Notes under the pieces: generated by a model
The model's database searches: none
The model's input: only the letters and a program-made list of their open reading frames with translations
What the model was told of the DNA's origin: nothing
Shown: in pieces, positions 1 through 50,738 of the stretch
How positions within the stretch are numbered: position 1 is the first letter of the stretch
How the letters are laid out: every line of letters starts with the position of its first letter
Made by a program: the position numbers and the translations under genes
Origin: an uncultured Oscillospiraceae bacterium
GTDB lineage: Bacteria > Bacillota > Clostridia > Oscillospirales > Acutalibacteraceae
NCBI GenBank assembly: GCA_949295415.1
Contig: CASFLA010000076.1
Coordinates: 1 to 50,738 of the forward strand
Direction of reading: 5' to 3'
Length of the DNA: 50,738 nucleotides

Positions 1-234
1 CATAACATTACTCAAAGTATGTCTCGCAAAGGTAACTGTATGGATAACGGCGCTATGGAAAACTTTTTTGGCAGACTTAAAGTCGAAATGTTCTACGGTG
101 AAAAATTCGAAAGCGTTAACGCTTTCATTGATGAATTAAAGGAATATATTCATTACTACAACAACGAAAGAATTTCCTTAAAACTAAAAGGAATGAGCCC
201 GGTGCAATACCGAACTCATTCACAAGCAATTTAA
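1..234 (+). CDS. IS3-family transposase OrfB, C-terminal fragment (5' end outside window)
   Basis: The reading frame is open from the first base and ends at TAA 232-234, giving the last 77 residues of a DDE transposase (rve integrase core). It contains ITQSMSRKGNCMDN followed by GAMENFFGRLK, the usual site of the third catalytic acid. The Glu in MENFF, with Lys seven residues later, matches the E and K/R of the IS3 D-D(35)E signature. The tail with YIHYYNNERI and LKGMSPVQYR is also typical of OrfB. The visible part is intact, but whether the whole element is active cannot be judged from here. Confidence 0.93.
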   Translation, partial: HNITQSMSRKGNCMDNGAMENFFGRLKVEMFYGEKFESVNAFIDELKEYIHYYNNERISLKLKGMSPVQYRTHSQAI

Positions 235-270
235 TATTTAATTTTTGTCTAAACTTTGGGGTTCACTTCA
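1..270 (+). mobile_element. Right part of an IS3-family insertion sequence
   Basis: The window opens inside an IS3-family transposase. The element seems to end at about 270, where TGTCTAAACTTTGGGGTTCACTTCA minus its last bases (from 247) resembles the right terminal repeat of IS150/IS3-group elements, whose ends carry a TGTC...TTTGGGGT core. The left end is outside the window, so the target duplication cannot be tested. The element stops about 10 bases before the birA stop codon, so it inserted in intergenic DNA without cutting birA. The exact end is an estimate. Confidence 0.75.
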
Positions 271-279
271 GCTTGGCGC

Positions 280-1035
280 TTACGGGTTGTTTTTTATTCT
301 TAATGTTATTTCGCCGGTTGAAAGTAATTGTTCCGAACCGTCTTGCAGTTTGATTTTCAGCGCGCCGTTATCGTCAATACCTGTCGGCGTTACTACCTTG
401 GTAACCGAGTTAAAGGTAAATTGCACCTCTTTGCCCAAAACCAAGGAGCGCTCTCTGTAATAATCCATAAAGCTTCTGTCAGGCAAAGCATCAATAAGCC
501 GAGACAGATTTTCGGTTATTAAAAAAGCCAGCTTCTCAGCGCTTATTTCCCCTATTGACGCCGCAATACTCTTTATTTCAGGCGGAAAATCCTCAGTTGT
601 TATATTAACCCCTATGCCGATAATAATAACAGTGTTTCCTTCGTTATCGGTTATGGCCTCCGTTAATATTCCTGCAACCTTTTTATCTTCAAGATAAAGG
701 TCATTAACCCATTTTATGAGCGGCGCTTTATTAGACAGCTTTTCTATTGCCTTGGCTGTTGCAACTGCTGCCAGCGCAGTAACGCACAGATTATCTGCAA
801 TATCATTAGAAAGCTTATAGCAATAGGACATATATAGGCCTGTATCTTTAGGAGAATAAAAGCTTCTGCCAAGTCTTCCCCTGCCGTTTGACTGCTCATC
901 GGCGATAATCAGCATCGGCATTTTAGCGCCAAGCATTATCTGCCTTTTAGCTTCAAGATTGGTCGAATCAATCAAAGGAAATCGCAGTATATTGATAAAT
1001 TTAAGTATGTTTTTATCAATAATTATGCCCACCAC
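280..1035 (-). CDS. birA: Biotin--[acetyl-CoA-carboxylase] ligase, monofunctional
   Basis: Activates biotin with ATP and attaches it to a lysine of biotin carboxyl carrier proteins in the cytoplasm. The 251-residue protein shows the class signatures GRGRLGR (51-57, biotinyl-AMP loop), KWVNDLYL (108-115), KKVAGILTE (118-126) and GIGVN (140-144). It lacks the N-terminal winged-helix domain of bifunctional BirA, so it should not act as the biotin operon repressor. The start is GTG at 1035 or the adjacent GTG at 1032; AGGAG at 1040-1044 fits the second slightly better. It overlaps the 3' end of the upstream isomerase by 13 bases, implying translational coupling. Confidence 0.93.
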   Translation of the reverse strand: MVGIIIDKNILKFINILRFPLIDSTNLEAKRQIMLGAKMPMLIIADEQSNGRGRLGRSFYSPKDTGLYMSYCYKLSNDIADNLCVTALAAVATAKAIEKLSNKAPLIKWVNDLYLEDKKVAGILTEAITDNEGNTVIIIGIGVNITTEDFPPEIKSIAASIGEISAEKLAFLITENLSRLIDALPDRSFMDYYRERSLVLGKEVQFTFNSVTKVVTPTGIDDNGALKIKLQDGSEQLLSTGEITLRIKNNP

Positions 1036-1988
1036 ATTTCTCCTGCAGTATCTTTAATAAGCAGATTGTTTAAGAAATCCGCAGCTTTTTCCAAGCCCTC
1101 GTTTTTGCTCATAAGGGCATCCTCATGCTCTATACTTACAACATAGTCATACCCGGCCGATTTAAGAGCAGAAATAATATCGCGCCAGAAGCTTTCGCCG
1201 TTTCCATAGCCAACCGTTCTGAAGACAAACGACCTATCGGCAATTTTTGAATAGCTCTTTGTATCAAGAACGCCGTTTTTAGCGGTATTATACTTATCAA
1301 CTCTTGTATCTTTTGCATGGAAATGAAAAATAGCATCACCAAGCTCTTTTATTACTAAAGTGGGGTCCATCTGTTGCCATATAAGATGGCTTGGGTCAAG
1401 ATTGGCGCCAATTTCCGGGCCAACCGCTTCTCTTAATTTTAAAAGAGTTTCGGTGTTATAAACCATAAAGCCCGGATGAAGCTCAAGTCCGATTTTATCA
1501 ACGCCATGAGCCTTTGCAAACGCAACTGCCTCTTTCCAATAAGGGATAAGAACCTCATTCCACTGCCAATCGAGAATTTTAAGAAAATCATTAGGCCAAG
1601 GGCAAGTTACCCAGTTGGGATATTTTGCGGTTTCGCAGTCACCCGCGCAACCCGAGAAGGTGTTTATCCGTTTGATGCCCATTTTTTCAGCAAGTAAAAC
1701 CGCATCCTCGAAAATTTTCTTATACCTTGCGGCAATTTCCTTGTTGGGATGAATAGGATTGCCATGACAGCTTAAAGCGCTGACAACAAGGCCGCTATCC
1801 TTAATGGTTTTCATAAATTCTTGGAATTTGGTTTCATCGTTAAGTAAAATATCGGGGTCGGCATGAGCCTTGCCGGGATATCCGCCACAGCCGATTTCAA
1901 CCGCCTCAATACCAATAGATGCAAAATAATCAAGCGCATCTTTTAAAGGTTTATCACTCATTAACGTTGTAAAGACACCGAGTTTCAT
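1023..1988 (-). CDS. Sugar phosphate isomerase/epimerase (xylose isomerase-like TIM barrel)
   Basis: A 321-residue AP-endonuclease-2/xylose-isomerase-like TIM barrel of the COG1082 type. Candidate metal ligands are at the expected strand ends: E169 (in GLELHPG), D198 and H201 (NLDPSHLIWQ), H224 (FHFHAKD) and E287 (SIEHED). Such enzymes isomerise or epimerise sugars or inositol derivatives; the substrate cannot be read from sequence. It is divergently transcribed from a Gfo/Idh/MocA oxidoreductase, a pairing common in inositol and rare-sugar catabolism, which suggests a joint pathway. A good GGAGG site precedes the ATG. Downstream it overlaps birA. Confidence 0.88.
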   Translation of the reverse strand: MKLGVFTTLMSDKPLKDALDYFASIGIEAVEIGCGGYPGKAHADPDILLNDETKFQEFMKTIKDSGLVVSALSCHGNPIHPNKEIAARYKKIFEDAVLLAEKMGIKRINTFSGCAGDCETAKYPNWVTCPWPNDFLKILDWQWNEVLIPYWKEAVAFAKAHGVDKIGLELHPGFMVYNTETLLKLREAVGPEIGANLDPSHLIWQQMDPTLVIKELGDAIFHFHAKDTRVDKYNTAKNGVLDTKSYSKIADRSFVFRTVGYGNGESFWRDIISALKSAGYDYVVSIEHEDALMSKNEGLEKAADFLNNLLIKDTAGEMWWA

Positions 1989-2014
1989 AAAAAAGCCTCC
2001 TTTAAAATCCTTTC

Positions 2015-2051
2015 ACTTGTATTTTAAACTCAAACCGCTTATAATACAAGT
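2015..2051. promoter_or_regulatory. Symmetric, face-to-face divergent promoters inside an inverted repeat
   Basis: Rightward promoter: TTGTAT (2017-2022), 17 bases, TATAAT (2040-2045), reading into the oxidoreductase. Leftward promoter: TTGTAT (complement of 2044-2049), 17 bases, TAAAAT (complement of 2021-2026), reading into the isomerase. Both lie within the inverted repeat ACTTGTATT (2015-2023) / AATACAAGT (2043-2051), so each -35 box overlaps the opposing promoter's -10 region. The two promoters probably exclude each other, or share one regulator bound to the repeat. No regulator gene is adjacent. Confidence 0.6.
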
Positions 2052-2098
2052 CATAAGGGCATAAAAAATGGACAAAACTTGGCTTGAGGTGATAACAA

Positions 2099-3085
2099 AT
2101 GATAAATTTTGCCACAATAGGCACAAGCTGGATAACCGATGCATTTATCGGCGGTGCTAAAACCACCGGCAAACTAAAGCTATCAGCCGTTTATTCAAGT
2201 AATGAGGAAAAAGGCAGAGAATTTGCTGAAAAGCACCAAGCCGAAAAGGTTTATACCGATTTAAACGCTCTGGCTAATGACCAAGAAATCGATGCCGTTT
2301 ATATTGCCAGCCCGAATGTTTTTCATTTTGAACAAAGCCGGCTTATGCTGAAAAGCGGCAAGCATGTTATCTGTGAAAAGCCGATAACCGTTACCGCAAA
2401 GCAGTTAGAGGAGCTTATAGCAATTGCAGAAGAAAACAAGCTTGTTTTAATGGAAGCGCTTATGGCAATGCATTTGCCTTCTTTAAAAGCATTAGAGGGT
2501 GCGATGAATAAAATCGGAACTATAAGCCATGCGCGTTTTGATTTTTCACAGAGGTCAAGCAAATATGACAGCCTGCTTAGCGGAAAACCGGAAAATATTT
2601 TTAATCCAAAAATGGCAACCGGCGCGCTTATGGACCTTGGGGTATATTGTGTTTACCCTGCTGTTTATTTTTTTGGCGAGCCGATAAATACAAAAACCAC
2701 CTGCCGCAAGCTGTGGACATCTATTGACGGCTCGGGTCAAAGCATTTTTGAATATAATAATTTCTCTGTAACCCTTACCTATTCTAAGACTGCCGATAGC
2801 CGCATAGGCTCTGAAATCGCGGGCGATAAGGGAACAATAGTTATCCCCTCTATTTCAAAATTAACCGATATGAAGCTTATTTTAAAAGAAGGCACAACCG
2901 AAATTCTTAGCAACAACCAAGATAAAATAACTCTTATGAGCTATGAGGCGGGAGATTTTGCCCGATATATCGAAGATTATAACCGATATAAAGGCGAGAT
3001 TGATAAGCTGTTAGATATCTCGCTTAAGGTTAATCGACTTTTAGAAGCAATGCGTAAAGACGCGAATATAGAATTCTGTATATAA
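2099..3085 (+). CDS. Gfo/Idh/MocA family NAD(P)-dependent oxidoreductase
   Basis: A 328-residue sugar or cyclitol dehydrogenase. The N-terminal Rossmann fold starts with ATIGTSWITDAFI, the glycine-poor variant seen in one clade of this family. The nicotinamide-site motif EKP is at 93-95 (CEKPITV). The C-terminal substrate domain carries GALMDLGVYCVYP, the D-x-G-x-Y catalytic motif. The start is chosen from GAGGTGAT just upstream of ATG 2099. Divergent pairing with a TIM-barrel isomerase suggests both act on one sugar; the substrate is unknown. Confidence 0.9.
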   Translation: MINFATIGTSWITDAFIGGAKTTGKLKLSAVYSSNEEKGREFAEKHQAEKVYTDLNALANDQEIDAVYIASPNVFHFEQSRLMLKSGKHVICEKPITVTAKQLEELIAIAEENKLVLMEALMAMHLPSLKALEGAMNKIGTISHARFDFSQRSSKYDSLLSGKPENIFNPKMATGALMDLGVYCVYPAVYFFGEPINTKTTCRKLWTSIDGSGQSIFEYNNFSVTLTYSKTADSRIGSEIAGDKGTIVIPSISKLTDMKLILKEGTTEILSNNQDKITLMSYEAGDFARYIEDYNRYKGEIDKLLDISLKVNRLLEAMRKDANIEFCI

Positions 3086-3145
3086 AAAACACGGTGGGTA
3101 GGGGTTGTGTCCTTAACGGATACAACCCCTACCCACCGTGTTTTT
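3085..3145. terminator. Very long hairpin between convergent genes (28-bp stem)
   Basis: The left arm 3085-3112 pairs with 3118-3145 over 28 bases with one G-T wobble and a 5-base loop (TTAAC). The outer pairs are A-run/T-run, so it can work as an intrinsic terminator in both directions between the oxidoreductase and the LOG-family gene. The stem is about twice the length of a normal terminator. Confidence 0.85.
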
Positions 3146-3149
3146 AATT

Positions 3150-3674
3150 TTACAAATGCTTTACTATTTCTTCAACCGAATCGGAAACAAAAAGGAAATC
3201 GAGTGCCTTTGTAATAAAGCCTTCCTCTTTGCCGCGTTCCAGCATTGAAAGCATACTGTCATAATATCCTAAGGTGTTGAGTATAAAAATAGGCTTATTA
3301 TGCCTGTTAAGCGAGCGCAGAGTTAAAATCTCAAAGAACTCATCAAAGGTTCCGATGCCACCGGGAGTTATTATAAAGGCATCGGATAATTCCTCCATTT
3401 TTTGCTTTCTCGTTCTCATTGTTTCGGTAAAAATAGTTTCAGTGCTATGCTCAAACAAAACGCCGTCAACATTAAAAAACGAAGGAACAACAGCAATAAG
3501 CTCGCCTTTTTCTTTGTAAACACCTCTTGCAACAGCACCCATAAGACCTGATGCGCCGCCGCCATAAACAATCGAGATGCCTTTTTTAGCCAGAGCAGAG
3601 CCTAAAAGCTCACCCTCGCTTAAAAATTCGGGGTTTATATTGTTACTGGCCGCGCCATAGACACAAACTCTCAT
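3150..3674 (-). CDS. LOG family protein (Rossmann-fold nucleotide-monophosphate phosphoribohydrolase-like)
   Basis: A 174-residue protein of the family once called 'lysine decarboxylase'; characterised members cleave (cyto)kinin or nucleoside monophosphates at the N-glycosidic bond. The signature motifs are present: YGGGASGLMG (37-46), MRTRK (86-90) and PGGIGTFDE (104-112), which bind phosphate and hold the catalytic Arg/Glu. The start is ATG 3674, because GGAGGT (complement of 3681-3686) lies six bases upstream; an in-frame TTG further up would include this ribosome site. The in vivo substrate is unknown. Confidence 0.9.
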   Translation of the reverse strand: MRVCVYGAASNNINPEFLSEGELLGSALAKKGISIVYGGGASGLMGAVARGVYKEKGELIAVVPSFFNVDGVLFEHSTETIFTETMRTRKQKMEELSDAFIITPGGIGTFDEFFEILTLRSLNRHNKPIFILNTLGYYDSMLSMLERGKEEGFITKALDFLFVSDSVEEIVKHL

Positions 3675-3692
3675 AATTTGACCTCCCAAATT

Positions 3693-4742
3693 TTATTCCG
3701 CAACCGACATAGAATTATATATTTTATATCCATTGCCTTTATTCCTAAGAATCAAGGTCATATCGATTTTATCGGTATATTCTCCCTTACCCCAACGATT
3801 CATCACAACGTCCATTTTAAAATGGCAGGCTATAGTATTTTCATCATACTTATAGAAATCGGTAAAGGTTTCATTCTTGAATTGGCATCCGCTATGACCT
3901 CTTACCCAGTTGTTATCAATGGTTGCAGACTTTTTATAAAACGGCGAGCCATGCTCTAAATACGGGGTAACAGTGGAAAAGTCCTTTTTTTCAAAGAGAT
4001 AATAGGAGTAGGCCTTCATAGCGGTAAAAATAAAGTCAGTATGGGCACTTGCAAGCTCATTTTGACTAAAAGGCTTAACTGTATAAACTGTTTCACCCTC
4101 ATTTAAAGTTACCTGCTCGGTCTTTTTACCGTCAGAAGCTGAAACGCCATGGAAAATAATCGGCTTGGAAACAGTATATTCAACATACTGCACCGGCTCA
4201 ACATCCTTAGGCAAAAACGCTGCTAAAGGGTCGGCCGAAGCCTCATTTGATATATACTTACTGCCGACCTCAATGCCATTAACAAGCACCTTATAGCTTT
4301 TGGGGGTCTTTATCGTAAAGGTTTCGGTTTTAGAGTGTATAGTTATTGATTCCAACTGAAACTGTGTAAATCCAAAGCTTCCCTTTTCTCCGTTTTCTTT
4401 AACGAAAACAGTTGCAATATGCTCATCATCCGCCTTTAAAACGAAGGTATTATCAGCTTCGGTTGAGCCTGCGGTTTTGAAAACGCCGATTTCTTTACCC
4501 TTGAAATTTTCAAAATACGCCTTTATATCAGCATCTAAATCAAAATCGGTTTTCTTTACTGTCTTTATATCAAGGCTTCCGCTTTCAATATCCTTAACAA
4601 CTGCTGCAGCAATATTCTTTGAAAGCGATACCTCATAAGCGCTAAGCCAATTCCACAAAACGCATAAAAATGCGATAAGCAAAACTAAAAACAGACTTAT
4701 AGCGCCAAAAAGAATTTTAGAAAACAAACTTAACCTTCTCAT
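3693..4742 (-). CDS. Membrane-anchored extracellular protein of unknown function
   Basis: A 349-residue protein with one N-terminal membrane helix (about 10-32) followed by an extracytoplasmic part. The middle section has beta-rich stretches such as FTIKTPKSYKVLVNGIEV, resembling the repeated domains of TcaA-like surface proteins. The C-terminal ~110 residues (from about SAHTDFIFTAMKAYSYYLF to ILRNKGNGYKIYNSM) look like an NTF2-like fold. The gene overlaps the upstream glycosidase by ATGA, so the two are almost certainly co-translated and may act together at the envelope. No catalytic motif was recognised. Confidence 0.7.
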   Translation of the reverse strand: MRRLSLFSKILFGAISLFLVLLIAFLCVLWNWLSAYEVSLSKNIAAAVVKDIESGSLDIKTVKKTDFDLDADIKAYFENFKGKEIGVFKTAGSTEADNTFVLKADDEHIATVFVKENGEKGSFGFTQFQLESITIHSKTETFTIKTPKSYKVLVNGIEVGSKYISNEASADPLAAFLPKDVEPVQYVEYTVSKPIIFHGVSASDGKKTEQVTLNEGETVYTVKPFSQNELASAHTDFIFTAMKAYSYYLFEKKDFSTVTPYLEHGSPFYKKSATIDNNWVRGHSGCQFKNETFTDFYKYDENTIACHFKMDVVMNRWGKGEYTDKIDMTLILRNKGNGYKIYNSMSVAE

Positions 4743-5869
4743 TTTGCACCCTCCTCTGTTACGATAAAGAAGGTGGGAATTTTTCTAGGCTCAGAAAATG
4801 CTCTATACTGGCAAACAATTCCCTTTTTCTGATTGCTGTCAAGCTTAGAGGTATCAACATTATATTTTGTTATATAATCACGGTAATACATAACAGATGA
4901 CGAGCCGCCGTCAAGCATTCCGGCATTAACTGCGCCATAGGAAAGCATAATATTTATAATGTCATTATAGGTTGCGCCAATGCTACTTGCGGTTCTGCCA
5001 TCAGTAACAACGAAGATAACCGTTCCATCATTAGCCTGACCTATCGCGGTTCTTTGCGCAACACTGTTATCGGAATTGCGGTAATGAATTTTAACGCTAT
5101 CGCCCTCTTGATTTATAAGAACATTCTTATATTTAAAGCAAACGCCATCACGCACACCTAATGACTCAGCATTTTCTTTAGAAAGCGAATTTTTAACAAC
5201 TAAGCGATTGTTTTTATCAAAACCGATAAATGTTCTGCCGCCTGAGGACGAGGTTACGCAATTACCCATAGAATAGGTTAAGCCCATAGGCGTTGAGCCA
5301 TCGCCAAAACCGCCAATATCCTCAAATTCGCCGCCGTTTATGGCTGCCGCGGCATTATATTTTGCGGCAACATCATAAATTTTGCCACCCGCATTAAGAT
5401 TATCGCTTGCAAGGCCAACCTTTACTCTTGAGGGGTCCTTTATCAGCATAACATAGGCCTTAGAGGTTGGCGCCTGAACAGTTTCATAGAAAATTCCGTC
5501 AGGATTATTTGCCCATATATCAGTTGTGGCAGACTGCTCAATATCGTTTATATCAACGTTATCACTATCAATCTTAAAGCTGCTATCAACTATTTCCTGA
5601 ACCTTTGCCTTACTCAAGAATAAATGGGGAACCCATTTTGTTGCACTTGCCTGCTTGGCCGAAACAACCAACATATCTCTTAAGGTTGTGCTGGGTCCAT
5701 AACTGATTACAAATAAAGAAGAAAATAGTGCAAAAACTAAGCAAAAAAGAAACACGCCAAAGCTGATTGCAATTCTTTTTGCAATCTTAGCCTTAGTGAG
5801 CTTATTAGATTTAGACTCGGTTTTTACTTGTTTTTTAGTTTCGTTTATAACCATTAAAAAAATGTACAC
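4739..5869 (-). CDS. Phosphodiester glycosidase (NAGPA) domain protein, membrane-anchored
   Basis: A 376-residue protein with a basic cytoplasmic N-terminus, a membrane helix (about 34-56) and an extracellular NAGPA-type domain. The family hydrolyses sugar-phosphodiester bonds, as in uncovering of GlcNAc-1-phosphate. Visible signatures are AAINGGEF (175-182), RTAIGQ (273-278), VTDGR (288-292) and MLDGGSSS (318-325). A likely substrate is a wall or secreted polymer with phosphodiester links, but that is inference. The start is unsure: GTG 5869 or ATG 5854, neither with a strong ribosome site. It is coupled to the next gene by ATGA. Confidence 0.85.
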   Translation of the reverse strand: MYIFLMVINETKKQVKTESKSNKLTKAKIAKRIAISFGVFLFCLVFALFSSLFVISYGPSTTLRDMLVVSAKQASATKWVPHLFLSKAKVQEIVDSSFKIDSDNVDINDIEQSATTDIWANNPDGIFYETVQAPTSKAYVMLIKDPSRVKVGLASDNLNAGGKIYDVAAKYNAAAAINGGEFEDIGGFGDGSTPMGLTYSMGNCVTSSSGGRTFIGFDKNNRLVVKNSLSKENAESLGVRDGVCFKYKNVLINQEGDSVKIHYRNSDNSVAQRTAIGQANDGTVIFVVTDGRTASSIGATYNDIINIMLSYGAVNAGMLDGGSSSVMYYRDYITKYNVDTSKLDSNQKKGIVCQYRAFSEPRKIPTFFIVTEEGAK

Positions 5870-5945
5870 TTCCGCTATTCTAAATTATACGACAATTATA
5901 ATACAAATACGACAAAAGTCAAACTACAAAATTGTAACAAACCCG

Positions 5946-5974
5946 TTGAAATATATGGAAAATGGTATTATAAT
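5946..5974 (+). promoter_or_regulatory. Sigma-A-type promoter for the FTR-like gene
   Basis: TTGAAA (5946-5951), a 17-base spacer and TATAAT (5969-5974), about 41 bases upstream of the ATG at 6015. It is the only good promoter in the 145-base divergent gap. Confidence 0.65.
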
Positions 5975-6014
5975 TATACAAACTCTAATAATTACTATTA
6001 AAAGAGGGAAATTT

Positions 6015-6212
6015 ATGAAAATTCGTTTCAATGATAATAAAGAAGTAGTAGCAAGAATCCGCGAGGGTTTAAAGAAAAAGGACGGCTACTGCCCCTGCAG
6101 ATTGCAAAGAGTGGATGAAAACATCTGTATGTGCGAGGAGTTCCGCAAGCAGATAGCTGACCCCGATTTTGAGGGCTACTGCCACTGTATGCTTTACTAT
6201 AAAGAGAAATAA
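6015..6212 (+). CDS. Ferredoxin-thioredoxin reductase catalytic-domain mini-protein
   Basis: A 65-residue protein with three C-x-C pairs: YCPC, CMCEEF and YCHC (spacing CPC-x9-CMC-x15-CHC). This is the cysteine pattern of the ferredoxin-thioredoxin reductase catalytic subunit, where four Cys bind a 4Fe-4S cluster and two form the redox disulfide. It is shorter than plant and cyanobacterial FtrB (about 110 residues) and no variable subunit is nearby. A role in thiol redox control from ferredoxin is inference. The start at 6015 is set by the GAGGGA site before the ATG; an upstream in-frame extension has none. The SGNH hydrolase follows after 11 bases. Confidence 0.8.
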   Translation: MKIRFNDNKEVVARIREGLKKKDGYCPCRLQRVDENICMCEEFRKQIADPDFEGYCHCMLYYKEK

Positions 6213-6223
6213 CGGGTGATAAT

Positions 6224-7165
6224 ATGGCATTTATAAAAGCAAATAACAATGATTTTAACTTCCACGGAAGATGGGAAGAAACAGAAGGTGGCTTTATCGG
6301 CAACTGGTGCCGCCCTTATGTTGAGTTCATATTCAAAGGAACAGATTTTACTGTTGTAACGGCCGGCAGAAATGCTGACTATATATTAACTGTTGACGGC
6401 GAAAAATATATTACAGTCGAAGGCAAAGCCCATAAACTCACCGTTTTGACAAGCGAGGGCAGCTCTCATCTTATCCGCATATACAAAACAACCATAAGAA
6501 CTGTTTTGCAATTTGTTGGAATCGAAACCGAGGGCGCAATAACCAAAGCGCCAAACCGCAAAGAGCATTATCTTTTTATCGGTGATTCTCTTGTTGAAGC
6601 AGGTTGCGGCTTTTCTGCCATTATCCCCAAAGAAACCGATAGCGACTATACCTGCATAGCGCAGGGTGGTCTGGCCCTTTGCCGAGGCAGAGGCTATTAT
6701 CCCAAGCCCGCGGACAGAACCGATGCCGATAAGCGCGAGGGTATGGAGGATGCTTTTTATAATATGCAGGCTCCCGCCACCTTGGGCGAGCATACTCCCT
6801 ATGATTTCTCCAAAGCAGAAACCCCTGATTACATATTCATCTCGCTTGCGACCAATGATATGCTTTATACTGAACAGAATGTTCCGGGATATTTGGAATC
6901 GTTCGATTTGTTTGTTGGCAAAATAAGAGCACTCTACCCCAACGCTCCTATTTATCTTCCCATGCCCTTTGCCGATACTGAAAACGGCATAAGGCGCGAT
7001 TCCTTCGAGAAAGCGGCTTTAGCGGCAGAAAAGAAATACTCCGATACAAAGTTTATAAGCGTTAGAGATTGGGATATTGAAATAGGCTCAGACAATATTC
7101 ATCCGACCGTCAAAGGTTACGCGAAATACGCCGAAAACCTGATGATAGCAACAGGAATAAAATAA
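6224..7165 (+). CDS. SGNH/GDSL hydrolase with CE2-like N-terminal domain
   Basis: A 313-residue esterase, probably removing acetyl groups from carbohydrate. Residues ~10-105 resemble the jelly-roll domain that precedes the catalytic domain in carbohydrate esterase family 2. The catalytic part has GDSLVEAG (nucleophile S122), SLATNDM (block III Asn) and DNIHPT (D290 and H293). No signal peptide is visible, so it would be cytoplasmic, unlike secreted CE2 enzymes. GGGTGAT precedes the ATG. It is probably co-transcribed with the FTR-like gene, though no functional link is evident. Confidence 0.85.
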   Translation: MAFIKANNNDFNFHGRWEETEGGFIGNWCRPYVEFIFKGTDFTVVTAGRNADYILTVDGEKYITVEGKAHKLTVLTSEGSSHLIRIYKTTIRTVLQFVGIETEGAITKAPNRKEHYLFIGDSLVEAGCGFSAIIPKETDSDYTCIAQGGLALCRGRGYYPKPADRTDADKREGMEDAFYNMQAPATLGEHTPYDFSKAETPDYIFISLATNDMLYTEQNVPGYLESFDLFVGKIRALYPNAPIYLPMPFADTENGIRRDSFEKAALAAEKKYSDTKFISVRDWDIEIGSDNIHPTVKGYAKYAENLMIATGIK

Positions 7166-7169
7166 AGCC

Positions 7170-7201
7170 AAAGGCTTGGACTCTAAAAAGTCCAAGCCTT
7201 T
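7170..7201. terminator. Bidirectional intrinsic terminator
   Basis: Arms 7170-7182 and 7189-7201 (AAAGGCTTGGACT and its complement) form a 13-bp stem with a 6-base loop between convergent genes. The right arm touches the stop codon of the phosphodiesterase. Confidence 0.85.
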
Positions 7202-7671
7202 CATATTTTTATTATATTTGGCATTATGCCATTTTCTAATATATCTATGATTGCATAGCTGTTTTTCCCGTTTCTTGAACGCGAAACCGAGCCGGGATTT
7301 ACGATATAAACCCCGTCTTTATACTCCGAATACGCTATATGAGTATGCCCGAAGAGAATAATTTCGGCATTATTCTGCCTTGCTAACTGAAAAAGGCGCT
7401 CGGTTGTATATTTAACATCTAAAGTATGCCCATGTGTAAAGATAACCTTCTTGCCGTTCAAAATAACTGTATCAATCAGCGGCAGGTCGCTTGCAAAATC
7501 GCAGTTGCCGCGAACCAAATAAAACTTTTTATTATAAAAACGCTTTATATCCTCCAGTCCTGCTACCCCATCGCCTAAAAAGATAATATGTTCAATATCA
7601 GGGTGAGCATCTATTGCCGCTTCTAACGGGCTGTTAAAGCTATGAGAATCCGAAAGCACCAAAACTCGCAT
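7201..7671 (-). CDS. YfcE/MJ0936-family metallophosphodiesterase
   Basis: A 156-residue calcineurin-like phosphoesterase binding two divalent metals. The ligands are in order: D8 and H10 (SDSH), D34 (FLGDG), N56 (RGNCD), H80 (FTHGH), and H109/H111 (GHTH). The length and compact build match the YfcE/YsnB group, active on model phosphodiesters; the natural substrate is unknown. The start is ATG 7671 behind AGAGG; in-frame codons upstream lack a ribosome site. Confidence 0.9.
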   Translation of the reverse strand: MRVLVLSDSHSFNSPLEAAIDAHPDIEHIIFLGDGVAGLEDIKRFYNKKFYLVRGNCDFASDLPLIDTVILNGKKVIFTHGHTLDVKYTTERLFQLARQNNAEIILFGHTHIAYSEYKDGVYIVNPGSVSRSRNGKNSYAIIDILENGIMPNIIKI

Positions 7672-7752
7672 ATTAAACCTCTGTAATCTAAAAATATTTA
7701 CTCGCATATATTATATTGATATCCATTATATAAGAAACGCGAGGTGATTTCA

Positions 7753-7962
7753 ATGGATAACAGCCAATTTGATAAAATGCTGCTTTTGGTATCTCAAAAA
7801 TTAGGTATGAGTCCCGAAGCGCTTAAAAACGCCGCTATGACGGGTAATGTTGATGAAATATATTCACATATGGATAAGGATTCTTTAGACAAGGTTAAAG
7901 CCGCAATGGGCAACAAAGAAACCATGGATAAAATAATGAAGAATCTCAAGGGCTTTAAATAA
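7753..7962 (+). CDS. Small protein of unknown function (cluster gene 1)
   Basis: A 69-residue, probably helical and soluble protein. It starts MDNSQFDKMLLLVSQKLG and ends in the basic stretch MDKIMKNLKGFK. The start is ATG 7753 because GAGGTG overlaps an in-frame GTG nine bases earlier and serves as the ribosome site. It is followed after 19 bases by the next small gene and probably belongs to the same transcript. No family was recognised with confidence. Confidence 0.7.
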   Translation: MDNSQFDKMLLLVSQKLGMSPEALKNAAMTGNVDEIYSHMDKDSLDKVKAAMGNKETMDKIMKNLKGFK

Positions 7963-7981
7963 ACTTTAAGGAGCAAGTAAA

Positions 7982-8362
7982 ATGGATATAAACGCAAACA
8001 AACTGTCAGAGTTGTTAAGCGACCCCGAAGGGTTAAATAAAATCAAAGCCTTTGCCAACAGTTTGTTTGCCGAAAATAGTGTTGACGAGGCGCCGTTAAA
8101 GCAAGAACAAAGCAGCAATCCTGTTGAAAGCGATTCCGGAGGTCTTGACTTTGGCGGATTTTCATTGCCTGATAACTTTGATATTGGTAAGATAATGGGT
8201 CTTATGTCGGCATTATCAAATAACAAGCAAGATGAACGCTCAAGGTTGCTTTTGGCGTTAAAGCCGCATTTATCCGAACCCCGTCAGCAAAAGGTTGACC
8301 GCGCCGTTAAATTGCTAAAATTGGCATCCTTGATTCCGATAATAATGGAAGAGGTTGGGTGA
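7982..8362 (+). CDS. Small protein of unknown function (cluster gene 2)
   Basis: A 126-residue protein with three parts: a helical N-terminus (LSELLSDPEGLNKIKAFA), a low-complexity acidic linker with GGLDFGGFSLP, and a C-terminal helix pair with RSRLLLALKPHLSE and KVDRAVKLLKLASL. I have seen similar C-terminal halves in Clostridia, always without assigned function; that is recollection, not a search result. AAGGAG precedes the ATG. The stop codon lies inside the first hairpin of the chain at 8358-8560. Confidence 0.7.
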   Translation: MDINANKLSELLSDPEGLNKIKAFANSLFAENSVDEAPLKQEQSSNPVESDSGGLDFGGFSLPDNFDIGKIMGLMSALSNNKQDERSRLLLALKPHLSEPRQQKVDRAVKLLKLASLIPIIMEEVG

Positions 8363-8560
8363 AACAATTCTGTTTCACCACAAAATCTTTGATTTTGTGA
8401 CAAATTTTTATTTAAAATTTGTCCTTTTCCATTGCAATGAATATGTTCAATTACCGTTGGTAATTGTTTGCGAATTCTTTGAATTCGCAGTCGAAATAAG
8501 ACTTTGCCTTATTTCGACATAAACATAGTCATTATAAAAGAGCAAGGTCTTTTCGACCTT
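8358..8560. repeat. Chain of seven short hairpins plus one perfect palindrome
   Basis: Consecutive inverted repeats fill the gap between two small genes: 8358-8366/8371-8379; 8379-8387/8391-8399; 8399-8408/8414-8423; the palindrome CATTGCAATG at 8430-8439; 8448-8455/8459-8466; 8469-8477/8481-8489; 8490-8500/8508-8518; 8544-8549/8555-8560. Stems are 6-11 bp with 3-7 base loops. The first three units share their boundary base and units six and seven abut directly. Stem sequences differ, but several loops are centred on CTTTG. It is not a CRISPR array, since no unit repeats in sequence. Function unknown. Confidence 0.85.
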
Positions 8561-8583
8561 ATATAAATTCTAGGGGTAAGAAT

Positions 8584-8931
8584 ATGGCTTTAGAAAAACA
8601 GTTTGATGTTCAGCGTATGCAGCAGGATGCCGAGCGACGAATGCGCGAAATGAAGAAAAGAGCCGATGTTTATATCGGCAATTCTGAAATCCCGCCTGTG
8701 CCAAACTTTGTAAAGCAAAGGAACAGAACAGAGCCTCAACCAACAAGGATGCCGCCGGTAAATAAAAAAGGACCCGGAAGCACAAACGGTTTTGACCTGC
8801 TTCGAATCCTTAATTTTAAAAACATTAAAATTGATAGCGATGTTCTTATAATCATCGCTCTTATTTTTATGCTATCAAATGAAAACACCGATGAACTGCT
8901 TTTAATGGCGCTTTTATATATTATGCTCTAG
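8584..8931 (+). CDS. Small protein with hydrophobic C-terminus, unknown function (cluster gene 3)
   Basis: A 115-residue protein. The N-terminal ~30 residues are a charged helix (QRMQQDAERRMREMKKRAD). A Pro-rich linker follows, then a hydrophobic C-terminal segment with SDVLIIIALIFML and ELLLMALLYIML at the very end. The two leucine-rich stretches could be a hairpin membrane anchor or an assembly surface. GGGGTAAG precedes the ATG. It ends inside rsmA, which is convergent, with an 18-base overlap. It probably belongs with the two preceding small genes despite the hairpin chain between them. Confidence 0.72.
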   Translation: MALEKQFDVQRMQQDAERRMREMKKRADVYIGNSEIPPVPNFVKQRNRTEPQPTRMPPVNKKGPGSTNGFDLLRILNFKNIKIDSDVLIIIALIFMLSNENTDELLLMALLYIML

Positions 8932-9774
8932 TAAGCAGTTTGCAAGCTCGGCCACCTGCTCTATGGATAGCATTTCTGCTCTTGTATCATCCTTAAGACC
9001 GCAAGCGCTGATAGCCTCTTTTATCCGCTCCTTAGGAATAGAAAGACCTGAAGAAACCGAGTTGAGCAAGGTTTTTCTGCGCTGGGCAAACGCCGCTTTT
9101 ATAAGCTTAAAAAAGAACTTTTCGTCCAAAACCTTGACGGGAGGTTCTTTTCTTATTTTAAGACTCATTACCGCGCTATCAACATTAGGAGCAGGAGTAA
9201 ATGAGCCTTTAGAAACCGAGAACAAATACTTAGGCTCACAGTAATAGTTAACCGAAACGGTTACAGCACCTGCCTGCCTGTTGCCAACTCCGGCGCACAT
9301 TCTCTGTGCAACCTCTTTTTGAACCATAACGGTTAAAGATGTTATAGGTAAGCGGCTTTCCAATATTCTCATAATAAGAGGTGAGGTTATATAATAGGGC
9401 AGGTTTGCGCAAACTGCAATCTTAGCATCTTCGGGGAAATGCTCGCTGATTATTTTATTTAAATCAAGCTCCATTGCATCGCCGAAAATGACCTCAACAT
9501 TTTCATATTCTGCCAAGGTTTCGCTTAAAACAGGTTTCAAGCGCTCATCAAGCTCAATGGCAAGGGTTTTCTTGCTTCTTTTGGCAAGCTCGGCAGTAAG
9601 CACACCAATGCCGGGCCCGATTTCCAAAGCATAATCCGCATCTCCTAACGCATTCTCTGCCATTTTAGGACAAACTGAAGGATTTATAAGGAAATTTTGG
9701 CCAAGACTCTTTTTAAAAGAAAAGCCGTTTTTGGATAAAACCTCATTTATAACCTTTAAATTAGTAAGTTCCAT
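8914..9774 (-). CDS. rsmA: 16S rRNA (adenine(1518)-N(6)/adenine(1519)-N(6))-dimethyltransferase
   Basis: Dimethylates two adjacent adenines in the loop of 16S rRNA helix 45 late in 30S assembly. The 286-residue protein has GQNFLIN (25-31), the SAM-binding EIGPGIGVLT (51-60), the acidic LAIELDERL after it, and the catalytic NLPYYIT (124-130). The C-terminal helical domain has the family's normal length. Loss of this enzyme is known to give kasugamycin resistance. It is a single gene here, with its 3' end overlapping a convergent small gene by 18 bases. Confidence 0.97.
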   Translation of the reverse strand: MELTNLKVINEVLSKNGFSFKKSLGQNFLINPSVCPKMAENALGDADYALEIGPGIGVLTAELAKRSKKTLAIELDERLKPVLSETLAEYENVEVIFGDAMELDLNKIISEHFPEDAKIAVCANLPYYITSPLIMRILESRLPITSLTVMVQKEVAQRMCAGVGNRQAGAVTVSVNYYCEPKYLFSVSKGSFTPAPNVDSAVMSLKIRKEPPVKVLDEKFFFKLIKAAFAQRRKTLLNSVSSGLSIPKERIKEAISACGLKDDTRAEMLSIEQVAELANCLLEHNI

Positions 9775-9809
9775 TTTTTCTCCGATAAAAATAAAATAAA
9801 ATTCGGGTA

Positions 9810-9838
9810 TTGTAATACTTCCAAGATTTTGATAAAAT
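9810..9838 (+). promoter_or_regulatory. Sigma-A-type promoter for the AI-2E-family gene
   Basis: TTGTAA (9810-9815), a 17-base spacer and TAAAAT (9833-9838), 40 bases upstream of the chosen ATG at 9878. Confidence 0.5.
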
Positions 9839-9877
9839 AAACTTCAGAACTAAATGTTCAACCAATGGAGGCACTAT

Positions 9878-11053
9878 ATGAAATTTTATCAAAAGCATAG
9901 AAAATTGTCAACTTGGATTCTTGCTTTTATCCTTGTTGCATCTCTTATTTTATTTAAAGAAATTCTGGCGTCAGTCCCTGCAGCACTTTTAGCAATAGGG
10001 CACCTGCTTTCAATTTTGAGTCCCTTTATTACGGGCTTTATGATCGCCTTTGTTCTCTATGTTCCCTGCAGCAAGATTGAAAAGCTTCTAAACAAGGCTA
10101 AAAAGCCCAACTTTTTCAGCAAGCATTCCCGAGGCATTTCTGTTTTTACCGTTTATATTCTGTTCGTTGCAATAATTGCGGTTATTTTAGCGCTTGTTAT
10201 TCCTTGGCTTGTTAAAAACCTTATAAATCTTTATAACAACCGCTCGATTTATTATATGACCGTTATCGATTTTATTTATGCGCGTTGCGATGAAAGCGGA
10301 AAGCTTTTTGGAATTGATCCCAATCCAATAATTGAGTTGCTCAATCCTGACCGTTATCTTTCAAAAATAAACCTTGAGCAACTAACCTCTATTGCAAACG
10401 GTGTTTATAAATTCGGTTCAGCTATAGTTGAAACTGTTCTGGCGGTTTTCTCATCTGTTTATATGCTGCTTGGCAGAGAACGCCTTATGCGCTCGTTCGG
10501 CAGATTTATGACCCTTTTTATGAAACGCAAAACCGTTTCGAAAACTCATTCCTATCTCTGTAAAATAGCCGATATTTTCTACACCTATATTTACAGCACC
10601 CTTATCGATGCTTTAATTGTTGCCACTGCTTGCACAATAGCATTCCTAATAATCGGCATTGATTACGCTCCGTTATTTGGTTTCTTAATAGGTATTGCCA
10701 ACTTAGTTCCTTATTTTGGTGCTATTATTGCAGGTGTTGGCGTTTCAGTATTTACGGCAATTACAGGTGGCATTATTCCCGCTTTAATTACCGCCTCCGC
10801 AGTTCTCGTTATCCAGCAGATTGACGGAAATATTATTCAGCCAAAGGTTGTTGGCAAAAGCGTTGGCATACCCCCGCTTTACACACTTATAGCCATAACC
10901 TTGGGAGGCGGCCTGTTCGGATACGCAGGAATTTTGCTCGGTGTTCCGGTTGCCGCAACGCTTAGAATGTTTATTTCAGATATTCTTCTCTGGAATGAAA
11001 ACAGAATCACTTTAAAAGGAAAAGAAGAAACAGCCGAAAATCAAGAAGAATAA
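9878..11053 (+). CDS. AI-2E family transporter (PerM-like membrane protein), copy 1
   Basis: A 391-residue multi-pass membrane protein of the family containing E. coli TqsA, YdiK and PerM and sodium/proton antiporters. Two hydrophobic segments are N-terminal, and about six follow from residue ~130. The conserved C-terminal block includes GIDYAPLFGFLIGIANLVPYFG split over about 250-275, then IQQIDGNIIQPKVVGKSVG and a final GVPVAATLR. The start is ATG 9878, six bases after GGAGG (9867-9871), not the in-frame ATG at 9854. The transported substrate is unknown. A second family member lies at 39198-40319. Confidence 0.88.
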   Translation: MKFYQKHRKLSTWILAFILVASLILFKEILASVPAALLAIGHLLSILSPFITGFMIAFVLYVPCSKIEKLLNKAKKPNFFSKHSRGISVFTVYILFVAIIAVILALVIPWLVKNLINLYNNRSIYYMTVIDFIYARCDESGKLFGIDPNPIIELLNPDRYLSKINLEQLTSIANGVYKFGSAIVETVLAVFSSVYMLLGRERLMRSFGRFMTLFMKRKTVSKTHSYLCKIADIFYTYIYSTLIDALIVATACTIAFLIIGIDYAPLFGFLIGIANLVPYFGAIIAGVGVSVFTAITGGIIPALITASAVLVIQQIDGNIIQPKVVGKSVGIPPLYTLIAITLGGGLFGYAGILLGVPVAATLRMFISDILLWNENRITLKGKEETAENQEE

Positions 11054-11062
11054 GCAAACTAA

Positions 11063-11130
11063 AAAATAACACCGCCGGACTTCGCCCACGCCCATAGGGC
11101 GTGGGTGTTGAAGTCCGGCGGTGTTATTTT
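11063..11130. terminator. Very long hairpin between convergent genes, with CCCACGCCC core
   Basis: The outer arms 11063-11083 and 11110-11130 pair perfectly over 21 bp. After an asymmetric internal loop, an inner stem (CCCACGCCC, 11085-11093, with 11097-11105) closes on the three-base loop ATA. A-run/T-run ends suit bidirectional termination. The right arm includes the stop codon of the dehydratase gene. The inner CCCACGCCC-ATA core recurs in the hairpin at 30888-30948. Confidence 0.85.
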
Positions 11131-13222
11131 ATTCGTGGTGGAAGGTCGGCACCATTTGAGCCACCTTTTCTACTACTGCTTCATCGTTATTATAGCTTAT
11201 CTCTGCAAGATCAGTAAGTTCTTTGAAGAACTCATCTCGGTCAAACGGAATGGGCTTGCCGATATGTATTAAATGATTGGGAGTGGTTTCCATACCCTCC
11301 TCGGCCATAAGTTTTTCTTCAAAAAGCTTTTCGCCGGGACGAAGACCGGTATAAACAATCTTTATATCAACGTCGGGCTTATAACCCGAAAGCTTGATAA
11401 GGTTTCGGGCTAGGGTGTCAATCTTAATCGGCTCACCCATATCAAGAACAAATATCTCGCCCCCCTTGGCATAAACGCCTGCCTGCAGAACAAGGCTTAC
11501 AGCCTCAGGAATAGTCATAAAGTAGCGGATGATATCAGGATGGGTAACAGTTATTGGACCGCCTGCTTCAATCTGCTTTTTAAAGAGCGGAATAACCGAG
11601 CCGTTACTGCCCAAAACATTACCGAAACGAACGGCAACGAATTCTGTTTTCTTTTTGGGGAACTCTAAAACGGCAGTATCGGTCGCGATTTCATCATCGC
11701 TTTCAAAATGAGCATAAAGCGAAGGAAGCAAATCATACTTGCCTGTCTCGCTTATATAGTTCATCGACTGAACTACCATCTCGCAAAGACGCTTACTTGC
11801 ACCCATAACATTGGTTGGGTTAACCGCCTTATCGGTGCTGATCAGAATAAATCTGCTGCAACCGTTTAGCATCGCCGCCTTTGCAGTTTTATATGTTCCG
11901 ACAACGTTGTTCTTTATAGCCTCGCAGGGACTTGTTTCCATCAGCGGAACATGCTTATGTGCGGCGGCATGGTAAACAACATCGGGCTTATATTTGTTGA
12001 AAACATAGTCTAATCTGCGGCTATCGCGAACAGAGCCTATCAATACAACAAGATTAAGCTCGGGATATTTTCTTCGTAATTCCTGTTCAATATCATAAGC
12101 GTTGTTTTCGTAGATTTCAAAGATAATCAACTGCTTAGGAGCATGAGCCGCAATCTGTCTGCAAAGCTCACTTCCGATTGAGCCTCCGCCACCCGTTACA
12201 AGCACGGTCTTCTCGCGCAAAAACTCAAATATCTCGGTCATATCAACTTTTATAGGATCGCGTCCGAGTAAATCTTCAATATCAACATCCTTCATTTGCT
12301 TGATGCTGATTTCATTGTTCACCAACTGATAAATACCGGGCAAAATTTTAAGTTCACAGCCCGTTTCCTTGCAGATGTTGAGAATATCTCTTTTTTCCTC
12401 GGCAGTAGCGACGGGGATAGCAAAGAATATAGAATCAATATCATATTTTTTCACATTAACAAGAATATCATTTCTGCCGCCAACTATTGGAACATTAGCC
12501 ATATATCTACCCCATTTATTCGGGTTATCATCAATAATGCAGCAGATTTTGGAATTAAGTTCTTTAGAACTTAAGGAGTCCTGAAGTATTAACTGACCTG
12601 CAGCGCCTGCGCCAATGAGCATAACATTTCTGCGCTTTTTAGAGTCAGCAGCGTGGATTTTTCTTCTCTGTGCCAAAACAAAACGGAAACCAAAACGAAT
12701 AGCAACGGCAAAACAGAACTGAATAACTGCGCCGAATAGATAATATGAAATCGGCATTCTTTCAAGGAAAATTGTTATTCCCACGATATGGATTATTGCA
12801 GTTATAATATTTGCTACCGAAGTTCTTATCAATTCTCCAAAGCTTGCAAAGCGCCAAACGCTGTGATAAAGCTTGGTTGCAAAATATACACCAATAACTA
12901 TGACAATATAAAACGGAATGAACTTAACATAGGCATCAAGATACATTCTGCTTATTGATGAGAACTTGCAGTCGAATCTGAACCATAAAGCAAGGAAATA
13001 TGACATTGCGGTTGTTATAAGGTCATAAGCCACCATTAAAAGCGCAATAACCTGCCAATGCGACAAGAATTTTTTGAGTTTGACCTCTAACTTTTGGAAA
13101 AAGGAAATATCCGCATTCTTTATGATTGCATTTTCTTTCTTATTTGCTTTGCCGGAAAAAGCCTTTATAATTGCCACCGCCGCAACCATCACCGCAACAA
13201 AGGAAATAATTATATATTTCAT
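11129..13222 (-). CDS. Membrane-anchored UDP-sugar 4,6-dehydratase (WbpM/PglF/CapD family)
   Basis: A 697-residue polysaccharide biosynthesis enzyme, probably a UDP-GlcNAc 4,6-dehydratase. It has an N-terminal membrane region of four to five helices (to about 175), a first Rossmann-like domain (IGAGAAG near 200), and the catalytic SDR domain with GGGGSIGSEL (near 345). STDKAVNPTNVMGASKR (near 461) shows the Ser-Met-Lys triad, in which Met replaces the usual SDR Tyr, as known for WbpM-like enzymes. About 30 extra residues, rich in Asp and Glu, sit between that motif and VAVRFGNVLGS. No glycosyltransferase or flippase is adjacent, so the pathway is incomplete in this window. Confidence 0.92.
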   Translation of the reverse strand: MKYIIISFVAVMVAAVAIIKAFSGKANKKENAIIKNADISFFQKLEVKLKKFLSHWQVIALLMVAYDLITTAMSYFLALWFRFDCKFSSISRMYLDAYVKFIPFYIVIVIGVYFATKLYHSVWRFASFGELIRTSVANIITAIIHIVGITIFLERMPISYYLFGAVIQFCFAVAIRFGFRFVLAQRRKIHAADSKKRRNVMLIGAGAAGQLILQDSLSSKELNSKICCIIDDNPNKWGRYMANVPIVGGRNDILVNVKKYDIDSIFFAIPVATAEEKRDILNICKETGCELKILPGIYQLVNNEISIKQMKDVDIEDLLGRDPIKVDMTEIFEFLREKTVLVTGGGGSIGSELCRQIAAHAPKQLIIFEIYENNAYDIEQELRRKYPELNLVVLIGSVRDSRRLDYVFNKYKPDVVYHAAAHKHVPLMETSPCEAIKNNVVGTYKTAKAAMLNGCSRFILISTDKAVNPTNVMGASKRLCEMVVQSMNYISETGKYDLLPSLYAHFESDDEIATDTAVLEFPKKKTEFVAVRFGNVLGSNGSVIPLFKKQIEAGGPITVTHPDIIRYFMTIPEAVSLVLQAGVYAKGGEIFVLDMGEPIKIDTLARNLIKLSGYKPDVDIKIVYTGLRPGEKLFEEKLMAEEGMETTPNHLIHIGKPIPFDRDEFFKELTDLAEISYNNDEAVVEKVAQMVPTFHHE

Positions 13223-13273
13223 ATTTAAGCCTTTCCTTCAATTTATTTTGCTATTGTAAATTTTAAACTTTGC

Positions 13274-14539
13274 TTAATCTTCCGATTCTATATTTTCCTC
13301 AATCACTTTAACATTAATCTCAATAATTCGGCGTTCTTCAACCTTTGTTACCGTTATATTAAGATTTTCATAGCTAAAGGTATCGCCCTCCTCGGCAAGC
13401 TTGCCAAGGTTTTCAAGCACCCAACCACCGACAGAGGAAGCATCGGTCCGGGCACCGGATATATCAAAATACTCAAACATTTTTTCAGGCAACACATTAC
13501 AAAGCACTGCAACCGAGCCGTCAGGCAATTTCTTAAACTCCTCAACGACTTCGTCATACTCGTCCCATATTTCGCCGACTAATTCTTCTAAAATATCTTC
13601 CATAGTTGCAATACCGATTGTTCCGCCGTATTCATCGGCAACAACGGCAATATGGGTTTTCTTCTCCTGCATAATTTTAAGCAGTTCTTTTATGGAAATC
13701 TGCTTTGCAACATAAACGGCATCCTTGATGATACTGCTTATGGGCTTGCCCTCACCAATAACATATTTATTGAAATCTCTCGTATGTATAATACCTAAGA
13801 TGTTATCAATGCTATCATCATAAACGGGCAATCTTGAGAAGCCCGATTCATCAAAAACGCCGGCGATTTCTTCTATGGGGTCGTCTATATCAACGCCAAC
13901 AATATCAACTCGCGGAGTTAATATATCACCAACAGGGCATTCCGAGAAGGATATTGCCGAGCGGATAAGCTCACTTTCTTCCTTTTCAAGACCTCCGCCC
14001 GATTCAGCCTCATCAACAATTTCAAGCAGCTCATCTCCGGTTATTGCCGAGTTATCACCAAAGCGGAATATTTTGCCGAGCAATTTTTTTAAGAGAACGA
14101 ATAATGCAACAATAGGTGTCAAAACGACCATTATAGCCTTTAAAAACGGTGCTGAGAAGCAGGCAAACTTCTCAGGTGCTTCCTTTGCTATAACCTTGGG
14201 CGCAATTTCGCCAAAGGTTAAAACAACAACAGTCATAACAATGGTTGAAACGGTGGTTCCGGTTGCACTATTGCCAATAATATCGATAAACAAGACGGTT
14301 GCTATTGAGGTCGATGTTATATTGACGATATTATTTCCTACAAGAATAGTTGAAAGCAGCTTATCAAAGCGATCGCCCATATCATAGGCAAGAGCCGCTT
14401 TTTTATTGCCCTCATCCGCCATCATTTTAAGCCGTATTCTGTTTAGTGAGGAAAACGCAGTTTCCGATGCCGAAAAGTATGCCGACATTATAATCAAAAC
14501 TACTAAAATAATAATTTGCGCCAAACTGTCCGAATCCAA
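13274..14539 (-). CDS. CNNM/CorC-type transporter (hemolysin C family: DUF21, CBS pair, CorC_HlyC)
   Basis: A 421-residue integral membrane protein. The DUF21 domain comes first (LIIMSAYFSASETAFSSLNR and further helices), then a CBS pair that includes VGDILTPRVDIVGVD and VVADEYGGTIGIATMEDILE, and a CorC_HlyC domain at the end. Family members are linked to magnesium or cobalt export, and the old name 'hemolysin' is misleading. The start is probably TTG 14539, eight bases after GGAGGG; an in-frame ATG at 14572 lacks a ribosome site and would place this site inside the gene. It may act with MgtE, encoded elsewhere in the window, in magnesium balance. Confidence 0.9.
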   Translation of the reverse strand: MDSDSLAQIIILVVLIIMSAYFSASETAFSSLNRIRLKMMADEGNKKAALAYDMGDRFDKLLSTILVGNNIVNITSTSIATVLFIDIIGNSATGTTVSTIVMTVVVLTFGEIAPKVIAKEAPEKFACFSAPFLKAIMVVLTPIVALFVLLKKLLGKIFRFGDNSAITGDELLEIVDEAESGGGLEKEESELIRSAISFSECPVGDILTPRVDIVGVDIDDPIEEIAGVFDESGFSRLPVYDDSIDNILGIIHTRDFNKYVIGEGKPISSIIKDAVYVAKQISIKELLKIMQEKKTHIAVVADEYGGTIGIATMEDILEELVGEIWDEYDEVVEEFKKLPDGSVAVLCNVLPEKMFEYFDISGARTDASSVGGWVLENLGKLAEEGDTFSYENLNITVTKVEERRIIEINVKVIEENIESED

Positions 14540-14649
14540 GGAAAAATCCCTCCGAAAAATATTTATGGGCATTTATATCCGATGCTATTTTATCACAGAG
14601 AAAAAATATAGTCAACTTATATATTTTTATATTTAGTAACCACAATATC

Positions 14650-14678
14650 TTTTCAAAATACCATATTTGTGGTATATT
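14650..14678 (+). promoter_or_regulatory. Possible promoter with internal palindrome
   Basis: TATATT (14673-14678) with a weak TTTTCA -35 (14650-14655). The inverted repeat ATACCA-N6-TGGTAT (14658-14675) lies between and over the boxes, like an operator. This is suggestive only. Confidence 0.35.
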
Positions 14679-14703
14679 AAAGAAAAAAACACGGAGAGAG
14701 CAA

Positions 14704-15651
14704 ATGAAAATTGTTATTACCGATTGGCAGACCGTTGCAAAAAACGATTTGCCGCTCGAAAAATTAGAGGCCTTAGGCGAGGTTGAAATTTATAGCTTAA
14801 CTTCAAAGGAACAACTTATAGACAGAGTCAAGGATGCTGATATTGCGCTTTGCAATAAAACCGTTTTTTCAAAAGAGGTTTTGGAAAAATGCGAGAAACT
14901 AAAGTATATCGGGCTTTTTGCAACAGGATATAATAATATCGATACTAAGTTTGCCAGAGAAAAAGGCATAACAGTCTGCAACGCGGGCAACTACTCAACC
15001 AATGCCGTTGCTCAGCACACCTTTGCTCTGCTTTTAGAGCATATGAGCCATGTTGGCAATTATAATAAAATGGTGCAGGATGGCGGCTGGTGCAAAAGCG
15101 AGGTTTTCTCGCCCTTTGTTTTTCCTTCAGAGGAGCTTAGCGGCAAAACTATAGGCATTATAGGCTTTGGCAACATTGCAAAAGCGGTTGCAAAAATTGC
15201 GATTGCCTTTAATATGAAGGTTTTAGTCTATACGAGAACTGAAAAAGAATCCGAGAATATTGAATTTGTCAGTTTCGATGAGCTTTTAAAGCGTTCCGAT
15301 GTTGTAACCGTTCATTGCCCATTAAACGATGAATCTTATAGAATGTTTAACTCGGAAAGCTTTAATAAGTTTAAAGACGGTGCATTTTTTATAAATACTG
15401 CGCGTGGCGGCGTTATGGACGAGGTTGCCTTAAGAGCTGCTTTAGAATCAGGCAAGCTGTCAGGTGCGGCTATTGATGTTTTAGAAACCGAGCCAATGAG
15501 CCCTGATTGCGCATTACTGAGCGCTAAAAACTGCATTATAACCCCTCATATTGCCTGGGCACCGCTTGAAACAAGACTCCGTTTACTAGATATTGTCACC
15601 GAGAACATAAAAGCATTTTTAGGCGGAAATCCCATAAATGTTGTAAACTAA
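14704..15651 (+). CDS. D-2-hydroxyacid dehydrogenase (hydroxypyruvate/glycerate type)
   Basis: A 315-residue NAD(P)-dependent dehydrogenase reducing a 2-keto acid. The nucleotide-binding GFGNIA motif follows TIGII. The catalytic set is visible as R234 (NTARGG), E261 (DVLETEP) and H282 (TPHIAW). Similarity in layout is to glycerate or hydroxypyruvate reductases; lactate, glyoxylate and phosphoglycerate substrates cannot be excluded. CGGAGAGAG precedes the ATG. The gene stands alone between two terminators. Confidence 0.9.
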   Translation: MKIVITDWQTVAKNDLPLEKLEALGEVEIYSLTSKEQLIDRVKDADIALCNKTVFSKEVLEKCEKLKYIGLFATGYNNIDTKFAREKGITVCNAGNYSTNAVAQHTFALLLEHMSHVGNYNKMVQDGGWCKSEVFSPFVFPSEELSGKTIGIIGFGNIAKAVAKIAIAFNMKVLVYTRTEKESENIEFVSFDELLKRSDVVTVHCPLNDESYRMFNSESFNKFKDGAFFINTARGGVMDEVALRAALESGKLSGAAIDVLETEPMSPDCALLSAKNCIITPHIAWAPLETRLRLLDIVTENIKAFLGGNPINVVN

Positions 15652-15680
15652 AAAAGAGCAGGCGAATCCTGCTCTTTTTT
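15650..15680. terminator. Bidirectional intrinsic terminator
   Basis: A 13-bp stem (15650-15662 with 15668-15680) of an A-run, GAGCAGG and complement, with loop CGAAT, between convergent genes. It includes the stop of the dehydrogenase and touches that of the kinase. Confidence 0.88.
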
Positions 15681-16605
15681 AATTTTTGATTACTTCTATC
15701 TGAGATTTTATTTTGAAAAAATTCTCTTCGGTGGGTGGCTCTGTTCCCTCGCTCAAGCAAGCCGCGGTTCCCGAAGCGCACGCAGTTCTAAGACACTCTA
15801 TTATTGACTCATTTTTAGAGAATGCGCCAACGAAGCCTGCAACAGTGCTATCCCCTGCGCCAACGGTTGATACTGCCGCAATTTTGGGAACTAAAACACT
15901 GAATCCGCCATACTCTCCATAATATGCCGCACCCTCTTTGCCCGCGCTTATTAAAACATTGGGAATATCATAGTCCTTGCTCAATTTTACCGCCGCTAGA
16001 TATGCAGAGCTTAAATCCTCGACATCTATTCCCGTTAAAGCCTTTGCCTCATCGGAATTAGGTTTTATAAACCAAGGACGAATTTCCTTTATATCACCTG
16101 ATGTAAAAGAATTGCAGTCAACAGCGAGCAAAACACCGCTTGCAGCCAATTCTTTGAGCTTCTCAATTACTGCGGATTTCATAATACCTTTAGGCAATCT
16201 TCCTGCAAAAATAAGAATATCATTCTTTTTAAGGTCTGCAAGACAAAACGCTTGATTAAAATTTTCTTCAGTAATGCTGAAGTTGTCAAGGCTTATCCTT
16301 GTTTCTTTATTGTTATGAGGGTGTAAGGTTACATTTTCGCGAATTTTCGCATCGCAATAAACCGCTTCATAGGATATATCTGACTTGCTGAGCAGGTCTT
16401 TGAACTCTTGATCCGACTCGTTACCAAGAATAACAACCGCCTTGTTTTCAACATCTAACATCGAAAGTGCGCGCGAAACGTTTATTCCCTTGCCGCCTGC
16501 CGATTTGCTGACCGAATTAGCGTAGTTCTCCGAAAACGGCTTGAAGTTGTCAAGGCAGTAATGAATATCAAGTGCAGGGTTAAGCGTTAAAGTTACAACC
16601 TTCAT
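15679..16605 (-). CDS. 1-phosphofructokinase-like hexose kinase (PfkB family)
   Basis: A 308-residue PfkB-family kinase phosphorylating a sugar phosphate with ATP. The first signature is GGKGINVSRAL (37-47). The second, TVGAGDSTVAGF (247-258), carries the catalytic D252. The N-terminal TLTLNPALDIHY is typical of the FruK/LacC subgroup. Its position is odd: it is the last gene of the zinc-uptake operon, with an ATGA overlap to znuB, instead of beside a fructose PTS. Tagatose-6-phosphate kinase activity is an alternative. Confidence 0.88.
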   Translation of the reverse strand: MKVVTLTLNPALDIHYCLDNFKPFSENYANSVSKSAGGKGINVSRALSMLDVENKAVVILGNESDQEFKDLLSKSDISYEAVYCDAKIRENVTLHPHNNKETRISLDNFSITEENFNQAFCLADLKKNDILIFAGRLPKGIMKSAVIEKLKELAASGVLLAVDCNSFTSGDIKEIRPWFIKPNSDEAKALTGIDVEDLSSAYLAAVKLSKDYDIPNVLISAGKEGAAYYGEYGGFSVLVPKIAAVSTVGAGDSTVAGFVGAFSKNESIIECLRTACASGTAACLSEGTEPPTEENFFKIKSQIEVIKN

Positions 16606-17489
16606 TTTAAAACCGCCTTTGATTTAATATTTTTATAAAGGCTGACCGCTATAAGCACCATAATGTTGAACACAACTATAGTAGCGCCCACAGGCAGCAT
16701 TATAACCGAGCCGCCGCTTTCTATAACAAAGGTAACGGCGAAAATAAAGCCAAGAATAAAGCAGATAAGCGAAATAAGAACTGCACTTATTATTACCGCT
16801 TTAAAGCTTTTAAACAGCTTCATTGAGGTAACCGCAGGAATAACAATCAGTGCCGAAATCATAATTGAGCCTATAAGCTTCATTCCTGCAACAACTGTTA
16901 TAGCGGTCAAAACAGCGAGAGCAAGATTTGCCGCCCTGACAGAAACGCCTGCCGCAGAAGAAAAAGCCTCATCAAAGGTTACAGAGAAAATCTTATTATA
17001 AAACAGTATATAGGTTATCAAAACTATAAACGACAAAACTATGCAAAGCAATAAATCCTCTTTACCAACAGTTAAAATTGAAGCGCCGAAAAGCCCCGCG
17101 CAAATATCCCCTGCTCCCGATTTTGCAATACTGAAAAGTATATAACCCAAAGCCACCGCGCCGGTTGAAACAAGCGCTATAGCTGAATCTCCTTTTATCT
17201 TTTGACTTTCGCTCATTTTCATCAATAAAAACGCGGATATTATAACAACAGGGACTGTTACATAAACGGTTTTCTCGTTAGAAACTCCCATCATTGCCGC
17301 TAACGCTAAAGCAAAAAAGCCAACATGGGAAAGCCCATCGCCTATCATTGAATAGCGCTTGAGCACGAGGCTAACACCCAACAGTGCGGCGCAAATAGCC
17401 GTGAAAATACCTACCACCGCGGCAAAAACAAGCACAGTAATCGAAAAATACTGGCCGCTAAAAACCGAAAAATCAAAATATAAACTCAT
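16602..17489 (-). CDS. znuB: Zinc/manganese ABC transporter permease
   Basis: A 295-residue membrane component of an ABC-3 type metal importer with about eight to nine hydrophobic segments. Typical family stretches are KRYSMIGDGLSHVGFFALAL near the N-terminus and MKLIGSIMISALIVIPA in the C-terminal half. It forms the channel for metal delivered by the lipoprotein encoded two genes upstream and powered by ZnuC. ATGA overlaps on both sides show tight translational coupling. Zinc as substrate is inferred from the Zur gene at the head of the operon. Confidence 0.9.
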   Translation of the reverse strand: MSLYFDFSVFSGQYFSITVLVFAAVVGIFTAICAALLGVSLVLKRYSMIGDGLSHVGFFALALAAMMGVSNEKTVYVTVPVVIISAFLLMKMSESQKIKGDSAIALVSTGAVALGYILFSIAKSGAGDICAGLFGASILTVGKEDLLLCIVLSFIVLITYILFYNKIFSVTFDEAFSSAAGVSVRAANLALAVLTAITVVAGMKLIGSIMISALIVIPAVTSMKLFKSFKAVIISAVLISLICFILGFIFAVTFVIESGGSVIMLPVGATIVVFNIMVLIAVSLYKNIKSKAVLK

Positions 17490-18172
17490 AGTTTGCCTCC
17501 TTTATTAAACAAAGTGGCGAACTCAGATTTTTTATATTCCTCCACACTTCCGAAGAAATATCCATTGTTCGAAAGATGCAAAATGTTTTTGGCATATTTT
17601 AAAGCGGCAGAAATATCATGAGATACCATTATAATCGTAACACCACTCGAATTAAGGGAACTTATAATTTCATAAAGTTCTTCTGCGGCAACAGGGTCCA
17701 GGGCCGAAGCGGGCTCATCAAGCAAAAGAAGCCCATTTGATGCAGTAAGCGACCTTGCCAGTAAAACCCTCTGTTGTTGGCCGCCCGAAAGCTCACAAAA
17801 AGACTTGTTTGCTAAATGCTCTATTTTGAAAAGTTTTAAATTTTTCAATGCTTCTTCTTTTTGGCTTTTTGAATAAAATGCTCCGCTTTTATTAACAAGG
17901 CCGGAAAGCACAACCTCTTTAACCGAGGCAGGAAAATCCTTTTTTATAACATTTTGTTGAGCAAGGTATCCAAAACCTTTTATATCTTTTGCGCAACTAA
18001 TGCTGCCGCCGATATACTTTACTTGCCCGATAATGCTTTTCATAAGAGTTGTTTTGCCGCTCCCATTTTCGCCAACAATGCAAAGGTAATCGCCTTTTTT
18101 TGCATTAAAGCTTAAATTAGAAATGACAATTTTCCCCTCATAAGCGAGGGTTAAATCCTTAACGGTTATCAT
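17486..18172 (-). CDS. znuC: Zinc ABC transporter ATP-binding protein
   Basis: A 228-residue ABC ATPase that drives metal import. Motifs in order are Walker A GENGSGKTT (34-42), the Q-loop around YLAQQNV, signature LSGGQQQR (near 128), Walker B LLLLDEPASALD, and the H-loop MVSHD. Length and motif set match ZnuC/AdcC/MntB-type subunits. It sits between substrate-binding protein and permease with ATGA overlaps at both ends. Confidence 0.92.
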   Translation of the reverse strand: MITVKDLTLAYEGKIVISNLSFNAKKGDYLCIVGENGSGKTTLMKSIIGQVKYIGGSISCAKDIKGFGYLAQQNVIKKDFPASVKEVVLSGLVNKSGAFYSKSQKEEALKNLKLFKIEHLANKSFCELSGGQQQRVLLARSLTASNGLLLLDEPASALDPVAAEELYEIISSLNSSGVTIIMVSHDISAALKYAKNILHLSNNGYFFGSVEEYKKSEFATLFNKGGKL

Positions 18173-19119
18173 TCTGCCTTTAAAGCCTCCGAAATTTTAG
18201 AAATATTGATGTTTAAAATTGAAATAAAGGATATTCCGTTCTCAAATTCATTTTTAGAAACAGTATGCGCCGAATGAAGCATTTGGGTTTCAGCGCCTAC
18301 TGCTTCTGCAATATTTTTTGCAAACGCAGGGTTAGAATTTTCAAGGTAAAATATTGTGTTTGCATCAGAATTCCTGGCACTTTTTGTAAGCGAAGCTATT
18401 TGCGACACCGAAGGATCAATAGCGGCTGAACAGCCTAAAAATGCCGCATCATAAGAAATATTATAGTCATAACAAAGATATCTGAATGCAAATCTATCAG
18501 CAAAAATCAGTTTCTTTGAACTGCCTTGTATTTTTGAGAGTTCATTATCCGCTTCGGCCAGTTTTTGCTTATAGGCTTGGGTGTTTTTTTGATATGCTGC
18601 GCTGTTTTCTTGGTCCAATTTGCAAAGCTTGGCACATATAAAATCAACAATTTCTATAGCCCTTTTTGGCGAGGTCCAGATATGCTCATCAATATTTTCT
18701 GTTTCTGGATGGTCGTGGTCATTATAGGTATGCTCCATACTTCCCGATAACGACTCCTTTAAAACGTCTGTTGCATCTATTATCGGCAGATACTGGGTTT
18801 TATCGCTTTTAACTGAGCTTTTAAGCTCCTCTACCCAATCCTTATCCGACGGCCCGCCGATATAAATAAAAAGGTCACTAGATGCAATTTTCTTTAAATC
18901 TGCAACAGTAAGGCTGTCAAAACTGAAATCGTGGCTCTCAACCGAAAAAGGCAGAAGCATTTCGGCATCAACCAAATTTCCTGCAATCTCGCGAACAAAA
19001 TCAAATTGCGGAAATATAGTGCAAACAACCTTTAAACGATTATCGGTTTCATTTTTAGAACAACCGCATACTGAAAAGCACAGCAGCGCGGCTAAAGCAA
19101 AACAGACCAATTTTTTCAT
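18169..19119 (-). CDS. znuA: Zinc ABC transporter substrate-binding lipoprotein
   Basis: A 316-residue cluster A-I metal-binding lipoprotein. The signal peptide ends with the lipobox VCGC, so C20 would be lipidated. Candidate ligands are H63 (SVESHDF) and H146 (DEHIWTSP), with a short His/Asp loop (HTYNDHDH, 130-137) as in zinc-specific members. In the third ligand position the usual His-x-x-Phe block reads ADRFAFRYL, with no His; D208 may substitute. E in FYLENSNPAF may be the last ligand. It is exported and anchored outside the membrane, where it feeds ZnuB. Confidence 0.9.
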   Translation of the reverse strand: MKKLVCFALAALLCFSVCGCSKNETDNRLKVVCTIFPQFDFVREIAGNLVDAEMLLPFSVESHDFSFDSLTVADLKKIASSDLFIYIGGPSDKDWVEELKSSVKSDKTQYLPIIDATDVLKESLSGSMEHTYNDHDHPETENIDEHIWTSPKRAIEIVDFICAKLCKLDQENSAAYQKNTQAYKQKLAEADNELSKIQGSSKKLIFADRFAFRYLCYDYNISYDAAFLGCSAAIDPSVSQIASLTKSARNSDANTIFYLENSNPAFAKNIAEAVGAETQMLHSAHTVSKNEFENGISFISILNINISKISEALKAE

Positions 19120-19532
19120 TTTTCCGCCTTACTTTCAATCGCACAATCAGTGCATTCACCATATAAAATTGCTCTTTTAGAACCAATTATAAAATTATGC
19201 TCATCAATAATATGTTCTTTAACCGCAACAAGTTCATGACAATGCATATGCACAAGCCTTCCGCACTTAACGCATTTTAAATGGAAATGGCTATCACAGT
19301 CAGAATTTTCACCTGCATACTGATAAACAAAGCTCTTACTCCCTGCGGTTTCAAATCTTCTGATAATTCCTGACTCAAAAAGTTTTGATATAAGGCGGTA
19401 AACGGTACTTTTCCCTAAATGCTCATCGCAAACCGCTGCAGCAATCTCAGAGGCAGACCAATGCCTAGCGGAATTTTCCTTTAAAAACTCAGTTATCCTA
19501 CGTTTCTGCTCAGTGTTATACTCGCGTTTCAA
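19116..19532 (-). CDS. zur: Fur-family zinc uptake regulator
   Basis: A 138-residue Fur-family repressor with a winged helix (about 27-60, including LGKSTVYRLISKL) and a dimer/metal domain. The structural zinc site is formed by C87/C90 (CVKCGR) and C127/C130 (CTDC). The HFHLKC and HMHCHE stretches supply further ligands. The call as Zur rather than Fur or PerR rests on the znuACB genes behind it in the same operon. It is the first gene and has a palindromic operator over its transcription start, so it probably represses itself when zinc is plentiful. Confidence 0.88.
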   Translation of the reverse strand: MKREYNTEQKRRITEFLKENSARHWSASEIAAAVCDEHLGKSTVYRLISKLFESGIIRRFETAGSKSFVYQYAGENSDCDSHFHLKCVKCGRLVHMHCHELVAVKEHIIDEHNFIIGSKRAILYGECTDCAIESKAEK

Positions 19533-19553
19533 GCCATCACCTTCAAAGCAAAT

Positions 19554-19604
19554 TGAGAACTGTTCTCATTTTTAAAAGTATAACACAAATATAATATTTG
19601 TCAA
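19554..19604 (-). promoter_or_regulatory. zur-znu operon promoter with 7-1-7 operator
   Basis: On the minus strand: -35 TTGACA (complement of 19599-19604), 16 bases, -10 TATACT (complement of 19577-19582). The palindrome TGAGAAC-N-GTTCTCA occupies 19554-19568, at about the transcription start. The 7-1-7 layout is that of Fur-family boxes, although the bases differ from the Bacillus Zur consensus. Confidence 0.78.
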
Positions 19605-19613
19605 TAAAAGAAA

Positions 19614-19643
19614 AAAGCCTTTGGGTTATAACCCAAAGGCTTT
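19614..19643 (-). terminator. Intrinsic terminator of the HTH gene
   Basis: Arms AAAGCCTTTGGGT (19614-19626) and complement (19631-19643) with loop TATA; on the minus strand a run of six T follows. It separates the HTH gene from the zur promoter immediately downstream. Confidence 0.85.
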
Positions 19644-19648
19644 ATAAT

Positions 19649-19921
19649 TTAGAACCATTTTTTCTTAGCTTCAAAATACCATGCATCCTCAGATTCACTG
19701 AAAGCGCCAAGCATTTCAAGCACAGTGCAGGCAGCGAGATAAGTATCCCAACCCATTGGAGCGGTTTTGCGCTCGATATCAGATATTTTCTGCCTACTCT
19801 TTCCAATATTTTCGCCGAACTGGCGCTGTGATAGTTTTGCCTTTTTGCGAAGAAACGGGAGCCTCGCTACAAGTTCCGCTATCATTGATTCACGGTCACT
19901 ACTAATGACGAACTCGGGCAT
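19649..19921 (-). CDS. XRE-family helix-turn-helix regulator, 90 residues
   Basis: A small DNA-binding protein. The HTH lies in residues ~28-55: KLSQRQFGENIGKSRQKISD fits the Cro/C1 fold with Q at the first recognition-helix turn. No sensor domain follows; the C-terminus (FSESEDAWYFEAKKKWF) is aromatic. It has its own consensus promoter, and a palindrome over the -35 box suggests self-repression. Target genes are unknown. GGTGAGAT lies just before the ATG. Confidence 0.82.
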   Translation of the reverse strand: MPEFVISSDRESMIAELVARLPFLRKKAKLSQRQFGENIGKSRQKISDIERKTAPMGWDTYLAACTVLEMLGAFSESEDAWYFEAKKKWF

Positions 19922-19952
19922 AATCTCACCACTTTCATAAATTAGGGATTTT

Positions 19953-19982
19953 ATTATACCCTATTTTGACAAAAATGTCAAA
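19953..19982 (-). promoter_or_regulatory. Consensus promoter of the HTH gene with palindromic operator
   Basis: Minus strand TTGACA (complement of 19976-19981), 17 bases, TATAAT (complement of 19953-19958), a perfect sigma-A promoter. The inverted repeat TTTGACA-N4-TGTCAAA (19965-19971/19976-19982) covers the -35 and part of the spacer, an ideal site for a small Cro-like repressor. Confidence 0.75.
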
Positions 19983-20060
19983 TAAAATAGCATTTTTCAT
20001 AATTTTTGTTTAGTTTTTACAAATCAACTATCTTCAAATTATACTTAAAGGCCAATGCTT

Positions 20061-21368
20061 TTATGCGACCGGTATATCAATTTCCTTCATCTTTGCTTCT
20101 TTAAGCTTTTTTTCACGCTCAGGATCGCGCTCGATTACCAACTCTCCTCCCATTACGGTATCGGCAGTAACGATGGCCCTTACTATAGTTTTATCAGAAG
20201 GAGAATCAAACATTACATCTCTTAAAATACCCTCTATTATTGAGCGCAAACCTCTGGCGCCTGTTTTTCTATCAATGGTTATTTCAGCAATTTTGCGGAG
20301 TGCTGCTTCTTCGAATTTGAGTTCAATACCATCCATTCTGAAGAGTTCCTGATACTGCTTTATAACCGAGTTTTTAGGCTCAACCATAATTCTGTAAAGC
20401 GTTTGCTCGGTCATATTATCAAGACATGCTATAACAGGCAAACGGCCCACAAGTTCAGGGATAAGACCAAATTTTACAAGGTCATGATGAATAACTTGGG
20501 CCGAAACATCGGTTTCTCCCTCTTTTATGACCGATTTTATATCTCCGCCAAAGCCGATTGTTCCCTCACCCATACGCTTTTTGACAATTTTTTCAATGCC
20601 GTCAAAAGCACCTGCACAGATAAAAAGAATATTAGCGGTATTTATCTGAATGAACTCTTGTTGAGGATGTTTTCTTCCACCCTGAGGAGGAACATTAGAA
20701 ACAGTTCCCTCTAATATTTTAAGCAAGGCCTGCTGAACTCCCTCGCCGCTAACATCGCGGGTTATGGAAGCGTTTTCCGATTTCCTTGAAATCTTATCTA
20801 TTTCGTCAACATAGATAATTCCGCGCTCTGCCTTTTCAATATCGAAGTCTGCCGCCTGAATAAGCCTTAAAAGGATATTTTCAACATCCTCGCCAACATA
20901 GCCTGCTTCAGTGAGAGTTGTTGCATCTGCAATAGCAATCGGAACATCAAGAAAACGCGCAAGAGTTTGTGCGAGCAAGGTTTTACCAACACCGGTAGGG
21001 CCCAACATGAGTACATTACTCTTTTGGAGTTCAACATCGCTTTTTTCTGAAAAGAAAATCCTTTTATAATGATTATAAACTGCAACGCTCAGAGTCTTTT
21101 TAGCATCATCCTGACCGATAACATACTCATCAAGATGGCTCTTTATTTCCTCAGGGGTTGGTAGTTTAAAATCTGCAGGCGGTCTTTTAGACTTAGCCTT
21201 TTTTCTCGCTGAAGAACCTGCACCGCTTTCAAGCAACAATGAATGACATATATCAATACATTCATCGCAGATAAAAACGCCGTTGCCTGCTATAAGACGG
21301 TCAACCTCGCTCTCGCTTCTGCCGCAAAAGCTGCAGACCGCCATTTCCTTATTGTTTGAATTAGACAT
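20061..21368 (-). CDS. clpX: ATP-dependent Clp protease ATP-binding subunit ClpX
   Basis: A 435-residue AAA+ unfoldase delivering tagged substrates to ClpP. The N-terminal C4 zinc-binding domain has C12, C15, C34 and C37. Then come Walker A GPTGVGKT (123-130), pore loop GYVG (156-159), Walker B IIYVDEID (184-191), the RKH loop (232-234) and a sensor-2 GARGLR in the C-terminal lid. All essential motifs are present. It follows clpP by 23 bases in the common tig-clpP-clpX order. Confidence 0.98.
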
Positions 21369-21391
21369 TCTACTCTCCGTTCTAAGCGTTA

Positions 21392-21973
21392 TTATCTTTT
21401 ATCAATAACCTTATCTACAAGACCGTATTCCATAGCCTCTTTTGCCGACATAAAATTGTCACGCTCTGTGTCAAGGCGGATGGTTTCAATTGGCTTGCCT
21501 GTATTCTCAGCTAAAATTTGGTTGAGCTTTTCTCTTGTCTGCTCAATATGCTTTGCATGGATAAGAATATCTGTTGCCTGACCCTCTGCCTGACCTAAAG
21601 GCTGATGAATCATAATCTCGCTATTGGGAAGAGCCATTCTCTTACCCTTAGCACCTGACGAGAGCAAGAATGCGCCCATAGATGCCGCCATACCCATACA
21701 AATTGTTGAAACATCACATTTGATGTAATTCATAGTATCATAGATAGCCAGACCTGCCGAAACGCTTCCGCCCGGGCTATTGATATAGAAATAAATATCT
21801 TTATCGGGGTCCTTACCCTCTAAATAAAGCATCTGTGCAATAACCAGGCTTGCGGTTGCATCGTTTACCTGGTCGCAGAGCATAACGATGCGGTCGTTAA
21901 GCAATCTTGAAAAAATATCATAGGAGCGCTCGCCTGCGCCGGTCTGTTCAACAACCATTGGAACTAAACTCAT
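21392..21973 (-). CDS. clpP: ATP-dependent Clp protease proteolytic subunit
   Basis: A 193-residue serine protease forming the double-heptamer chamber. The catalytic triad is S98 (GMAASMG), H123 (MIHQPLG) and D172 (ERDNFM). The start VPMVVEQTG is close to the processed N-terminus of other ClpP proteins, so little or no propeptide is expected. It is upstream of clpX and separated from tig by 155 bases holding a hairpin, so clpPX may be transcribed partly on its own. Confidence 0.98.
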
Positions 21974-22017
21974 AAGTATTCTCCTTTTTAACTTTCACTT
22001 TTTAATAAAAAACATAA

Positions 22018-22047
22018 TGCGGCAGAACCTTTGTGGATTCTGCCGCA
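22018..22047 (-). terminator. Hairpin between tig and clpP (terminator or attenuator)
   Basis: TGCGGCAGAA (22018-22027) pairs with 22038-22047 over 10 bp. On the minus strand a T6 run follows four bases later (complement of 22008-22013). It could end most tig transcripts while allowing some read-through into clpP. Confidence 0.6.
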
Positions 22048-22128
22048 ATGCTAACTAACCTTGGCACACCACAAAAAATAGTATGCTGATAAGTTTTGAG
22101 TTATAAACAAGAATTTGCAAAATTTTAA

Positions 22129-23670
22129 TTATTCTGCATCCTTCTTAGCGGTCTTCTTTGCAGTTGAAGTGGTCTTCTTTGCTGCGGTAGAAGCTGTTTT
22201 CTTTGCAGTAGTAGAGGTAGATTTCTTAGCAGTAGATGCGGTCTTCTTTGCAGCAGGTTTCTTCTCTGCAGTTTCAGCCTTTTCTGCGGTTTTCTTTGCA
22301 GCAGTTGAGGTTGTTTTCTTTGCAGCCGAAGTGGTCTTCTGAGCTGCAGGCTTCTTTTCTGCCTCTGCTTTCTCAGTTTTCTTGTCAACAACGGTGATTT
22401 CAGCGTTAGCCTTAACGAAATCCATTGCCTTGCTTACTGCTAAATCCTTAACAAGCTCGGTTTCAGGAATAGAAGCCTTAATCTTCTCAACTTCCATATT
22501 ATAATCCTTAGCGAACTTCTCATACTCAGCATTGATATCTTCCTCAGTAGGAGCAAGTTTCTCAAGCTCGGCAATCTTCTCAAGTGCAAGACGGATTTTA
22601 ACCTGATTCTCAGCCTGCGGCATAAAGGTGTTTTTGAAATCCTCGATGCTGCCGCCCATATACTTAAGGTAGGTTTTGATATCCATACCCTGAGCCTGAA
22701 GTCTGTAAGCAAAATCTTCAACGCTCTGCTCTGCTCTGCGCTCAATCATAGCGGCAGGAATCTCAGCCTTTACAAGACCGATAAGCTGCTCAACAAGTGA
22801 GTTTTCAACATCAGCATCAGACTGTTTCTCTTTTCTCTCAAGAGCCTTCTTCTTAAGGTCAGCCTTATAATCCTTCAATGTATCGAATTCGCTGACATCC
22901 TTAGCGAACTCATCATCAATACTAGGAAGCTCTTTAACCTTAATCTCGTTAAGCTTAACCTTGAATACTGCTGCCTTACCTGCAAGCTCTTTCGCCTGAT
23001 ACTCTTCAGGGAAGGTTACATTAACATCAAACTCTTCGCCTGCGTTATGGCCAACAATCTGATCCTCAAAGCCGGGGATAAACGAACCCGAGCCAAGACC
23101 TAATGAATAAGAATCGCCCTTGCCGCCCTCGAAAGCAACGCCATCAACAAAGCCTTCAAAGTCGATAACAACGGTATCGTCCAACTTTGCTGCGCGGTCT
23201 TCAACGGTAATCATTCTTGCATTTCTCTCTGCAACTGCGGCAACCTCTTTATTGATTTCATCAGCGGTAACTGCTGCCTTAACCTTTTCTACCTTAAGAC
23301 CCTTATAGCCCTTGATTGCAACCTCAGGCTTAACAGTGATAACGACTTTGAATTCAACGCCGGTTTCCTTATCGATAGAAACGAGGTCAAAATCAATCTT
23401 ATCATCAACATAATCAAGCTTAGACTCTGCGATTGCAGCCTCAACAGCCGAAGGATAAAGTATGTTAAGCGCATCCTCATAAAATACGGATTCGCCATAG
23501 TATTTCTCGATAATACTCTTGGGAGCCTTACCCTTTCTGAATCCGGGGATATTGATTTTCTTTGCATTCTGACGGTATGCAGTATCAACAGCAGCCTTGA
23601 ACTCCTCTGCACCGACAGTTATTACTAACTCATAGCGGTTAGTTTCTTTTTTACTGAATTCCTTAAGCAT
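22129..23670 (-). CDS. tig: Trigger factor with an 84-residue Lys/Ala/Thr-rich C-terminal tail
   Basis: Ribosome-bound chaperone and peptidyl-prolyl isomerase. Residues 1-429 correspond to a normal trigger factor: a ribosome-binding domain with GFRKGKAPKS (the GFRxGxxP signature, near 45), an FKBP-type domain (about 150-245, VIDFEGFVDG to FDVNVTFPEEY), and the helical substrate cradle. Residues 430-513 are an added low-complexity tail of repeats such as AAKKTTSTAAKKT and STAKKSTSTTAKK, strongly basic and like histone H1. The reading frame is uninterrupted and the stop follows the tail, so it is a real part of the protein. GGAGG precedes the ATG. Confidence 0.96.
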   Translation of the reverse strand: MLKEFSKKETNRYELVITVGAEEFKAAVDTAYRQNAKKINIPGFRKGKAPKSIIEKYYGESVFYEDALNILYPSAVEAAIAESKLDYVDDKIDFDLVSIDKETGVEFKVVITVKPEVAIKGYKGLKVEKVKAAVTADEINKEVAAVAERNARMITVEDRAAKLDDTVVIDFEGFVDGVAFEGGKGDSYSLGLGSGSFIPGFEDQIVGHNAGEEFDVNVTFPEEYQAKELAGKAAVFKVKLNEIKVKELPSIDDEFAKDVSEFDTLKDYKADLKKKALERKEKQSDADVENSLVEQLIGLVKAEIPAAMIERRAEQSVEDFAYRLQAQGMDIKTYLKYMGGSIEDFKNTFMPQAENQVKIRLALEKIAELEKLAPTEEDINAEYEKFAKDYNMEVEKIKASIPETELVKDLAVSKAMDFVKANAEITVVDKKTEKAEAEKKPAAQKTTSAAKKTTSTAAKKTAEKAETAEKKPAAKKTASTAKKSTSTTAKKTASTAAKKTTSTAKKTAKKDAE

Positions 23671-23807
23671 TTTACTACCTCCAAAAAATTCTCAAAACAC
23701 TATAACACATTGTGAGAAATTTTTCCATACTTTTCTTAAAATATTTTTATATATTTTAATTTTTTTACATTTTCCCATATATTTGCAAAATTTGAGGCTC
23801 AAAATTG

Positions 23808-24485
23808 TCAAATTTTGTAGGGGGTAAAGGATATACAATCGCAGGAAACTAATTTAAATGCGATATTTTCAAAATTTTCGACTGCATTATGAAGTCCTGC
23901 ACCGTGAATATGACCGTGATAAACTAAGCTGATTTTTTCTTCTTTTAAGACATCGATAAGCTCTCTACAGACCGAATCGGCCGTTACAGGCGGATAATGC
24001 ATAAATACTATAGGTTCAAGTCCCGCCTTTTTTGCAGATGAAATAGAAGCCTTCAACCGTCCTGCTTCGCGCAAAATTATCTTTTTATCATCATTAGCCT
24101 CTGAGGGATACCAGCCTCTGCTTCCGCAAATTGCTTTGCCCTCACACTCAATATGATTATTGAAAAGCGCGGTTACGGTTTTAATGCCGTTTTTATGGAA
24201 AAATTCGTTGAGCTTTTTCATACTGCTCCACCATAAATCATGGTTGCCCTTTAAAATGATTTTTTTACCGGGCAGAGCATCTATAAACTTAAAATCCTCT
24301 AAACTATCCTCCAGCTTCATAGCCCATGAAATATCACCGGGGATAATAACTGTATCCTCGGGAGTTATAACTCGTTTCCAGTTAGTTTTTAATTGTTGGA
24401 GATAATTATCCCAACCATAAAAAATATCCATCGGTTTATCGGTCGATAGGGATAAATGAAGGTCGGAAATAGTATATAATGACAT
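23808..24485 (-). CDS. Metallophosphoesterase of unknown substrate
   Basis: A 225-residue calcineurin-like phosphoesterase. The metal ligands are D8/H10 (ISDLHL), D in IPGDISW, N/H in LKGNHDLWW, H in FMHYPP and the final GHIHG. It belongs to the group often annotated 'serine/threonine phosphatase' or 'phosphohydrolase' in Firmicutes. The tryptophan-rich patches (GWDNYL, DLWW, GWYP) are typical of that group. It stands alone between tig and a DUF1540 gene; no pathway context is visible. Confidence 0.88.
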   Translation of the reverse strand: MSLYTISDLHLSLSTDKPMDIFYGWDNYLQQLKTNWKRVITPEDTVIIPGDISWAMKLEDSLEDFKFIDALPGKKIILKGNHDLWWSSMKKLNEFFHKNGIKTVTALFNNHIECEGKAICGSRGWYPSEANDDKKIILREAGRLKASISSAKKAGLEPIVFMHYPPVTADSVCRELIDVLKEEKISLVYHGHIHGAGLHNAVENFENIAFKLVSCDCISFTPYKI

Positions 24486-24574
24486 CTAAGAGCCTCTTAT
24501 AATAAATTTTTATTATTTTGCACATAATATTCTCGACGGAATAATCCGCCTAATATAAAAAAGGAGATTAAGAA

Positions 24575-24742
24575 ATGGATTCAAAATGCAATTCTAAGAT
24601 TTGCGGTATCAAATGCGAGGTTTCAAACTGCAGATACCATACCGAAGACAACTGCTGCGCCGCAGGCTCCATCAAGGTTGGCCCCATGAGCGCACAGAAC
24701 AGCAACGACACTGCTTGTGATACCTTCGAGAAGAAATTCTGA
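24575..24742 (+). CDS. DUF1540 domain protein, 55 residues
   Basis: A cysteine-rich mini-protein common in Clostridia. One DUF1540 unit is visible: IKCEVSNCRYH, then NCCAAGSIKVG, then DTACDTF, giving the C-x5-C ... C-C ... C pattern that probably binds a metal. AAGGAG (24561-24566) lies nine bases upstream of the ATG. Its function is not established; members have been linked to spores in some annotations, which I cannot confirm here. A strong terminator follows directly. Confidence 0.88.
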   Translation: MDSKCNSKICGIKCEVSNCRYHTEDNCCAAGSIKVGPMSAQNSNDTACDTFEKKF

Positions 24743-24776
24743 TAAAAAGCCGGGTGAGAAACCACCCGGCTTTTTA
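24743..24776. terminator. Bidirectional intrinsic terminator
   Basis: Arms 24743-24756 and 24763-24776 (A-run, GCCGGGTG and complement) form a 14-bp stem with a 6-base loop, between the convergent DUF1540 gene and thrC. Confidence 0.9.
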
Positions 24777-24784
24777 TCATTTTA

Positions 24785-26269
24785 TTAAAGACCGAGGTTT
24801 TTAAGAACTACCGATTTGATGTCCTTTTTCTCGCAAACATTGTTAAAGCGGACAGTAGCAGAGCTGAGATTCATAATAGGCTTTGGAACCTTTGTTTTGG
24901 TAATTGCCGAAAGTTCTTTTACCATCAAAAACTCATCGTCTGAGCATTTTGAAGGCTCAATAGCCTTTAATACCGATGCCGCAAACTTGTAGGGGCTTGC
25001 GGTTGAGGCAATTACTACAGGACGGTTGTTACCCTCAGTAGCCAAATATTCCTCTGCAACCGCCACTGCTACTGCAGTATGAGTATCGCAAAGGTAGTTA
25101 TACTTATCATAAACTGCTTTAATGGTTTCCAAGGTTTTCTCATCATCGCAGCAACCGCCGAAATAAAGAGCCTGCAGTTTTTCTAAAACCTCGCTGCTTA
25201 CTGAATATTCGCCATTTTCTGAAAGCGATTTCTGGTAAGCGGCGCTTACTTGGGCATCATTACCGAGCAGATGATAAACCATTCTCTCAAGGTTGCTTGA
25301 AATAAGAATATCCATTGAGGGAGAAACCGAAGTAAAGAACTCGCGGTTGCGGTCATATTTACCTGTTTTAATAAAATCGGTAAGAACATTGTTTGCATTA
25401 GATGCACAAACTAATCGGCGAACAGGAACGCCCATCTCTTTAGCATAATATGCGGCAAGAATATTACCGAAGTTACCTGTAGGAACAACGATATCAAAGC
25501 CGTCGCTAAGGTCTGCACCATCTTTTAAAAGGTTGCAGTAAGAAGCAACATAATAAACTATCTGCGGAACTAAACGACCCCAGTTTATAGAGTTGGCGCT
25601 GGAGAACTCCATACCGTTCTGCTTTAAAATTTCCTTGGTTTTAGTATCGGTAAAAATGGTCTTCACGCTACTCTGAGCATCGTCAAAATTACCGTTTATA
25701 GCGCAAACGAATACATTTTTACCCTTCTGGGTATCCATCTGCAATTTCTGCATAGGGCTGACGCCATTGTTAGGATAGAAAACCATAATCTCCGTGTTTT
25801 CCACATCACAGAAGCCCTCTAAAGCTGCCTTACCGGTATCTCCCGAGGTTGCAACAAGAATAACTGCTTTGCCTTTATTGACCTTTTTAGCGGAGGTTGT
25901 GAGCAAATAAGGCAAAAGCTGAAGCGCCAAGTCTTTAAAAGCGCAGGTCGGTCCATGCCAGAGTTCAAGTATGTATTTGCCGTTTTCTAATTTATATAAA
26001 GGCGCGGGCTCATCGTCATCAAAAGTGCCGCTATATGCGCCTTTTAAGCAGTAATCAAGCTCTTCCTCGGTAAAATCATCGAGATAGCGCTCCAAAACCT
26101 TTTTTGCAATTCCTATGTAATCAAGGGTTTTCAGCTCATTGAAATCCTCTTTAGAGAAGGTCGGGATATACTCGGGGACAAACAATCCGCCGTCATCCGA
26201 AATGCCCTTTGAGATAGCCTCAGCGGCAGTAACCTTAACATTAGAATTTCTTGTGCTTTTATAAAACAT
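24785..26269 (-). CDS. thrC: Threonine synthase
   Basis: Converts O-phosphohomoserine to threonine with PLP, the last step of threonine synthesis. The 494-residue length is that of the long (class with N-terminal extension) form. The PLP lysine is K112 in CAFKDLALQ. The glycine-rich phosphate-binding stretches LVATSGDTGKAAL and VPTGNFGNILAAY are present. It has its own promoter and is 15 kb from hom and lysC, so the pathway is split. GGAGGAG precedes the ATG. Confidence 0.97.
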   Translation of the reverse strand: MFYKSTRNSNVKVTAAEAISKGISDDGGLFVPEYIPTFSKEDFNELKTLDYIGIAKKVLERYLDDFTEEELDYCLKGAYSGTFDDDEPAPLYKLENGKYILELWHGPTCAFKDLALQLLPYLLTTSAKKVNKGKAVILVATSGDTGKAALEGFCDVENTEIMVFYPNNGVSPMQKLQMDTQKGKNVFVCAINGNFDDAQSSVKTIFTDTKTKEILKQNGMEFSSANSINWGRLVPQIVYYVASYCNLLKDGADLSDGFDIVVPTGNFGNILAAYYAKEMGVPVRRLVCASNANNVLTDFIKTGKYDRNREFFTSVSPSMDILISSNLERMVYHLLGNDAQVSAAYQKSLSENGEYSVSSEVLEKLQALYFGGCCDDEKTLETIKAVYDKYNYLCDTHTAVAVAVAEEYLATEGNNRPVVIASTASPYKFAASVLKAIEPSKCSDDEFLMVKELSAITKTKVPKPIMNLSSATVRFNNVCEKKDIKSVVLKNLGL

Positions 26270-26285
26270 CGTTTACTCCTCCGTT

Positions 26286-26330
26286 TGAGCAATTTTTGCT
26301 CATTTTACATCTTTTATGACGATTTGTCAA
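26286..26330 (-). promoter_or_regulatory. thrC promoter with a palindrome at the start site
   Basis: Minus strand TTGACA (complement of 26325-26330), 17 bases, TAAAAT (complement of 26302-26307). The palindrome TGAGCAA-N3-TTGCTCA (26286-26302) begins at the end of the -10 box and covers the expected transcription start. The -35 lies inside the end of the dipeptidase gene. The palindrome may be an operator or a 5' mRNA hairpin. Confidence 0.7.
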
Positions 26331-27153
26331 AAAAACTTTTTGCATTATCCCAAAAAACTTTTTTTACCAAGCTTTTTCCAAATTTTTCTTCCAAATAGCT
26401 GTTGAGAGTAAGGCAGTCGGGAATAGTGCTTATTTCGGTCATTTCAGCCCCGTCAAAGTCGCTTCCGAAAGCAACAATATCTTCACAGCCTAAAGAATTG
26501 AGATGCTCTATCGCATCTGAAAAGCCCTCTTTAACATCTTTACCAATAAAAACGGGATAAACCGAAAGGCCGATAATTCCTTTACGAGAGCTTATATACA
26601 TAACCTGCTCGTCGGTTATATTTCTTTTATGGCTTATAAGGGCTTTAAGTCCAGTATGACTGCACAGCACCCTATCCGCAAGCTCAGCCGCTGCAAAAAA
26701 GCTTTCTTTATTCAAATGAGCCAAATCAAGCGCTATATTGTAGCGGTTAAAAGCTTTTATAATATCTTTACCTAACGGCGTTAAGCCTCCGTTGTCCAAC
26801 GCGCCGCCTGCCAAAGCATTATCATAGTTCCAGGTAAGCGTTGCTGAAACAACACCAGCTTTATATAAAGCCTCGACATCCTTTTCTGTTTTTAAAAACC
26901 AGCCGTTTTCTAATGAAAACAAATGCCGTTTTGTCAGACAATTTTGCAGTTGAGGCCTTGCATATTCTAAAACTCGTTCAAATCTTAAGAAGGGCTCTTT
27001 TTCATCGCTTTTGAACCAAACCGCATACTGAATCATTGATTCTCTAAACACATCAAGTGCTAAAGAATTAACGGCGGTTTTGTTATTTTTAAAAGAAAGC
27101 TTTTTGTCACAAATTTCGGTCAAGGTGTCACAATGAAGATCGAAAATTCTCAA
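26314..27153 (-). CDS. Membrane dipeptidase-like protein (peptidase family M19)
   Basis: About 279 residues, a zinc amidohydrolase-fold dipeptidase. The first metal motif HCDT appears in the opening FDLHCDTLTE. Further expected features are LDLAHLNKESF, VLCSHTG and FGSDFDG. Short bacterial M19 proteins of this size cleave dipeptides, sometimes with D-residues; the substrate is unknown. The start is placed at TTG 27153, nine bases after GGAG; an ATG at 27174 has no ribosome site. It overlaps the yraN end by 26 bases and terminates the rplS-to-yraN gene string. Confidence 0.85.
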   Translation of the reverse strand: MRIFDLHCDTLTEICDKKLSFKNNKTAVNSLALDVFRESMIQYAVWFKSDEKEPFLRFERVLEYARPQLQNCLTKRHLFSLENGWFLKTEKDVEALYKAGVVSATLTWNYDNALAGGALDNGGLTPLGKDIIKAFNRYNIALDLAHLNKESFFAAAELADRVLCSHTGLKALISHKRNITDEQVMYISSRKGIIGLSVYPVFIGKDVKEGFSDAIEHLNSLGCEDIVAFGSDFDGAEMTEISTIPDCLTLNSYLEEKFGKSLVKKVFWDNAKSFFDKSS

Positions 27154-27517
27154 AAGAATCAGCTCCAAAAGCATTTTTAAAGTATTTAATATGTATTTTG
27201 CCGTCCTTATCCTTTATAACCGATGCAACATCAAACCTCGGTTGCAGGTCGATTCCATTATTTTTAAGATAAATATTTGCGGTAACAAATAATTTATTCT
27301 GCTTTATCGGGTCAACAAATTCATAGGGTTCAATAATGCGGTTTTCTGAACGCGTTTTAACCTCAACAAACAAAATTCGCTCATTGTTTTCAGCTATTAT
27401 ATCAATCTCGCCGAATTTGGTTCGGTAGTTCATTGCGGAAATTATATAGCCCTTGCTTGCAATAAAGTCAGCAACCGCTTTTTCGCCCAAATCCCCTGTT
27501 TGCTTCGCCTTACCCAT
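27128..27517 (-). CDS. yraN: YraN family protein (UPF0102, endonuclease-like)
   Basis: A 129-residue protein with a Holliday-junction-resolvase/restriction-endonuclease-like fold. The presumed catalytic set is E12 (GEKAV), D39 (GEIDIIA), E52 and K54 (FVEVKTR), matching the E-D-ExK pattern. Its cellular function is not established. It shares one base with the rnhB stop (TAATG) and lies in the well-known rnhB-yraN order. Confidence 0.92.
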   Translation of the reverse strand: MGKAKQTGDLGEKAVADFIASKGYIISAMNYRTKFGEIDIIAENNERILFVEVKTRSENRIIEPYEFVDPIKQNKLFVTANIYLKNNGIDLQPRFDVASVIKDKDGKIHIKYFKNAFGADSFENFRSSL

Positions 27518-28125
27518 TACTTTTCACCAAAGAACTTTTTGAAAAAGCTCGGACGATGAACAGGACAAAGACCATACTTTTTAACCGCCTCGTAATGAGC
27601 GGCTGTTCCGTAGCCCTTATGGTTTTTAAATTCATATTCGGGATACTGTTCATCATATTCTAAAAGCAATCTATCCCTTGAAACCTTGGCAAGAATTGAT
27701 GCCGCCGCAACAGAGCAGGATTTTGCATCACCTTTTATAACGGTTTCGCAGGGTATTTTAATATCTCGGGGTGTTCTGTTACCGTCTATCAGCGCATAGT
27801 CTGCAGGGATATTAAGCCCTTGAATTGCGCGATTCATTGCTAAATAGGTTGCCTCTAAAATATTAAACTGTTCAATTTCCTCTACACTTGCTAAAGCAAC
27901 ACTATAACTGATTGCTTTTTCTTTTATAACCTCGAAGAGCTCTTCTCTTTTCTTTTCGGAAATCTTTTTGGAATCGTTAAGCCCCTTAATTTCCAAATCC
28001 TCGGGCAATATTACTGCCGCCGCAAAAACCGGACCTGCAAGAGGTCCACGGCCTGCCTCATCAACACCGCAGACATATTTAAAACCTTTTAATGCGGCGC
28101 TTTTTTCATAAGAATAATCGGGCAT
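27517..28125 (-). CDS. rnhB: Ribonuclease HII
   Basis: Removes RNA, including single ribonucleotides, from RNA-DNA hybrids in the cytoplasm. The 202-residue protein opens with GVDEAGRGPLAGP, with catalytic D22 and E23. It then has NDSKKISEKKRE and the later YALIDGNR and AAASILAKVSRD, where the remaining acidic residues lie. Length and motifs are standard. It is two bases downstream of rbgA and overlaps yraN by one base. Confidence 0.97.
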   Translation of the reverse strand: MPDYSYEKSAALKGFKYVCGVDEAGRGPLAGPVFAAAVILPEDLEIKGLNDSKKISEKKREELFEVIKEKAISYSVALASVEEIEQFNILEATYLAMNRAIQGLNIPADYALIDGNRTPRDIKIPCETVIKGDAKSCSVAAASILAKVSRDRLLLEYDEQYPEYEFKNHKGYGTAAHYEAVKKYGLCPVHRPSFFKKFFGEK

Positions 28126-28127
28126 TT

Positions 28128-28991
28128 TTATTCCTCCGGATATTCGAGCGTTAAGTTGCCTAACCTTCCGCCTCTATACTCATCGAGCAGCATTATTGCG
28201 GCGCGTTCAGTATCAACCTCTCCGCCCTTTATCATCATTCCGCGCTTTTTACCAACCGCTGTAAGCATATCGTAAAAATCATCGAACTGCTCGGGGTCAA
28301 TTTTATATCTGGACTCCAAAAGCTCGGGATAGCCCTGCTTTAAGACCTCTAAAAGCCTCATTGCTAAAAGTTCTATATCAATAACACCATCTTTAACGGC
28401 GCCTGTAAAGGCAAGATGCTCGCCAACCGATGCATCCTCAAATTTAGGCCACAAGACACCTGGAGTATCAAGCAGTTCAAGTCGGTCATCGATTTTAAAC
28501 CATTGGTTGCCCCTTGTAACACCCGGGCGGTCGGCAACCATAGCTTTAGACATTTTAGACATTCTGTTTATAAAGGATGATTTACCAACGTTTGGAACGC
28601 CAACAATCATAACTCTTAATGGCTTTCCAACCATTCCTTTTTTATCGTAAGCCTCCAGCTTATCCTTTAAAAGCGTTTTTACCGAAGCTATAAAATTTTC
28701 AACACCCTTGCCGCTTCTGCAGTCAAGCGGAATGGCAAGAATACCGTTATCAGCAAAATGACGAATCCATCTGTTAGTTGCCCTACTGTCGGCAATATCG
28801 CATTTATTAAGCAAAACTATCCTCGGCTTGCCCTCTATTAGCGATGACAACTCGGGATTACGGCTGCTTCGAGGTATTCTGGCATCAACGATTTCGGCAA
28901 CAGCATCACAAAGCGGCAGACTATTCGTTATCTGACGCTCTGTTTTTTTCATATGACCGGGGAACCATTGAATATTCTGAACTTCACTCAT
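28128..28991 (-). CDS. rbgA: Ribosome biogenesis GTPase RbgA (YlqF)
   Basis: A 287-residue, circularly permuted GTPase needed for late 50S assembly. The permutation is visible: G4 NKCD (62-65) precedes G1 GVPNVGKSS (131-139), then G3 DTPG (175-178). The N-terminal WFPGHMKKTER and DARIPRSSRNP are family hallmarks, and the helical C-terminal domain follows. It is placed between lepB and rnhB, as in many Firmicutes. Confidence 0.97.
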   Translation of the reverse strand: MSEVQNIQWFPGHMKKTERQITNSLPLCDAVAEIVDARIPRSSRNPELSSLIEGKPRIVLLNKCDIADSRATNRWIRHFADNGILAIPLDCRSGKGVENFIASVKTLLKDKLEAYDKKGMVGKPLRVMIVGVPNVGKSSFINRMSKMSKAMVADRPGVTRGNQWFKIDDRLELLDTPGVLWPKFEDASVGEHLAFTGAVKDGVIDIELLAMRLLEVLKQGYPELLESRYKIDPEQFDDFYDMLTAVGKKRGMMIKGGEVDTERAAIMLLDEYRGGRLGNLTLEYPEE

Positions 28992-28994
28992 ATT

Positions 28995-29609
28995 TTAATC
29001 TCCAAGAATTGAGCCGATTTTATTAAAGGGATAAACGCGGCAAATAGCTTTTCCAACAATATGCCTGACATCAACAAGTCCTATCGCAGTTGTTCTGCTG
29101 TCAAGCGAAACGGCGCGGTTATCACCAAGCAAAAACACCTTGCCCTCAGGCACCTGCAAAGGATACTCCTGCACACCGTAAAAACCGCCTGCAACAAGCT
29201 CCTCGGTCTGCATTTCTCCGATATATACCTCCTGCAGAGCCTCCATGGCATCGGTTGATTCGCCAACATAGACCTTGCCGCCGGTAATGCTTATCCACTG
29301 CCCTTCGGTTGCAATAACTCTTTTAATTATGGGAACATTATCATAAATCTCGCTCGATACAACGACAACATCACCTTTTTTAGGGGTATAAAAAATGTTT
29401 GAAATAATAATCCTGTCCCCATGCTCCAAGGTGTGGCTCATTGATGAACCGTCAATCTGAACCTGACGGAAAACAAAGGTAAATAACAAAATCACGCAGA
29501 TAATAGTTACAACCGCGCAATCAACCCAATCAAAAACCTCTTTCCAGAGCGAACGCGTTTCTTTAACTTTTTTTGTGCTGACTTTATTCTGCTCAAAGTC
29601 GCTCATCAT
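28995..29609 (-). CDS. lepB: Signal peptidase I
   Basis: Cleaves signal peptides from exported proteins at the outer membrane face. The 204-residue protein has one N-terminal membrane helix (about 30-48), catalytic S56 in GSSMSHTL and catalytic K96 in IIKRVIA. The GDNRAVSLDSR box is near 160-170. Length is typical for Gram-positive enzymes with a single anchor. The next gene, rbgA, starts four bases after the stop, so they share an mRNA. Confidence 0.97.
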   Translation of the reverse strand: MMSDFEQNKVSTKKVKETRSLWKEVFDWVDCAVVTIICVILLFTFVFRQVQIDGSSMSHTLEHGDRIIISNIFYTPKKGDVVVVSSEIYDNVPIIKRVIATEGQWISITGGKVYVGESTDAMEALQEVYIGEMQTEELVAGGFYGVQEYPLQVPEGKVFLLGDNRAVSLDSRTTAIGLVDVRHIVGKAICRVYPFNKIGSILGD

Positions 29610-29690
29610 AAAACCGCCTTACAAAATTCAAAATATTTCATAATATTATATTATATATTCTTTAAAATTACAAGGCTAAACAGCAAAATA

Positions 29691-29720
29691 AAAACCCGAA
29701 TGCCGAAGCATTCGGGTTTT
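29691..29720 (-). terminator. rplS terminator with UUCG-type loop
   Basis: Arms 29691-29703 and 29708-29720 (AAAACCCGAATGC and complement) form a 13-bp stem. Read on the minus strand the loop is C(TTCG)G, a very stable tetraloop, followed by a T run. Confidence 0.92.
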
Positions 29721-29726
29721 TTGGAA

Positions 29727-30068
29727 TTAAATCTGCTCTTTAACTTTTGCAGCCTTACCAACTCTGTCACGGAGATAGTAAAGTTTTGCTCTGCGAACCT
29801 TACCGGTTCTAATGGTTTCAACCTTAGCAACATTCGGAGAATGCACAGGGAAAACACGCTCTACGCCTACGCCGTAAGAAATGCGGCGAACGGTGAAGGT
29901 CTCTGCAATACCGCTGTTATTTTTTGCAATAACAGTTCCCTCAAAAATCTGAATTCTTGACTTATCGCCTTCAGTGATACGAACATGAACGCGAACAGTG
30001 CTACCGATTTTAATCTCAGGTACTTCAGCCTTAAGCATTCCGGCAGAAATTTCTTTAACGAAATCCAT
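29727..30068 (-). CDS. rplS: 50S ribosomal protein L19
   Basis: A 113-residue protein at the 30S-50S interface. Recognisable segments are [17 protein letters not shown], the FEGTVIAKN stretch, [17 protein letters not shown] and the basic end [17 protein letters not shown]. The start is ATG 30068 because AAGGAGGAAATT lies directly upstream; the longer in-frame extension covers the structured leader and is not coding. It has its own promoter, leader and terminator, so it is largely separate from lepB. Confidence 0.98.
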
Positions 30069-30210
30069 TATAATTTCCTCCTTAATATTTGTTCCAGACA
30101 TTCTTGCTTTTATTTTAAACCGACTCGCACGGTAAAGCAGAGGACTGCCCGCTTTGGTGTCGTTAAACGGCATCAAACCCATCGGCCAAGGAAACCGATG
30201 AAATCAAATG
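30069..30210 (-). ncRNA. Structured 5' leader of rplS (candidate L19 leader)
   Basis: About 140 transcribed bases precede rplS. Two stems are clear. CATCGG (30180-30185) pairs with 30195-30200. Next to it, an 11-bp stem with G-U pairs joins TTGGTGTCGTT and ACGGCATCAA around 30153-30177. Firmicute rplS genes are known to carry an L19 leader with autoregulation; whether this matches that family needs a covariance-model search. Confidence 0.55.
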
Positions 30211-30217
30211 CTAAAGT

Positions 30218-30246
30218 ATAATACCACAACAAAATGCAAAATGCAA
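30218..30246 (-). promoter_or_regulatory. rplS promoter
   Basis: Minus strand TTGCAT (complement of 30241-30246), 17 bases, TATTAT (complement of 30218-30223). It lies just upstream of the first leader stem. Confidence 0.65.
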
Positions 30247-30271
30247 GTATTTTTTCTTAATGATTTAAAAA

Positions 30272-30811
30272 TCAATAATTATCTGCTTTAATTTCAAAAT
30301 ATCCCTGCGGTTTTTTGCATACAGGGCACACCTCGGGGGCCTTTTCGCCAACATAAACATTACCGCAATTAAGGCATATCCAAACCTTAACCTCTTTTCT
30401 TTCAAAGAGCTCTTTATTTTCCATATTACTCTTAAGTTTTTCAAAGCGGTCATGATGCTCTTTTTCTATCTTTGCAACCAAATTAAAAAGGGTTTCCAGC
30501 TCTAGATAGCCCTCCTCCTTAGCCGTTTCTGCAAAGCCTTTATACATATCGCTGAATTCATACCACTCGCCCGCTGCGGCATCCTCTAAATTTTCGAGTG
30601 TTGAGGGAATACTGCCGCCCTTTATATACTTAAACCAAATTTCTGCATGTTCAAGCTCGTTTTTGGCAGTTTCCTCGAAAATTCTGCCTATCTGAATATA
30701 ACCCTCTTTTTTTGCCTTTTCGGCATAATAGGTGTATTTATTCCTAGCCTGCGCCTCACCTGCAAATGCCGCCATTAAATTAGCAAAAGTTCTGCTTTCT
30801 TGAAATTCCAT
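30272..30811 (-). CDS. Rubrerythrin
   Basis: A 179-residue non-haem iron protein that reduces hydrogen peroxide in anaerobes. The N-terminal four-helix ferritin-like domain holds the diiron ligands, visible in GEAQARNKY, the EETAKNELEHAEIW block and KIEKEHHDRF. The C-terminal rubredoxin domain has CLNCGNVY and CPVCKKPQGYF for the FeS4 site. AAAGGAGG precedes the ATG. It is a single gene and marks the organism as an oxygen-sensitive anaerobe. Confidence 0.97.
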   Translation of the reverse strand: MEFQESRTFANLMAAFAGEAQARNKYTYYAEKAKKEGYIQIGRIFEETAKNELEHAEIWFKYIKGGSIPSTLENLEDAAAGEWYEFSDMYKGFAETAKEEGYLELETLFNLVAKIEKEHHDRFEKLKSNMENKELFERKEVKVWICLNCGNVYVGEKAPEVCPVCKKPQGYFEIKADNY

Positions 30812-30871
30812 AGAAAAAACCTCCTTTATAAATTTAAAGATAGTATTCCCTGAAATTCCCTATTTAAACCG

Positions 30872-30962
30872 AAAACCAGAGACATAACGCTCACGCCCCA
30901 TAGGTAAGTATTTGTTTCTCTAACAAAATCCCCTATGGGGCGTGGGCGAACGCTTAGGTTTT
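30872..30962. repeat. Long interrupted hairpin with CCCACGCCCC core
   Basis: Arms 30888-30904 and 30932-30948 pair over 17 bp with one wobble, enclosing a 27-base loop. An outer AAAACC/GGTTTT pair (30872-30877 with 30957-30962) closes it. The core CCCACGCCCC-ATAGG is shared with the hairpin at 11063-11130. It lies between rubrerythrin and the MreB homologue and may serve as a terminator for the latter's neighbours, but there is no good T run. Confidence 0.7.
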
Positions 30963-30968
30963 AGAAAA

Positions 30969-31994
30969 TTATAATTCAACTATAAGGTCATTTATATTGC
31001 GGAGCTGATAATCAATATTATTGAGCAAATCGGGGTATTTCAGCGCCATAAACGCGCCCTTTGCAACAGCATAGCCTGCATCATGATAGGTTCTTATCTC
31101 AGTTTTTAAATACTCGGATAAAAGCTCTGCCATTCCATTAACCAAAGCGCCGTTACCCGAGAGATAAACCGCATCGGATAAAACATCGGATATAATATCG
31201 GGCGGGGTTTTTTCAACAACACTTTTTACGCAATTGCAAATAGAAAGCGCCGTATCCTGCATAGCGGAATAAACGTCCGAAGCTGAAATTTCAAAAAGCT
31301 GAGGCAAACCGGAAAAAAGGTTTCTTCCCTTTGCGGTTATAACAACCTGATTTTGCCTCGGCATAACCGAGCCAATCTGCTTTTTGATTTCCTCTGCGGT
31401 AAGACTACCGATAAGTATATTGAACTCTTTTTTTACATACTTGATTATTACATCATCAAAATCAAGCGAGCCAATAGGTGCAGAATCGCATTGAACTATT
31501 CCACCCGAGGAAAGAGTTGCAATATCGGTAACGCCGGCTCCTATATCAACCACCATTCTACCCTCAGGTCTTGTAAACTCAATGCCCATTCCGAGCGCAG
31601 CGGCAACTGCAGAATCGATAACCTGAACCCTTCTGCCACCCGCCTTTGCAATAGCATTTGCAACCGAGCGCCTTTGAATCGAGGTTGCTCCGCCCGGCAT
31701 AGCAACAATAACCCTCGGCTTTATAAGCTTTTTACCGAAGGATTTATCCATATAATCAGTAAGCATCTGCTCAGCAATATCATAATCGGCAATCATCCCA
31801 TGCTGAATAGGAAAAACTGTTTCAATGTTTTCTGAGGTTCTTCCAATCATAGAACGGGCGCGGTCACCAAAGCAAATGGGCTCCCAGGTTTCACTATCAA
31901 CCGCTGCAGCGGTTGGTTGTTCCAGCACAACTTTATTGCCCGAATATATAACAGTTTTATAGGTTCCGAAATCTATGGCAACATCTATTGGCAT
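30969..31994 (-). CDS. MreB/Mbl-family actin homologue
   Basis: A 341-residue bacterial actin. Phosphate-1 loop IDFGTYKT (7-14), phosphate-2 MVVDIGAGVTDIA and the adenosine motif YLSGNGALVNGM are present. MPGGATSIQRRSV replaces the more common VPSGIT stretch of MreB, so it is a divergent paralogue. MreB proteins guide wall synthesis and cell shape. No mreC, mreD or rodA is next to it. The gene follows comFC and recD2 on the same strand. Confidence 0.88.
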   Translation of the reverse strand: MPIDVAIDFGTYKTVIYSGNKVVLEQPTAAAVDSETWEPICFGDRARSMIGRTSENIETVFPIQHGMIADYDIAEQMLTDYMDKSFGKKLIKPRVIVAMPGGATSIQRRSVANAIAKAGGRRVQVIDSAVAAALGMGIEFTRPEGRMVVDIGAGVTDIATLSSGGIVQCDSAPIGSLDFDDVIIKYVKKEFNILIGSLTAEEIKKQIGSVMPRQNQVVITAKGRNLFSGLPQLFEISASDVYSAMQDTALSICNCVKSVVEKTPPDIISDVLSDAVYLSGNGALVNGMAELLSEYLKTEIRTYHDAGYAVAKGAFMALKYPDLLNNIDYQLRNINDLIVEL

Positions 31995-32037
31995 ATAAAG
32001 TCTCCTTCTTGTTTGCTAAACTAACTGTTCATAATTA

Positions 32038-32751
32038 TTATATTTTATTTTTTCCGTCTTTACAAGACATATTTGAAATTAGTGCCACAGCGCAATAAAC
32101 TTCTTTAGCACCTTTAAGCCTTAACTGCTTTGCACATTCATTTAAAGTGCTGCCCGTTGTTTTAATATCGTCAACGAGCAAAACGGTTTTACCCTCAAGG
32201 CTTGCGGTAACTCTATAAACGCCTTTAACATTGCGCCGTCTTTCCGCGGCAGTCAGAGTATGCTGAGCTTTGTTATTTTTAATTTTCTTTAAAATTTTGC
32301 CGTTATACTTTAAAGAAAGACTTTTAGCAACGGCTTTTGCTAACAGCTCGGCATGGTTATAGCCTCTTTCTTTCAGCACCTTTTCAGAGCAAGGCACCGA
32401 GCAAACAACATCCGGCTTAACATCAAACTTATCGCTAAAGCTCTTGGCCATTCTTTCACCAAAATATTTAGCCGCAAAGGGACGATTAGCCATTTTAAGG
32501 CCATAAACGCCCTCTTTAGCGATGCCGATATTATAATAAACTGCCGAAATACCGTTAAAAAGATAGTTGACCCTGCGACACTCGCATCTTTCCTTAGCAT
32601 TACCGCATTTTAAGCAGGTTTCACCCAATATCTCGCATTCGGGTATCTGCTTTAAGCATTCCTCGCATACTAAAGACTCGGAGCTTAAGTCACCACAAAA
32701 CGCACACCTTAAAGGAAAGAAGAACCGACTGATTTTATTTAAAATACTCAT
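32038..32751 (-). CDS. comFC: ComF-family phosphoribosyltransferase-like protein
   Basis: A 237-residue protein with an N-terminal zinc ribbon (CAFCGD, CEEC, CLKCGN and CECRR) and a type I phosphoribosyltransferase domain. The PRPP-binding motif VLLVDDIKTTGSTL is clear. ComFC takes part in DNA transformation in Bacillus and Streptococcus; its exact reaction is unclear. It begins four bases after recD2, so both are co-transcribed, which fits a DNA-processing role. Confidence 0.9.
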   Translation of the reverse strand: MSILNKISRFFFPLRCAFCGDLSSESLVCEECLKQIPECEILGETCLKCGNAKERCECRRVNYLFNGISAVYYNIGIAKEGVYGLKMANRPFAAKYFGERMAKSFSDKFDVKPDVVCSVPCSEKVLKERGYNHAELLAKAVAKSLSLKYNGKILKKIKNNKAQHTLTAAERRRNVKGVYRVTASLEGKTVLLVDDIKTTGSTLNECAKQLRLKGAKEVYCAVALISNMSCKDGKNKI

Positions 32752-32754
32752 ATT

Positions 32755-34953
32755 TTAACCCAACAATGCCTTTAAAGCGGTATAGCGGAGAGTTTTTCTA
32801 TCGTTTAACGCCATTTGCTCCAAAACATTTTTACTTCCTACTACTATAAGCAGCTTTTTTGCTCTTGTTACCGCGGTATAAAGGAGATTCCTGTATTTCA
32901 ACGGGAAAGGAAAATCAAGCAAAGGCAAAACAACGCAATCGAACTCGCTTCCTTGGCTTTTATGAACAGTTACGGCATAAGCTAATTCTAATTGCCCTAT
33001 CTGGTCGCCAATATATTCGGCCACCTTATCCATAAACCGAACCTTTGCAACCCGTGATACAACATCGATTTCCTCTAAGGTTCCAACATCGCCGTTAAAA
33101 ACGCCGCTACCCATATTTCCTTCGTCATCGGTCCAGATTATATCATAATTGTTCTTAATCTGCATAACCTTATCGCCAAGCCTTAAAACAAAGCCTCTGA
33201 AAGCAATTTCGGGTTTATCCTCGCTCGAGGGATTAAGCTTTGCTTGCATAAGATTATTTATATTAACGGTGCCAAGCTCCATTTTCTTTGAGGGACAAAG
33301 TATCTGAATATCATCCTGCGGATTGAAGCCGTAAGCTTGGGGCAATCGCCTGCAACAAAGATCAATAACCGTTTTTTGCGCGCTATAGACCGACATTTCG
33401 GGCAACAAGAAGAAATCGCCATGGCTTTTATCAATAACTATTTCCTGGCCGTTTATGATTCTGTGAGCATTAACGATAATATCGCTCTCTAACGCCTGAC
33501 GGAAAACTTTCTTAAGGCATATAACCTTGAAAATTCCCGAATCAATGAGGTCCTTTAAAACGTTACCTGCACCAACACTCGGCAACTGATCAGAATCGCC
33601 GACGAGAACAAAATGGGTTCCCATTTTTGCCGCCTTTAAAAGCGCCTGGAAAAGCGCAACATCAACCATTGACATTTCATCGATAATGATAACATCGGCA
33701 TCTAAGGGATTGCGTTCATTACGGACAAAAATATGGCTTTTGCCGTCATCAGAGGTTCCAACCTCAAGCAGTCGGTGGATGGTCTTGGCATCTTTGCCGG
33801 TTAATTCCGACATTCTTTTTGCAGCTCTGCCCGTTGGCGCCGCTAAAGCGACCTTCATATTTCTGTTTAAAAATATCTCAATAATGCTTTTAATGGTAGT
33901 GGTCTTACCTGTTCCGGGACCGCCCGTTAAAATGAATATTCCGTTATTAACGGCCGCAAAAACCGCCTCTTTTTGGAGTTCCTCAAGTTCAATACCTAAT
34001 TTTCCTTGAGCATTTTTAATCTCAGCCTCTATAACGGGTTTTTCTTTTTTTGATAACGATAATTCTACCTTTAATCTGTTTGATATGTAATTTTCGTAGC
34101 CAAAAATATCGTTCGGCGCTAAAAACTCCTCGTTTTCTATGAAAATGCGTTCAATTTCTTTTGAATATACGAGAAGCTCTACAGCATCATCAATCTCAGG
34201 CTCTGTTACTGAAAGCAGTTCTCTTGAAACTGAAATCACTTTTTTCTTAGGCAAGCAGGTATGCCCGTTTAAAAGGTTATGGCGGATAACATAGTTTATG
34301 CCCGCCGCGATTCTATCGGTCGAGTCCTCCGAAAAATCGAGGCCCAATGCCATTTCATCTATTTTGGAAAAATCAAAGCCGAGTTCTGTTCTGCAAAGAA
34401 TATAAGGGTTCTGCTCAATCATTTCGGCCGAATTTTCACCAAGAACAGAAAAAATGGTTACCGCATCATCGGGAGTAAGTCCGAATTTAGAAAGCCTTAA
34501 GCAAAGCTCTCTCAATGATTTTTTGCCTGATATTTCTTTGCTTATCTCGAAAGCCCTTTTTAAATTTATACCCTTAACAGTTGCAAGCTTTTCGGGCTCC
34601 GATTCCATAATTTCAAAGGTTTTATCCCCAAACTCGCGAACAATTTTTTTAGCGGTTACGGGTCCTATCCCCTTTATAACGCCTGATGAAAGATAGCGCA
34701 TTATCCCTGCGCTTCCTTTGGGCAAGGTTTTAACATAATAATCGGCCTTAAATTGCTGCCCATAAATTTCATGAACAACATATCTGCCCGTTATTTCAAC
34801 AACATCGCCAACGGCTATGCCATCCAGCTTTCCGACAACGGTGTCGCAGTAGCCGTCCAGTTCTAATTCTAAAACAGTCCAACCTGTATCGGCAGAGCGA
34901 AAAACAATATTTTTTACGGTTCCCGCTATAATTTCTCTTAATTCTTCATTCAT
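32755..34953 (-). CDS. recD2: ATP-dependent RecD2-like 5'-3' DNA helicase
   Basis: A 732-residue superfamily 1B helicase. An N-terminal OB-like region and helix-hairpin-helix repeats (SSGVIKGIGPVTAKKIV, ATVKGINLKRAFEI) precede the motor. Walker A GGPGTGKTTT is near 341 and Walker B VIIIDEMSMVD near 425. GDSDQLPSVGAG follows, and the C-terminal UvrD_C_2 block AYAVTVHKSQGSEFD is near 660. The long N-terminus marks it as the RecBC-independent RecD2 form, linked to replication-fork repair. Confidence 0.96.
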   Translation of the reverse strand: MNEELREIIAGTVKNIVFRSADTGWTVLELELDGYCDTVVGKLDGIAVGDVVEITGRYVVHEIYGQQFKADYYVKTLPKGSAGIMRYLSSGVIKGIGPVTAKKIVREFGDKTFEIMESEPEKLATVKGINLKRAFEISKEISGKKSLRELCLRLSKFGLTPDDAVTIFSVLGENSAEMIEQNPYILCRTELGFDFSKIDEMALGLDFSEDSTDRIAAGINYVIRHNLLNGHTCLPKKKVISVSRELLSVTEPEIDDAVELLVYSKEIERIFIENEEFLAPNDIFGYENYISNRLKVELSLSKKEKPVIEAEIKNAQGKLGIELEELQKEAVFAAVNNGIFILTGGPGTGKTTTIKSIIEIFLNRNMKVALAAPTGRAAKRMSELTGKDAKTIHRLLEVGTSDDGKSHIFVRNERNPLDADVIIIDEMSMVDVALFQALLKAAKMGTHFVLVGDSDQLPSVGAGNVLKDLIDSGIFKVICLKKVFRQALESDIIVNAHRIINGQEIVIDKSHGDFFLLPEMSVYSAQKTVIDLCCRRLPQAYGFNPQDDIQILCPSKKMELGTVNINNLMQAKLNPSSEDKPEIAFRGFVLRLGDKVMQIKNNYDIIWTDDEGNMGSGVFNGDVGTLEEIDVVSRVAKVRFMDKVAEYIGDQIGQLELAYAVTVHKSQGSEFDCVVLPLLDFPFPLKYRNLLYTAVTRAKKLLIVVGSKNVLEQMALNDRKTLRYTALKALLG

Positions 34954-34977
34954 TTTTCGCCCTCCTTTTTTAAAAAT

Positions 34978-35301
34978 TTATCCTACAATTTTGCTCAAAT
35001 CTTTTTTATCAATAAATATAAATCGACTGTTTTTTGCTAGCTCAATACACTTTTTTCGCATATCATCAGTTAGCCCAAAATCAACCGCGAAAGCGTTGGT
35101 TTTTCTAAATGCCTTGCTCCAGCTTAAAGTGTTAATGGCAAGCTCAAGCTCAACATCGGCAGCCTCACCGCTTAAAAATACTAAATACGCCCTGTTGCTG
35201 ATAGCCGGCGATGCAATTAGCAGAGCCAACTGCTGAATAAAAAAGACTACTCCAAAAACGCAAAAAACAAGAGTTAAAATTATAAAAATACCTTCAACCA
35301 T
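34978..35301 (-). CDS. Single-pass membrane protein of unknown function
   Basis: About 107 residues with one N-terminal membrane helix (EGIFIILTLVFCVFGVVFF) and a soluble C-terminal domain of ~85 residues containing YLVFLSGEAADVELELA and ending KDLSKIVG. The start is ATG 35301, right after GGGTGAT; an ATG at 35319 would put this site inside the gene. It sits between cdaR and recD2 on the same strand. No family recognised. Confidence 0.7.
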   Translation of the reverse strand: MVEGIFIILTLVFCVFGVVFFIQQLALLIASPAISNRAYLVFLSGEAADVELELAINTLSWSKAFRKTNAFAVDFGLTDDMRKKCIELAKNSRFIFIDKKDLSKIVG

Positions 35302-35345
35302 AATTATCACCCATAACATCTTATGGGGTAATCCCTGTCCTTGTC

Positions 35346-35389
35346 AAAAAACCGATTGCAAACCAAAAAGGCTTAGCAATCGGTTTTTT
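35346..35389 (-). terminator. Intrinsic terminator of cdaA-cdaR
   Basis: Arms 35346-35359 and 35376-35389 (A6, CCGATTGC and complement) form a 14-bp stem with a 16-base loop; a T run follows on the minus strand. Its stem core CCGATTGC recurs in the terminator at 50103-50139. Confidence 0.88.
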
Positions 35390-35391
35390 AA

Positions 35392-36735
35392 TTATTCTAC
35401 GGTTACACTGACTTCATTAGGGTCTATTGAATTAACCCAAGCATCTATGCCCTTGTCGAAAACAACATCGAGCTTCTTTGTTTCAACGGTTGCGGCGGTT
35501 ATACCTGAGCAGTCAACAACAAGCGTTATATCGTTTGCATCAACCCTTCTTATCTGATTATAGGTTCCGCAAACGGTAACCTTTATGCCCTTTTTATAGG
35601 AAACGGCAGCCGATAAGCCCTGCGGCAGATTTAAAAACTTGACCTTATTAGGCTTAATTGTAAAGGTTTTGGTCATTAATTTTCCTATATCAAGCGTGAC
35701 CTTGACCTCTTCGGTTCCATCAACTATAAGGACGCCTTCATCAAGCACAAATGAAACATTGAATGCTGTCTGGCTCGGAGTAACGCTGGCAAAATCAATA
35801 CTTGAAAGCTTAAGACCTGAAACGATAAGACCGTCAATCACATTAACGGGACCTTTTATCTTAACCTTGGAAATTCCGGTTTCCTTTCCTGTAAGCTCGT
35901 CATAAACGGAAAGCTTATACTTAGGCAATCCGCCCTCGGAATTTTTGAAATGGTCGGGCAGATTTGTAAAAGTTGGGATAAGCGAAACATCGGCGGTTTT
36001 GTAAATAACGATTCTGACATAAGTGTCAGTATTATAACGAAGCTGAGATGCATCAACCTCTGCCCCATCTTCATCCAATAATGTTAATATCGGTTGGAAG
36101 TTAGTGTTATCGGCAACCGCCTTATCCTTATCAATAACGGGGCGAACGACAACCTTTGAAATCTTTCCAACAATCTCAGACGGACCGCTTATTAAAAGCT
36201 CAGTAATTTCGGCACCGTCAGAGTTATTTCGAAGAGTGCTTTTAAATATCTCGCAATCGGTTGCAACAAACGGCAGATAATTTGAAGCATCAACCTCAAC
36301 AGGAACAAGCTTCTCAGCGTTATAGTCATAAGTCACCTGAACATAAGAGGGAGAAATTTTAGTAACTGTGCAACCGTTCTTATCAACATTTGCAGTTAAA
36401 TTCAAAACATAGTTGCCGGGTTTAGTTATCTCGGCATAGGAGCTTACCGAAACGGTAACCGAACTTTTAGAAACTGTGCCGACAATATAGCCCGGACCGT
36501 TAACGGTTACCGATACCGACTCAATGCTCTGGGAAACTGCGGCAAGGGTGTTTCCTCCGTCATCGGTCTGTTCGGCCAAAACAACCTTAACATCGTCAAT
36601 TGTTACATCGCGTGACGGATTTTGAGTAACATCAATAACCAACCAGAAAATGATTGCCGAAATAATTGAAAAAGCGACGAGGAATTTTTTATTATCAAAA
36701 AGACCTCTTACAAAATCCATTATGTTCCATTTCAT
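35392..36735 (-). CDS. cdaR: YbbR-domain protein, regulator of diadenylate cyclase
   Basis: A 447-residue extracytoplasmic protein with one N-terminal membrane helix (KKFLVAFSIISAIIFWLVI) and four YbbR-type beta-repeats of ~85 residues, seen in recurring pieces such as VSVTVNGPGYIVG, LLISGPSEIVGKI and VKIKGPVNVIDGL. In Bacillus and Listeria, CdaR binds and modulates CdaA. Here it overlaps cdaA by ATGA, confirming the pair. glmM, the usual third gene, is not in the window. Confidence 0.93.
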   Translation of the reverse strand: MKWNIMDFVRGLFDNKKFLVAFSIISAIIFWLVIDVTQNPSRDVTIDDVKVVLAEQTDDGGNTLAAVSQSIESVSVTVNGPGYIVGTVSKSSVTVSVSSYAEITKPGNYVLNLTANVDKNGCTVTKISPSYVQVTYDYNAEKLVPVEVDASNYLPFVATDCEIFKSTLRNNSDGAEITELLISGPSEIVGKISKVVVRPVIDKDKAVADNTNFQPILTLLDEDGAEVDASQLRYNTDTYVRIVIYKTADVSLIPTFTNLPDHFKNSEGGLPKYKLSVYDELTGKETGISKVKIKGPVNVIDGLIVSGLKLSSIDFASVTPSQTAFNVSFVLDEGVLIVDGTEEVKVTLDIGKLMTKTFTIKPNKVKFLNLPQGLSAAVSYKKGIKVTVCGTYNQIRRVDANDITLVVDCSGITAATVETKKLDVVFDKGIDAWVNSIDPNEVSVTVE

Positions 36736-37664
36736 TTTCCGTCACCCCCTTCTTTGAGGGATTCTTCGGTCTTATTCTTTTTACTGAAAAGCTTATTTTT
36801 AAGAACCTTGAAGATAGAAACCGCCTTAGGCTCTTCCTTTTCTTCAAGCAGTTCCTGATAAAGCTTCTCACGCAAGGTTATAGGAGTAAAATCGCGCTCA
36901 ATAGTTCCATTAATACAGATTGAAATTTTACCGGTTTCCTCAGAAACTACCACAACGACCGAATCAGACGACTCACTCATACCAACTGCGGCACGATGCC
37001 TTGTTCCAAGCTCATGGCTTAATTGATTGTTGGTAGTAAGCGGTAAAATGCAGCCTGCCGCCACAGCTCTTGTTCCCCTGATTACAAGGCCTCCGTCATG
37101 AAGCGGAGATTTCGGGAAAAAGATGTTTCCGACAAGTTCTTGAGAAATTGCGGCATCAAGCTCGGTTCCGGTTGCTATAACATCACCCAAGGGAGTTGAG
37201 CGTTCAAAAACAATAAGGGCACCGATTTGCTGCTCCTGCATAGAGCCGCATGCCTTACAGGTATCATCAATGCTCTTTTTAAGGTCATCATACTCGGCGG
37301 TTTTATGACCCGAACCCAGCCAACCGAAGCTGCTGTGACCAACTCTTTCGAGGGCATGACGCAACTCCGGCTGGAAGATAATTGCAACGGCAATAATGGC
37401 ATAATCAAAGAATTTAACCAGCAACCATTTGATTGTTATGAGATTGAACCACTGCGCAATAAGCCAGGCAAAGCCTAAGAGCAGCAAGCCTTTTATTAAG
37501 ATTTTTGCACGGGTTTCCTTAAAGAAGCCGATCGCTTTGTAAATGACGAAAGCAACTACGATAATATCAATAATATCTCCAAGCCCGATATCCGAAAAAG
37601 CCAAGAACAACTGCATAAAAAATCCGGCTATTATATCGAAGATATTTTTAAAAAATTCCGCCAT
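36732..37664 (-). CDS. cdaA: Diadenylate cyclase CdaA
   Basis: Makes cyclic di-AMP from two ATP at the membrane; c-di-AMP controls potassium uptake and wall stress. The 310-residue protein has three N-terminal hydrophobic helices (about 29-95) and a cytoplasmic DAC domain. The catalytic motifs are LHDGGLVIRG (D190; the usual DGA reads DGG) and GTRHRA (220-225). A charged C-terminal tail follows. A possible promoter TTGATT-18-TAAAAT lies upstream. Confidence 0.95.
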   Translation of the reverse strand: MAEFFKNIFDIIAGFFMQLFLAFSDIGLGDIIDIIVVAFVIYKAIGFFKETRAKILIKGLLLLGFAWLIAQWFNLITIKWLLVKFFDYAIIAVAIIFQPELRHALERVGHSSFGWLGSGHKTAEYDDLKKSIDDTCKACGSMQEQQIGALIVFERSTPLGDVIATGTELDAAISQELVGNIFFPKSPLHDGGLVIRGTRAVAAGCILPLTTNNQLSHELGTRHRAAVGMSESSDSVVVVVSEETGKISICINGTIERDFTPITLREKLYQELLEEKEEPKAVSIFKVLKNKLFSKKNKTEESLKEGGDGK

Positions 37665-37751
37665 TAACTCACGCCCCTTACAAAAAATTCTAAATTCTAT
37701 TATATTTTAACATAAGAACTATATTATAATCAATAGATTTTTTGCATTTTT

Positions 37752-38891
37752 TCATATTTTTACAATGCTTTTTACGGCGTTTATAAGAGCATCTGCTTCA
37801 ATATCGGTTGAAAATGCCGAGCTGCACACTCTCACAGTGCCGGAATCAATGGTTCCAATGCGTCTGTGAGCCATAGGCGCACAATGAAGTCCCGCCCTTG
37901 TTGCAATACCCTTCCGGGCTAATTTTTCGGCAACCTCAGTGCTTGTCATTCCCTCAATGTTAAAGGACAATGTCGGAACTGTTACATTCATTTTCGGCGC
38001 CTCGGAATAAAGCCTTATGAGCGGTATTTTTAAGAGCCCATCGTATATTCTTTTTGTTATCTTAAGCTCATGCGAGTATATCCTTTCCCTACCTTTTGAG
38101 TTAACAAAGTCTATGCCTGCATTGATACCGATTATTCCCGGAACATTAACCGTTCCGCTTTCAAATTTATCGGGCAGCTCCTGCGGCTGAAGATAGCTCA
38201 TTGATAGGGAGCCTGTTCCACCCTCAAAGAGCGTTTCGGGTATTTCTCCGAGCGCTATTAAAATGCCCGTTCCCATAGGTGCATAAAGGCCCTTATGCGA
38301 TGCTACACAAAGATAGTCGATTTTCATTTTTCTCATATCTATTTCAGCGATACCGGCAGTTTGCGCCGCATCAACGGCAAACGGAACGCCTTTTTTAGCA
38401 CAAATTTCACCAATTTCGGCTATTGGCAAAATAGTTCCCGTAACATTCGATGCATGGGTGCAAATACAAAGCCTTGTATTATCTCTGATAAGCCTCTCGA
38501 ATGAGCGGACGGTTGCATTTTTATCGCCGAAAATAACCTCGGCATAATCAACCTCTGCGCCAAAGGACTGTAGCTTATAAAGCGGTCTTGCAACCGCATT
38601 ATGCTCTAAGCTTGAGGCAACTATATGGTCGCCGGGGCGGCAAATTCCCTTTATAACAGTATTTATGGCGGCAGTGCAATTCGGGGTAAAAATAACCCTT
38701 TCCGGAGCGCCGGCCGAGAAAAAATCCGATACTTTTTTGCGGCAATTATAAATCTCACCTGAGAGCGCTACCGCCTCATCATAGCCTCCTCTGCCCGGGT
38801 TGACTGATTTGGTTTTCAGAGCCTCCAAAACCGCCTTTAAAACCTCGGGCGGCTTAGGGTTTGTTGTTGCGGCGTTATCAAAATATATCAT
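37752..38891 (-). CDS. Cysteine desulfurase / selenocysteine lyase-like class V aminotransferase
   Basis: A 379-residue PLP enzyme. K200 in VASHKGLYAP should bind PLP, EHNA (96-99) carries the stacking His, DAAQTAG (174-180) the PLP-ring Asp, and C337 in GLHCAPMAHR is the candidate sulfur- or selenium-accepting cysteine. It opens with YFDNAATT as in the family. A DUF3343 protein lies immediately upstream on the same strand. That pairing points to a sulfur or selenium transfer role rather than general FeS assembly; no iscU or sufU is adjacent. Confidence 0.9.
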   Translation of the reverse strand: MIYFDNAATTNPKPPEVLKAVLEALKTKSVNPGRGGYDEAVALSGEIYNCRKKVSDFFSAGAPERVIFTPNCTAAINTVIKGICRPGDHIVASSLEHNAVARPLYKLQSFGAEVDYAEVIFGDKNATVRSFERLIRDNTRLCICTHASNVTGTILPIAEIGEICAKKGVPFAVDAAQTAGIAEIDMRKMKIDYLCVASHKGLYAPMGTGILIALGEIPETLFEGGTGSLSMSYLQPQELPDKFESGTVNVPGIIGINAGIDFVNSKGRERIYSHELKITKRIYDGLLKIPLIRLYSEAPKMNVTVPTLSFNIEGMTSTEVAEKLARKGIATRAGLHCAPMAHRRIGTIDSGTVRVCSSAFSTDIEADALINAVKSIVKI

Positions 38892-38897
38892 CGGCCA

Positions 38898-39113
38898 TCA
38901 ATCCTTTACTGATATAATTCTGACAGACGCTGAGTTTAAAAGCTCCATTGCCCTATTATAATCCGATTCTTTAACTCTGATGCCATAAAGACAACCCGCC
39001 ACGGTGCCTGACATAACCTTTCTTATTTCGGAGGAAATGCCGTTTTTTTGTAAAACATCCTTTCCTTTTTCAGCCAGAGTCGCCGTTGGCGTAACAAGTG
39101 TTATTATTTTCAA
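38898..39113 (-). CDS. DUF3343 protein (putative Se/S carrier-like), 71 residues
   Basis: A small protein with a predicted beta-alpha-beta fold, opening MKIITLVTPTATLAEKG and carrying a single Cys (C41) in the conserved AGCLYGIRV segment. The family is annotated as a putative selenium/sulfur carrier because of its genomic association with cysteine desulfurases and selenium genes. Here it ends six bases before the desulfurase start, in agreement. C41 is the likely acceptor of persulfide or selenide; that is inference. Confidence 0.85.
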   Translation of the reverse strand: MKIITLVTPTATLAEKGKDVLQKNGISSEIRKVMSGTVAGCLYGIRVKESDYNRAMELLNSASVRIISVKD

Positions 39114-39197
39114 ATCGATTCCCTCCTGCTTTTTCTTTTTAAGAAGCGCAAAACGCGCCCTTTACATCTTATTCCAAATCAAAGCAGTTGGACATTT

Positions 39198-40319
39198 TTA
39201 CTTTCTTTTAGGCTTTATAATTGAGATTCTTTTTATAGCCTTTTTCTTTAAATTTTTATTACAGTTTTCCTCGTAATTATTCTTCTTTCCATCAATAATA
39301 ACCTTAGCCGCAAGGACTGCAACGGGCAATAAGAAAATCCCCGATGCGCCAAAGAATTTTAACCCTAAAAATACCGAAATCAGCATAATTATGGGCGGCA
39401 AGCCTACCCTACTGCCTAAAATTTTAGGTTCAACAACATTTCTGACAGCAGTTATTATTACATAGAGCCCCAATAAGCCGAAAGCGAGTGTTTTATTCCC
39501 TGTTAAAAATGCTAATAACGCCCACGGGATCAGCACAGTTCCGCTACCCAAAACGGGAAGTATATCTAATATAGCGGTAACCGCCGCAGCTATAAGTGCA
39601 TATTCCCTTTTTAAAACCCATAGGCCGACTAAAAGCTCTGAAAAGGTTATGAGCATAATAACCCCATAGCCTTTGAGCATTCCCATAAGGCTTGATACCA
39701 TTTGTGTTTTAAAATATGAAATTTTACAGAAGGTTTGCCCCTTTAGCCGATTTTTTAAAAATTTATAAATATCGTCATAATCCTTTGATAAATATGCACT
39801 CGCCGCTATCATAACAAAAACCGAGATAACAAATATCGCCACCGACGAAGCAATAGAGCCTACCGCCGAGGTTATAAGCCCCGCCGCGCTTTCTGAAAAA
39901 GAGGTTATTGCAGCCGCCGAAAAGTCCTTGGTTAAACCCTCAATTTCTACAAATGTTTTATTTAAAAATGAATTTATTTTTTCAGTTATATTAAGCAGTG
40001 CGGGATATATTTTTTCGAACTCCTCAGGTAATGCCAAAACAAGCGAAACTGCCTGCTTATAAATGAAAAAACCAAGAACTGCTACGGAGCTTAAAAATAA
40101 GCTGTAAAAGATTAGAACAACCGCTACCGAAACCGCTTTTTTGCGAAGCTTCATCTTGCTTGAAAGCCTGTTTATAAATCTTTGTAAAACAACCGTTACA
40201 AGCGCTGCCATAATAAGCGGCAGCAATGCACCCGATAATAGCTTCAGCGCTATAATAAGGAGGGCAAAAACTGTCGCGTAATATGCAAAGTTTATCAGAA
40301 ATTTTTTCTTGTTTTCTAT
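39198..40319 (-). CDS. AI-2E family transporter, copy 2, with unusual start codon
   Basis: A multi-pass membrane protein of the PerM/YtvI type, with family blocks AAVTAILDILPVLGSGTVLIPW and VEPKILGSRVGLPP (the first spans 22 residues, near the middle of the C-terminal half). No ATG, GTG or TTG begins it at the expected place. The first usual codon is TTG 40226, which would cut off a complete hydrophobic helix (AYYATVFALLIIALKLL) encoded in frame upstream. GGAG lies seven bases ahead of an in-frame ATA at 40317-40319, the best ribosome spacing. The longer form, 373 residues, is given here. The substrate is unknown. Confidence 0.75.
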   Translation of the reverse strand: MENKKKFLINFAYYATVFALLIIALKLLSGALLPLIMAALVTVVLQRFINRLSSKMKLRKKAVSVAVVLIFYSLFLSSVAVLGFFIYKQAVSLVLALPEEFEKIYPALLNITEKINSFLNKTFVEIEGLTKDFSAAAITSFSESAAGLITSAVGSIASSVAIFVISVFVMIAASAYLSKDYDDIYKFLKNRLKGQTFCKISYFKTQMVSSLMGMLKGYGVIMLITFSELLVGLWVLKREYALIAAAVTAILDILPVLGSGTVLIPWALLAFLTGNKTLAFGLLGLYVIITAVRNVVEPKILGSRVGLPPIIMLISVFLGLKFFGASGIFLLPVAVLAAKVIIDGKKNNYEENCNKNLKKKAIKRISIIKPKRK

Positions 40320-40403
40320 TGCTTTTCTCCACCCTATATATTAAAATACAGAAATACTTAAGGTTATTTTCCGTAAATTTCTGAAAATTATTAAAAATAA
40401 TGC

Positions 40404-40432
40404 TTGAAATACTGTTTCAACTGTGCTATATT
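40404..40432 (+). promoter_or_regulatory. Promoter of the HTH-ACT/hom/lysC operon with palindrome
   Basis: TTGAAA (40404-40409), 17 bases, TATATT (40427-40432). The inverted repeat TTGAAA-N5-TTTCAA (40404-40420) covers the -35 box and part of the spacer, where a repressor would block RNA polymerase. Confidence 0.6.
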
Positions 40433-40470
40433 GTGTTTTATTCAAAGACATTGTATATGGCAGGTGGAAA

Positions 40471-40905
40471 ATGGAAAGCGGAATGATACTTGTAAACTCG
40501 AAGGCTTTGCCATCGGTTTACGGCAAGGTTTTAGAGGCTAAAAGGCTTCTTTCCTCAGGCGAGGTTACCTCGGCTAGTGAGGCCGCCAAAAAATGCGGCA
40601 TCTCAAGAAGTGTCTTTTATAAATATAAGGATATGGTTTTTGAGTATAGCCGTCCTTTAGGCAAAATCGTAACATTAAACGCAACCTTGCGCGATAAAGC
40701 CGGTGTTTTATCCGCCTTCTTAATGGAAATCTATAATTTTGGCGGCAATATTTTAACCGTTAACCAAAGTCTTCCCCTTTCGGGCTCGGCTCTTGTAACG
40801 GTTTCAATGAGAACTGCCGATGAAGTCCACGATATATCTGACCTGCTTGGACGCCTTAAATCGATTAAAGGCGTTGTTTCGGTCAAACAAATACCCGGTG
40901 AATAG
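40471..40905 (+). CDS. HTH plus ACT domain protein (UPF0735 / PheB-like)
   Basis: A 144-residue protein with an N-terminal helix-turn-helix-like segment (about 32-52: SASEAAKKCGISRSVFYKY) and a C-terminal ACT domain (about 66-143). In the ACT domain, LRDKAGVLSAFL and the N in GGNILTVNQ are where amino acids bind. The family is uncharacterised, sometimes named PheB. Placement eleven bases before hom suggests an amino-acid-sensing regulator of the aspartate pathway. The start is ATG 40471 behind AGGTGG; the longer in-frame ORF covers the promoter. Confidence 0.85.
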   Translation: MESGMILVNSKALPSVYGKVLEAKRLLSSGEVTSASEAAKKCGISRSVFYKYKDMVFEYSRPLGKIVTLNATLRDKAGVLSAFLMEIYNFGGNILTVNQSLPLSGSALVTVSMRTADEVHDISDLLGRLKSIKGVVSVKQIPGE

Positions 40906-40916
40906 AGGTTAAAAAT

Positions 40917-42152
40917 ATGACTAACATAGCAATTATGGGGCATGGAACTATTGGTTCGGGCGTTGCTGAGGTTCTTTTAAAGAACGGAAAACACATTGCT
41001 CTTAAAATCAAAGATGAAATCAATATCAAGTATATTCTTGACTTGCGTGATTTCCCCGATTCTCCTTACCCGGAAAAATTCATTAAGGACTTTAATATTA
41101 TTCTCAGCGACCCCGAAATAAAGGTGGTTGCCGAGGTAATGGGAGGACTTAATCCCGCCTATGAGTTTACAAAATCGCTTTTACTCGCAGGCAAAAGTGT
41201 GGTTACCTCTAACAAAGAGCTTGTTGCTCAAAAAGGCGCAGAGCTTTTAGAGATTGCCGAAAAGAATAATGTTAACTATCTGTTTGAAGCAAGCGTTGGC
41301 GGCGGTATCCCCGTTCTTCGTCCGATTGCTCAATGCCTTGCCGCCAATGAGCTTTATGAGGTTCAGGGCATTTTAAACGGAACAACTAACTTTATAATGA
41401 CTAAAATGGTTAATGATGGGATTTCTTTTGATGAGGCGTTATCCTTAGCGCAGCAGAACGGCTATGCCGAGAAGGACCCCACCGCTGATATTGAGGGTCA
41501 TGACGCCTGCCGCAAGATTTGCATTCTTGCCGCCTTGGCTTTCGGTAAGCATATTTATCCCAACAGCGTTTATACCGAGGGAATTACCAAAATAACCTCT
41601 GCAGATATTGCTTATGCCAATTTTGCAAACTGCCAAGTTAAATTGATTGGCCGAGCAAGGCTAACCGATGAAGGAAAATGCATCGCAACCGTTTATCCCG
41701 CTTTTGTAAATAACGATAATCAGTTGGCTCATGTTAATGGCGTTTATAATGCTATCAATGTTTTCGGTGATGCAATCGGAAATGTTATGTTCTATGGTCC
41801 GGGAGCCGGCAAATTGCCGACAGCCAGCGCAGTTGTTGCCGATATAATCGATTGCGTTAAGCATCTTCACGCAAGAAAATATCTCTCCTGGGATGATGCC
41901 GATTCTTCTTATATCGCCGATTATAAAGATGACACCGTTCGCCTTTATGTTCGCCTTACGGCGAAGAATGACCGCCTGAGTGTTAAAGCAAAGGCTGAGC
42001 AGTTGTTCGGCGAAATCAAGGTTTTGGGCAGAAACGGCGAGCAGGATAATGAACTTGCATTTATAACTCCTTTCGCTTGCGAAAAAGAGTTGGATAAACT
42101 TTTAGAAAAACTTAACGATTGTGATATTATTTCAACAATGCGTTTAATTTAA
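40917..42152 (+). CDS. hom: Homoserine dehydrogenase
   Basis: Reduces aspartate semialdehyde to homoserine with NAD(P)H. The 411-residue protein has GHGTIGSG (8-15) in the Rossmann domain, then the catalytic block with GILNGTTNFIMTKM and EKDPTADIEGHDACRK, and a C-terminal ACT domain (from about 340, DTVRLYVRLTA) that normally confers threonine feedback. It lies between the HTH-ACT gene and lysC, with short gaps, so all three form one operon. Confidence 0.97.
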   Translation: MTNIAIMGHGTIGSGVAEVLLKNGKHIALKIKDEINIKYILDLRDFPDSPYPEKFIKDFNIILSDPEIKVVAEVMGGLNPAYEFTKSLLLAGKSVVTSNKELVAQKGAELLEIAEKNNVNYLFEASVGGGIPVLRPIAQCLAANELYEVQGILNGTTNFIMTKMVNDGISFDEALSLAQQNGYAEKDPTADIEGHDACRKICILAALAFGKHIYPNSVYTEGITKITSADIAYANFANCQVKLIGRARLTDEGKCIATVYPAFVNNDNQLAHVNGVYNAINVFGDAIGNVMFYGPGAGKLPTASAVVADIIDCVKHLHARKYLSWDDADSSYIADYKDDTVRLYVRLTAKNDRLSVKAKAEQLFGEIKVLGRNGEQDNELAFITPFACEKELDKLLEKLNDCDIISTMRLI

Positions 42153-42169
42153 TTATTGGAGGCATATAT

Positions 42170-43378
42170 ATGGCTTTAGTCGTCAAGAAATTCGGCGGTT
42201 CCTCGGTTGCTAATGCCGAGCGCGTTTTTAACGTTGCAAGAATCATAACCGAAGATTACAAAAAGGGTAATGATGTCGTTGTTGTTGTTTCAGCGCAAGG
42301 CGATACTACCGATGACCTTATTGAAAAGGCAGTTGAAATCAACCCCGGCAACCGTTCAAAGAGAGAAATGGATATGCTTTTAGCCGCAGGTGAACAGATT
42401 TCCATAGCGCTTCTTGCTATGGCTATCGAGAAACTCGGTTTCCCTGTCGTTTCCTTGCTCGGCTGGCAGGCAGGCTTTGTGACCGATTCAAAGTATTCGG
42501 TTGCGAGAATCAAGAATGTTAACCCTGAAAGACTCAGAAACGAGCTCGATAAGAGAAGCATAGTTATTGTTGCAGGCTTCCAGGGCGTTAACAAATATGA
42601 TGATGTTACAACTCTCGGCCGCGGCGGCTCGGATACAAGTGCAGTTGCAATTGCGGCAACACTCAAGGCTGACCTCTGTCAGATTTATACCGATGTTGAT
42701 GGTGTTTATACCGCTGACCCGAGAAAAATTAAGGGCGCTAAAAAATTAGACGAGATAACATACGATGAGATGCTTGAGCTCGCAACCTTGGGTGCCCAGG
42801 TTTTAAACAACCGTTCGGTTGAAATGGCAAAGAAATATAATGTTGAATTAGAAGTTTTATCAAGTCTGGAACAAAAACCGGGCACTATTGTTAAGGAGGT
42901 AACTTCAATGGAAAAAATGCTTGTTAAGGGTGTTGCTTGTGACACCGATATTATTATCGTATCAATTATAGGTCTTAAGGATGCTCCCGGCATCGCTTTT
43001 AAGGTATTCAATCAGTTGAGCCGTAAGAATGTTAATGTTGATATTATTCTTCAGTCGGTTGGAAGACATGGCACAAAAGATATTACCTTTACCGTTCCCA
43101 AGGGTCAGAAGGCAGAAACCTTAGAGGCTATTGAAAACATCCGTCCGCTTATAGCATTTGACGATCTTGTTATTAAAGATACTGTCGGCAAGGTATCAAT
43201 CGTTGGTGCAGGTATGGAAACCCACCCCGGTGTTGCTTCAAAAATGTTTGAGGCACTTTCTGATGCAAACATCAACATTCAGATGATTTCAACCAGCGAG
43301 ATTAAGATATCGGTTCTTATTGATGCTGTTGATTGCCAGAAGGCAGTTCAGGTTGTTCACGACGCATTCCACGGTTAA
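42170..43378 (+). CDS. lysC: Aspartate kinase, alpha subunit
   Basis: Phosphorylates aspartate, the first step to lysine, threonine and methionine. The 402-residue protein has the N-terminal kinase domain with VKKFGGSSVANAERV, GFQGV and TTLGRGGSDTSAVA. Two ACT domains follow (about 260-402), with DAPGIAFKVFNQLSRKNVNVD split over the first and VGAGMETHPGVASKMFEAL in the second. This is the Bacillus aspartokinase II layout, including an internal start for a separate beta subunit. GGAGG precedes the ATG. Confidence 0.97.
   Translation: MALVVKKFGGSSVANAERVFNVARIITEDYKKGNDVVVVVSAQGDTTDDLIEKAVEINPGNRSKREMDMLLAAGEQISIALLAMAIEKLGFPVVSLLGWQAGFVTDSKYSVARIKNVNPERLRNELDKRSIVIVAGFQGVNKYDDVTTLGRGGSDTSAVAIAATLKADLCQIYTDVDGVYTADPRKIKGAKKLDEITYDEMLELATLGAQVLNNRSVEMAKKYNVELEVLSSLEQKPGTIVKEVTSMEKMLVKGVACDTDIIIVSIIGLKDAPGIAFKVFNQLSRKNVNVDIILQSVGRHGTKDITFTVPKGQKAETLEAIENIRPLIAFDDLVIKDTVGKVSIVGAGMETHPGVASKMFEALSDANINIQMISTSEIKISVLIDAVDCQKAVQVVHDAFHG
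42908..43378 (+). CDS. lysC: Aspartate kinase beta subunit from an internal in-frame start
   Basis: Inside lysC, AAGGAGGT (42893-42900) lies seven bases before an in-frame ATG at 42908 (codon 247). Translation from there gives a 156-residue protein made only of the two ACT domains. In Bacillus subtilis LysC the same design yields alpha and beta subunits that assemble to an alpha2-beta2 enzyme sensitive to lysine. The ribosome site is near-consensus and unlikely by chance at this exact domain border. Confidence 0.8.
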   Translation: MEKMLVKGVACDTDIIIVSIIGLKDAPGIAFKVFNQLSRKNVNVDIILQSVGRHGTKDITFTVPKGQKAETLEAIENIRPLIAFDDLVIKDTVGKVSIVGAGMETHPGVASKMFEALSDANINIQMISTSEIKISVLIDAVDCQKAVQVVHDAFHG

Positions 43379-43384
43379 TATAGA

Positions 43385-43419
43385 AACGAACCCCCGTCCA
43401 TTTTGGACGGGGGTTCGTT
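43385..43419. terminator. Strong hairpin between lysC and the mgtE transcript
   Basis: Arms 43385-43399 and 43405-43419 form a 15-bp, GC-rich stem (core GAACCCCCGTCC) with loop ATTTT. It sits between convergent units and probably stops both. The T run is short on the plus strand. Confidence 0.82.
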
Positions 43420-43657
43420 ATTTAACATTCAATATTTCCTCGTATGAGGTTTTAAAAATTTCCCTCAACAGTATTATCTCATCGGGATAAATATGTCGCT
43501 GACCAACCTCTATTTTAGCGAGAGCAGTTATCATTATATCACAGCCATCTACCTGTAAGTTTGCAGAAAGCATTTCTTAGGCAAGTCCGGCTTTAACCCT
43601 TAGTTTTCTTATATTCTCACCTATTCGCTTTTCGGTTGCAACATTAACTGCTATCAC
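43418..43657 (-). pseudogene. XRE-family HTH regulator broken by one in-frame stop
   Basis: The minus-strand frame ending at TAA 43418-43420 encodes RIGENIRKLRVKAGLA, then TAA at 43577-43579, then EMLSANLQVDGCDIMITA and LAKIEVGQRHIYPDE. This is a recognisable clostridial HTH protein of ~78 residues. The stop stands where the family has Gln in the GLSQEML turn, so CAA to TAA is the likely change. The start is unclear: GTG 43657 is in frame, and an ATG at 43644 is out of frame. It begins seven bases after the mgtE stop on the same strand. Everything but the stop (and perhaps the start) is intact, so the loss looks recent. Confidence 0.8.
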
Positions 43658-43663
43658 CTTTAT

Positions 43664-45031
43664 TTATATCGTAAGAATTTTGCTGGCAACGATAAAATAT
43701 ATAACGAGCGTAACAACATCAACCAAGGTTGTTATAAAGGGGCTAGCCATAACTGCAGGGTCAAGGCCTAATTTTTTGGCCAGAATCGGCAATGTGCATC
43801 CTATAACCTTTGAGAAAAAAACGGTAAGCGCCAAGGTTATTGAAACAACAACCGCCTCTCTCATTGACACTCCCGCATTTAAAAGCAGGTTATCAATAAG
43901 CAATATTTTAACAAATCCTGCAACAGAAAGCACAACGCCACAAAGGACCGAAACTCTGATTTCTTTCCATAAAACGCGGAAAACATCTCTTAATTCAACC
44001 TCACCGATTGCAAGGCCGCGAATAACGGTTACCGATGCCTGACCACCTGCGTTACCGCCTGTTCCCATAAGCATTGGGATAAAGGCAACGAGCGCAGGAA
44101 ATGCGGTTAACGCGTCCTCGAACGAGGTTATAATACCTCCCGTTAAGGTTGCCGAAATCATAAGCAGCAAAAGCCAAGGAATGCGGGTTAGCAAAATACT
44201 GAAAACGTCCGTTTTAAGATATGGCTTATCTGTAGGCGTAATAGCCGCCATCTTTTCAATATCCTCTGTTGCTTCTTCTTCGATGACATCGATGATATCA
44301 TCGACAGTGATAATGCCGACTATTCGGTCATCATTATCAACAACGGGAAGCGCCATAATATCATATTTTGAGAAGGTTCGGCCGACATTTTCGATATCCT
44401 CGTTAACATGAACGCTGATAACATTGGTTTCCATTATTTCCGAAACCTGCTGCTCCTCAGAGGCAATCAGCAAATCACGAACCGAAACCGTTCCGATGAG
44501 GCGGCGCTTCTCGGTAACATAGCAGGTATAAACCGTTTCTTTATCAACGCCCTCGTGGCGAATCTTTTTAAAAGCCTCAGCCACAGTTAAATCCTTATTG
44601 AGCGAAACATATTCAACCGTCATAATACTGCCAGCGCTATCCTCCGGATAATTTAGCAGTTCGTTTATCTGCTTTCTGACGGTTGGCGATGCGGTTTTTA
44701 AAATTCTTGCAACAACGTTTGCAGGCATTTCCTCAATAATATCAACCGTATCATCTAACCAGAGGTTATCAATAACCTGCTTAAGCTCGGTATCGCTGAA
44801 GCTTTTAATCAGAAGCTCCTGCGTTTCGCTCTCCATATAAGCGAAAACCTCACTCGCAAGGTCTTTAGGAAGAACCCTGTAAATAACAGGGATATCCTTT
44901 TCCTCTAATTCTTCAAAAAGCGGCGCTATATCCGCCTCATTCATTTCTGAAAGAATTTCTTTAATCTTGCCTAATTTCCTTTGCTCGACTAAAGAAATTA
45001 TTTCCTCTAAAAGCATTTCTTTTTCTTCCAT
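43664..45031 (-). CDS. mgtE: Magnesium transporter MgtE
   Basis: A 455-residue magnesium channel. The cytoplasmic N-domain (MgtE_N superhelix, 1-130), a CBS pair (about 135-255, with IMTVEYVSLNKDLTVAEA and IVGIITVDDIIDVIEEE) and five membrane helices follow in the standard order. The pore signature PMLMGTGGNAGGQASV is present, as are the acidic residues that bind Mg2+ to close the gate. GGAGAGGG precedes the ATG. A promoter, short leader ORF and terminator-like hairpin lie upstream, so expression is probably controlled in the leader. Confidence 0.97.
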   Translation of the reverse strand: MEEKEMLLEEIISLVEQRKLGKIKEILSEMNEADIAPLFEELEEKDIPVIYRVLPKDLASEVFAYMESETQELLIKSFSDTELKQVIDNLWLDDTVDIIEEMPANVVARILKTASPTVRKQINELLNYPEDSAGSIMTVEYVSLNKDLTVAEAFKKIRHEGVDKETVYTCYVTEKRRLIGTVSVRDLLIASEEQQVSEIMETNVISVHVNEDIENVGRTFSKYDIMALPVVDNDDRIVGIITVDDIIDVIEEEATEDIEKMAAITPTDKPYLKTDVFSILLTRIPWLLLLMISATLTGGIITSFEDALTAFPALVAFIPMLMGTGGNAGGQASVTVIRGLAIGEVELRDVFRVLWKEIRVSVLCGVVLSVAGFVKILLIDNLLLNAGVSMREAVVVSITLALTVFFSKVIGCTLPILAKKLGLDPAVMASPFITTLVDVVTLVIYFIVASKILTI

Positions 45032-45049
45032 TTTCCCTCTCCTTTACTT

Positions 45050-45096
45050 TTTAAAAATAAAGAAGGATGACCGCTAAAGCAAACAGCAATCATCCT
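45050..45096 (-). terminator. Terminator-like hairpin in the mgtE leader
   Basis: On the minus strand AGGATGA (complement of 45090-45096) pairs with TCATCCT (complement of 45064-45070). A 3-bp inner stem and the T-rich tail TCTTTATTTTT follow. It ends about 20 bases before the mgtE start codon, where an attenuator would be expected. Confidence 0.65.
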
Positions 45097-45124
45097 AAGG
45101 GTCAAACTTTGGAAGGAATAAAAT

Positions 45125-45205
45125 TTAAAGAGAAAAAAGGACTTTGCCCGTTTTCCCTATATTCCCTCGAGGTTTAAGCCCCATACTACTGCCGGACGCG
45201 TCCAT
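45125..45205 (-). CDS. Candidate leader peptide of mgtE, 26 residues
   Basis: A short ORF between the mgtE promoter and the hairpin. It starts at ATG 45205, seven or so bases after AGGTGG, a strong ribosome site. The peptide opens MDASGSSMGLKPRG, is rich in Gly, Ser and Lys, and ends KVLFSL. It is not related to the proline-rich MgtL of Salmonella by eye, but the position is equivalent. It may act in cis by its translation rather than as a protein. Confidence is limited by its small size. Confidence 0.55.
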   Translation of the reverse strand: MDASGSSMGLKPRGNIGKTGKVLFSL

Positions 45206-45235
45206 TTTCTCACCACCTAAAATTTGTTTTTTAAA

Positions 45236-45264
45236 ATTATAACGGTTAAATCTTGATTAGTCAA
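45236..45264 (-). promoter_or_regulatory. mgtE promoter
   Basis: Minus strand TTGACT (complement of 45259-45264), 17 bases, TATAAT (complement of 45236-45241). Transcription should start near 45229, giving a leader of about 195 bases before mgtE. Confidence 0.75.
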
Positions 45265-45269
45265 CAAAA

Positions 45270-46160
45270 TTATGAGATAACAAGGCCCGAATTTTTAAGC
45301 ACGGTTTTGCCCTGCTTAGATAAAATCCAGTTATAGAGAAGCCTTGCTTTTGAATCAACTGCCTCGCTATGCTTAATCGAAACTGCAACATCGGCAGTCC
45401 AGATATAACTTCCGTTTAAAATTGTTTCATTAGAAGCCGCTATTTTGTTAATATTAAGCACCTTGATTTTGCCGTTTTTTTCAACCGATTTTGTTGAAAG
45501 CTCGGAATAGAAACAATAGCCTAATGACCCCGGGCGGTTATCATAATCAATGGGTGAAGTATATTCACCGTTAGCGGTCATAATAACGCTTAAGGGCTGC
45601 TTATATCCCGAATAATCGGGGTTAAAGGTGTTATCAAAAATATTCTTAATAGTTGTGCCCTCGGTTGCCGAAAAAGCAGATATTTCTCTATCCTCAAAGC
45701 CTAATTCTTTCCAATTATTTATCTTACCCGAATAAATAGCTTTTATATTTTCGGCAGTCAGGTTATCAGCCGTATTTTCACCGTTAGTAACAAAAATAAG
45801 CGCATCCTTGGAAAACTCGGTCATTTCAAAAGCGGTATCAGCGTTAAGCAAGCCTTGAACGGTTTGGGAATCGGGCTGAAATGCAATAACCATACTGCAT
45901 TCGCCATCTTTCAAAGCATCATAAGCCGCTTTAACGCTCGGTTTTCTTATAATCAGACCCGAAATATCATTACTTCCCAAAGCCGCCTTGGCAATAATCT
46001 GCCCTGCCGCCTCGGTTGCACCCGTTACGGCGATTTTCGGAAAGGTTTCACAGGTAAAGCTAATGCTCCCGTCTGCCTCTCTGGGCTTTTCCTTGTTGCA
46101 AGCGCAAAGAGCGCAAAGAAGCAACCCTGCGGTAAGCAAAATAGCTAATAGCTTTCTCAT
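45270..46160 (-). CDS. PstS-like periplasmic-binding-fold lipoprotein
   Basis: About 296 residues, a type 2 periplasmic-binding fold resembling phosphate-binding PstS. MRKLLAILLTAGLLLCALCACNKE is a lipoprotein signal (given here as context over its first 24 residues, cut site before the last Cys). Typical PstS segments are NLTAENIKAIYSGKINNWKE and the tail with YNWILSKQGKTVL. No pst permease is nearby, so the protein may serve in sensing instead of transport. The start is ATG 46160 behind GGGGGTGG; it overlaps the previous stop as ATGA. The C-terminus lies five bases from the mgtE promoter. Confidence 0.82.
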   Translation of the reverse strand: MRKLLAILLTAGLLLCALCACNKEKPREADGSISFTCETFPKIAVTGATEAAGQIIAKAALGSNDISGLIIRKPSVKAAYDALKDGECSMVIAFQPDSQTVQGLLNADTAFEMTEFSKDALIFVTNGENTADNLTAENIKAIYSGKINNWKELGFEDREISAFSATEGTTIKNIFDNTFNPDYSGYKQPLSVIMTANGEYTSPIDYDNRPGSLGYCFYSELSTKSVEKNGKIKVLNINKIAASNETILNGSYIWTADVAVSIKHSEAVDSKARLLYNWILSKQGKTVLKNSGLVIS

Positions 46161-47719
46161 TCCGCCCACCCCCTTGCACATTTGAGCACCTTTTCTAACT
46201 TCTCGTTATAAACGGTAATAAACTCATCGTCATAAACAGTCAGATAATTGCCAAAAACCTCCATATAGGAGCAATTTTGGAACAAGAACTGCTTTTTCTC
46301 GGGGTCATAAAGAGAGTAGCCCTTTGTGCTTTCAAATGTGCCTTTGAAAATAATATATTTCCCGTTCAAAAAAGTGTTATTATACTCATATTTCATCCAA
46401 TCGGTCTTTTCGCCCGTTGTTCTGTTAAATACGAGAATAGCGTTTTCGCTTTTGTTTGAAACTACCGCATAATGCTCGGTTGCCTTAACTAAAGCACCAA
46501 ACTCGGTAAAGCTTATTATAGTCTTGCCATCTTCATTAAAGAAATCGGTAACATTACTATAGGTTGAATAGAAAAGTCCGTTCTGACCGCTTAAAACATC
46601 GGGGAATTTGCCCGTCGATGCGCAAACAAGCGGTTTATTGGTTTCGGAGAATAAGAACTCCGCCCTATTAGTATCTCTTGAAATTTTTCTATAAATAATG
46701 CTTTTTGAATCAATTATGGTAACATCAGAATTCTGGCACATAACCCTGGTTACCATTTTACCCGTTTTATCAAAGACAGTCCAGCAAGCCTCCTCCTCAC
46801 AGAGATAATAGCCCTTAGAGGGATAATACTTGATTTCTGTATATTTGGGGCTAAGCAGATATGTTCCATCGGTTTTAATGACACCGTAGAGGCCTTCCTC
46901 GGCAGAAACGATGGCAAGCCCCTCATTAAACTCACCGGCATAAAGAAAAGGAGTAAACTGAATTTCGCCCTTTTTGTTGATATAATAGTGTTCAACCGTT
47001 TCAGCATCTTGGGCAGGGTCCTTAACCTTAACGGTTACGGGAATAAGCCCGTCAGAAAAATTGCCATAGGTTATATCTGTATTGGGCGCAACGGTCAGTT
47101 CCTTGTTAAAGGTAAAGAGCTTTTTGCCGTTGGCATTATGAAAATCATAATAGAAAAACGGAGTTAAGACACCGTTTCTGTAAAGACGGATGGGACGGCT
47201 AACCGCAAACATTCCGCCACCCATAACATCCAACATAAAGCCGCCCTCTTTAATATCAAGAATCCAGCTTCCGTCAGATTTCATAACGGCGCGCTTGCCT
47301 GCCGCCGAGCCGTCTGTTCCCGTTCCGATTTCATAAACAAAGGTGCCGCCGCCTATATCACATTTTCTGACATATGTAAAAACGGCATCACAGACTATAG
47401 TTCCGTCAGTTTTGCAAAAGCCGTAAACCGGAATTGTAACGGTAGCGGAAGCTAAGGGGTCAGTCGGAGTATAGGTTAAATATTTTCCAACAAAGGGGAT
47501 CAGCTCGCCATAATCCTCAGAGGCAACTATGGAGGTTTGGTATGTTTCAAAGAGGCGGGGAATAAGCTCACCGTCTGATTTTTCGGAGGTTATATCGGTT
47601 GGAGTTTCCCTAAGCTCAAAAAAAGCCTCATTGCCTGTTTTAACCTCAGGCTCCTTACAACCTGCAACCGCGCAGGAAATAAGCATTAAAACAGAAAGTA
47701 ATAAGCAGAATTTTCTCAT
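46157..47719 (-). CDS. WG-repeat lipoprotein
   Basis: A 520-residue exported protein. The lipobox AVAGC (signal peptide MRKFCLLLSVLMLISCAVAG) predicts a surface lipoprotein. Repeats of the WG/KWG type are visible, for example EGLAIVSAEEGLYGVIKTDG followed by LLSPKYTEI. The repeats probably fold as a beta-propeller. Function unknown; WG proteins are common on Clostridia surfaces. It is coupled by ATGA to the PstS-like lipoprotein, so they may form one surface system. Confidence 0.85.
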   Translation of the reverse strand: MRKFCLLLSVLMLISCAVAGCKEPEVKTGNEAFFELRETPTDITSEKSDGELIPRLFETYQTSIVASEDYGELIPFVGKYLTYTPTDPLASATVTIPVYGFCKTDGTIVCDAVFTYVRKCDIGGGTFVYEIGTGTDGSAAGKRAVMKSDGSWILDIKEGGFMLDVMGGGMFAVSRPIRLYRNGVLTPFFYYDFHNANGKKLFTFNKELTVAPNTDITYGNFSDGLIPVTVKVKDPAQDAETVEHYYINKKGEIQFTPFLYAGEFNEGLAIVSAEEGLYGVIKTDGTYLLSPKYTEIKYYPSKGYYLCEEEACWTVFDKTGKMVTRVMCQNSDVTIIDSKSIIYRKISRDTNRAEFLFSETNKPLVCASTGKFPDVLSGQNGLFYSTYSNVTDFFNEDGKTIISFTEFGALVKATEHYAVVSNKSENAILVFNRTTGEKTDWMKYEYNNTFLNGKYIIFKGTFESTKGYSLYDPEKKQFLFQNCSYMEVFGNYLTVYDDEFITVYNEKLEKVLKCARGWAE

Positions 47720-47762
47720 CAGACGGTTCCCTCCTTTTTTTAGACTATATATAATATGTTTG

Positions 47763-47821
47763 ATTATACCATTATTTATTGAAATTTACAAGTTGACTAT
47801 TTTAAACTTTTTTTGTATAAT
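47763..47821. promoter_or_regulatory. Back-to-back divergent promoters
   Basis: Leftward: TTGTAA (complement of 47786-47791), 17 bases, TATAAT (complement of 47763-47768), for the WG lipoprotein. Rightward: TTGACT (47793-47798), 17 bases, TATAAT (47816-47821), for the small acidic protein. The two -35 boxes are one base apart. Confidence 0.75.
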
Positions 47822-47861
47822 ACTTAAAAATAAATAATTTCTTTATATTAGGAGGATTATT

Positions 47862-48143
47862 ATGGAAAGATTTATTGTTATGCATGATATCGATATGGCA
47901 GATTTTATGCAAACTCTTGATAAATGCCAGGGCGATGTTTTCCTTGAAACAAGCGAAGGCGATGTTCTTAACCTTAAGTCAAAGCTTTGTCAGATGATGG
48001 GCATCGCAAACATTATGCGCGGCGCTATTATTCAGGAGGCAACTCTTCGTTGCGCAAACCCTGAGGATGAAAGCCTTTTGTTCCGCTTTAATCTCTATAA
48101 AGAGGTTCCCGGTAAAGCCGAAGAGGACGATGAGGACGAATAA
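47862..48143 (+). CDS. Small conserved-looking protein of unknown function
   Basis: A 93-residue soluble protein. It reads MERFIVMHDIDMADFMQTLD, continues through VFLETSEGDVLNLKSKLCQM and ALRC-like ATLRCANPEDESLLFRFNLY, and ends in an acidic tail (EEDDEDE). The DVLNLKSKL segment is reminiscent of the HPr surface region, but no phospho-His is present. A near-consensus promoter, an AGGAGG ribosome site and a strong terminator suggest high expression as a single gene. No function can be assigned. Confidence 0.8.
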   Translation: MERFIVMHDIDMADFMQTLDKCQGDVFLETSEGDVLNLKSKLCQMMGIANIMRGAIIQEATLRCANPEDESLLFRFNLYKEVPGKAEEDDEDE

Positions 48144-48153
48144 ATAAATCTTA

Positions 48154-48191
48154 AAAGTCCCTATACCTGTTATCAGGTATAGGGACTTTTT
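48154..48191. terminator. Bidirectional intrinsic terminator, 17-bp stem
   Basis: Arms 48154-48170 and 48175-48191 (AAAAGTCCCTATACCTG and complement) with loop TTAT, between the acidic protein gene and convergent asnB. Confidence 0.9.
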
Positions 48192-50014
48192 TAATCAACA
48201 AAATTAACATTATATTTTTCTGCCCAATAATCAAACTGAACAAGCCACGCTATAAGCTGAGGAGTTGACATTAGCTGACCGAACCAGGTCACATCCTCGC
48301 CGGACAGAACGTCTCTTAAAACCTCTTTTTCCAAAACATCGGACAAAATTCCCTTTTTGGAAAGCCTCATTTTAAGCATATCGGTAACAAGCTGCTTATA
48401 TAAAGGATTATGGGTTTTAGGATAGGGGCTTTTCTTACGATAAAGTATTTTATCGGGAAGCCAATCCTTAATTGCGCGTCTTAGCAGCGCCTTTTCAACA
48501 CCGTTTTCGAACTTGATTTCCCAAGGAATATTATAAACATACTCTAAAATTCTGTGGTCGGCAAAGGGAACGCGAACCTCAAGGCCGCTATACATACTCA
48601 TTCTGTCTTTTCTTTCGAGCAAGGAGGTCATAAAATACTGAACCGAAAGGCAGGTGGCGATTCTTGAGGTTTTCATGCTCTCGCTATCGCTGGGCAATAT
48701 TGGGCAGCTGCGGATAAATTTTTTATATTCGCCCGATAAATACTCATACCCCTCTGATGCCAATGAAAATGATTCGTTAAAAAGCTTTGCTCTTTCTAAG
48801 GGCGCATGTATCCATGGGAAAAAGTCACGATAAAGCATTTCAGGCCTATAAAACCAAGGATAACCACCGAATATTTCATCGGCACACTCGCCCGAAAGCG
48901 CAACGGTGTGCCTCTTTTTAACCTCACTGCAGAAATATAAAAGAGAGGAATCAATATCAGCTTGACCCGGAAAATCTCGAGCCTCGGTTGCCGAAATCAA
49001 AGCCTCAGCAACCGTTTTATTGGGTGCGGTTAAAACTGCATGGTCGGTTCCGAGCCATTCCGAAAGATAAATTGCAAAATCATCATCGCCCTGCGGCTGA
49101 AACAACGATTTTTTAAAGCTTTGTTTGTTGCCCTCATACTCGAAGGAATATGTTGATAAAACCTCTCCGTTTTTGCGGTATATTTCGGCAGCAAGCGCAG
49201 TTAAAACCGAGGAGTCAAGACCGCCTGATAAAAATGTGCATAAAGGAACATCGCTGACTGTCTGCCTTTTTACTGCATCTGACAAAAGGAATGCCGTTTT
49301 CTCTGCAGCATCATCGGAAGAACCGGTGAATACCTTTGCCTCTAATTTCCAATAGCTTTTAATTTTCAAGCCATCTTTAGAAAAGGTGCCGCATTCGGCA
49401 GGCTTTAATTCTTTAATATCCTTAAAAACCGACCTTCCGACAAGCGTTACGGGGGTCAAGAAAATCAACTGCCAAAGTCCCTCTTTATCTACCTTAGAGC
49501 TAACCTTTGAATGCTTTAAAAGCGCTTTTATTTCGGAGGCAAAGACAAATTCGTCAGATAAATCGCAATAGAAAAACGGCTTAACGCCAAGTCTATCACG
49601 CGCAAAAAATACCTTTTTTTCTTTTATATCGTAAACTGCAAAGCTAAAAATGCCGTTAAGCATTTTGGGGCAATCTTCACCATAGATTATATAACTCCAA
49701 AGCACAACCTCAGTATCGCAGTTGGTTTTAAAGGTTGCTCCCCTTTTTAATAGCTCAAAGCGCAATTCGGGACAGTTATAAATTTCTCCGTTATAAACGA
49801 TAACATAGCTTTTGCCCGCAAAAGAAGCCGTCATCGGTTGCCTGCCGTTTTTAACATCCATAACCGCAAGTCTGTTATGATGAAAGCAGGCAAAATCATC
49901 CGAATACTGCTCGGTTGCATCAGGTCCTCTGCTTTTCATTGTGCTACCCATAATGCCAATAAGCTTTTCATCGGGTCTTTTATTGTTATCTATAATTCCG
50001 CATATAGAGCACAT
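48191..50014 (-). CDS. asnB: Asparagine synthetase (glutamine-hydrolysing)
   Basis: Amidates aspartate with glutamine nitrogen and ATP. The 607-residue protein has an N-terminal glutaminase domain with nucleophile C2 (MCSICGIIDN) and glutamine-binding RLAVMD and NGEIYN. The C-terminal synthetase domain has the PP-loop SGGLDSS (near 262-268) and the later SGECADEIFGGYPWF. AsnB-like proteins also amidate cell-wall or secondary-metabolite substrates, but nothing nearby supports that. GAGGTGAT precedes the ATG. Confidence 0.93.
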   Translation of the reverse strand: MCSICGIIDNNKRPDEKLIGIMGSTMKSRGPDATEQYSDDFACFHHNRLAVMDVKNGRQPMTASFAGKSYVIVYNGEIYNCPELRFELLKRGATFKTNCDTEVVLWSYIIYGEDCPKMLNGIFSFAVYDIKEKKVFFARDRLGVKPFFYCDLSDEFVFASEIKALLKHSKVSSKVDKEGLWQLIFLTPVTLVGRSVFKDIKELKPAECGTFSKDGLKIKSYWKLEAKVFTGSSDDAAEKTAFLLSDAVKRQTVSDVPLCTFLSGGLDSSVLTALAAEIYRKNGEVLSTYSFEYEGNKQSFKKSLFQPQGDDDFAIYLSEWLGTDHAVLTAPNKTVAEALISATEARDFPGQADIDSSLLYFCSEVKKRHTVALSGECADEIFGGYPWFYRPEMLYRDFFPWIHAPLERAKLFNESFSLASEGYEYLSGEYKKFIRSCPILPSDSESMKTSRIATCLSVQYFMTSLLERKDRMSMYSGLEVRVPFADHRILEYVYNIPWEIKFENGVEKALLRRAIKDWLPDKILYRKKSPYPKTHNPLYKQLVTDMLKMRLSKKGILSDVLEKEVLRDVLSGEDVTWFGQLMSTPQLIAWLVQFDYWAEKYNVNFVD

Positions 50015-50102
50015 AATATCACCTCAATATATTCCTCTCTTATTTTATGAAACGGTATGAATTGTTGTGATTTTAGTATTACCCTAAATTTATACAAAAA
50101 AA

Positions 50103-50139
50103 CCGACTGCATAATTCCTTTTAAGAAATATGCAATCGG
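50103..50139 (-). terminator. Terminator of the lysis cassette
   Basis: Arms 50103-50113 and 50129-50139 form an 11-bp stem with one G-U pair on the minus strand, followed by seven T (complement of 50096-50102). It separates the phage genes from asnB. Confidence 0.8.
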
Positions 50140-50145
50140 CCTTTA

Positions 50146-50343
50146 TTATTTTATTTCAGGAAGCCCTGCAATGCTTGTTGCAAGCGATAAAATGCCTGCA
50201 AGTAATGACGCACTGAAAACTGCAAGCCAGTTAACCTCTGCTATTAACGCCGAGGTTCCAACAGTTGCAACAAAGGTTTGCGCAACTGTTTTAAGCGCTC
50301 TTATTCCTGCAGCCTTAAGCCATTTTAAAACCTTTTCGTTCAA
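50146..50343 (-). CDS. Phage holin (r1t-type)
   Basis: A 65-residue membrane protein with a basic start (MNEKVLKWLKAAGIRALK) and two hydrophobic segments, TVAQTFVATVGTSALI and WLAVFSASLLAGILSLATSI, ending AGLPEIK. This is the pattern of the r1t holin family. Holins make pores that release the endolysin to the wall. It is the last gene of a three-gene lysis unit; the next is asnB after a terminator. Confidence 0.88.
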   Translation of the reverse strand: MNEKVLKWLKAAGIRALKTVAQTFVATVGTSALIAEVNWLAVFSASLLAGILSLATSIAGLPEIK

Positions 50344-50345
50344 AA

Positions 50346-50582
50346 TTATCCTCCTATTTGTATCTGTTGAAAGCTTTCTAAATCGGTAACTCTATGGTTA
50401 ATAGAGCTCAACCTTTCCTCAATAACCGGAATCCTTCTTGTGAAAGAATTTTGCTCATCAACCTTTTTTTCGAGTTGTTTGAGCCTGAACTCCGTCAGCT
50501 TGCTCGAAGCTATAATTCCGCCAAAAGAACCTATAGCAGTTCCCGCAAAGGCTATAAGCGCAACAATTATTTCTATAGCCAT
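50346..50582 (-). CDS. Small phage membrane protein, XhlA-like
   Basis: A 78-residue protein with an N-terminal membrane helix (IIVALIAFAGTAIGSFGGII) and a charged coiled-coil (EFRLKQLEKKVDEQNSFTRR, then VIEERLSSINHRV). Proteins of this shape are found beside holins in Firmicute phages and assist lysis (XhlA group), though the helix order is reversed relative to classical XhlA. It starts three bases after the endolysin stop and ends two bases before the holin. Confidence 0.75.
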   Translation of the reverse strand: MAIEIIVALIAFAGTAIGSFGGIIASSKLTEFRLKQLEKKVDEQNSFTRRIPVIEERLSSINHRVTDLESFQQIQIGG

Positions 50583-50585
50583 TCC

Positions 50586-50738
50586 CTAAACCCCCAAAAT
50601 CTTCTTCCAGGTGTTTATTCCGACCGCTCCGTCGGCGGTAAGACCCATAAGCTTCTGCCATTTTATAACGGCGGCTTTAGTGTCCTTTCCGAACTTGCCA
50701 TCTGCCTTAACGCCAACTGCAATTTGAACGAGCTTTGT
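50586..50738 (-). CDS. Endolysin/amidase C-terminal peptidoglycan-binding domain (5' part outside window)
   Basis: The last 50 residues of a protein whose start is beyond the window edge. The visible sequence includes VGVKADGKFGKDTKAAVIKW and QKLMGLTADGAVGINTWKKI, ending LGV, a PG_binding_1 domain. With a holin and XhlA-like gene directly downstream it is most likely the phage endolysin, whose catalytic domain cannot be seen. Confidence 0.85.
   Translation of the reverse strand, partial: TKLVQIAVGVKADGKFGKDTKAAVIKWQKLMGLTADGAVGINTWKKILGV

Follow-up and report, generated by a model that had tools for sequence, protein, structure and literature searches.

In the translational attenuators of erm and cat genes, a ribosome on the leader open reading frame (ORF) selects between overlapping RNA pairings and so determines whether the downstream Shine-Dalgarno sequence (SD) is free. 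In the mgtL/mgtA and corL/corA leaders of Escherichia coli and Salmonella, efficient translation of an upstream ORF (uORF) at high Mg2+ represses the importer, and the leader has two exclusive folds, with stem A hiding the SD of the uORF itself (PMC11552253). The uORF mgtQ, in the mgtC-mgtB intergenic region of Salmonella, has an AGGAGG SD and aspartate as its second residue, and alternative stems that include its RNA either mask or expose the SD of an Mg2+ transporter gene (PMC8092293). A further leader, the mgtE motif SRC-65-1 of Thioalkalivibrio, is an orphan structured RNA before mgtE that was reported in 2024 as a riboswitch candidate (PMC11109978). As far as the searched literature shows, translated Mg2+ leaders have been described in enterobacteria only, and whether the RNA or the ribosome senses Mg2+ in them is still unsettled.

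The DNA analyzed here (the window, 50,738 nt from an uncultured Oscillospiraceae bacterium) carries an mgtE gene whose leader contains a 26-codon uORF. From comparison of this leader with its relatives, we consider it probable that it acts in cis as a translation-coupled RNA switch controlling Mg2+ importers. We also favor, with similar confidence, the broader reading that such leaders form an undescribed Mg2+-sensing class in Clostridia, used in place of the M-box for both MgtE and MgtA, whose sensor would be a pseudoknotted RNA jointly with the ribosome that translates the uORF inside it. A literature search found no prior description of the element, with subscription papers and preprints outside its reach.

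Like the mgtL and corL leaders (the Rfam Mg_sensor family), the element has a uORF before an importer gene, exclusive folds, and a counterpart of stem A in the helix that we call P0. These leaders are its nearest functional parallel, yet we do not place it in the mgtL family; no peptide or RNA similarity between the two was found. The enterobacterial output is Rho-dependent termination, whereas the present element appears to act through an anti-SD or an intrinsic terminator. mgtL relies on proline and acidic codons, whereas the N-terminus of the present consensus is not rich in either and only a few members have such runs. Unlike mgtL and corL, the present element stands before mgtE as well as mgtA. 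mgtQ shares with the present uORF a strong SD, Asp2 and an action on the SD of an Mg2+ transporter, but it has 8 codons and lies inside an operon, and its ribosome occupancy frees the SD, the opposite of the logic computed here. The sign is also inverted relative to erm, where the stalled ribosome frees the SD, while a ribosome on the 5' arm of the present leader is predicted to mask the SD; moreover, the present element involves no antibiotic and no conserved stall peptide. SRC-65-1 is exclusive to Thioalkalivibrio, holds the mgtE SD and start in its P4 stem, and was described without a uORF. An unrelated, widespread element with the same parts as the enterobacterial leaders (a uORF, a hidden uORF SD and two exclusive folds) would represent an independent solution. 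Its dozens of natural variants on two importer families would offer material for testing RNA against ribosome sensing, and it would supply the missing mgtE regulation for many gut and rumen Clostridia that lack an M-box.

An earlier note, made from the sequence of the window, had described a promoter, a strongly initiated 26-codon ORF and a terminator-like hairpin followed by mgtE, and all of these lie on the minus strand where it had placed them. The note missed the helices P0 and P1-3 and the occurrence of the leader before mgtA. The parts of the leader are:

45259..45264, minus strand: -35 hexamer TTGACT
45236..45241, minus strand: -10 hexamer TATAAT, with a 17-nt spacer to the -35 hexamer
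45209..45217, minus strand: SD of the uORF, GGTGGTGAG; an SD also precedes the ORF in 57/57 matches of the pattern scan below
45125..45205, minus strand: uORF of 26 codons, MDASGSSMGLKPRGNIGKTGKVLFSL, belonging to a conserved uORF family
45200..45211, minus strand: P0 5' strand GAGAAAATGGAC (end of the SD, start codon and codon 2), from the duplex swap test and the minimum free energy (MFE) fold of the window leader
45130..45142, minus strand: P0 3' strand GTCCTTTTTTCTC (final uORF codons), from the duplex test and the MFE fold
45160..45193, minus strand: P1-3 5' strand, uORF codons 5-15, GGCAGTA / GGGGCTTAAAC / GAGGGAATA, from duplex tests
45082..45120, minus strand: P1-3 3' strand, TATTCCTTC / GTTTGACCCT / ATTGCTGTT, from duplex tests
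45064..45096, minus strand: terminator-like hairpin AGGATGATTGCTG...CGGTCATCCT, 13 pairs including G-U
45053..45063, minus strand: T-rich tail of the hairpin, TCTTTATTTTT (tail also given as TCTTTATTTT)
45058..45066, minus strand: anti-SD of mgtE, CCTTCTTTA, from anti-SD co-variation across leaders
45036..45046, minus strand: SD region of mgtE, TAAAGGAGAGG
43664..45031, minus strand: mgtE, Mg2+ transporter of 455 aa (NCBIfam TIGR00400, 472.8 bits), the sole copy in the genome

The promoter, TTGACT-17-TATAAT, is of the sigma-70 type with 11/12 matches, and boxes like TTGAC...ATAAT also precede the uORF in the same-genus leaders L002 and L008. Its count is barely above chance (2 found against 0.8 expected in shuffles), and the terminator-like hairpin of the window leader was found once against 0.4 expected. 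It is conservation that places the feature above chance.

At gathering score the window leader matches no Rfam 15 family, and relaxing the cutoff to an E of 10 adds nothing meaningful; for the tested uORF-type loci, Rfam returned only unrelated T-box and tRNA matches elsewhere in the loci. The earlier note had seen no M-box and had named a riboswitch family covering the region, or an ORF not conserved in homologous mgtE leaders, as grounds against its proposal. No family covers the region, the ORF is kept in the homologous leaders, and the covariance model of the M-box (RF00380) has no match above 44 bits in the window leader and 0 matches in its genome or genus, with positive controls in B. 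subtilis and L. lactis. The M-box (ykoK) does the same job as we propose for the element and, like it, precedes mgtE in some relatives. Among leaders that were at first classed as having no uORF it occurs in 4/40, as against 0/19 tested mgtE leaders with the uORF; a minority of the other mgtE leaders carry an M-box instead.

The uORF belongs to a family with the consensus MD[AST]G[SG]S.GT..GRS. Among 33 genomes of the bacterial family that have mgtE, a short SD-preceded ORF with a like start was found at most loci checked (MDAGSNSTGMKPRGTV and MDTGNSSTSAKPRSSN are examples from the same genus). In 50/99 mgtE upstream regions from the same order an ORF fits M[DE]..G..[SNG]; four or five of those ORFs are spurious and the pattern misses about a dozen variants, and so we place the uORF before about half to 60% of the order's sampled mgtE genes. 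A protein search with the 26-residue peptide alone returned one true relative and four chance matches. Loci L037, L041, L215, L219 and L288 were set aside as chance matches.

Support for translation comes from a frame-blind, gene-blind nucleotide pattern, TGGAYNNNGGNAGTAGTN{0,12}GGCACN{5,16}CGAAG, which does not include mgtE and was scanned over 84,980 species genomes. The 57 matches all lie in assemblies titled as Clostridia or related Firmicutes, mostly from gut and rumen, with mgtE downstream in 53/53 testable cases and an ATG start with an SD in 57/57. In all 33 non-redundant matches the first in-frame stop falls at codon 25-35, as against 10-492 in frame +1 and 3-4 in frame +2, and the motif-internal spacings (3 or 6; 7, 10 or 13 nt) all preserve the frame. 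Indel-length statistics taken from pairwise alignments of the apical parts proved too noisy and play no role here. The use of ATG and SD, the fixed ORF length and the in-frame spacings show that the uORF is under selection for translation. As in known uORF attenuators, then, a short ORF, translated as judged by these signatures, stands in the leader of an Mg2+ importer.

Codon choice bears on what is conserved. Serine codons are AGY in 81/90 cases in uORF codons 2-9 versus 18/75 in mgtE, and arginine codons are CGA in 48/79 cases in uORF codons 2-17 versus 2/81 in mgtE. Judged by such sequence comparisons, the conserved N-terminal part is constrained at the RNA/nucleotide level. The C-terminal half is variable, with no conserved peptide stretch at a defined stall site of the SecM, TnaC or Erm type, and the description of the leader as peptide-based, in the sense of an arrest peptide, is not supported. 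Conservation of the acidic residue 2 is overstated, since the leader set was partly gathered by a rule demanding Asp or Glu at that position. Its status as an essential residue was rejected: variants with other residues occur (MSASGRS, MSSGSNN, MSSGSSQ, MASGNGN, MNGPRSN), and their leaders have P0 and P1-3 complementarity. We also observed a CGA-AGT codon pair at uORF codons about 10-15 in most members, even where the P3 pairing is unclear. CGA is rare in the neighboring mgtE genes, and a pause site or an RNA contact at this pair is therefore possible. In L082, L083 and L093, uORF codons 16-26 encode acidic/proline runs (EPDPLPSPDP and similar) that are reminiscent of MgtL and would fit ribosome destabilization in that subgroup.

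MAFFT and RNAalifold on whole leaders, whose apical part differs in length and so hampers alignment-based folding, detected hardly any structure or none. We instead compared the duplex energy of each leader's own strands with that of strands swapped between leaders. P0 pairs the uORF SD, AUG and codons 2-4 with the last uORF codons; across 82 leaders the own strands average -23.3 kcal/mol and the swapped strands -17.2 kcal/mol (z=-18.7; controls 0.2 to 0.9), and the pairing is better than expectation in 78/82. For P1-3, which joins uORF nt 10-48 (codons 4-15) to the segment lying 5' of the mgtE SD, own strands give -29.6 kcal/mol and swapped ones -22.9 kcal/mol (z=-15.6), whereas its control against mgtE coding sequence gives z=+0.6. 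The third pairing, the anti-SD of mgtE, also co-varies across leaders (z=-6.7). Matched controls for the three pairings stay within about +/-1. In 21 held-out mgtE leaders the three z values are -7.3, -6.1 and -3.2, with controls near zero, and P0 and P1-3 each persist in both subsets taken alone, the leaders identified via mgtE and those identified via the 5' pattern. Because their strands do not overlap, P0 and P1-3 would form an H-type pseudoknot. A different stem had been drawn previously, GGGCAAA (45143-45149) with TTTGACCC (45099-45106); it can be drawn, yet it is not the conserved pairing and was dropped in favor of P2 and P0. On comparative evidence, the partner of TTTGACCC is GGGGCTTAAA (codons 8-11), and the final part of the ORF pairs instead with the uORF's own SD and start.

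We propose that the uORF, of 20-40 codons and with a strong SD, would fold back on itself through P0 and P1-3, and that the stretch 5' of the importer SD would serve as the 3' arm of P1-3 while also holding the importer's anti-SD. When the uORF is translated, ribosomes would strip codons 4-15 from P1-3, and the freed 3' arm would pair with the mgtE SD and turn mgtE off. When it is untranslated, P0 and P1-3 would form, the 3' arm would be tied up, and mgtE would be on. We infer Mg2+ as the signal and the ribosome as the sensor, with the following sign of response: falling Mg2+ would impair either initiation on the uORF or its early elongation, and would thereby switch the importer on.

The computed states are consistent with this proposal. 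In the folding model P1-3 and the anti-SD are mutually exclusive, so that by computation the leader has, as attenuators do, exclusive pairings of which one involves the uORF. In a local test that conditions on P1-3, predicted accessibility of the mgtE SD is 0.24 when the 3' arm is free, as it would be with a ribosome on uORF codons 4-15, and 0.62 when P1-3 holds that arm, being higher in the latter state in 62/78 leaders and lower in 2; with shuffled arms it is 32% instead of 24%. Because the free 3' arm lowers accessibility of the mgtE SD, translation of the uORF should turn mgtE off. In full-leader partition functions, a less clean test than the local one, masking the 5' arm as by a ribosome footprint made a clear difference in just 7 of about 50 leaders.

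The link to magnesium was examined with a sequence-only model of nt -14 to +51 (R1), built from mgtE leaders only and searched over the phylum (398 genomes), the order (295) and the class (391), with loci inspected at E<=1e-3; its E-values are rough, and part of the order-level matches were in the training set, while the phylum matches and most class matches were outside it. The 68 loci inspected comprise 58 before mgtE, 8 before an MgtA-type P-type ATPase (L209-L213, L240, L274 and L275), 1 that is cut off and 1 chance match. NCBIfam identifies the three ATPases examined as magnesium-translocating, and the remaining ones were assigned by similarity to these three. The mgtA leaders have P0 (p=0.006) and P1-3 (p=0.001). 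That two unrelated families of Mg2+ importer have one leader in common argues more strongly than any other available finding for Mg2+ as the signal. The 3' arm is distant from the mgtA SD in two mgtA leaders, and L210-L213 must use an output other than the anti-SD because their 3' arm lies well over 100 nt from the mgtA SD. In these same four leaders P0 is a near-perfect helix of 15-17 bp over the SD and start.

The window's own leader is a divergent member, and the case for it is carried by same-genus relatives and by synteny. Its P0, at -14.9 kcal/mol, is weak, being just 1.4 kcal/mol better than expected, and is present in the MFE fold of the leader. Its P1-3 (-27 to -32 kcal/mol) ranks at the 10% level against swapped partners, and R1 gives E=0.008 on the window's own genome. 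Accessibility of its mgtE SD is nearly unchanged between the states (0.13 to 0.18), and so its output must be a terminator or something else. The nested MFE fold (-58.9) combines P0 with the terminator hairpin and leaves the mgtE SD hidden; forcing P1-3 gives -52.0, about 7 kcal/mol costlier with P0 as a pseudoknot uncounted. Since the 3' strand of P1 is the 5' half of the hairpin, P1-3 would act as an antiterminator here, and the freed 3' arm would probably form an intrinsic terminator.

Other explanations divide over what the leader senses and where its output lies. A direct riboswitch for Mg2+ or another ligand, with the P0/P1-3 pseudoknot as aptamer and the uORF as the first controlled gene or a by-product, seems to us rather unlikely, although P0 and P1-3, whose strands do not overlap, would together form an H-type pseudoknot with conserved GGNAGUAGU, GGCAC and CGAAGU segments. 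CGAAGU and AGUAGU are conserved beyond the needs of pairing, and the 5' part of the element is kept although the downstream gene and its SD lie at variable distances from it. The in-frame spacing, fixed ORF length and start-codon use nevertheless show selection on translation itself, and a pseudoknot stabilized by Mg2+ would, by the computed logic, switch the importer on at high Mg2+, which is the wrong way. Less likely still is control by the nascent peptide: at low Mg2+ its Asp2 and Gly/Ser-rich N-terminus would make the ribosome stall or undergo intrinsic destabilization of the kind found with mgtL and mgtQ, and this would set the switch. Residue 2 is acidic in most members, and Asp2 and Glu5 are important in Salmonella mgtQ (PMC8092293); a few members have acidic or proline runs (L082, CEPDPLPSPDP). 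However, the acidic residue is partly the search rule and has non-acidic variants, codon 2 lies inside P0, the uORF start region by itself co-varies with the P0 3' strand (z=-6.1), and the C-terminal half is not conserved; such peptide control would in any case be a special case of the translation-coupled switch, not its opposite.

Plain transcription attenuation, in which an intrinsic terminator is the whole output and the ORF merely positions a ribosome with no control of translation, we regard as quite improbable. It draws on the window, where the hairpin and T-rich tail score as terminator-like and the 5' half of the hairpin doubles as the P1 3' strand, but most relatives have no T-run after the 3' arm and have a co-varying anti-SD. 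The earlier idea of a translated Mg2+ attenuator for mgtE in Clostridia is supported by the conserved translated ORF, the lack of an M-box and the near-exclusive placement before Mg2+ importers, and is the reading we prefer, but it gives way in its stress on the terminator: the output of most relatives looks like sequestration of the mgtE SD, and a terminator is likelier only in the window. That the ORF arose by chance in a leader conserved only through recent kinship of the relatives is barely credible. Only the window's own weak scores, such as that of R1 in its own genome, speak for chance, which is refuted by the frame-blind scan and counted against by the co-variation of P0, the R1 loci, and the mgtA and held-out leaders.

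Around the translation-coupled switch that we prefer, the neighborhood of mgtE shows two minor features. Upstream lie two overlapping lipoprotein-like genes (45270-46181 and 46157-47719, minus strand), the former resembling a phosphate-type substrate-binding protein; a similar pair precedes the uORF in the same-genus L002, so that synteny is kept though mgtE has its own promoter. Just 3' of mgtE (43657-43418, minus strand) is a small XRE-type helix-turn-helix frame (RIGENIRKLRVKAGLA / EMLSANLQ...) broken by an in-frame TAA, which looks like a recent pseudogene or a sequencing error.
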